From a virus: DNA of 28,951 nucleotides. The DNA lies in IMG/VR virus record IMGVR_UViG_3300046007_009573, positions 1-28,951 of that record, one strand, 5' to 3'. Each line of letters begins with the position of its first letter. Within the stretch, counting starts at the first letter, position 1. The notes below the pieces were generated by a model. The model searched no databases. It was not told where the DNA came from and was given only the letters and a program-made list of their open reading frames with translations. Shown here one piece after another: positions 1 to 28,951 of the stretch. The position numbers were made by a program, and so were the translations under genes.

Positions 1-354
1 TTTGATTGGCGTAAACCTACAGTCCAAATGCTGGGACGTTGGCAACCATGGCATGCGGGCCATCGTGCATTATTTGAACGTGCTATTAAAAAAACAGGTC
101 AGGTTTGTATTATGATTAGAGATTGTCAAGGGTGGAATCATAGTAATCCGTTTGATTTAGAAGAAGTTAAAAAATATATTCGTGCAGATCTTGATCCTGT
201 TTATAAAGGCATGTATGAGATAATTATTGTTCCTAACATAGTAAACATTACATATGGTCGCGATGTTGGTTATATTATAGAACAGGAAACGTTCGACGAT
301 GCTACTCAGGCTATATCTGCAACATCTATTAGAAAACAAATGGGTGTAGAATGA
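1..354 (+). CDS. Nucleotidyltransferase, C-terminal part (5' end outside window)
   Basis: The reading frame is open from the first base, so the start lies upstream of the window; an internal ATG at 28 is not a convincing start because FDWRKPTVQ precedes it in frame. The visible part has the two signatures of the HxGH nucleotidyltransferase superfamily: GRWQPWHAGH at the beginning, containing the HAGH nucleotide-binding motif, and SATSIRK near the end, matching the (S/T)xxIR motif that contacts ATP phosphates. Known members are NMN, pantetheine-phosphate and glycerol-3-phosphate transferases; phage versions are sometimes fused to an adenylylsulfate-kinase-like domain, which would lie upstream here. 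The substrate cannot be assigned. The stop overlaps the start of the dCMP deaminase as ATGA, so the two are probably translated together. Confidence 0.8.
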   Translation, partial: FDWRKPTVQMLGRWQPWHAGHRALFERAIKKTGQVCIMIRDCQGWNHSNPFDLEEVKKYIRADLDPVYKGMYEIIIVPNIVNITYGRDVGYIIEQETFDDATQAISATSIRKQMGVE

Positions 355-779
355 AAGAAAAATTCAAACGTGCATATATGCAAACTGCACAGACTTTTGC
401 TGAGCTAAGTCATGCACAACGATTAAAAGTTGGTTGCATTGTGGTCAAAGATGACAGAGTAATATCTATTGGTTATAACGGTATGCCAGCTGGCTGGGAT
501 AACAACTGCGAAGATGAATTTTTACACGAGGATGGCAGTATCACGAATAAAACAAAATCAGAAGTACTACATGCTGAAACAAATGCTATAGCAAAACTAG
601 CTCGGTCAAACGAAAGTGGAGAAGGTGCAAGTCTATTTGTTACTCACAGTCCGTGTCTAGAATGCGCCAAATTAATTTACCAAGCTGGTATAAAAGAAGT
701 TTATTATAAAGAACCTTATAGAGACACAGCAGGAGTTGAATTTTTATCTAAATCGGGCATTAAGGTTGATAAAGTTTAA
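351..779 (+). CDS. dCMP deaminase (zinc-dependent)
   Basis: This 142-residue protein has the zinc deaminase signature: HAE at residues 74-76 (zinc ligand and catalytic Glu) and PCLEC at 101-105 (two zinc cysteines). The GYNGMPAGWDNNCED stretch at about 41-55 is typical of phage deoxycytidylate deaminases. It should convert dCMP to dUMP, the substrate for the thymidylate synthase encoded further along on the other strand. The length is close to that of small bacterial and phage dCMP deaminases. It starts on an ATG overlapping the stop of the previous gene, and its 3' end overlaps the converging glycosyltransferase-like gene by 20 bases. A related ComE-type cytidine deaminase is a less likely alternative. 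Confidence 0.92.
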   Translation: MKEKFKRAYMQTAQTFAELSHAQRLKVGCIVVKDDRVISIGYNGMPAGWDNNCEDEFLHEDGSITNKTKSEVLHAETNAIAKLARSNESGEGASLFVTHSPCLECAKLIYQAGIKEVYYKEPYRDTAGVEFLSKSGIKVDKV

Positions 780-1908
780 GGTTATATTTTTTTACCACGT
801 CTTGTAAATTTGTTGTAAGTTCACTCCATGCTGTATCTATTAAGGATTTACTGTAAAACAAATTAAAATTATAATCTAATACATCTTGCATTTCGACAAG
901 CATGCTTTCTAATTTAATATTATCATAGGAACATATTTTTTCTACAATATGTGTAACAGCATTTAATCTTTCAATTGGATCTTGGATATTGTCGTAACTT
1001 TCGTCCCACCATCGGTCAAAAGTTTTGAATCCATAACTTTTTAAATATTGCAAATTTCCTCTACAACCAACTAAAACAAAAGGGTGCTTGGTTACAATTG
1101 GTTTAAAAATTTTTTCAGTTAGGTGTTTCTTCTCTTCCCAGAAACAAGTTTCTGTGACGACGTATAAAAAACTTTCCATTAGTTGAGGAATGCAAGTTAT
1201 TGTTTGACTTGTATTGTGAATAAAAGGTTGATCAATTTGATCTATTCGCAAATTATATTTTATAGAGTTTAATGTTTCTATAGCATCGTATACAATTTCT
1301 TGATCTACGTTGTGCTTAGTTATTAAATCTAGTGCAGATTTTGAATATTCACCGTGCTCTGGGCATACATGACTAAAACTTACATGACCAAGTTCTAATA
1401 ATTGTTTTTTAATTAGGTTAGCTACAAAAATACCTCGGTAAGCTCTGCTATTGCCTGTTATTCTATTAAATGAGATATATTTTTTTGATATTTTTCTTCG
1501 TGCAGGATCTATGATTTCAGTATTAAAACGAAACCCTCTGTACCAGTCAGCCGCTGCAAATATGTGGAAAAAATAACTGCATTCTTGAAGACGATAGTTG
1601 TCCAACTTTAATTTTGAAATAATGGAGTTTTTTATTTGACTATCCGGCTCAGTGTTAAGTATAATTATATGTCTATGTTTAGTGAACGTGTTTCCTAAAT
1701 TGACTATAAGATTTTCAAAATTTGAAATTATTGGTTCTTGATCGAAACAAAGTACTATAGGACTAGAACCATTTCCGTTGCAATGCATCATTTCAATATT
1801 ATCGTAACTTATTGATCCAAAAGGATAAAAGTAAATTAAAACAGGATCCGTAATTATAGTTTTTATAAAAGCAAAAATATTTTCGTAATGACTGTGAATA
1901 TTATACAT
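760..1908 (-). CDS. Putative glycosyltransferase (fucosyltransferase/exostosin-like C-terminus)
   Basis: This 382-residue protein has no signal peptide or membrane segment that I can see. The C-terminal third carries YVVTETCFWEEKKHLTEKIF, followed by hydrophobic residues, a Gly and a YLKSYGFKTFDRWWDESYD-like tail (residues about 249-305). The TEKIF...HPFVLVG pattern resembles the nucleotide-sugar-binding motif of GT10 fucosyltransferases and exostosins (TEK followed by a hydrophobic strand ending in Gly). The N-terminal half has a short strand ending in CFDQEP (54-59) but no family I recognise. It is very AT-rich. Its start codon shares the same CATG with the start of the divergent 940-residue gene, and its end overlaps the dCMP deaminase. 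A sugar-transfer role is inferred from the C-terminal motif and from the neighbouring sugar genes. Confidence 0.55.
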   Translation of the reverse strand: MYNIHSHYENIFAFIKTIITDPVLIYFYPFGSISYDNIEMMHCNGNGSSPIVLCFDQEPIISNFENLIVNLGNTFTKHRHIIILNTEPDSQIKNSIISKLKLDNYRLQECSYFFHIFAAADWYRGFRFNTEIIDPARRKISKKYISFNRITGNSRAYRGIFVANLIKKQLLELGHVSFSHVCPEHGEYSKSALDLITKHNVDQEIVYDAIETLNSIKYNLRIDQIDQPFIHNTSQTITCIPQLMESFLYVVTETCFWEEKKHLTEKIFKPIVTKHPFVLVGCRGNLQYLKSYGFKTFDRWWDESYDNIQDPIERLNAVTHIVEKICSYDNIKLESMLVEMQDVLDYNFNLFYSKSLIDTAWSELTTNLQDVVKKYNLKLYQP

Positions 1909-4729
1909 GTTTGATGTTTTTTATTTTGGACGTAAACCAAATTTATTTGCGCACGAAAAAGAAGCTAAGAATTTAGAACATGCTGCTGAAATAAGTAGAA
2001 CAAGATTGTACTGGTTTATTTATGGCGGCAACGATTATACCAAATTTGATTTTGACTTTTGTCCTCCCCCATGGGAAGAACATCATATCCATATATTTTC
2101 TAGTCAATGGCAAAAATGTGGCGACGTTTTTTTAGCAAACAAGTATACTGTTCAGGATAAAGTCTACAATTTTAGAAATGAATTTAAAATAACAAGATTA
2201 CCTGATAGAAAAAATTGGACAGTACCTGATAATATAGACGAAACATCAATTGATTTTTCTTGGCATCCTGATACACTTGATCCTCCTTACAATTATGAAT
2301 TTGGAACTAATTATTATCGTGAAGGGGGTCCAGTATATAAAGTTGATAAAGCTGTAGATACGAAATATGTTAAAGATTTTATTGTAAGATATAAGGAAAA
2401 TAGAAACAATTTTACTATCTTACTGCCTGTTGAATCTTTTCAATTTGATTGGAATCCACATCCAAAAGATCCACCTTACATTTATATATTTGGTAATCAG
2501 CACTGGCCGGCTAATATTATGCCAACAATCAAATATTGTGCACCGCATGCAACTGAAGTAAAATATTTAGATGAACCGTATGCTCTTCTTGCACCTCAGT
2601 ATGATAACTGGAATAAGCTAATATCATTACCGTTTGACTTTGATTATTCTTGGTGCCCGGATCCAGGGGACCCACCTTACATATATCAATTTGGTAATCA
2701 GTGGTATCCTGCAGAAGTAATGCCAACAATAGAATATTGCGTTCCTGGTGCTACAGAAATAAAATACGTAGATACTCCCCATGCCAAGCTACTTCCTGTA
2801 ATGGACAGATGGAATGTTCCTGAAGAAGTTGATAGTGCTAACATAGATTTTTCTTGGACCCCACATCCCAAAGACGATCCTTATATACATCATTTTGGGT
2901 CAGACTATCAAATTAGCACAGGGCTGACATATACAGTACCTGGTGCCACTGAACCAAAGTTTGAAGGCGAACCACCAAAACTTGTTATAGACAAAGCCTC
3001 TATGGCAATAGTTGATATATTTTTTGTAGACAGGAATAACACTTTTTCACAGGATAGATATAATAAACTTAAAGACAAGTACCCTAATATACAAAAAATA
3101 AGATATGCCAACAGTATGTTGGAAACTATTAAGCGTTGTGTAACTAGAGCTCGAACAAGAAAGTTTTGGGTTGTTAGCAGTCTAAACATATACGATGATT
3201 TTGATTTTGCTTGGCATGCTGAACCTTGGCAAAATTATATGACTCACGTATTTCCTAGTCAATGGAACAAATGGTCTGACACGTTTTTAATTAACAAATA
3301 TGAATTTGAACGACATAGCAAGTGGGCTCGAGGTATAGAAGAATTTCCAAACTTAAATTTTGTTCAAAATCAAACTGTGCAATCCGCCAGTGATGGAAGT
3401 AACATTTACTATGTTGATCATGGCAATGAAACAGATCGGTTAAGCGTATTGCAAGATAGGTTTAGAAAAATAAAAACAACTAGATTTGTTGATAACTATC
3501 TTGATACTTTCAAGCGTATTATGGCAACTGCTGAGACAGAATACGTTTGGATTATTAATAGCATTTGCAATTACGATTACTTTGATTTTACCTGGCATCC
3601 TGAAGCATGGCAGTCAGAAATGATTCATGTGTTCCCTAGTGGCTCACAAAAGCGAGGTGACACATTCTACATACATGTCGAATCGTTTAAAAAACAAATG
3701 TATGAGTTAGAGTTACTTGATTGGTTTAATGTGATTAACTATTGCGAGGATCAGAGAGTATATAGATATAAAGAACCTATTATTTTTTATGAAGGTGACA
3801 CAATAGTAGATGTTGTTAAAAATGCCACTTTTACTTTTCCTTACATTTCATTTATTAATAAAAACGAGCCAGTAGAACATGAAACTAATCCGTGCTTGTG
3901 GTCTGCCAAAGATCGCTGTGTAATACCTCTTACAACAAATGGAGCATCGTCTTTAGTTCCCCGCGAGGTGAAAGCAGCAATAGAAACACAAATTTATGAT
4001 TATCCTTATATTCTAAAAGATATCCCTACTCTTCCAGCTAATCGTCCTTTGGACATAATTTTTATCAGTAACGGTGAGCCCGACGAAGAACTAATGTTTC
4101 ATCACACTGAGTATATGACCAATAGTGATGTAAAATGGATACGTGGAGTCAACGGGCGTGTAGCGGCATACCAGGCAGCAGCTCTTGCAAGTGAAACTCC
4201 TTGGTTTTTCGCTGTATTTGCAAAACTAGAAGTAGTAGGCAATTCATTTCCGTGGTACAATTGGCAACCAGATTATTGGCAACAACCAAAACACTATATT
4301 TTTAATGCTCACAATCCTGTAAATGGATTAGAGTATGGTCATCAAGGAATGATTGCATATAACAAGAAACTAGTGTTAGAGAATAACGATCCAGGTATTG
4401 ACTTTACATTAAGTCAACCGCATGAGTCTGTACCTTTGTTAAGTGGTACTGCAAGATTTAATCAAGATCCATGGACCACTTGGCGTACAGCATTTAGAGA
4501 AGTAGTCAAGCTTAAACACTTTATGTCAACGCAACCTACACTAGAAACTGAACATAGATTGGATACTTGGTTAACAGTTGCTAAAGGTGATTATGCAGAA
4601 TGGTGTTTACGTGGTAGTCAAGACGCTGTTGATTATTATCAAGAGGTTAATGGTGATTACACGAAGTTAATGCTGAGCTTTGAATGGGCGTGGCTAAAAG
4701 ATCGATTTAATAAGACAAATAATTCTTAA
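1907..4729 (+). CDS. 940-residue Trp-rich repeat protein, GT-like modules
   Basis: The protein is built from repeats. A short unit of the form (F/I)DFxW-xP-xxxxPPYxYxFGxQW appears about eight times, near residues 47, 115, 178, 243, 313, 432, 559 and 781; the middle copies (178-300) also share a tail reading MPTI-Y-C-P-ATE-KY. A longer unit ahead of some copies, with a D-I-F-F-V-D strand, an arginine-rich helix and a FWVVSS-like strand, occurs four times (near 1, 368, 500 and 714). The C-terminal copy (PLDIIFISNGEP, ASETPWFFAVFAKLEV, EYGHQGMIAYN) looks most like a glycosyltransferase-A-type fold, but I see no clear DxD site. No signal peptide or membrane segment is visible. It has no Shine-Dalgarno and starts on the CATG shared with the divergent gene. 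It overlaps the converging aminotransferase by 23 bases. A glycan-binding or glycan-modifying role is inference only. Confidence 0.75.
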   Translation: MFDVFYFGRKPNLFAHEKEAKNLEHAAEISRTRLYWFIYGGNDYTKFDFDFCPPPWEEHHIHIFSSQWQKCGDVFLANKYTVQDKVYNFRNEFKITRLPDRKNWTVPDNIDETSIDFSWHPDTLDPPYNYEFGTNYYREGGPVYKVDKAVDTKYVKDFIVRYKENRNNFTILLPVESFQFDWNPHPKDPPYIYIFGNQHWPANIMPTIKYCAPHATEVKYLDEPYALLAPQYDNWNKLISLPFDFDYSWCPDPGDPPYIYQFGNQWYPAEVMPTIEYCVPGATEIKYVDTPHAKLLPVMDRWNVPEEVDSANIDFSWTPHPKDDPYIHHFGSDYQISTGLTYTVPGATEPKFEGEPPKLVIDKASMAIVDIFFVDRNNTFSQDRYNKLKDKYPNIQKIRYANSMLETIKRCVTRARTRKFWVVSSLNIYDDFDFAWHAEPWQNYMTHVFPSQWNKWSDTFLINKYEFERHSKWARGIEEFPNLNFVQNQTVQSASDGSNIYYVDHGNETDRLSVLQDRFRKIKTTRFVDNYLDTFKRIMATAETEYVWIINSICNYDYFDFTWHPEAWQSEMIHVFPSGSQKRGDTFYIHVESFKKQMYELELLDWFNVINYCEDQRVYRYKEPIIFYEGDTIVDVVKNATFTFPYISFINKNEPVEHETNPCLWSAKDRCVIPLTTNGASSLVPREVKAAIETQIYDYPYILKDIPTLPANRPLDIIFISNGEPDEELMFHHTEYMTNSDVKWIRGVNGRVAAYQAAALASETPWFFAVFAKLEVVGNSFPWYNWQPDYWQQPKHYIFNAHNPVNGLEYGHQGMIAYNKKLVLENNDPGIDFTLSQPHESVPLLSGTARFNQDPWTTWRTAFREVVKLKHFMSTQPTLETEHRLDTWLTVAKGDYAEWCLRGSQDAVDYYQEVNGDYTKLMLSFEWAWLKDRFNKTNNS

Positions 4730-5807
4730 CTTGTTCTGCTATAGTTTCAACTTCTATGTCAGAAAGCTCAGGGTATATAGGTAAACTTACACATTCTCTA
4801 GTAAATGCAGAAGTTTCTGTGTATAGATCCTTGCTGTAGTCTATATAATTAAACCCGACACCAAGATCATAAAGTGCATGTTCGTAATGAATTTTAGTCT
4901 CTATTCCTACTAAAGATAGTCGATGCATTAAACTATTTCTATTATTGGTTCGAATCACAAACTTATGCCATGCATGAGTTACATCTTTTCCTGGCAACAA
5001 GATATCGCAATATTGATACAGTCTATCAATATAGTAATTGGCGATTTCTGTTCTACGCCGTTGCCAAGCATCAAAATGATTTAGTTTGACTAACATTTGA
5101 GCGCAGTCTGCTTCGCTCATTTTACTATTAGTTCCGGGAGTGTCGTGAATTATTTTTCCATTGTCTCTGAGATTTCTACAACGGTCATACAAGTAAAAGT
5201 CATCTGTTAAAATCATTCCACCTGATCCATAATTGTTTAAATTTTTAGTTGGATCAAAACTTAATATACTGATATCACCCATCTTGCCGCTAGGTATATT
5301 TTTATATGCAGCCCCAAAACTTTGTGCAGCATCTTCTATAATAACTAAATCTTCGTTGAAAAATTTAGTTTGCATTTGAAATCTATCCCAATCAATGCAG
5401 TTACCAAATAAATTAACAAACATTACAGCACCAACACTGGCATCTAGTTTGTATTCAAATGAATCAAGATCAATTAAGCCCTTATGATCAATATCACAAA
5501 ACACTGGAGTAAAGTCGTTCATTAATACGCTATTAATTGTAGCAACAAAACTCACAGTGGGTATCAAAATAGAATATGGAGGGCGATTCATTGCTGCATA
5601 TTGAGCAAATATAAGTGCTTGAGTGCCCGAGTTAACAGCTAGTGCATAATCTCTATGACATAACCGTGCGATTCTATTTTCAAATTCTGTAGTGTAAGCG
5701 CCATCTAAAACCTTGCCTGTTGAATATACTCTATCGGTGACATCTAGGATTTCTTCACGTAGATTTTTATATTGTCTATCTACGCCAAAGAAAGGAATTA
5801 CTTGCAT
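4707..5807 (-). CDS. DegT/DnrJ/EryC1-family PLP-dependent sugar aminotransferase
   Basis: The protein has 366 residues when started at ATG 5807 (MQVIPFFGVDRQYKN), which matches the usual N-terminus of the family; a longer reading from TTG at 5843 would run deeper into the upstream epimerase and is less likely. Family landmarks are VNSGTQAL (58-65), VIIEDAAQSFGA (155-166, with the PLP-pyridine Asp) and SFDPTKNLNNYGSGG (183-197), where K188 is the Schiff-base lysine. Length is normal for the family, which aminates keto-sugar nucleotides. It directly follows an SDR epimerase/dehydratase gene, overlapping by 10 bases, so the two probably act in sequence on one nucleotide sugar. No Shine-Dalgarno is visible, consistent with translational coupling. 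Confidence 0.88.
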   Translation of the reverse strand: MQVIPFFGVDRQYKNLREEILDVTDRVYSTGKVLDGAYTTEFENRIARLCHRDYALAVNSGTQALIFAQYAAMNRPPYSILIPTVSFVATINSVLMNDFTPVFCDIDHKGLIDLDSFEYKLDASVGAVMFVNLFGNCIDWDRFQMQTKFFNEDLVIIEDAAQSFGAAYKNIPSGKMGDISILSFDPTKNLNNYGSGGMILTDDFYLYDRCRNLRDNGKIIHDTPGTNSKMSEADCAQMLVKLNHFDAWQRRRTEIANYYIDRLYQYCDILLPGKDVTHAWHKFVIRTNNRNSLMHRLSLVGIETKIHYEHALYDLGVGFNYIDYSKDLYTETSAFTRECVSLPIYPELSDIEVETIAEQVKNYLSY

Positions 5808-6772
5808 AATTTTTGTTGCCAGTAACTTGAAGACTGGAACCAATTGTAATATTTGAAAAATCCTTCTTCAACATTAACTGTTGGTTTATAATTGAAATCT
5901 TTAACGGCTCGATCGATGTTTAGCCGACCACGTTTTGGAAAACTTAAATCTCGATCTTGTATTTCTAAACTACCCTTGCCGGCAATAGAAATTGCTAACT
6001 CTGCTGCTTCTTTAAGAGTATACTGTCTTTCTGCACTACGTGTAATATTGTAAATTTGATTTGCGGCATTTTTGTTTAAAGTCGCTTGAACTATACCTCG
6101 GGCCGCATCTTCAACGTAGGTAAAGTCTAGTACCTCATTAGCGCCTTTGACCTTTAAAACTTCACCTCGCATGGCACCTAACATAAATTTAGATACAACA
6201 CGATCCTCAACATCAAGTTCACCGTACACAGCACTTGGTCGAATAATAACATATTCAAACCCATATTGTCGAGCATAATCCTCGACTAGTTTTTCGCCCA
6301 TGTACTTCATAATACCGTATTGACCAATTGGACTACAAACAGCATCTTCAGTGACGTCTGATTCAAAGTCACCATAAACCATACTTGAACTTATGTATAC
6401 AAAACGTTTGATTGTATGAAAACGAGCAGCTTCCAAAAGATTAATTAGACCAGTGGCCATAACTTCACTTGCTACAACAGGATTTTGACTAACTACCTTT
6501 TGTCTTGGAAAACTGGCCAAATGAACAATTGTGTCACAATTAAAAATTTTCACTCTACTTTTAATATCATCTTTGCTCCTGATATCGGCCACTAAAGGTG
6601 TAGATCTAAATCTTTTAAGTCTTTCTTGTAACAAATAATCCAACTCATCTTGCGGAACAAACCCATATGTAGTTCTGTTGTCTATTCCAAAACATTCAAT
6701 ACCCTGTTGTTCAAGGAGTTTAACAACATTGTGTCCAATAAAGCCAGCAGCGCCTGTGATAAAAATTCTCAT
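5798..6772 (-). CDS. NAD-dependent epimerase/dehydratase (extended SDR)
   Basis: A 324-residue extended short-chain dehydrogenase. The Rossmann glycine motif is TGAAGFIG (residues 6-13), the strand VHLASFP lies at 83-89, and the catalytic set is S128-S130 with Y152-G-I-M-K156. The C-terminal half has FTYVEDAARGIVQA, typical of nucleotide-sugar epimerases and 4,6-dehydratases. The substrate is probably a UDP-, GDP- or dTDP-linked sugar, but motifs do not decide which. The start ATG overlaps the stop of the small upstream gene as ATGA. The next gene downstream encodes a DegT aminotransferase, so together they could make an amino or deoxyamino sugar. Confidence 0.88.
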   Translation of the reverse strand: MRIFITGAAGFIGHNVVKLLEQQGIECFGIDNRTTYGFVPQDELDYLLQERLKRFRSTPLVADIRSKDDIKSRVKIFNCDTIVHLASFPRQKVVSQNPVVASEVMATGLINLLEAARFHTIKRFVYISSSMVYGDFESDVTEDAVCSPIGQYGIMKYMGEKLVEDYARQYGFEYVIIRPSAVYGELDVEDRVVSKFMLGAMRGEVLKVKGANEVLDFTYVEDAARGIVQATLNKNAANQIYNITRSAERQYTLKEAAELAISIAGKGSLEIQDRDLSFPKRGRLNIDRAVKDFNYKPTVNVEEGFFKYYNWFQSSSYWQQKLCK

Positions 6773-6996
6773 CGATATTTTAATGTAAAGTAAGTAGAGT
6801 CTTCTTCTGATAATTCGCCATATATGGTTACTTTATAACCAAAGCTATTTTGGTCTACCATAATTCTATAGGTAGGTGATGCACAATGTTGCATTACCCA
6901 TTGTCCTATTTCTGTCTTTTGCCATTCAGATAATGGTCCAGCTGCACAGATTGTCGGATCTTCTACATCTCCTAACGTAAGTTCATGAAAGATCAT
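6769..6996 (-). CDS. Small conserved-type phage protein, unknown function
   Basis: A 75-residue soluble protein that I do not recognise as a named family. It has an acidic N-terminus (MIFHELTLGDVEDP), a central IGQWVMQH helix and a C-terminal IYGELSEEDSTYFTLKYR stretch that looks like two beta strands. The coding call rests on precise packing: its ATG overlaps the stop of the radical SAM gene and its own stop overlaps the epimerase start, both as ATGA, so it is in the middle of a coupled operon. Confidence 0.7.
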   Translation of the reverse strand: MIFHELTLGDVEDPTICAAGPLSEWQKTEIGQWVMQHCASPTYRIMVDQNSFGYKVTIYGELSEEDSTYFTLKYR

Positions 6997-8210
6997 TTTT
7001 TAAATATTTCATTAAAGTTTGTTTTCCTTATACTGTCTAAAAGTTTCAAATATTCAAAGAAAATTGGTCTATGCTCACTATCAAATTGATATTCTTTGTC
7101 TATTAATTTAATAACGGCTTTTATGACTTCAATATAATTTTCTTTGAATGGGTGATCGTCTAATAAAATTCTATTCTCTAAGTCTGTTAATTCATTTTTC
7201 CAAGAGTGCATTTCTTCGGGCGTAAGCGTGTTTATCCTCATATGCCTGTACCCATTGTTTACGCTAAAGTGTAATTTTAAATTGTGCTGATAAACAAATT
7301 CTATAATATTTTTTAACGTATAGAAAGATGTATGCTGAATTACTGTTGCAACTGCAATGTTAAATTTTTTGTCGAGAGTGTTTTTTAAATCAAAAATATT
7401 TTGTTGTAAAATGTTCCAATCGCTACCAAATCTAACATAGTCATTTTGCGATCCTATTCCGTCAATACTAATCACTATACTCACATGTTTAAATTTATTA
7501 AACAAATCTATCCATTTTTTATTAATCAAAGTTCCATTTGTAGTTAATGTCAACACTTTATTTTGAGGAAATTGTATTGAATTTAAAGTATCGTACGCTT
7601 CCGGAGTCATTAAAGGTTCGCCTCCGGTGAGATAAATGTTATCTGCCTTGGCAAATTTTTCTGCAAGAAAATCTAAGTAAGTTTGCTGTTTATAAAATAA
7701 CGATGAAAAATTTTTATCTATCTCATGATTATGCGATGGTCCAAATTTTTCATGATAAAAGTTAAGATATTGTTTAGAATATAATTTATATTCGGCCTCA
7801 ATTGAGGAACTAGATTGCGAATTACACATTACACATTTAAGATTACACATGTTACCAAAGTGTGCATGCACATACTTACTATCAAACAAATCTTTATCAT
7901 CAACACAGCCAATTTTGTCATAGACATCGCTATAGAGTTTGTTTAAATGAGTACGTAAACTTGCACTGTTTATATCATCTTTTTGCCAACAGTGAGAGCA
8001 TCCTTGATGTCTGATGTTGTTTGCAAGATCTACACGTAAGTTGGTTAATAGATTATTCTTCCAATGTTCATAATTAGTAAAATCAACCTCGGGTTCGTTT
8101 TCATCAGGAACGTATTCACAACATACCTGTAGCTTGCCTGTTGTGTTTACTTCAACAGCAATATAAGGAGCAACACACTTAGTATCAAAAATAGGAATAA
8201 ATTTATCCAT
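6993..8210 (-). CDS. Radical SAM protein with N-terminal cysteine cluster (twitch/SPASM-like)
   Basis: A 405-residue radical SAM enzyme. The core iron-sulfur motif is C122-NLK-C126-VM-C129, and the SAM-binding glycine motif appears as LTGGEPLM near 195. Ahead of the core is a cysteine set C30, C31, C71 and C74 (VCCEY and CSHCWQ), placed where some phage 'twitch'-type proteins carry an auxiliary cluster; in classic SPASM enzymes this set is C-terminal. The substrate is unknown. Known relatives modify peptides or act in sugar and cofactor chemistry. It sits between thyA, which it overlaps as TAATG, and a small unknown gene, upstream of the SDR/DegT pair, so a part in the sugar pathway is possible but not shown. 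Confidence 0.85.
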   Translation of the reverse strand: MDKFIPIFDTKCVAPYIAVEVNTTGKLQVCCEYVPDENEPEVDFTNYEHWKNNLLTNLRVDLANNIRHQGCSHCWQKDDINSASLRTHLNKLYSDVYDKIGCVDDKDLFDSKYVHAHFGNMCNLKCVMCNSQSSSSIEAEYKLYSKQYLNFYHEKFGPSHNHEIDKNFSSLFYKQQTYLDFLAEKFAKADNIYLTGGEPLMTPEAYDTLNSIQFPQNKVLTLTTNGTLINKKWIDLFNKFKHVSIVISIDGIGSQNDYVRFGSDWNILQQNIFDLKNTLDKKFNIAVATVIQHTSFYTLKNIIEFVYQHNLKLHFSVNNGYRHMRINTLTPEEMHSWKNELTDLENRILLDDHPFKENYIEVIKAVIKLIDKEYQFDSEHRPIFFEYLKLLDSIRKTNFNEIFKK

Positions 8211-9127
8211 TAAACAGCCATTTTAGCCTTAATCACACCATGTGATTGATAATCGTGTAATACTATGTCGCGCATAGTAAACTGGGTTATATCTTTAATG
8301 TCGGGATTAAGCCATAGTCGTGGAGCAGGTAATGGTTCACGCTTTAGCTGTTCTTTTACCTGTTCTTGATGATCCAGATATATATGTGCATCGCCGAGTA
8401 CGTGAACAAACTCGCCTACCTGCAGACCACACACATGAGCTATCATGTGTGTTAGTAAACTATAGCTCGCGATGTTAAAGGGAACACCCAAAAACATATC
8501 GCAGGATCGCTGATACATCTGGCACGACAATCTTCCATCTGCTACATAAAACTGTGCAAAGCAATGACATGGTGGTAACGCCATTTGATCCAACTCTCCT
8601 GGGTTCCAAGCTGTTAATATATGACGTCTACCGTAGGGATCTGTTCGTATACCTTCTATTAAGATTTTCAGTTGATCTATTTCTCGAACTTCGACATCAT
8701 TACCTTGTCTTCGATATGTAACACCAAAATCATCCTTAAAACTACCGCCAGCTGCTCGAGGTTTAATAGCACGCCAATGGCGCCATTGTACACCGTATAC
8801 TCGGCCTAGATCGCCTTCGTACTTGGCTTTGGGTTTCCAATACGGTGCTAGAGCGTTTGGTGTCCATATAGTCACTACACCATCTTTAGTACCGTGTGTT
8901 ATTTCTGCTAATCTACGTTCATCTCCGGATCCTTCAATCATCCAGAGAAGTTCGCCTACTATACTATTCCACGCCAACTTTTTTGTAGTAACAGCTGGAA
9001 ATCCTTGGCTGAGATCATAACGTTGCTGCATACCAAATCGTGATATGGTACCTACACCCGTACGATCATCTCTGCGTGTACCTGTTTCTAAAACATCACG
9101 CAATGCATTTAAGTACTGTTGTTCCAT
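8210..9127 (-). CDS. thyA: Thymidylate synthase ThyA
   Basis: This makes dTMP from dUMP using methylene-tetrahydrofolate. The family motifs are clear: the catalytic cysteine C187 in ALPPCHCFAQFYV, the preceding DPYGRRHILTAWNP, and QRSCDMFLGVPFNIASY (206-222), followed by HVLGDAHIYLDH. At 305 residues it is about 40 longer than E. coli ThyA, with extra sequence in the region around residues 95-150. It lies directly downstream of DHFR with no spacer, the usual functional pairing because ThyA releases dihydrofolate. It is ThyA rather than the flavin-dependent ThyX. Confidence 0.97.
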   Translation of the reverse strand: MEQQYLNALRDVLETGTRRDDRTGVGTISRFGMQQRYDLSQGFPAVTTKKLAWNSIVGELLWMIEGSGDERRLAEITHGTKDGVVTIWTPNALAPYWKPKAKYEGDLGRVYGVQWRHWRAIKPRAAGGSFKDDFGVTYRRQGNDVEVREIDQLKILIEGIRTDPYGRRHILTAWNPGELDQMALPPCHCFAQFYVADGRLSCQMYQRSCDMFLGVPFNIASYSLLTHMIAHVCGLQVGEFVHVLGDAHIYLDHQEQVKEQLKREPLPAPRLWLNPDIKDITQFTMRDIVLHDYQSHGVIKAKMAV

Positions 9128-9634
9128 TTATAAAGGTCTAAAAATATCTACATTTTTGTAGATACTAAAGTTTAACATTTTATCTGCGCTAGGTCTACTG
9201 CTTGTAATTCTCATGCCAGTCATAAATGCACGAAGATCAATTCTTACGTCAGAAAAGGCAGCTCCTTTTCTATGTGTAATGTAAGCATAATCTATTAGAT
9301 CTTTACAATCCATTATAATGCTCGGACCACCAATTATAAAAATGTTTTTTTGTGGATATAATACTTGTAACTCTTTAATTTGTTTTTTATAATCTCCGGA
9401 TAATCTTCTAACTGTAGGAAAATTCAATGGATGATTTGAAATAACACAATTAATTCGATCTGGTAATGGTTTTTTCAGTTTAGGATCATCCCAAGTATTT
9501 CTTCCCATTACAACCACTTGATTAACTGTATGTTCTCTAAACCAATCCATGTCTTCTCGATCGATTGGCCAAGGCAACGTGCCACGGTTGCCAAATGTTC
9601 CCATTTGGTCAGTAGAAAAAATTGTACAAATCAT
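9128..9634 (-). CDS. folA: Dihydrofolate reductase
   Basis: A 168-residue DHFR. Visible landmarks are GNRGTLPWP at 15-23, an acidic residue at D28 placed like the catalytic Asp of bacterial enzymes before DWF, VVMGRNTWDD (41-50) for NADPH binding, and IFIIGGPSI near 115. It regenerates tetrahydrofolate from the dihydrofolate made by the adjacent ThyA. The ATG overlaps the stop of the upstream small gene as ATGA and the stop is immediately followed by the thyA start, so the three genes are coupled. Confidence 0.94.
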   Translation of the reverse strand: MICTIFSTDQMGTFGNRGTLPWPIDREDMDWFREHTVNQVVVMGRNTWDDPKLKKPLPDRINCVISNHPLNFPTVRRLSGDYKKQIKELQVLYPQKNIFIIGGPSIIMDCKDLIDYAYITHRKGAAFSDVRIDLRAFMTGMRITSSRPSADKMLNFSIYKNVDIFRPL

Positions 9635-9969
9635 AAGTTCTTTAAGATTTCATCAGTAGCCGGTTGTACTATTTTTTGTACTGCCGAAACACTGATGTAA
9701 AAATCTATGTCCGTGATAATATGATCTAAAGCTTTTAGTTTTTGTTTTATTGTGACCTCAAGTTCGTCGGGGTCATTACCTTCGTCTAAGAGTTCTTTGA
9801 TATTAATGTCAACAACACTGCCGTCTTTTAAATTAACTGACAAACTGTTTAACATTTGTATCGGAACTTCTTTTTTTTCTACGCTTTTTAAAATTGATTC
9901 CCATTGGGACTTGGTATTTAAGTTAAGCCGTTTGCTTTTTGGACGTGGTTTTTTTGGTTGTTCCGACAT
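9631..9969 (-). CDS. Small basic-to-acidic phage protein, unknown function
   Basis: A 112-residue protein that I do not recognise as a named family. The N-terminus is lysine- and proline-rich (MSEQPKKPRPKSKRLN), followed by a helix-strand region and an acidic loop LLDEGNDPDELE, and it ends in a hydrophobic helix. The start has an AAAGG element seven bases upstream. Its first 47 bases lie inside the end of the upstream coiled-coil gene in another frame, a larger overlap than the usual four bases here. Its stop overlaps the DHFR start. Confidence 0.7.
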   Translation of the reverse strand: MSEQPKKPRPKSKRLNLNTKSQWESILKSVEKKEVPIQMLNSLSVNLKDGSVVDINIKELLDEGNDPDELEVTIKQKLKALDHIITDIDFYISVSAVQKIVQPATDEILKNL

Positions 9970-10600
9970 CTTTTACCTTTGGACTTAGAGTTTCTGCTTC
10001 TTGTTTTAGTCTAGCTGCTTCAGCTAAAAGTTGTTGAGCAGTTGCTTCCATTTTTTGTGCCTGTTCTACTCTCTGTGCTGCTAAATCAGAATCATTTAAC
10101 ATACCAGCTAACATTGCTGCTGCACTTGTGTTACCTTGAGCTTCACGTGTTTTCTTTTCGCCTAGCTCTTGAATTTCTGCCTTACGTGGCTGTGTTTTAC
10201 CAGATATGCCACGATTAGCATCCAAATCTTGTAAACGCTTGAGTGCCTCTTCGCCCTTGGCCATTTCGTCTAGGATGTCGTTGAGTTCGTCTAATCGTAC
10301 ACTTGAAGTTGTTGTTGGAGTAACTAACACTTGATTAGTTGGAACCTTTTTCATTAGTCCATTGACATGTAAACTTTCTAAACAATTTTTACCATCTGCC
10401 ATAATGGTTCTAAAAAGCACGTCACTAATTTCTGTTGCAGCTTGTCCTTGTGGACTTTCGACTGCTCGCATAACTTCGTCGTGCACCATTCTTGGCAGTA
10501 AATCGCTGTAAACAATTAATGCCATGTGCTCTAACTCCGGAATCTTTCTAAATATAATAACGCATCTTTTATCGTTATGTTTTCCTACATGTTTTAACAT
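9923..10600 (-). CDS. Conserved-type phage protein with C-terminal coiled coil, unknown function
   Basis: A 225-residue protein when started at ATG 10600, chosen because a strong AAGGAGA lies just upstream; a longer reading to 10648 would need to ignore it. Residues 1-80 look globular (KRCVIIFRKIPELEHMALIV). From about 100 the protein is helical and charged, and the stretch around 150-205 is rich in Ala, Gln and Glu (QKMEATAQQLLAEAARLKQE), which predicts a coiled coil, followed by a lysine-rich tail. The globular part resembles a conserved protein of T4-like marine phages, but I cannot name a function. It follows a 74-residue protein gene with a 13-base gap. Confidence 0.75.
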   Translation of the reverse strand: MLKHVGKHNDKRCVIIFRKIPELEHMALIVYSDLLPRMVHDEVMRAVESPQGQAATEISDVLFRTIMADGKNCLESLHVNGLMKKVPTNQVLVTPTTTSSVRLDELNDILDEMAKGEEALKRLQDLDANRGISGKTQPRKAEIQELGEKKTREAQGNTSAAAMLAGMLNDSDLAAQRVEQAQKMEATAQQLLAEAARLKQEAETLSPKVKDVGTTKKTTSKKQTA

Positions 10601-10604
10601 AAAT

Positions 10605-10611
10605 TCTCCTT
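10605..10611 (-). promoter_or_regulatory. Shine-Dalgarno deciding the start at 10600
   Basis: AAGGAGA on the minus strand, four to five bases before ATG; it favours this start over a longer reading of the coiled-coil protein. Confidence 0.75.
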
Positions 10612-10613
10612 GA

Positions 10614-10838
10614 TTAATTCGCTTCTTTAGATTCTTCAGAAATAGCACCTGATGCTTTTAAGAAAGAAAAGAGTTTTTGATAAACTGCACCAACTGCTGA
10701 CATTTCGTCAACTTTGATTGCTCCGCGTTCAGCAACCATTCTGATTAGATTTAAAACCAAAACTAAATCTTGTAATGAAATGCTTGGCTGTTCGGGTTGA
10801 GCCTCGGGTACAGGATTTGATTCAACTTCTTGATCCAT
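10614..10838 (-). CDS. Small helical phage protein, unknown function
   Basis: A 74-residue protein with an acidic, proline-rich N-terminus (MDQEVESNPVPEAQPEQP) followed by two predicted amphipathic helices (LQDLVLVLNLIRMVAERG and VGAVYQKLFSFLKASG). I do not recognise the family. The start is well supported by AAAGGAGA five to six bases upstream, and a TATAAT-like box lies about 35 bases upstream in the only spacer of this stretch. It is followed closely by the coiled-coil protein gene. Confidence 0.75.
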   Translation of the reverse strand: MDQEVESNPVPEAQPEQPSISLQDLVLVLNLIRMVAERGAIKVDEMSAVGAVYQKLFSFLKASGAISEESKEAN

Positions 10839-10873
10839 AGTTTCTCCTTTGTTATTGTTTATTTAACGGAAAA

Positions 10874-10879
10874 ATTATA
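10874..10879 (-). promoter_or_regulatory. TATAAT-like -10 box ahead of the 74-residue protein gene
   Basis: A perfect minus-strand TATAAT about 35 bases before the start, in the only 53-base spacer of this stretch. The -35 region is weak (TCAACT at an 18-base spacing), so an activator would be needed or the match is chance. Confidence 0.3.
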
Positions 10880-10891
10880 GATAAATTTTTT

Positions 10892-11185
10892 TTAGAAAGT
10901 TGAATTTGAATGATTTTGAATTTGATCCAAACAAAGCGAAAACATACTGGCTTCGCCTGGTAGTTCAAATGCAGCACATGCTGTCATTGCTATAGATCCA
11001 GATTCAGTGGGATAGTAGATGTCTCCTAGCCAAAAACGACCTTCTAGATTTTCCCATATCCAGTCCGAAATTTGTTTGTATGAATATCTTAATTCAAATT
11101 TGACTTGAATAAAATGTGGCGGACAACGTTCTAATTCTCTTAGTCCGTGTACAGTAAGAGGATTAGCTTCTAAGTTACGTAACAT
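10892..11185 (-). CDS. Small phage protein, unknown function
   Basis: A 97-residue protein. The central region is aromatic-rich (FELRYSYKQISDWIWENL, then GRFWLGDIYYP), suggesting a compact mixed alpha/beta domain. I do not recognise a named family, although the sequence has the look of proteins shared by marine T4-like phages. Its start overlaps the end of the upstream gene by 11 bases, and its stop is followed by the promoter-like spacer ahead of the 74-residue gene. Confidence 0.7.
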   Translation of the reverse strand: MLRNLEANPLTVHGLRELERCPPHFIQVKFELRYSYKQISDWIWENLEGRFWLGDIYYPTESGSIAMTACAAFELPGEASMFSLCLDQIQNHSNSTF

Positions 11186-11462
11186 TTTTATTGTTATTAG
11201 TTTCGTCGGTTACTACAAGAATCTTTTGTTGATCAGCAGAAACACTAGTATCCGGGCGGACAATTCTATTCTTTAGAAATTCGTTAGATTGTTCAATCCA
11301 AGTACTTAGGATTTCTCGTTGTCCGGTTACTTCTACAATCTCAGCAGCACGAGTGATATCTTCTAACACGTCTTCAGTTAAAAGTAAACGTTCTTGTAAA
11401 TCTGCAATAAGTTTTTTAACCTTTTTACTTGCCTTAATTTCTTCAAAGTTGATTGGATCCAT
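11175..11462 (-). CDS. Small helical phage protein, unknown function
   Basis: A 95-residue protein when started at ATG 11462, where AAGGA lies five bases upstream; the longer reading from a TTG at 11492 would overlap the previous gene and lacks such a site. The sequence is mostly charged helix (ASKKVKKLIADLQERLLLTE) with an acidic second half and an asparagine-rich tail (TNNNKNV). A coiled-coil interaction protein is plausible. No family is recognised. Confidence 0.72.
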   Translation of the reverse strand: MDPINFEEIKASKKVKKLIADLQERLLLTEDVLEDITRAAEIVEVTGQREILSTWIEQSNEFLKNRIVRPDTSVSADQQKILVVTDETNNNKNVT

Positions 11463-11467
11463 GTTTG

Positions 11468-11472
11468 TCCTT
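11468..11472 (-). promoter_or_regulatory. Shine-Dalgarno deciding the start at 11462
   Basis: AAGGA five bases before ATG; the alternative TTG at 11492 has no comparable site. Confidence 0.6.
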
Positions 11473-11473
11473 G

Positions 11474-11692
11474 TTAAATTTCTCGTTGCCAATTGAAGCC
11501 AATGTAATATTCCATTAGCTTCTCCATTGCTGCTTTATATTCTTTATTAGCTGAAAGATCCTCTTGTTTATATGCAGGTAATTCTTTGGCAGATTCGAGG
11601 TTATCTATATCGCTACAAAGATTCTTATAGTCTTGAATAAGAATATTCTTAAGAATGTTATCTACAGCATCGTTGTTTAGTTCAATTATCAT
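11474..11692 (-). CDS. Small phage protein downstream of VWA gene, unknown function
   Basis: A 72-residue protein when started at ATG 11692 (MIIELNNDAVDNILKNIL), which has AAAGGA five bases upstream and overlaps the stop of the VWA gene as ATGA. A longer reading from 11749 would run 61 bases back into the VWA gene and is not needed. It is helical and acidic with a C-terminal AAMEKLMEYYIGFNW, and resembles a short protein I associate with T4-like cyanophages. Coupling to the VWA gene hints at a shared role, but the function is unknown. Confidence 0.75.
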   Translation of the reverse strand: MIIELNNDAVDNILKNILIQDYKNLCSDIDNLESAKELPAYKQEDLSANKEYKAAMEKLMEYYIGFNWQREI

Positions 11693-12939
11693 CGCGATCC
11701 TTTTGCTGCTTCTTCGTAGTGTGCCCAAATGCCCCATGGTGGTTCGCATCCAGGATTGCCTTTAATAATCCATACAGTTTCGCAGTATTGTTCATCGCCC
11801 CAAGAATCATACGGCATGCCATCAGTAAACATAATGAACTTTTTAGGTTCAATGTTTTCTTGTTTCATGAACTGCCAATTGACTTCAAAGTCTGTACCGC
11901 CACCGCCTGCAGGTTCGTAATTCTCGATGTCTTCGATATTGTCCGAAGTATAAGTCTTTACATTATAAATTTCAGTATCAAAGCACCATAGCGTGATCTT
12001 GTACTCGTCAAATGCTTCCATGATACCTTTAATCTCACCCAAGAACGCTTTACTATCTTCTTCACTGATGGATCCAGACTGGTCCATTGCAATACAGATA
12101 TCAATCATCTCTCCGGGCTTGAGGCCAGGCATGACTGCCTCTATGTGCCAACCTCTGCGACTGGGTCTAGCCCAAGTATAATCGTTCTTAATAACCGCCG
12201 TAATTTGCTGTTGTAGCAGTTCCTTCCACCCAATTACTGGTGCTGTAATGTCCTTTAGTAGACGCTTTACACCCATCGGCAAGTTACCTGCACCCGCAGC
12301 CTGTGCAGCACTAATCACAGCGCCTTTGATCTCATCGCGGATAGCCTGCGCTTCCTCTTTACTTAGTCGAGGTTTGCCCGAACCATCTTCGCTGTCGCCG
12401 TCACCATCTTCTTCAAGGTGGTCGTCCAACAACATTTTTTCTAACTGACTGATATCTATCTTGTCTGAATTCTCATACAAATAGTCATATACTTCTTCGT
12501 AACTCCAACCACGGAACTTGTTATCAAACAAGATTGGCACTACACTTATCTTTTCGCCAATACGCTGTTCTACTAGGTCTTGGTTAACACAGTAGTCGGC
12601 AGCGATGTTACTGAGTCGCGGCATACGGTCACCTCGCCGACCCATGTGGTCATAAACCGCATGCAAGATCTCGTGTCCGACCAGGAACTCGAGCTGTTTT
12701 AGCGGCATCTTGTTAACAAACTCACTGTTGTAATAAAATTTGCGTCCGTCAGTTGCAGCGGTTCCGCACCACTCGTCCGCATTGGTCAGAGTCATACGGG
12801 TAGCTAGCTGTCCAAAGAACGGCGCCTTTAGTAGCAAGCCAATACGAGCAGTAGTAAGTTTTTCACGAGCCGCAGCATCTGTGCGCGGATCCGTTACTGT
12901 TACTGCTTTTTGCTTGTCAATCACTGTAGATTCTGCCAT
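11689..12939 (-). CDS. HExxH metallopeptidase-like / VWA domain protein (DUF2201 type)
   Basis: A 416-residue two-domain protein. The N-terminal domain has H89-EILH-93, the HExxH zinc motif, in VGHEILHAVYDHMGRRGD, as in the putative metallopeptidase domain of DUF2201 proteins. An acidic linker (EEDGDGDSEDGSG) lies at about 176-188. The C-terminal VWA-like domain has a complete metal-adhesion set: DQSGS (286-290), a Thr in GGGGTDF, and the Asp of MFTDGMPYD. Such proteins work with MoxR AAA ATPases, and the next gene upstream is one. The start has AAGGAG upstream, and an excellent sigma70-like promoter lies in the spacer. The target is unknown. It could be an active protease or only use the HExxH fold structurally. 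Confidence 0.88.
   Translation of the reverse strand: MAESTVIDKQKAVTVTDPRTDAAAREKLTTARIGLLLKAPFFGQLATRMTLTNADEWCGTAATDGRKFYYNSEFVNKMPLKQLEFLVGHEILHAVYDHMGRRGDRMPRLSNIAADYCVNQDLVEQRIGEKISVVPILFDNKFRGWSYEEVYDYLYENSDKIDISQLEKMLLDDHLEEDGDGDSEDGSGKPRLSKEEAQAIRDEIKGAVISAAQAAGAGNLPMGVKRLLKDITAPVIGWKELLQQQITAVIKNDYTWARPSRRGWHIEAVMPGLKPGEMIDICIAMDQSGSISEEDSKAFLGEIKGIMEAFDEYKITLWCFDTEIYNVKTYTSDNIEDIENYEPAGGGGTDFEVNWQFMKQENIEPKKFIMFTDGMPYDSWGDEQYCETVWIIKGNPGCEPPWGIWAHYEEAAKGSR
11698..11703 (-). promoter_or_regulatory. Shine-Dalgarno deciding the start at 11692
   Basis: AAAGGA five bases before an ATG that overlaps the VWA stop. Confidence 0.65.
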
Positions 12940-12962
12940 TGCTACTCCTTATTGTGTAATAC

Positions 12963-12991
12963 ATTATAGCGAATTCTGTATTTACAGTCAA
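12963..12991 (-). promoter_or_regulatory. Sigma70-like promoter for the VWA gene
   Basis: Read on the minus strand, TTGACT is followed by a 17-base spacer and a perfect TATAAT. The box ends 23 bases before the gene start, so the leader is short and includes the AAGGAG. The spacer contains the palindrome CTGTATTTACAG, a possible operator. This is a close match to the bacterial housekeeping consensus, as expected for a gene read by host polymerase. Confidence 0.7.
12976..12987. repeat. Palindrome CTGTATTTACAG inside the VWA promoter
   Basis: Perfect inverted repeat with a two-base centre, lying in the spacer and touching the -35. The position fits an operator. It is not a LexA box, whose CTGT and ACAG are eight bases apart. 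Confidence 0.45.
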
Positions 12992-12994
12992 TGT

Positions 12995-13031
12995 AAAAAA
13001 GGAGGACTTACGGACTTGGATCCAACCTCCT
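12995..13031 (-). terminator. Rho-independent terminator-like hairpin after MoxR
   Basis: On the minus strand AGGAGG and CCTCCT form a six-pair stem around a 20-base loop that contains the palindrome TTGGATCCAA, and the stem is followed by a run of five to six T. It lies 20 bases past the MoxR stop. The long loop makes it weaker than a textbook terminator. Confidence 0.5.
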
Positions 13032-13050
13032 GCCTCACACGCGATAAAAC

Positions 13051-14154
13051 TTATTTAGAAGAACCCGCAGCGGCTAACACATACTTGCCGTAACGCTGGT
13101 GGAACTCGTCGAAGCTCGGCATCTTGCCTGGCACCAATGGAAGGTTATATGTCGTAAGAGCCACTCGAGCACCCATAACAGTAACTTCGGTTGTAAAGTT
13201 GTCCATCATAAACCGCAAGAAGTTGTCGGCCATTTTATGGAACTCGGGCACTTTGTCTTTGTTCTTAGTGTAATAGTCTTGCAACTCATAACACATAGAC
13301 GTAGTAAGCGAATACATAGCCGAAACTTCTTTGGTCTTGAGTTCTTTAACTTTACCTGCCAAGATGTCTTCGGGCTTGGGTAGTGAACCGGCTACTTTGC
13401 GATGAGCCATAAACTTGTGTGCAATACCCTCGCCTACGCAGCCTGCAACAAGATCCGTTAGTTCACTTGCCGGCATGTCTGTGTCTTTACAAAAGTCACT
13501 AGCAAAGGTCCACGAACGTGGTGTAGCAAAGCTACGACTATTGCTACGTGGATCAAAGTCAAACATGTCACTCTTAGCGAACGACAAGTAACCAACAACA
13601 TCCGCATGGATCTTGTTCTTAACAGCCCATGTCTGCCACGACTCAAAATCTGGACGGACCTCCAGGTGTACAAAGCGATTAGCAAGCGGACTAGGCATAC
13701 GATATGTAACACCCTTGTCCGAATCTCTATTACCTGCCGCCACCATAACTACATTGTCTGGCAAATGATACTTGCCAATTCGACGATTCAAAATCAACTG
13801 ATATGCTGCGGCTTGTACTGCCGGCGCAGCCGAGTTCATCTCATCCAGTAGCAATACTACAATTGGATACTGAGCTGCTAGTTCTTCATCGGGCAAGTCA
13901 ATGGGCGGTGCCCAATCCATAAGACCCTTGTCTTTGTTGTAGAATGGAATGCCACGCATATCTGTTGGCTCCATCTGCGAAAGACGAAGGTCAATCATGT
14001 GACCACCTAGCTCACTAGTAATGTCGGCAATCACTTCACTTTTGCCGACGCCCGGTGGTCCCCATAGGAACATGGGTCGCTTGTGTTTAAACGACCTAAG
14101 GATACGACTACGTGCCTCCTCGGGCGTAACCGTACGGGTTTCTGTAACTGCCAT
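13051..14154 (-). CDS. MoxR-family AAA+ ATPase
   Basis: A 367-residue AAA+ ATPase. Walker A is GPPGVGKS at 32-39, Walker B is VVLLLDE at 99-105, the sensor-1 Asn is in VAAGNRDSD (about 142), and SPLANRFVH (155-163) carries a candidate arginine finger. This is the MoxR arrangement, whose members act as chaperone-like remodelling motors together with VWA-domain partners, as in RavA-ViaA and CoxD-CoxE. The VWA partner is encoded just downstream. The start has TAGGAGA six bases upstream and the gene is separated from its neighbours by a hairpin on one side and a terminator-like hairpin on the other. This gene is less AT-rich than the flanking regions. Confidence 0.92.
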   Translation of the reverse strand: MAVTETRTVTPEEARSRILRSFKHKRPMFLWGPPGVGKSEVIADITSELGGHMIDLRLSQMEPTDMRGIPFYNKDKGLMDWAPPIDLPDEELAAQYPIVVLLLDEMNSAAPAVQAAAYQLILNRRIGKYHLPDNVVMVAAGNRDSDKGVTYRMPSPLANRFVHLEVRPDFESWQTWAVKNKIHADVVGYLSFAKSDMFDFDPRSNSRSFATPRSWTFASDFCKDTDMPASELTDLVAGCVGEGIAHKFMAHRKVAGSLPKPEDILAGKVKELKTKEVSAMYSLTTSMCYELQDYYTKNKDKVPEFHKMADNFLRFMMDNFTTEVTVMGARVALTTYNLPLVPGKMPSFDEFHQRYGKYVLAAAGSSK

Positions 14155-14185
14155 TTACAATCTCCTATCTAACGTGTGAAACATT

Positions 14186-14191
14186 ATTATA
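14186..14191 (-). promoter_or_regulatory. TATAAT-like -10 box ahead of the MoxR gene
   Basis: Minus-strand TATAAT about 32 bases before the start. The -35 position falls in the hairpin arm (ACAGAC), a poor match, so activity is uncertain. Confidence 0.35.
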
Positions 14192-14206
14192 ATGTATAAC
14201 AGAATA

Positions 14207-14236
14207 AGCGTCTGTGGCTTTTACACAACAGACGCT
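14207..14236 (-). terminator. Nine-pair hairpin after the Ala/Lys-rich gene
   Basis: Perfect arms AGCGTCTGT and ACAGACGCT around a 12-base loop, eight bases past the stop. The T-run after it is poor (TATTCTGTT), so it may attenuate, stabilise a 3' end or bind a protein instead of terminating. Confidence 0.45.
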
Positions 14237-14243
14237 CATTTAA

Positions 14244-14696
14244 TTACGCTTGAGCCTTGGCTGCAACATTTGACTCGCACTTGGCAAAGAATGCTGCTAC
14301 CTTGGCTGCATCACGCTTGTATTGTGCAAACGAAATAACCGGCATGTCATTGGCCTTGCGCTCGCCCATAGCCTCAGCATAGGCTTCACGCAAACCATCT
14401 TCGGAACCAGTAGTCTTGTTTTTTGCAGAAGAAACTTTAACAGTCTTTGCCGCCTTAACTTTAACAGCCGCCGACTTAGGCTTGGTGCCGCGAGCTGGCT
14501 TGATTGCAGTCATACCCACCTCAGCCAAGTATGCAATAGCAGCATCCTTGTCCATTGCCTTGGGTAATGCAATAATGTTAATCTCAGTGCAACCAAAACG
14601 CTCAAGTGCCTTGGCACGATTTGCATCGTTAGCAAATTTGTAAACAACAGCACCGTTTTCTACGCAAGTACCAGCAAAAGTAAAAGTTTTAGACAT
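14244..14696 (-). CDS. Ala/Lys-rich phage protein, unknown function
   Basis: A 150-residue protein with an N-terminal domain (about 1-60) of short strands and a helix (MSKTFTFAGTCVENGAVVYK, then YLAEVGMTAIKPAR), a lysine/alanine-rich linker (about 70-95) and a C-terminal helical part (EDGLREAYAEAMGERKANDM). The linker resembles nucleic-acid-binding tails, so a DNA- or RNA-binding role is a guess. It has a strong AAAGGAGC Shine-Dalgarno and its own sigma70-like promoter, suggesting high expression. It ends just before a long inverted repeat. Confidence 0.75.
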   Translation of the reverse strand: MSKTFTFAGTCVENGAVVYKFANDANRAKALERFGCTEINIIALPKAMDKDAAIAYLAEVGMTAIKPARGTKPKSAAVKVKAAKTVKVSSAKNKTTGSEDGLREAYAEAMGERKANDMPVISFAQYKRDAAKVAAFFAKCESNVAAKAQA

Positions 14697-14742
14697 ATAT
14701 GCTCCTTTAAATTACGGGTTGAATTAACTACACAACACCATT

Positions 14743-14771
14743 AGTATAGCAAAATGGGTATTTTGAGTCTA
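14743..14771 (-). promoter_or_regulatory. Sigma70-like promoter for the Ala/Lys-rich protein gene
   Basis: Minus-strand TAGACT, 17-base spacer, TATACT. The -35 overlaps the stop codon of the upstream gene. The spacer is almost entirely the inverted repeat CAAAAT-ACCC-ATTTTG, which could be an operator. The leader holds AAAGGAGC. Confidence 0.55.
14750..14765. repeat. Inverted repeat inside promoter spacer
   Basis: CAAAAT and ATTTTG flank a four-base centre, filling the gap between the -35 and -10 boxes. It could be an operator or an AT-rich hairpin at the end of the upstream transcript. Confidence 0.45.
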
Positions 14772-15104
14772 CCGTTTTTTTCGTTGCTTTTTAGCAACAT
14801 TTTTAGGTGTTGCTAAAGGTGCAACTTTGGTTGCATTTTTGAGACGATGAAACAAATCTGTTGCTTTTTTAAAATCAAAATTTGGATGCTTGTACATATA
14901 GTCTATTTTACGCTCTAAAACTTGCAAAACTTCTAACAAGTCCATTTTTGTTGCAAAATCGCTATCCATTAGTATTTTGTTAACATCATGCTTGTCTAAC
15001 ATATACTCTACCCATTTTGTAGTAGCGGGTATTTTGTAATATTGGACTATTGCTTTATTGCTATTACGAGTTGCATATTTGCTAATGTAAGTACGTGCTA
15101 ACAT
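14769..15104 (-). CDS. Small basic phage protein, unknown function
   Basis: A 111-residue protein when started at ATG 15104 (MLARTYISKYATRNSNKA), which is preceded by an almost ideal AAAGGAGG; the longer reading from 15158 would run into the upstream promoter. The middle is helical (KMDLLEVLQVLERKIDYMYK) and the C-terminus is strongly basic (KNVAKKQRKKR), which suggests nucleic-acid binding. No family is recognised. It is transcribed from its own TTGCAC/TATAAT promoter. Confidence 0.75.
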   Translation of the reverse strand: MLARTYISKYATRNSNKAIVQYYKIPATTKWVEYMLDKHDVNKILMDSDFATKMDLLEVLQVLERKIDYMYKHPNFDFKKATDLFHRLKNATKVAPLATPKNVAKKQRKKR

Positions 15105-15108
15105 ATAG

Positions 15109-15116
15109 CCTCCTTT
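15109..15116 (-). promoter_or_regulatory. Strong Shine-Dalgarno deciding the start at 15104
   Basis: AAAGGAGG, close to the full anti-16S complement, four bases before ATG. Confidence 0.8.
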
Positions 15117-15129
15117 AACGAAGACTACT

Positions 15130-15158
15130 ATTATATGCAAAACACGATTTATGTGCAA
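15130..15158 (-). promoter_or_regulatory. Sigma70-like promoter for the small basic protein gene
   Basis: Minus-strand TTGCAC, 17-base spacer, TATAAT, followed by a leader with AAAGGAGG. The -35 lies in one arm of an inverted repeat (TGCAAC and GTTGCA) that runs into the end of the upstream gene. Confidence 0.6.
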
Positions 15159-15175
15159 CGGTTGTTAAAGTTGCA
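15154..15175. repeat. Inverted repeat TGCAAC / GTTGCA at a gene end
   Basis: Six-base perfect arms around ten bases. One arm overlaps the -35 of the next gene and the other lies within the last codons of the upstream gene, so it could be an operator or a 3' hairpin; no T-run follows. Confidence 0.4.
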
Positions 15176-15527
15176 AGTTGTCAAGATATTGTTGTAAGTT
15201 ATCTGCATGTAATTTTAATAATACAGATTCTTCTTCACCAAGTAAGTAAACTAAATCCAATTTCTTTATGAAATATGGACAAGTAAGCAGTCGACTCATT
15301 TGAATTAGAGTTCGATTTCGTAGTGGTTCTGTTAGCTGTATGTCGTAACAAGTAATTTTACTGTCGTTGACAAATTTGAAACCATTTTTGCTTAATCTTA
15401 AGTTACGTGGATCTTTATAGTTCCACCACCAATCCTTGTGATATCTATTGAGATTAGTTATGTCTAGTTTGGCATGTGCCACAAACAGACGAGTATAGTC
15501 AATTTGATTATGGGTAGATTTGGTCAC
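15165..15527 (-). CDS. Small phage protein, unknown function (GTG start)
   Basis: A 120-residue protein rich in aromatic and basic residues at the N-terminus (YHKDWWWNYKDPRNLRLS), with a C-terminal leucine-rich helical part (LGEEESVLLKLHADNL). It appears to start on GTG and has no clear Shine-Dalgarno; it overlaps the upstream gene by 20 bases, so it probably depends on translation of that gene. No named family is recognised. Confidence 0.65.
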   Translation of the reverse strand: MTKSTHNQIDYTRLFVAHAKLDITNLNRYHKDWWWNYKDPRNLRLSKNGFKFVNDSKITCYDIQLTEPLRNRTLIQMSRLLTCPYFIKKLDLVYLLGEEESVLLKLHADNLQQYLDNLQL

Positions 15528-15795
15528 CTTGTTTCATTAAGACAACGGTGAATTTGTCGGTTTTAAAAAGAGTGTTAAGTTTTTTGCAAAGATTTATAGC
15601 ATGGCCCGAATTTGAAAAACTAACTTTTTTGTATTTTGGACCAGGGTAAGCAATTAATATGTTATGTGTTTTTAGGTTAATAGGTTTGTTGTCATAGAAA
15701 ACTGCCCAAATTCCTTCGCTACTTAAAACTTGATCGCTTTTGTAGTTGGTTTTGTTAACATATTCTAATAAAACTGTAGGTTTAGGTCTACTCAT
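15508..15795 (-). CDS. Small phage protein, unknown function
   Basis: A 95-residue basic protein with alternating strand-like stretches (GIWAVFYDNKPINLK, then HNILIAYPGPKYKKVSFSN) and a helix (GHAINLCKKLNTLF), suggesting a small alpha/beta fold. The family is not recognised. AGGA lies eight bases before the ATG, and a late-promoter-like box GATAAATA lies about 20 bases upstream, making this the likely first gene of a transcript running through the next two genes. Confidence 0.68.
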   Translation of the reverse strand: MSRPKPTVLLEYVNKTNYKSDQVLSSEGIWAVFYDNKPINLKTHNILIAYPGPKYKKVSFSNSGHAINLCKKLNTLFKTDKFTVVLMKQGDQIYP

Positions 15796-15815
15796 AGTTG
15801 AAATCCTGTACTATA

Positions 15816-15823
15816 TATTTATC
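15816..15823 (-). promoter_or_regulatory. Candidate late promoter box GATAAATA
   Basis: Minus-strand GATAAATA, matching the NATAAATA form reported for T4-like marine phages, about 20 bases before a small gene start and in one of the few spacers of the region. Confidence 0.4.
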
Positions 15824-15842
15824 TTAAAATCTGGGTAGTTTA

Positions 15843-16058
15843 TTAGAAAGCGCCGCCATCTAAGCTGATAGAACTAGCTGATTTTTCAGTGTTATTTTGT
15901 GCAGTGGCTATTTCCGAGATATTGTTCAGTAAAGCAAAAATATCAGAATGTAAATTTCTAGCTTCTTCCGCCGACAGAACCAATTGTCGACTGTTAGTCT
16001 GATTCATTTGTTTTACTCGGTCGTTAAAGTTTCTTATAGATAAACTAATTGCTTGCAT
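15843..16058 (-). CDS. Small helical phage protein, unknown function
   Basis: A 71-residue protein, nearly all helical, with many Asn and Gln residues (LSIRNFNDRVKQMNQTN, then LSAEEARNLHSDIFALLNNI) and a flexible end (SSISLDGGAF). Its start has AAGGAT upstream and overlaps the upstream gene by 14 bases. A coiled-coil or virion-associated role is possible; nothing in it is diagnostic. Confidence 0.68.
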   Translation of the reverse strand: MQAISLSIRNFNDRVKQMNQTNSRQLVLSAEEARNLHSDIFALLNNISEIATAQNNTEKSASSISLDGGAF

Positions 16059-16521
16059 TTTTTATCCTTTGTAATTGTTCCTCGGCCTCTAATTGTGTTT
16101 TAAAAGGTCCGTGAAATTTGTAACGATTTAATGTTATATTTTTTGGACAAAATGACAAAGTCCAAGTATCGTTTAAAAAAACTAGATAATAACCGGCACA
16201 ATAAAGACTTTTACTTTTTAAATTTTTACTATAAATTGGAAGTTTTCGAATTATATCAAATACTTCGTTATAGAATTTTCCTTTTACTGGAAATCCGTAT
16301 ACCAAATTGTTTTCCTTAGATTTTTTAACAACTACATTTGAAAACTTTATGTTTAATTGTTTGGTTAATTGTTTTGTAGTTGAAAAGTACTCTCGTATTT
16401 CATCGTGTACGTAAACAAAGCCACCGTTATCTCTAGCCTGTATAGTGGCTATTTTTTGTCCGTGATCTTCAACGACCCAAAATTTATTTTTAATAACTGG
16501 TTTAGCGATTGGTTGATTCAT
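16045..16521 (-). CDS. Conserved-type phage protein, unknown function
   Basis: A 158-residue protein with NKFWVVEDHGQKIATIQARD near the start, LVYGFPVKGKFYNEVFDIIR in the middle and KSLYCAGYYLVFLN, then FCPKNITLNRYKFHGPFKT, towards the end. I associate this pattern with a protein shared by T4-like marine phages, but no function is known to me. The beta-rich sequence suggests a compact globular fold. It overlaps the upstream gene by 20 bases and the downstream gene by 14. Confidence 0.75.
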   Translation of the reverse strand: MNQPIAKPVIKNKFWVVEDHGQKIATIQARDNGGFVYVHDEIREYFSTTKQLTKQLNIKFSNVVVKKSKENNLVYGFPVKGKFYNEVFDIIRKLPIYSKNLKSKSLYCAGYYLVFLNDTWTLSFCPKNITLNRYKFHGPFKTQLEAEEQLQRIKNASN

Positions 16522-16771
16522 TTTTTTGCATAATATGATGTGTTATAATTTTTCCAATTTCTTGACCCAAGTCTTGATCGATGCCAATGATATAGAGGTC
16601 ATTGTCTTTCATTGAATTATCAATTTCAACGATATATCCTCCGTGCGCCTCGTGTATACCCAACGAAATTTTTTTATTTGGGAACTTTCTATTATGATAA
16701 GGTCCGCCTAATTCTATTGTACTAATATCTAATGCTCCTATAGGTGATCCGGTTATACTGTAATTACTCAT
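16502..16771 (-). CDS. Small phage protein, paralog of upstream neighbour
   Basis: An 89-residue protein. Its C-terminal two thirds (KISLGIHEAHGGYIVEI, then LYIIGIDQDLGQEIGKII) aligns by eye with the same part of the upstream 89-residue neighbour: a strand, A-x-GG-(Y/H)-(I/V)-(V/L)-E, a strand LY-(I/M)-I, a QD pair and a closing helix. The two are probably a tandem duplication. Function unknown. The ATG overlaps the stop of the neighbour as ATGA. Confidence 0.7.
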   Translation of the reverse strand: MSNYSITGSPIGALDISTIELGGPYHNRKFPNKKISLGIHEAHGGYIVEIDNSMKDNDLYIIGIDQDLGQEIGKIITHHIMQKNESTNR

Positions 16772-17037
16772 AGTTTCATTTGCTCCAACATAATTGCCTG
16801 TGCTACCTGCGTGGCAAAGTCTTGATCTTCGTGGATCATGTACAATGTACCTTCATGCCGATCAGTTTTAGAATTGTAAATTCTTGTTTCAAGAACATGA
16901 CCACCTACTGCTCGATACAGACAGAAGTTTAACCCATCTTGTCTAGGAGTATCTCTGTTTGAAACCACTGTTTCTTTTAGCATTACAGGTTCTTCTTGCA
17001 TTAACCAATTGCGTATAGTTCGTCGTAACCAATTCAT
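16768..17037 (-). CDS. Small phage protein, paralog of downstream neighbour
   Basis: An 89-residue protein with a basic, Trp-containing N-terminal helix (MNWLRRTIRNWLMQEEP) that its paralog lacks, then the shared core (LNFCLYRAVGGHVLETR, LYMIHEDQDFATQVAQAIM). The two are equal in length but differ in the first 35 residues, so the duplicated part is the small alpha/beta core. Function unknown. The gene lies 10 bases after the DUF3307 gene. Confidence 0.7.
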   Translation of the reverse strand: MNWLRRTIRNWLMQEEPVMLKETVVSNRDTPRQDGLNFCLYRAVGGHVLETRIYNSKTDRHEGTLYMIHEDQDFATQVAQAIMLEQMKL

Positions 17038-17047
17038 TAATAAATCC

Positions 17048-17422
17048 TTAAATAAAATCTGTAGTTAAAAATGCAACTGTAAAACCAATAATCAAGTATA
17101 TCATTGCATGTAGGAATTGGTCTATACCAATCCAAATCCAAAAAGCATTAGAATCTACACTCAGTTTAACTGTAGCTCTGCGATGCATAAAATCAAAAAT
17201 ATAGTGCATAACTGAGTCAAACAAAGCAATTATTATGCAAGCCTGTATATTCAAAAAATGCATTAGGATCACATAGGTTAACACACCATGTAATCCTGCA
17301 TGTTGTATGCCACCAAGTCTACCAAGGTGACCTTTGTCTTTGATCATTCTATCACTTTGCCAGCAGAAGTCTGCCAGAAAGTGTTTAAAAAACAGTAAGG
17401 CCAATATCAGCCATGTGATCAT
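17048..17422 (-). CDS. DUF3307-type small membrane protein
   Basis: A 124-residue protein with about three to four hydrophobic segments: residues 1-18, about 47-70 (LHGVLTYVILMHFLNIQACI) and about 95-120 (WIWIGIDQFLHAMIYLIIGF). The conserved KHFLADFCWQ near the start and GGIQHAGLHG at about 37-46 match the DUF3307 family, found in bacteria and phages, whose function is unknown. It should sit in the inner membrane. Its start overlaps the stop of the exonuclease gene as ATGA. Confidence 0.78.
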   Translation of the reverse strand: MITWLILALLFFKHFLADFCWQSDRMIKDKGHLGRLGGIQHAGLHGVLTYVILMHFLNIQACIIIALFDSVMHYIFDFMHRRATVKLSVDSNAFWIWIGIDQFLHAMIYLIIGFTVAFLTTDFI

Positions 17423-18408
17423 TCAGGATACTCCGCTCCTAGGAACTCCGAAAAACTTTGACTTTGCTCACTCAATCTATTCAATTCATACTTGCCGCAG
17501 AACTTTAAAAATTGTGCACCTACCATTGGGCGACCTTTTCTAACAGCACCTGTTTTAATTGTGGCTGTAATTTTGGCCTTAATTTCCTCAGGTTGTGCTG
17601 TAAGGTCCACTAACACACGATTGCGTTCATAATCTTCAAGTACTCGATGTTCTACACCGTTATGATCTGTCCATCGTTGAAGCATGAGATTGTTCCAATT
17701 GAAACCTTTTTTGTCACGATCACTGTATGCTTCTAGTAGTCCAATTTTGTTCTTGCTTCCCTTGGTTCTAACACCCGGATAGGCGGAAAAGATGTTATCT
17801 GTCGGATCTCCACGCATACACTTCTCAAACAAGATCCACTGCGGGTCGGGTATGACTTTGGGTAGTTTGGTCTTTTTATCAATTACCAACTTGCCTTTCT
17901 TGTCAAGTATGCCCTCTAATGTATGTAGTTCGTCGGCAACACCATTATATTGCTGTACATTCGGCGCCAGTAACTGATAGAAATCGGTATCCGAGGAAAT
18001 AATAACGTGATTGTCATTGGGGTGTTCGTGTATGAATCCTGCAATGAGATCATCTGCTTCAAGTTCTGGATGTTGAAGAACTGTGCAATTAGTCTTGTCC
18101 TGCAAGAATGTCTTAAGGTTATCAAACGCTTCCCAGAATAGTCGATCCTCTTCCTGTTCCGACTCGGTGAGTGCTGCACGAGCAACTGCACGATTCTTTT
18201 TGTACGGCTCGTAGTAATCTTTTCGCCAGCTTCGTCCCTCCAAACAGAATACCACATGATCGGCTTTCTGATCCCGCCAAGCCTTATTAACCGAACCGAG
18301 GGTAACATGGATAGCAAATCCTAATCTATCCCACGTATCCGATTGGCGGCTGGCTGAATGGCGAGCACGAAAGAATGTGTTTGCGGTGTCTACAATAAGA
18401 TATCTCAT
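17419..18408 (-). CDS. 5'-3' exonuclease, FEN/PIN type (T4 RNase H-like)
   Basis: A 329-residue flap-endonuclease-like nuclease. Acidic metal-site residues are visible in order: D7 in YLIVDTAN, E115/E117 and D119-D120 in HPELEADDLI, D140 and D142 in SSDTDFYQLL, and the helix-hairpin-helix-side GDPTDNIFSAYPGV near 205. These are the hallmarks of T4 RNase H and the exonuclease domain of DNA polymerase I, which remove RNA primers and flaps during lagging-strand replication. The length fits T4 RNase H. No Shine-Dalgarno is visible; a TATAAT-like box without a good -35 lies in the 17-base spacer. Confidence 0.88.
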   Translation of the reverse strand: MRYLIVDTANTFFRARHSASRQSDTWDRLGFAIHVTLGSVNKAWRDQKADHVVFCLEGRSWRKDYYEPYKKNRAVARAALTESEQEEDRLFWEAFDNLKTFLQDKTNCTVLQHPELEADDLIAGFIHEHPNDNHVIISSDTDFYQLLAPNVQQYNGVADELHTLEGILDKKGKLVIDKKTKLPKVIPDPQWILFEKCMRGDPTDNIFSAYPGVRTKGSKNKIGLLEAYSDRDKKGFNWNNLMLQRWTDHNGVEHRVLEDYERNRVLVDLTAQPEEIKAKITATIKTGAVRKGRPMVGAQFLKFCGKYELNRLSEQSQSFSEFLGAEYPE

Positions 18409-18425
18409 GCATTAATAATAGCATA

Positions 18426-19169
18426 TTATAACAACCTGGTCAACCATGGAAGTAAAAATTCTGCCCATTTCCTATGTGCATCCGGACCAAAATGATAACA
18501 TTTAGTAGGATCATGTCCTTGTTTAATTAAGTATTCACCATAACTAAAAGTTAATGAATATGGGTGTATGTAATTAAATCCCCAATCTTTGACTATGCTA
18601 TCAGGATATTTACGGATACCACGCAAGGAAAGATGACAATTAAAAAACAAATGTGGAATATTTTTATTTTTTAAATCTTGATGCAAGGCCCAAATTTTTT
18701 CGTGCGCTTCTTTAATTTTTTTTGGCCAATCTATATTAATTACAAAGTTTTTGTAACGATCTTTCCATTTTGCGGGAACATGATCGGTACCAGATGCATT
18801 TACTTGATACCAAGTATTGTTTTCTTCGTTATACCATTCCTCTCGTTCCCAAGTACTCCAACCTATTATGATTAAATCAGGTGTAAAGTTTTCTAAATAT
18901 TCTCTAGTAGTTCTTATTATTCTATCATTGGAACCTGCTGCCCTGGCATGACAGTGTAGTTCTGCTCCTAACTTATCAGCAACTATTTTGCCGTAAGAAA
19001 CATTTATGTTTTCCGGAGTAGGAGCACATTTAATTTCATCTCGCCATATTGCTAATAAAGTTGGATCAATATTTTTACTGTAATGTGGCCAATTATCTTC
19101 TAAAAAACAATCAGGGGACATAGCTTCGCAACCACCGCTATGACTATCGCCATTTACGTACAGAATCAT
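18426..19169 (-). CDS. SGNH/GDSL-type hydrolase-like protein
   Basis: A 247-residue protein with NGDSHSGG at residues 6-13, the block-I serine motif with S9 as candidate nucleophile. AAGSNDRI (78-85) matches the block with the oxyanion-hole Gly/Asn, and HFGPDAHRKWAEFL near 226 is the block with the catalytic His. The usual catalytic Asp three residues before that His is a Lys here, so the charge-relay may be incomplete. SGNH proteins in sugar loci remove or add acyl groups on glycans. A paralogous partial gene lies at the right edge of the window. No signal peptide is visible. Confidence 0.7.
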   Translation of the reverse strand: MILYVNGDSHSGGCEAMSPDCFLEDNWPHYSKNIDPTLLAIWRDEIKCAPTPENINVSYGKIVADKLGAELHCHARAAGSNDRIIRTTREYLENFTPDLIIIGWSTWEREEWYNEENNTWYQVNASGTDHVPAKWKDRYKNFVINIDWPKKIKEAHEKIWALHQDLKNKNIPHLFFNCHLSLRGIRKYPDSIVKDWGFNYIHPYSLTFSYGEYLIKQGHDPTKCYHFGPDAHRKWAEFLLPWLTRLL

Positions 19170-19170
19170 T

Positions 19171-19569
19171 TTAACTTATTTCCGTTCTACCATTACCTAA
19201 ATCATTCTTATCTACTCTACGCGGTCTAGAATCAATTGGCTGATTGGCTTCCCACTGCTCAAAATTTTCATTCAAAATATTTCTGCAGATACTTTGAAAC
19301 CATCTATCTACTATTTCTGCATCTGTGTCGGTTTTCTTTATCATATAACCAGACTTGACTAATTTTGCAATAAAAATTTCGTTCCAATCTAATTCAAATG
19401 CCCCGTTGCCTATATCATCTGGATCAAGTTCAACCGCAATCACACTAACATAAGGCTCGCCTGCTTCAGTAGACAGTTCTTTTGGTGTTTTTGGCTTTGC
19501 TCTAGATTTTTGACTTTCTGGTTTAGATTCTGTCTTTACTTCTGGTTTCTTTTTGAACCAATCAAACAT
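19171..19569 (-). CDS. Conserved-type phage protein with charged N-terminus, unknown function
   Basis: A 132-residue protein starting MFDWFKKKPEVK, followed by a Lys/Pro/Ser-rich flexible region to about residue 35 and a globular domain (YVSVIAVELDPDDIGNGAFE, then DTDAEIVDRWFQSICRNIL). The ATG at 19569 shares one base with the queE stop (TAATG); an alternative ATG at 19581 would add four residues and overlap queE further. The globular part has the look of proteins shared by T4-like marine phages. Function unknown. Being coupled to queE does not by itself tie it to that pathway. Confidence 0.7.
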   Translation of the reverse strand: MFDWFKKKPEVKTESKPESQKSRAKPKTPKELSTEAGEPYVSVIAVELDPDDIGNGAFELDWNEIFIAKLVKSGYMIKKTDTDAEIVDRWFQSICRNILNENFEQWEANQPIDSRPRRVDKNDLGNGRTEIS

Positions 19570-20414
19570 TATGTGCCCCATTCATTTTTAAACAAAGGTA
19601 CTTGTAATCTATCACTATATCTTAACCCATGTTTCATTGCTAGATCTGCTACACGTCGATTGTTAAGAGTATAAACACTCTCCACACCGCCCACTGGCAT
19701 GAGATAGATAGGACCTTTGAAACCTTTATTTCTATATTGATCTCGAGCTTTCAGTGCGTCCTCGACATCTTCTTCTGTTGCAACAACAAACTTAAGGTAA
19801 GTGTAGCCAACTTCTTCATATTCGCAAACAACATCCGGGCAAATTGCTTCCTCCCAATTTTCGCCGCTTGCTGGCAATTTAGCACTTACACTAAAAGTAA
19901 TATCATCTTTATTGCGATTACCGCTTGACCAATTATTCAAGTATTCTTTAAATACTGGATCCAGTTTTTGTGTACCGTTAGTTTCAAAAGTAATTTCTTT
20001 CAGCCGTTGCATACGTGGATGATTAAGCAAATCTGGATAAGCACGTTGCCATCCTAACAAAGGCTCACCGCCGGTAATTACCAAGTGTTCGTCTTTCCAT
20101 TTACCATATGGAAGAATTTGCATAATACGTTCTACAATAGCTTCTGTGGTAAGCATAGGACTTAGATCTTTAAATCTTGGATCCCAGCTTGCATAACTAT
20201 CACATCCTGTACTTACTAATGGAAGTTCTTCGTATTTTATATATTTGGCAGGATCGACATTATTGGCCTCTTCGCTTAGTTGCCCTCTAGGCATACCAAA
20301 GCCTGCACACTTAAAGTTACAACCAAATGTTCGAAGGAATACACTAGGTACACCCATGTATCGACCTTCGCCTTGAATGCTGTAAAACAGCTCTGCTATC
20401 TTGATTTTTGACAT
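19569..20414 (-). CDS. queE: 7-carboxy-7-deazaguanine synthase-like radical SAM enzyme (QueE)
   Basis: A 281-residue QueE-type radical SAM enzyme, which should convert 6-carboxy-tetrahydropterin to 7-carboxy-7-deazaguanine. Identity rests on ELFYSIQGEGRYMG at the start, the SAM motif LVITGGEPLLGWQ near 110-122, ITFETNGTQ, and a C-terminal PIYLMPVGG. The cluster motif is unusual: C32-NFK-C36 is intact, but the next two-residue spacing ends in Phe, and the third cysteine seems to be C71 in STGCDSYASWD after an insertion of 34 residues. The enzyme receives its substrate from QueD and FolE, both encoded downstream-to-upstream in this window. No Shine-Dalgarno is visible. Confidence 0.87.
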   Translation of the reverse strand: MSKIKIAELFYSIQGEGRYMGVPSVFLRTFGCNFKCAGFGMPRGQLSEEANNVDPAKYIKYEELPLVSTGCDSYASWDPRFKDLSPMLTTEAIVERIMQILPYGKWKDEHLVITGGEPLLGWQRAYPDLLNHPRMQRLKEITFETNGTQKLDPVFKEYLNNWSSGNRNKDDITFSVSAKLPASGENWEEAICPDVVCEYEEVGYTYLKFVVATEEDVEDALKARDQYRNKGFKGPIYLMPVGGVESVYTLNNRRVADLAMKHGLRYSDRLQVPLFKNEWGT

Positions 20415-20427
20415 AATAATATTGTAC

Positions 20428-20435
20428 TATAAATA
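20428..20435 (+). promoter_or_regulatory. T4-type late promoter box TATAAATA for the oxygenase gene
   Basis: An exact TATAAATA on the plus strand. In T4 the start of transcription lies about six bases past this box, which here would be two or three bases before the ATG, giving an almost leaderless message. No Shine-Dalgarno is present. Confidence 0.5.
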
Positions 20436-20441
20436 TTTAGA
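20434..20441 (-). promoter_or_regulatory. Candidate late promoter box TCTAAATA facing queE
   Basis: Minus-strand TCTAAATA, one mismatch from TATAAATA, sharing the palindrome TAAATATTTA with the plus-strand box. It would give queE a leader of about 14 bases without a Shine-Dalgarno. Confidence 0.3.
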
Positions 20442-20443
20442 TA

Positions 20444-21157
20444 ATGCAAACAATCCTCGAAAATTTCTTTACCGAGCATCAAAATAAAAATTATCAAACG
20501 AAAATAAACAAAGAAGCTACTGCAGATTGGATTTTAAATAACAGTAGTATACCCTATTTACCTTTAAATTTAGAGTCAGTGCCATACAAAGAAATATTAA
20601 CCGAAGCACAGGCACTTGACCATTTGTATGTGCTTCACAGATCCAATGATAGTAAAGGATGGGCTAGTTTATGCATTCATGGCATTTCTAGTCAACACAC
20701 TGATCATTACGCAGTTTATCCTGAATACGCAAATTTAACCAATGACCAAGTTCCTTACAACTGGACGGAAATTCAAGACCGATGTCCTGTAACAGTAAAC
20801 TTTTTTAAAAGTATCTTTCCGTTTGATGTTTATCATCGTATACGATTTATGAGATTAGATCCTGGTGGGTTTATTTTGCCGCATTCTGATAGTCCAGATT
20901 TAAGTTTAAGAGCTGTAAATATTAGTCTCAACAATCCTGATGGCTGTAATTTTGTTTTTGAAAATATAGGAACAGTACCATTTAGTAATACTGGTAGTAT
21001 ATTTATAGTAGCCAACGGATACAAACATAGTGTATGGAATCGTAGCAATGAAACTAGATATCATATAATTGTTCATGGTTATGCAACAACACATTATTAT
21101 TATGATTTAATTAGCAAAAGTTATAATACCCTGATACCAAGTGTCCTCGACATCTAA
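20444..21157 (+). CDS. Fe(II)/2-oxoglutarate oxygenase-like (Asp/Asn beta-hydroxylase type)
   Basis: A 237-residue protein. The metal site is visible as H147-S-D149 in GGFILPHSDSPDL and H195 in NGYKHSVWNRSNETRY, with R205 ten residues later placed to bind 2-oxoglutarate. LDPGGFILPHSD and KHSVWNRS match the aspartyl/asparaginyl beta-hydroxylase branch. The first 110 residues are of unknown type. It would hydroxylate a protein or small-molecule substrate; the target is not shown. It is the only plus-strand gene between 4730 and the right edge. A TATAAATA box ends just upstream of its ATG and no Shine-Dalgarno is seen. Its 3' end overlaps the converging gene by 51 bases. Confidence 0.78.
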   Translation: MQTILENFFTEHQNKNYQTKINKEATADWILNNSSIPYLPLNLESVPYKEILTEAQALDHLYVLHRSNDSKGWASLCIHGISSQHTDHYAVYPEYANLTNDQVPYNWTEIQDRCPVTVNFFKSIFPFDVYHRIRFMRLDPGGFILPHSDSPDLSLRAVNISLNNPDGCNFVFENIGTVPFSNTGSIFIVANGYKHSVWNRSNETRYHIIVHGYATTHYYYDLISKSYNTLIPSVLDI

Positions 21158-22453
21158 ATACACTTTACTATTTGTTCGTTGCAGTTCCATAAACAAATTA
21201 TCTCTAAATTCTTTTAATTGGTCTTTACCAAACATAACTAGACTATATTCCATCCAAAAAGCATTACTGATCCACAAATAGTTGTTATTGTGCTTTTGTA
21301 TTAACTTTGCTAGATTTTTTTGATCCTGCTTGTTGTATAAATTAAGCTCAATAAATTCTATAGATAACTTTTTAAATTGTTTCCAATGCACTTGGAGTAT
21401 TTCCGCACTACAATCAATTTGCTCGATTAAGTAATCAAGATTTTCTTGATATGTTCCCCTAGGTTGGCATACAAATGAATCTGTCTCATTTTTTGTAAAA
21501 TTGGTACAAACATTTTCATAGGTAGATATATTTCCATCCCAATTTTCTATTACGTATTTTTGAAAATTAATTGCTGTCTGACTAAAATCAAAATAGGTAA
21601 TAGATGTATTTTCATCAAATCCATTTTTTACCGCAGTGGCAAATAATTTTAAACCTGCTGCTACACCACTATAGTGATCAATTTTTTCATTTACTTCTGG
21701 ACGTTGCAAAGGTTCGGTATTAAGAACATAGTATTGACTTTTTACTTGTTTTTGTAAGTTTGTAATTAATTCAGAGTACTGTTTTTGTTCGTGTACTGAC
21801 CCAGTATAGTTTTTTCCTTGGAGAAAATTGTAAAAATTTTCCCATTGTTGATCTGGATATAGGTGAAATTTATTTCTGCGGATATGCTCTGGTACATTAG
21901 TAATGGTGAGACCCATTTCAACAAATTCTCTAATTACCTGTGCACCTACTTGCATCTCTTCGACAGCATATTCTTGTAAATGTCCTTTATTTCTTATCCA
22001 GTAAGGTGTATAATCGTCATGAAAAGTTTCGACACTAGATTCTATAGCATTAGCAATAAAGTGTTCTGCTTCTCCCGAATACTCCCATGATGGCCATCCC
22101 GCTGACACCCATGTTTTATAATTAAAAGCAAACAATTGAGGATGTATATGAGGATACTGATCTTTAAAATTTAAAACATGTCCAATCATTGGACTGTTAG
22201 ATTTAAGTGCTTCCACAATTAGTTTATCATAGATATTTCTATCATGAGAACAGTGCCCTGCTGAAACTACAACTACCCAATCTGTAGATGGATCCAATGA
22301 TGCTAATGCAAAGTCTAATTCTGTTACGTAATAAACTTGAAAGTCACTGTCAAAAGGCGTTTGCTGATAAAAATCACCAAGGTTCATTACACGGTGCTGG
22401 TAGTCAGCTGGCAAATGCGTAATGTTATTATATTTTAATAATACTTTGTTCAT
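21107..22453 (-). CDS. Large phage protein, possible glycosyltransferase-like plus methyltransferase-like halves
   Basis: A 448-residue protein that I cannot assign. Residues about 40-130 (ALASLDPSTDWVVVVSAGHC, then SPMIGHVLNFKDQYPHIHPQ) resemble the strand pattern of glycosyltransferase-like phage proteins. Residues about 245-320 (YYVLNTEPLQRPE, GVAAGLKLFATAVKNGF, ITYFDFSQTAINFQKYVI) look like a SAM-methyltransferase Rossmann core, with FDFSQ as a motif-II-like acidic strand. Neither half shows a decisive catalytic motif. It overlaps the gene upstream as ATGA, and its last 51 bases lie under the end of the oxygenase gene. Confidence 0.6.
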   Translation of the reverse strand: MNKVLLKYNNITHLPADYQHRVMNLGDFYQQTPFDSDFQVYYVTELDFALASLDPSTDWVVVVSAGHCSHDRNIYDKLIVEALKSNSPMIGHVLNFKDQYPHIHPQLFAFNYKTWVSAGWPSWEYSGEAEHFIANAIESSVETFHDDYTPYWIRNKGHLQEYAVEEMQVGAQVIREFVEMGLTITNVPEHIRRNKFHLYPDQQWENFYNFLQGKNYTGSVHEQKQYSELITNLQKQVKSQYYVLNTEPLQRPEVNEKIDHYSGVAAGLKLFATAVKNGFDENTSITYFDFSQTAINFQKYVIENWDGNISTYENVCTNFTKNETDSFVCQPRGTYQENLDYLIEQIDCSAEILQVHWKQFKKLSIEFIELNLYNKQDQKNLAKLIQKHNNNYLWISNAFWMEYSLVMFGKDQLKEFRDNLFMELQRTNSKVYLDVEDTWYQGIITFAN

Positions 22454-23274
22454 TGTGAAATAAACGCACGAACTATGTAATCAAATCGTCTATCAATCGT
22501 GCTATAATCATCACAGCCAGTAGCAATAATAATACGGCCAAAACATAACCTAGGATCGTCATTTGTCTCAATCCCCCATTGTTGTTGAAAAAAATCTTGG
22601 TGCTTACTCACCCAATCTTTAAATCCTTTTACGTCATTGAATATATGACTATCGTCTGGTAAAAACCATTTGATTCCAGATCCAACTTTGTGTTGTATTA
22701 CACAACTTGTATGTAAACTTGTATCATCTTGATACAAATAGCTATTATGCGGACTTCGTCCTACATGACTAAAATCATCTTGGATGAAGTTGATACATGG
22801 TTCGGTTGTAAATTCTTTATAATCATCTAGGGTCATATCTATCATTAACCCAGGAGGAACCCATTGGATTTTTTTAAAAACCACTTCAGTGGCCCCTTGC
22901 CATATACTTTCTAAATAATGAATATCATTATGTAATCGTAAATGTAAGTTGGCTTGATCTTTATGCTGTTCGATGAATCTATGTACAGTATTAACTAAAT
23001 TTTGATCTATAAAATTTGAATCAATTTCAGAGGTTTCGAGGAATTTTTGAATATCTGGATCTTGACGAACAGCTAATGCAATCCTGTCTTGATAGACACT
23101 TGGGTCTCGTTTGTAGAATTTAGGGTATCCGTAATAGCTGGGAACTTTATCCTGCACACTTTTAATGCATTCGACCCACTTGTCAGAATAAGAACCCGGC
23201 CGGATATCGAATTCTAAATCTATGAATTCTTTACCGTCGGGTTTTTTAGCACATCTGATTACAAATTTACGCAA
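22450..23274 (-). CDS. Phage protein of unknown function between QueD and the 448-residue protein
   Basis: A 274-residue soluble protein, mixed alpha/beta. Features seen are a histidine-rich stretch (ANLHLRLHNDIHYLES at about 108-123), PPGLMIDMTLDDYKEF, and a Trp/Asp-rich end (WFLPDDSHIFND, then ATGCDDYSTIDRRFDY). The clustered histidines could bind metal, but no known motif matches. It starts inside the end of queD by eight bases and overlaps the next gene as ATGA, so it is co-translated with both. Confidence 0.6.
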   Translation of the reverse strand: MRKFVIRCAKKPDGKEFIDLEFDIRPGSYSDKWVECIKSVQDKVPSYYGYPKFYKRDPSVYQDRIALAVRQDPDIQKFLETSEIDSNFIDQNLVNTVHRFIEQHKDQANLHLRLHNDIHYLESIWQGATEVVFKKIQWVPPGLMIDMTLDDYKEFTTEPCINFIQDDFSHVGRSPHNSYLYQDDTSLHTSCVIQHKVGSGIKWFLPDDSHIFNDVKGFKDWVSKHQDFFQQQWGIETNDDPRLCFGRIIIATGCDDYSTIDRRFDYIVRAFISQ

Positions 23275-23782
23275 ACAGATCCTCGTTCCATTCGCGATGA
23301 CCTTCTCTGAATGCCATATTACTTTGTGTTTCTCTTACTTCGACTCTGTAACACCAAAGTCTTTCTGCTTCACTAGGTCCCCACATATCGGGAATATATA
23401 CACCATTCACATATTTGTATAGCATATCAGCTAGGCCTTCGCAACCAAGTCTTGGCAAGATAGTTAGTTTGGCTAACTTTTTTTCTTGTAGTAAATGAAA
23501 AGTTTCAATTTCGGGATCGTCTTGTGCAACAAGTAGAGTATGATCAAATTGATCTTCTAGTATAGATTTAAGTTCTTTGAGACCACCGTAGTCAGCTGCC
23601 CAGTTACGAACATCTAAATGATCTGTACCAAAATAAAATTTCATTGAGAAACTGTAACCATGAATTAGATTGCAGTGACTGTCAGCACGCCATTGACGAT
23701 ACGCACAAGGAAATGCGTCGTGATATTCTTTGGTACTAGTGTATTTGTAAACTCTAGATGGATATACTTCGTTTAAAAACAT
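23267..23782 (-). CDS. queD: 6-carboxy-tetrahydropterin synthase-like (QueD / 6-PTPS family)
   Basis: A 171-residue PTPS-family protein. SHCNLIHGYSF (35-45) is the CxxxHGH region, with C37 as the likely catalytic cysteine, and WAADYGGLKELKSILEDQFD (61-80) followed by HTLLV is the classic DxxxLK/DH region. The HGH zinc motif reads HGY here, and the earlier FxAAH histidine is replaced by FPCAYRQW, so the zinc ligands differ from the bacterial enzyme. I associate this variant with phages. It should act on dihydroneopterin triphosphate made by FolE and pass product to QueE. A TAGGAGA lies before the ATG and a promoter-like spacer of 97 bases precedes it. Confidence 0.85.
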   Translation of the reverse strand: MFLNEVYPSRVYKYTSTKEYHDAFPCAYRQWRADSHCNLIHGYSFSMKFYFGTDHLDVRNWAADYGGLKELKSILEDQFDHTLLVAQDDPEIETFHLLQEKKLAKLTILPRLGCEGLADMLYKYVNGVYIPDMWGPSEAERLWCYRVEVRETQSNMAFREGHREWNEDLFA

Positions 23783-23800
23783 TTGATTCTCCTATATTAT

Positions 23801-23830
23801 ATTTTAACATAGGCTTGCAGAATTTGTAAA
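23801..23830 (-). promoter_or_regulatory. Candidate sigma70-like promoter for queD
   Basis: Minus-strand TTTACA, 18-base spacer, TAAAAT, in the 97-base spacer ahead of queD, which also holds TAGGAGA. A second TATAAT just downstream has no good -35. Confidence 0.4.
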
Positions 23831-23868
23831 GCGGGAATGAAAGCCAGAAAGGCCGCTGTGTAGAATTG

Positions 23869-23876
23869 TATTTATG
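23869..23876 (-). promoter_or_regulatory. Candidate late promoter box CATAAATA upstream of queD
   Basis: Minus-strand CATAAATA four bases past the PRTase stop. It would give a leader of about 80 bases that includes a small hairpin, so queD may have both an early-type and a late-type start. Confidence 0.28.
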
Positions 23877-23879
23877 TTG

Positions 23880-24410
23880 TTAATTTTCCCACCAATTTTC
23901 CCATGGGAATACTACCCAACAGGGATCATCTAGTTTATTAATATTACGACCCGAATAATCTACATGCTCATAATTACTTGATTCGTTATTAATTAATGCA
24001 GCGAATCTAACATTTTTATTCCATATAGCTTGCCAGGCAGGGTGTCCTGATAAACATGAAGATTGCCAATCCACTCGAATCCATTCCATAGTAGATCCGG
24101 TATCGTTGATATCATCTACAACAAGAATTTTTTTACGATATGCTGGATCAGTTTCTGTTCCACTGTCACCGCGATCTTCTATTGGTACATACCCGAAGGC
24201 ATCTTCGGCCATCCAGCAATTGCTTTCAGACCTTGGTTTGAGAGTTTCCATTGGAACATCAAAATAATGACTAATCATTGTAGCAGCAGTAAGACCACCA
24301 CGAGTAAGTCCTACCACATAGTCAGGTCGCCAATCACTGTTAGCAATATCTCTACAAAGTTTATGAACAAGACTTTTAAACTCTGTGTCTGAAATAACTA
24401 ATTGTTTCAT
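23880..24410 (-). CDS. Phosphoribosyltransferase (type I PRTase)
   Basis: A 176-residue PRTase with the PRPP-binding loop ILVVDDINDTGST at 95-107 and the upstream PDYVVGLTRGGL (29-40), the pyrophosphate-loop region. These match hypoxanthine/xanthine-type phosphoribosyltransferases, which join a base to PRPP to make a nucleotide. An acidic variable region (EDRGDSGTETDPAYR) precedes the loop. The base it salvages is not evident. In this phage context it may recycle host purines, or feed the deazaguanine pathway. Its ATG shares one base with the stop of the upstream small gene. Confidence 0.87.
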   Translation of the reverse strand: MKQLVISDTEFKSLVHKLCRDIANSDWRPDYVVGLTRGGLTAATMISHYFDVPMETLKPRSESNCWMAEDAFGYVPIEDRGDSGTETDPAYRKKILVVDDINDTGSTMEWIRVDWQSSCLSGHPAWQAIWNKNVRFAALINNESSNYEHVDYSGRNINKLDDPCWVVFPWENWWEN

Positions 24411-24598
24411 TAGTCTCGCTCCATAACAGCCGCTTCTTTAATTAAACTGATTAATTCATCAATGTCTTTGCAAAGAATTTTAGCAGTAACCCAATCATTA
24501 TTATCGTCGCGTCCGCCGATTTCTAACATAAAGCCATTGTCATACATGTTTATAGAAAAGCTATCGTTTACTTTAGCAAGTTTTTCGTTGAGTTTCAT
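24410..24598 (-). CDS. Small phage protein, unknown function
   Basis: A 62-residue protein: an N-terminal helix (MKLNEKLAKVND), a beta pair (SINMYDNGFMLEIGGRDDNN) and a C-terminal helix (DIDELISLIKEAAVMERD). The INMYDNGFM-EIGGRD pattern is one I associate with short proteins of T4-like marine phages. It lies between the acidic protein and the PRTase with one-base overlap to the latter. Function unknown. Confidence 0.68.
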   Translation of the reverse strand: MKLNEKLAKVNDSFSINMYDNGFMLEIGGRDDNNDWVTAKILCKDIDELISLIKEAAVMERD

Positions 24599-24613
24599 AT
24601 GATTTACTTCCTT

Positions 24614-25129
24614 TCAGTTATTTGGAAAAGGCCAATCAGTTAAATTTGATTGTGTTGTTTGTGTAGTTGAATTGGTGTTGCTAGTGTCGGGTTCTTCTCC
24701 CCTAATAGTTTCGCCGGTATCTTGGTTTTTGATTTCTAACGGGCCAAATAACCATGCTTCGTTCTCGTCATTGGACCAACCGGCTTCTTCAAGAGCAGTA
24801 AAAGAATCTTCTTCCCAAAGAGCCATTAGTTCTTCTTGTTCCTCTTCTGAAAATTCATCAGAGTCAAAGTCAAAGTCATTGTACCAGCCATCATCCATCA
24901 TTTCCAGTTGAGCACCATTATCTACGTTGTCGCTGGAATATTCGTACATGTTTATTCCGTTAGGATTTTTAGGATCAATCCCTAGCGGCGGTTGATTGTC
25001 GTTGGTTTCAATTGAAAACGTTCCCCACCGAAAGCCGTCAATGATTTTAAAACTACGATTGTCTTTGGTCCAAATCATATGTTCTTCACATGATTTTTTA
25101 TGCATATTTGATACGGTCCAAATCGCCAT
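24614..25129 (-). CDS. Acidic phage protein, unknown function
   Basis: A 171-residue acidic protein. The N-terminal part (MAIWTVSNMHKKSCEEHMIW, then FKIIDGFRWGTFSIE) looks globular. A strongly acidic stretch follows (YNDFDFDSDEFSEEEQEELM, about 83-103), and the C-terminus is Thr/Asn/Gln-rich and probably disordered (SNTNSTTQTTQSN). The acidic region could mimic DNA or bind a basic partner; this is a guess. Its start shares one base with the stop of the 47-residue gene (TAATG). Confidence 0.7.
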   Translation of the reverse strand: MAIWTVSNMHKKSCEEHMIWTKDNRSFKIIDGFRWGTFSIETNDNQPPLGIDPKNPNGINMYEYSSDNVDNGAQLEMMDDGWYNDFDFDSDEFSEEEQEELMALWEEDSFTALEEAGWSNDENEAWLFGPLEIKNQDTGETIRGEEPDTSNTNSTTQTTQSNLTDWPFPNN

Positions 25130-25272
25130 TAATTATCTCCATCAAGTTGTTCAGCTAAGTCGTATAAAATTAAAAAAAGTACACCTAGTATTAGAATAGC
25201 AGAAATACTGCCAAGACGCAAGGCCATGGTCATTGAAATGAGAAAAAAACCAAAAATAGTAATTTTTCTCAT
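25129..25272 (-). CDS. 47-residue single-span membrane protein, unknown function
   Basis: This short gene encodes 47 residues: a basic start (MRKITIFGFF), a long hydrophobic segment from about residue 5 to 36 (with LGSISAILILGVLFLILY) and an acidic tail (DLAEQLDGDN). It has AAAGGAG four bases before the ATG, an ATGA overlap with the upstream gene, and a TAATG overlap with the downstream gene, which together strongly support it as a real gene. One or two membrane passes are possible. Function unknown; small phage membrane proteins include lysis and superinfection-exclusion proteins, but nothing here shows either. Confidence 0.75.
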   Translation of the reverse strand: MRKITIFGFFLISMTMALRLGSISAILILGVLFLILYDLAEQLDGDN

Positions 25273-25502
25273 TTGACTCCTTTTTTCTTTTTGTCTTCTG
25301 CTATTCCTTGTGCTATCATTTTTTTAAAGATAAGCATTACTCGCATTTTTTCTTTTTCAGTTAAGTATTTTACCAACATCAATTTGTCATCGTAGCTTTT
25401 TGCACCTTCCAAAAAGTCTTCTGGAACTGTTATTTTAGGTTTTTTTGGTTTAAATTTTTTTAAATTATTTTTTACGTCATTGTTATTATTATTGTCAGAC
25501 AT
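25269..25502 (-). CDS. Small basic phage protein, unknown function
   Basis: A 77-residue protein with an asparagine run at the start (MSDNNNNNDVKNN), a Lys/Pro-rich segment (LKKFKPKKPKITVP), then a helical part (KLMLVKYLTEKEKMRVMLIF) and a lysine-rich end (EDKKKKGVK). Strongly basic, so nucleic-acid or membrane-surface binding is possible. AGGAAAGAA lies upstream of the ATG. It overlaps the 47-residue membrane gene as ATGA and follows the Bax-inhibitor-like gene with a six-base gap. Confidence 0.68.
   Translation of the reverse strand: MSDNNNNNDVKNNLKKFKPKKPKITVPEDFLEGAKSYDDKLMLVKYLTEKEKMRVMLIFKKMIAQGIAEDKKKKGVK
25277..25283 (-). promoter_or_regulatory. Shine-Dalgarno of the 47-residue membrane gene
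   Basis: AAAGGAG four bases before ATG, inside the end of the upstream gene; key support for this short gene. Confidence 0.7.
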
Positions 25503-25508
25503 TAGTGT

Positions 25509-26186
25509 TTATTCTTTCCTATCTCCAAACAAGTGAAGTAAACTTAGAAACAAATTAATGAAATCCAAGTAAAGGGTAAGAGCTCCCATGACTTCAATTG
25601 CAGGACCGTCTGATTCCATTAATTGCTCTCTAATCTTTTGAGTATCATATGCTGTTAGGCCTAAGAAAATAACAACTGCTGCGGCACTAATTATGGTTTG
25701 AAGTAGACTTGATCCTATAAAGATATTTACGATGCTTGTGATAATAATAGCGATTAAAGCCACAATCAAGTACTTTCCTACGCTATCTAAACTTTGTTTT
25801 GTAAAATACCCATACCCACTCATAGTCACAAATAAAATTGCTGCACCGAAAAACGCACCGGCAATACTAGCGGCTGTATAAATTACAAAAATGGTTGCAA
25901 AGCTCAATCCCATTAGAGCTGCAAAACCATGTAAACAAAGTATAGCAGTGGACTTACTTGGATTATTACCAAGTACGTAACCTACAGCAAAGATTGCAGC
26001 CAATGGTGCAAATACCACAATCCATTTCACTATACCTGTAAATAAAAATGCCATCAAGGCAGCATTTGAAGATACCAATGCACTTACAATCATGCTGGTC
26101 ACAACAGCCAATGCCATGTTGTTATAAACACGAATCATGCTGCTGTTAATTTCTGCTGGTGTTTTATAAGTTAAAGCATATTCCAT
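25509..26186 (-). CDS. Bax inhibitor-1 / YccA-like membrane protein
   Basis: The protein has 225 residues when started at ATG 26186 (MEYALTYKTPAEINSSMIRV), chosen because AAGGAG lies seven bases upstream; the longer reading to 26276 would overlap folE. About seven hydrophobic segments cover residues 20 to the C-terminus. HGFAALMGLSFATIFVIYTA near the middle and FLGLTAYDTQKI near 180 (the conserved TAYDTQ of the family) identify the BI-1/TMBIM family, whose bacterial members (YccA, YbhL, BsYetJ) lie in the inner membrane and either inhibit FtsH or leak calcium or protons. The role in a phage is unknown. Confidence 0.88.
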   Translation of the reverse strand: MEYALTYKTPAEINSSMIRVYNNMALAVVTSMIVSALVSSNAALMAFLFTGIVKWIVVFAPLAAIFAVGYVLGNNPSKSTAILCLHGFAALMGLSFATIFVIYTAASIAGAFFGAAILFVTMSGYGYFTKQSLDSVGKYLIVALIAIIITSIVNIFIGSSLLQTIISAAAVVIFLGLTAYDTQKIREQLMESDGPAIEVMGALTLYLDFINLFLSLLHLFGDRKE

Positions 26187-26192
26187 TATGGT

Positions 26193-26198
26193 CTCCTT
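26193..26198 (-). promoter_or_regulatory. Shine-Dalgarno deciding the start at 26186
   Basis: AAGGAG six bases before ATG, at the folE stop; favours the 225-residue form of the Bax-inhibitor-like protein. Confidence 0.7.
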
Positions 26199-26892
26199 AT
26201 CTAGGTGCAAATTCTTGTTGAAGCTTGATGTTATCAAAAAATTCTTTCTTGGTACTTTGATCATCTTTAAAAGCACCTCTTAACACTGTGGTCTGGGTGA
26301 GACTGCTGTGTGCCATAATGCCTCTATTCTCGCAGCATCCATGTGTGGCCTGTATGTATACAGCCACATCCTTGCTTCCAGTTGCAAATTCAATTTCTCG
26401 TGCAATATCCATGCAAAGCTCTTCCTGTAGCGTTCCGCGACGAGCGCACCATTGAGCAATGCGGGTGTATTTAGAAAGCCCGATGAGTTTTGGTCCAGCA
26501 ATAATACCAATATATGCCACGCCTGTAACAGGTTGGTGATGATGACTGCAAACACTCTTAAGCTCAGAACGGACGACGAGCATGCCGTCATAGGCTCCTT
26601 CAGTGTCATTTGGAAACGCAGTTGCGTTAGGTGTCGGATCATATCTACCTGCCATTAATTCATTGTAATACATTTTAGCAAGACGACGAGCTGTACCTTG
26701 GCTATTAGGATCTGTTGCTCTATCAATCAACAGTGTGTCTAGCACTTGTTCAAATGCTTCTGTGGCTTCGTCAATCAGCTGATCCTTGTCTTCATCCGTT
26801 ACATAACTGCTGATATTGTCTCCGGCCCAGTACCTTTTACCGTCGGCCTGCATTTGTTCTCTAATTCTATCACTTACTCGTGTGTATTTCAT
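26197..26892 (-). CDS. folE: GTP cyclohydrolase I (FolE)
   Basis: A 231-residue FolE, which opens GTP to dihydroneopterin triphosphate. The zinc and catalytic motifs are SVCSHHHQPVTGVAYIG (C115, H117-H119), IGLSKYTRIAQWCARR (137-152) and ATHGCCENRGIM (about 182-193, with zinc Cys 186 or 187). The length is close to that of bacterial enzymes. In this window the product could serve QueD and QueE on the deazaguanine route, or folate made for ThyA/DHFR. GGAG lies six bases before the ATG, and the gene starts directly after the stop of the half-size DegT gene. Confidence 0.96.
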   Translation of the reverse strand: MKYTRVSDRIREQMQADGKRYWAGDNISSYVTDEDKDQLIDEATEAFEQVLDTLLIDRATDPNSQGTARRLAKMYYNELMAGRYDPTPNATAFPNDTEGAYDGMLVVRSELKSVCSHHHQPVTGVAYIGIIAGPKLIGLSKYTRIAQWCARRGTLQEELCMDIAREIEFATGSKDVAVYIQATHGCCENRGIMAHSSLTQTTVLRGAFKDDQSTKKEFFDNIKLQQEFAPR

Positions 26893-27477
26893 TTATTCTC
26901 CGATGATTGTAATATCTCTAAGATCTGGATATTCGTGATATTTAGGCGGTTCATTTACAAAATATAATTTTTCTAAACCAATTCGTGCATCTTCGATAGT
27001 GGGCCTATAATGGTAACCAATCTTGAAAACACGTTGTTCTTGCCATGGCGAGACGGATAAGTCCCTACCATCGTATCTTTGCTGTAATAAAAAGCCATAT
27101 GCTTCCTTGTCGTCTAATAGTATAGCACCACCGTGACCTATTTGTAAAGGCTTGTTATGACCAAAACTTAAACATTGCATCATTCCGGGTCTATACATTC
27201 CTTCTTCTAATCTTCTTGCACTATCCCAAATATCCGTTCCATAAAATCTATATTCGCCCGTCCATTTTTCAGGAACAAGTTCGTATTCAATGCCCAACTT
27301 GTGCATAGTCATGGGTATAGATAGATAGGTATATGCGCTAAACTGTACTCGTTTTACTTTTTTATAACGCAAACATAATTCAATTGCATGAGTACAACAA
27401 TCTGTCATGATTGCGTATGGTGCGCCAGTTTTCTTTGCTAGTAATTTTTCGAATTGTGCTATTTCTTCAAACGCCAC
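26893..27477 (-). CDS. Half-size DegT/DnrJ-like PLP protein
   Basis: This 194-residue protein matches only the large PLP-binding domain of the DegT family, which is normally about 370 residues. TDCCTHAIELCLRY (25-38) stands where VNSGTxAL lies, DIWDSARRLEEG (82-93) where EDAAQ lies, and CLSFGHNKPLQIGHGG (102-117) where SFxxxKxxxxGxGG lies, with K109 as Schiff-base lysine. The C-terminal domain is absent and replaced by a short tail. There is no frameshift remnant, so it may be a stable short form or may act with a partner. It overlaps galE by 11 bases. Confidence 0.78.
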   Translation of the reverse strand: MAFEEIAQFEKLLAKKTGAPYAIMTDCCTHAIELCLRYKKVKRVQFSAYTYLSIPMTMHKLGIEYELVPEKWTGEYRFYGTDIWDSARRLEEGMYRPGMMQCLSFGHNKPLQIGHGGAILLDDKEAYGFLLQQRYDGRDLSVSPWQEQRVFKIGYHYRPTIEDARIGLEKLYFVNEPPKYHEYPDLRDITIIGE

Positions 27478-28432
27478 GGGTATACCATTTGTAAGCAGAA
27501 TCGATAATTTGATTTATTGTAGAATAATTTGGTTTCCATTTTAAAACAGACTGTGCTAGTGTTGCATCGGCAATCAATTGTCCAGGATCGCCAGGTCTAC
27601 GTTCTCCTACTATTAACTTGAGTGGACCGTATTTTAAATTAATATAATCAACAATTTGTTGATTGCTTATGCCGCTGTTAGTACCTAAGTTAAACACTGC
27701 AAATTGCTTGTTAGTGTTCCATTGTATCGCTCTATAATGTGCGTCTGCTAGATCCCAAACATGAATGTAATCTCTTATACATGTTCTGTCTGGAGTATCA
27801 AAATCTACCCCATTTAATGTAAAAAACTCATTATTAAGTTTAGATTCTAGAAGCCGAGCTATAATATGTCCTGCACCTGGTGCTTGACCTAGATCATAAT
27901 TGTTCGGTTCAGCACCAGCTGCGTTAAAGTATCTAAAACATACCGCGGGTAATTCATATGCTTGATTGTAGTTTAACAATACTTGTTCAATGATATCCTT
28001 GGTATGACCATACGGGCTAATAGGTTTTATCCGGTCTGTCTCAACCAATGGAACATGATCAGGGTTGCCGTACACACTAGCACTAGAACTAAAAAGAACA
28101 AGCGGTTTCTTTTTATAATCCTTAACATGATTTAAAAATGTAATAGTCTTTGCCACATTGTTGTCATAATATTTTCCAGGATCAATTACACTTTCTCCAA
28201 CAGAAATATCTCCGGCACAATGTACAATGACATCGGGTTGTAATTCATCTAACCATAATAAACTTTGTCGTGAAACATAATCAGTGTGTAAGAAACCATC
28301 AACATTTTTTAGTGTGTGATCTCTACGTTCGCGATCAATAATATACACACTAGAGTTTTCAATGTGTTGTTTTAAGTAGCGGGCAATGTGGCTACCAATA
28401 TAACCACATCCACCTGTGATTACAATTTTCAT
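27467..28432 (-). CDS. galE: UDP-glucose 4-epimerase-like (GalE)
   Basis: A 321-residue extended SDR. It has TGGCGYIGSH (6-15), the serine strand VLFSSSASVYG (112-122), Y141-GHT-K145, and TPDRTCIRDYIHVWDLADAH near 215, the GalE-specific region. FRYFNAAGAEP also matches GalE. It should interconvert UDP-glucose/UDP-galactose or the N-acetyl forms. At 321 it is slightly shorter than E. coli GalE. The ATG overlaps the stop of the upstream SGNH-type gene as ATGA, and the half-size DegT protein follows, forming a second sugar gene cluster. Confidence 0.9.
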   Translation of the reverse strand: MKIVITGGCGYIGSHIARYLKQHIENSSVYIIDRERRDHTLKNVDGFLHTDYVSRQSLLWLDELQPDVIVHCAGDISVGESVIDPGKYYDNNVAKTITFLNHVKDYKKKPLVLFSSSASVYGNPDHVPLVETDRIKPISPYGHTKDIIEQVLLNYNQAYELPAVCFRYFNAAGAEPNNYDLGQAPGAGHIIARLLESKLNNEFFTLNGVDFDTPDRTCIRDYIHVWDLADAHYRAIQWNTNKQFAVFNLGTNSGISNQQIVDYINLKYGPLKLIVGERRPGDPGQLIADATLAQSVLKWKPNYSTINQIIDSAYKWYTRGV

Positions 28433-28951
28433 AATAAGTTTTTATTTTGTAAAAAAGGCAACACACAGTTTTCTACAAAGTTTTTGTGTTGTGCCTGGCT
28501 CGGATGCGACCAATTTGGTGGCCATGTATGAATCAAAATATTTTCTTGAATATTATTACACCATTCAAATTCTCCTAGTATTGGTAAAAAATAATCAAAA
28601 TTTATTTGTTCATACAGATAATTAATCTCTGGGTGATTAATAAAATCTTTGGGAATGGTTTCACTGGTAAAAGTTGTCATGAAATATTTAATATTATGAT
28701 TTTTTAAAAACCATTGTGTTCTAAGAATATGTTCTATAGTAAGGATTATAGATCCAACAAAACTAAAATCCGAATAAAATCTTTTTGCATACTCATTTTT
28801 CCATCCATGATTAAGTATTAACCAATGTCGATCAATTGATGTATCATTAATAAATTTTACTGGATTTAATACTGCTCCGTCTACTGCATTAAAATTTATT
28901 GTTTCATCTAAAAATATTTCATGCCTAGTAAAACCAGACCACATTATTCCG
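28429..28951 (-). CDS. SGNH-type protein, C-terminal part (start outside window)
   Basis: The frame is open to the right edge, with a Gly-Ile before the first ATG at 28944, so the real start probably lies beyond the window. About 173 residues are visible. IMWSGFTRHEIF resembles the IIIGWSTWEREEW strand of the SGNH-like protein at 18426-19169. The end, NWSHPSQAQHKNFVENCVLP, carries the HPS...H block that aligns with HFGPDAHRKW there. On this basis I call it a second member of the same family. The nucleophile-containing part is not in the window, so activity cannot be judged. It precedes galE with an ATGA overlap. Confidence 0.6.
   Translation of the reverse strand, partial: GIMWSGFTRHEIFLDETINFNAVDGAVLNPVKFINDTSIDRHWLILNHGWKNEYAKRFYSDFSFVGSIILTIEHILRTQWFLKNHNIKYFMTTFTSETIPKDFINHPEINYLYEQINFDYFLPILGEFEWCNNIQENILIHTWPPNWSHPSQAQHKNFVENCVLPFLQNKNLL

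Follow-up and report, generated by a model that had tools for sequence, protein, structure and literature searches.

A phage-encoded Bax inhibitor-1 family protein of the YbhL/YetJ type

Bax inhibitor-1 (BI-1) is a membrane protein best known for the survival of stressed cells. We found that a linear virus record of 28,951 bases, referred to here over its whole length as the window, carries an intact gene for a phage-owned member of this family (BI-1/TMBIM), of the YbhL/YetJ type. Comparison of sequences further indicates that uncultured bacterial viruses, by the hundreds, carry their own version of BI-1, which forms a separate old branch. Because of this separate and old branch, the viral protein seems to serve the virus as a functional tool and not to be a host gene picked up by chance.

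Gene, fold and family type

The gene lies at positions 25509..26186 on the minus strand and was assigned from its open reading frame, a Pfam profile, a structure model and a tree. Its frame is intact, running for 225 codons (225 aa) from an ATG at 26186 to a TAA ending at 25509, and the plus strand of the same interval contains many stop codons. The original prediction had placed a Bax inhibitor-1 family gene here without naming a strand; the gene is indeed intact, and the frame is that of the minus strand. The ATG sits 10 bases past folE, and a putative ribosome-binding region (TAAGGAG; 26187..26200, minus strand), recognized from the sequence, overlaps the folE stop codon. An alternative GTG start, which would give a frame of 255 aa overlapping folE, is less likely. 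The Bax1-I profile (PF01027) matches residues 15-220 of the protein with 170.6 bits (E 5e-50), five times the Pfam cut-off of 34.1; a search of the PHROG families gave no match. Together with a YetJ-like structure model, this score confirms that the phage protein belongs to the Bax inhibitor-1 family.

The AlphaFold2 model of the protein (pLDDT 91.3, pTM 0.87) has seven long helices and one short helix. The predicted seven-span pattern is thus borne out by the model and by its match to YetJ: all ten PDB chains that matched the model below an E value of 0.001 are entries of Bacillus subtilis YetJ. The two proteins have a like fold (PDB 4pgr and 6nq7-6nq9; TM score up to 0.76 by query and 0.84 by target) at a sequence identity of 22-24%, and both aspartates of the YetJ dyad are common to them, whereas a cluster of charged residues after the second helix of YetJ is replaced in the window protein in the alignment. 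The first dyad residue, Asp181, is the Asp of the TAYDTQ motif (residues 178-183) and corresponds by an inferred offset to YetJ Asp171; its codon lies at 25642..25644 on the minus strand. The second, Asp208, lies within LYLDFINLF (codon at 25561..25563, minus strand) and corresponds, again by an inferred offset, to YetJ Asp195. Both residues were located by alignment and their codon positions were computed from the ATG at 26186. Asp181 is present in 43/43 viral and 57/57 cellular aligned rows, and Asp208 in 41/43 viral and 43/57 cellular rows; the second dyad position is Asn in two divergent viral rows (L178 and L182). Similarly, a regular expression applied to 167 viral loci matched 162 of them, representing 110 distinct sequences; all 162 have Asp181 and 161 have Asp208.

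Escherichia coli has three paralogues of the family, YbhL, YccA and YbhM. Against these the window protein scored 137, 46 and 23 bits, respectively. Its identity to E. coli YbhL (NP_415307.1) is 39% over 224 residues, and the TAYDTQ and LYLDFINLF motifs are the same in YbhL and in alphaproteobacterial YbhL-type proteins. E. coli YccA also has the PF01027 domain and a similar length; however, it aligns with the window protein over 149 aa only, at 27% identity, and has Glu and Ser in place of the two dyad aspartates. Furthermore, the window protein scored 33.4 bits on the YccA equivalog profile NF007765, tenfold short of the cut-off of 353, and E. coli YbhL scored 23.3 bits on the same profile. 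A family assignment as a YccA-like FtsH inhibitor is ruled out by the higher score to YbhL than to YccA, the failure to reach the NF007765 cut-off and the presence of the dyad. These same data (46 versus 137 bits, NF007765 missed, dyad kept) do not uphold the link to FtsH that had originally been drawn from YccA: since the window protein falls in the YbhL/YetJ-type branch, the sequence gives no ground for passing from the family to YccA and FtsH.

We also compared the N-terminal tails that precede the first-helix motif. These comprise 18 residues in the window-type copies and 17-25 in the other phage copies; in cellular BI-1 proteins they comprise about 28-31 residues with the longest ATG start, and a median of 28 with the nearest ATG (77 loci), a value that hinges on the start chosen. 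A shortened, degradation-resistant N-terminus of the kind seen in a stable YccA variant has no support, because the tail of wild-type YccA is 18 residues too.

Distribution and ancestry of the viral proteins

A search of IMG/VR with the window protein gave 506 pattern-matched stretches, 502 of which encode relatives; the best 80 were retained. A second viral relative (L165) used as query gave at least 593 encoding stretches out of 599, a set that overlaps the first. Among the 50,697 records of a cultured-phage collection, 11 match the window protein, none of them annotated; the eleven include metagenomic, Listeria and Enterococcus records, and one of them, MT835812, groups near cellular rows in the second of the two trees described below. 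A cellular query in the same collection gave 15 matches, including gene 332 of Salicola phage SCTP-2.

The main tree contained 30 viral and 57 cellular rows. The viral rows were the window protein, 20 further phage rows (drawn from 35 representatives at less than 93% identity, of which 15 were removed by hand) and 9 more from 20 loci; the cellular rows were 26 hand-picked from 80 loci, 30 from 30 Pseudomonadota loci and E. coli YbhL. Twenty-eight of the 30 viral rows form one all-viral clade with a support of 100/100 and a stem of 1.21; none of the 57 cellular rows falls within it. The two other viral rows, L164 (from a 4.4-kb contig) and L180, are placed among the cellular rows. The viral clade was again recovered at 100/100 in a second tree, from which three long rows and seven near-copies had been taken out and to which two rows had been added. 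An earlier tree that included YccA and YbhM was rejected, as it had rows on extreme branches and drew YccA into the viral group; YccA, YbhM and three further rows (L185, L186 and L188) were omitted from the main tree. At 14 alignment positions, at least 95% of the viral rows have one residue that fewer than a tenth of the cellular rows share, for example Phe128 (Thr in cells), Ala170 (Gly) and Arg186 (Lys).

Among the cellular relatives, which number at least 591, the best 80 loci are YbhL-type proteins with 42-48% identity to the window protein, and all of those listed are from Alphaproteobacteria where the title names a group below Proteobacteria. The window protein finds a match in 320 of 398 evenly drawn Pseudomonadota genomes; among the matches listed, the top identity is 52% over 179 residues and about 48% at full length, and none exceeds 52%. 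The all-viral clade, the fixed positions and the low identity to cellular proteins suggest that the gene was acquired long ago and then evolved within phages. Its source was probably alphaproteobacterium-like, as judged from a cellular sample that comprises near matches only. The gene is under strong purifying selection: 86 pairs of window-type copies with 78-97% DNA identity and a dS under 2 gave a median dN/dS of 0.060 (range 0.027-0.086). An identical protein with the same neighbors is present on a contig from another sample (L002).

It is extremely unlikely that the window gene is a host gene present through contamination or a recent non-functional capture; precedents for contamination exist in the YccA matches in viral records that look like prophage flanks and in the two viral rows among the cellular ones (L164 and L180), but the all-viral clade, the purifying selection, the phage genes nearby and the baseplate and virion proteins of a relative refute it as far as these data go.

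The YccA-type match in Pseudomonas phage AUS531phi was rejected as chromosomal flank, since it lies past the integrase, after a tRNA-Ser and before tus genes. The yccA-like gene at that end of the record (L234) is labelled as a DNA adenine methyltransferase. In E. coli, yccA adjoins serT, and the 98% matches to E. coli YccA in viral records are taken to be chromosomal flank likewise.

A second phage branch is represented by the cultured Salicola phage SCTP-2 (MF360958.1; 440 kb), whose gene 332 (L232:5797-6468), listed as a hypothetical protein, encodes a BI-1 protein. It is of the YccA type, scoring 63.5 bits to YccA versus 43.9 bits to the window protein, and its dyad positions are Glu and Ser, both aspartates being missing. 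A pattern scan of IMG/VR revealed no relatives of this gene, and it cannot be placed securely in the tree, its branch length being at the limit. On these sequences, BI-1 would seem to have been taken up by phages at least twice.

Phage context and gene neighborhood

The neighbors of BI-1 in the window include folE, queD and a phosphoribosyltransferase gene. Directly upstream, folE (26197..26892, minus strand) encodes GTP cyclohydrolase I, as identified by PF01227 (134 bits), phrog_2197 and synteny, and the queD-like gene for a 6-pyruvoyl-tetrahydropterin synthase (23267..23782, minus strand; PF01242, phrog_2389) belongs to the same-strand gene array. Besides folE and the QueD-like gene, the interval 19569-26892 of the window contains a frame recognized by eye as QueE-like radical-SAM; this set suggests 7-deazaguanine synthesis by the phage. 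The window also encodes families known from phages, namely an AAA ATPase (phrog_1297) and, beside it, a DUF2201 metallopeptidase/VWA protein (phrog_1314), at 11689-14154. Among the 50,697 records of cultured phages, 677 match the DUF2201 protein, with very large Sinorhizobium, Pseudomonas and Agrobacterium phages as the best of the matches listed; many cultured records call it an HNH or homing endonuclease, contrary to its Pfam match.

A window-type relative (L016) is a 112-kb record, of which two 20-kb pieces were examined, and encodes a baseplate wedge protein (1002 bits). The same record contains a single frame of 4719 aa on the minus strand (L190:1917-16076), which matches the virion structural protein phrog_10938. 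Among 22 records with BI-1, a T4-type major capsid protein was found in 4, a large terminase in 4 and a tail sheath in 2; as these records are fragments, the missing capsid, terminase and sheath genes mean little.

For synteny, open reading frames of at least 50 aa were called greedily, by which the BI-1 gene of one locus (L066) was missed. The upstream gene is on the BI-1 strand in 75 of 79 loci, with a median gap of 12 bases. Of the 22 window-type loci, 10 have folE immediately upstream and 8 have it one small gene further away, and a gene for a lysine-rich protein of 77 aa (25269..25502 in the window, minus strand) is next downstream in 20. This 77-aa protein, a possible partner of BI-1, matches nothing in Pfam, PHROG or the cultured phages. 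In 8 loci (L009, L018-L023) the gene inserted between folE and BI-1 encodes a small protein, Cys-rich at its N-terminus and hydrophobic in its tail. The other 58 loci have variable neighbors, which are DNA ligase, ClpP, queD or unnamed genes. As BI-1 is retained while its neighborhoods change, it may be kept for its own sake. A RyR domain beside BI-1 in some relatives was rejected, at 20.1 bits against a cut-off of 27.4.

In several relatives (L031, L043, L026, L041 and others) the gene after BI-1 belongs to one of two unrelated small families, of 13 and 12 members, that have the same nine-residue start, M-[IM]-[RK]-E-[FY]-I-N-I-V. The codons of this start differ between the two families, and it is present also where the gene does not adjoin BI-1; in four related records, 210 kb in all, it did not occur elsewhere. 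It is perhaps a leader or targeting peptide, possibly one for the capsid.

Proposed function and significance

The function that we favor, tentatively and with less than even confidence, is that of a pH-gated cation leak that would steady the membrane of the infected cell. BI-1 would be produced together with the phage metabolic genes and placed in the host inner membrane, where it may let cations (Ca2+/H+) leak or exchange under the control of pH; this would damp ion and pH stress, and the membrane of the infected cell would work until phage lysis. In the description given by PMC9379554, TMBIM6 is a pH-sensitive Ca2+ leak with a di-aspartyl moiety as its pH gate, and TMBIM5 is a Ca2+/H+ exchanger that acts via its di-aspartyl moiety. 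Ion flow as such, which had also been predicted originally, would fit the retention of the dyad. Against the leak stand the Asn at the second dyad position of the two divergent viral rows, the replacement of the charged cluster that follows the second helix of YetJ, and the observation that most Pseudomonadota (320/398) already own a match, so that the need of a phage for another is unexplained.

An additional activity on host FtsH may accompany the leak, as in human TMBIM5. This protein, known here from its description in PMC9379554 and not by sequence, is of the same family and has the di-aspartyl dyad, and its membrane carries an FtsH-type protease, although it is mitochondrial, unlike the phage BI-1. 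It binds and inhibits AFG3L2, the mitochondrial FtsH homologue (PMC9379554). Since the dyad-bearing TMBIM5 does both, the phage BI-1 could still modulate FtsH.

We consider it rather unlikely that the protein serves mainly to bind host FtsH(-HflKC), sparing SecY or phage membrane proteins from proteolysis. The precedents are that of TMBIM5 and AFG3L2 and that of YccA, which is described as being degraded by FtsH and as inhibiting, through its binding, the proteolysis of other substrates (PMC9379554); a YccA variant without residues 5-12 is described as rescuing cells whose Sec translocon is jammed (PMC5542435), and the cultured phage SCTP-2 has a YccA-type copy in gene 332. Loss of a Brucella BI-1 homologue is reported to lower viability and raise HflK/HflC (PMC7876416). 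The window protein, however, is distant from YccA, and its 18-residue tail is that of wild-type YccA, not shortened like that of the stable variant. Neither a phage-own FtsH gene nor a Band_7 (HflK/C-partner) gene was found in the 22 partial records (0/22 each), so any target would be that of the host. We know of no signature for FtsH binding.

A counter-suicide protein that blocks membrane-damaging abortive infection, analogous to the anti-death TMBIM proteins that poxviruses and cytomegalovirus carry, is improbable. The poxvirus GAAP is described as an anti-apoptotic TMBIM protein that modulates Ca2+ (PMC6163359), and the model of the window protein matches BFVD structures of giant viruses and of cytomegalovirus US12-family proteins, but the likeness to viral TMBIM proteins lies in the family and not in the mechanism. 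There is likewise a small chance that an old, phage-specific TMBIM branch serves phages widely as an anti-suicide protein, which would control FtsH as well as the ion balance of the membrane and so avert early death of infected bacteria.

For a lysis-timing protein acting via membrane potential or a holin, another part of the original prediction, we see a slight chance. A seven-helix protein with possible ion flux could shift the potential, but no lysis gene is among the named neighbors checked (folE, queD, sugar-nucleotide, DNA-ligase and ClpP genes), most small neighbors being unannotated. A T4-type late promoter was found within 120 bases upstream of BI-1 in 0/79 loci versus 47/1143 genes overall, a difference too small to bear much weight against this role. 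Finally, a virion or injected membrane protein is highly unlikely: the next gene in some relatives begins with the common leader-like peptide, but BI-1 itself is without it and adjoins folE, queD and ligase genes, not virion genes.

Viral TMBIM proteins have been described in poxviruses (PMC6163359), in giant viruses (PMC11953307) and in a prasinovirus (PMC12584671), and a literature search of open-licence papers found no publication on BI-1 in phages. According to PMC7876416, only two prokaryotic BI-1 homologues had been reported by then, and the physiological role of the bacterial YbhL-type BI-1 is hardly known (cf. PMC7876416). As the phage copy is under purifying selection and occurs in at least 593 IMG/VR stretches, its activity would matter within one infection cycle, and this would provide a short, direct assay for the activity of YbhL-type BI-1. 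If FtsH is the target, protease control of the lambda CIII type would extend to lytic phages; if the activity is an ion leak or the control of death, it would connect phages with the TMBIM proteins that animal and giant viruses encode.
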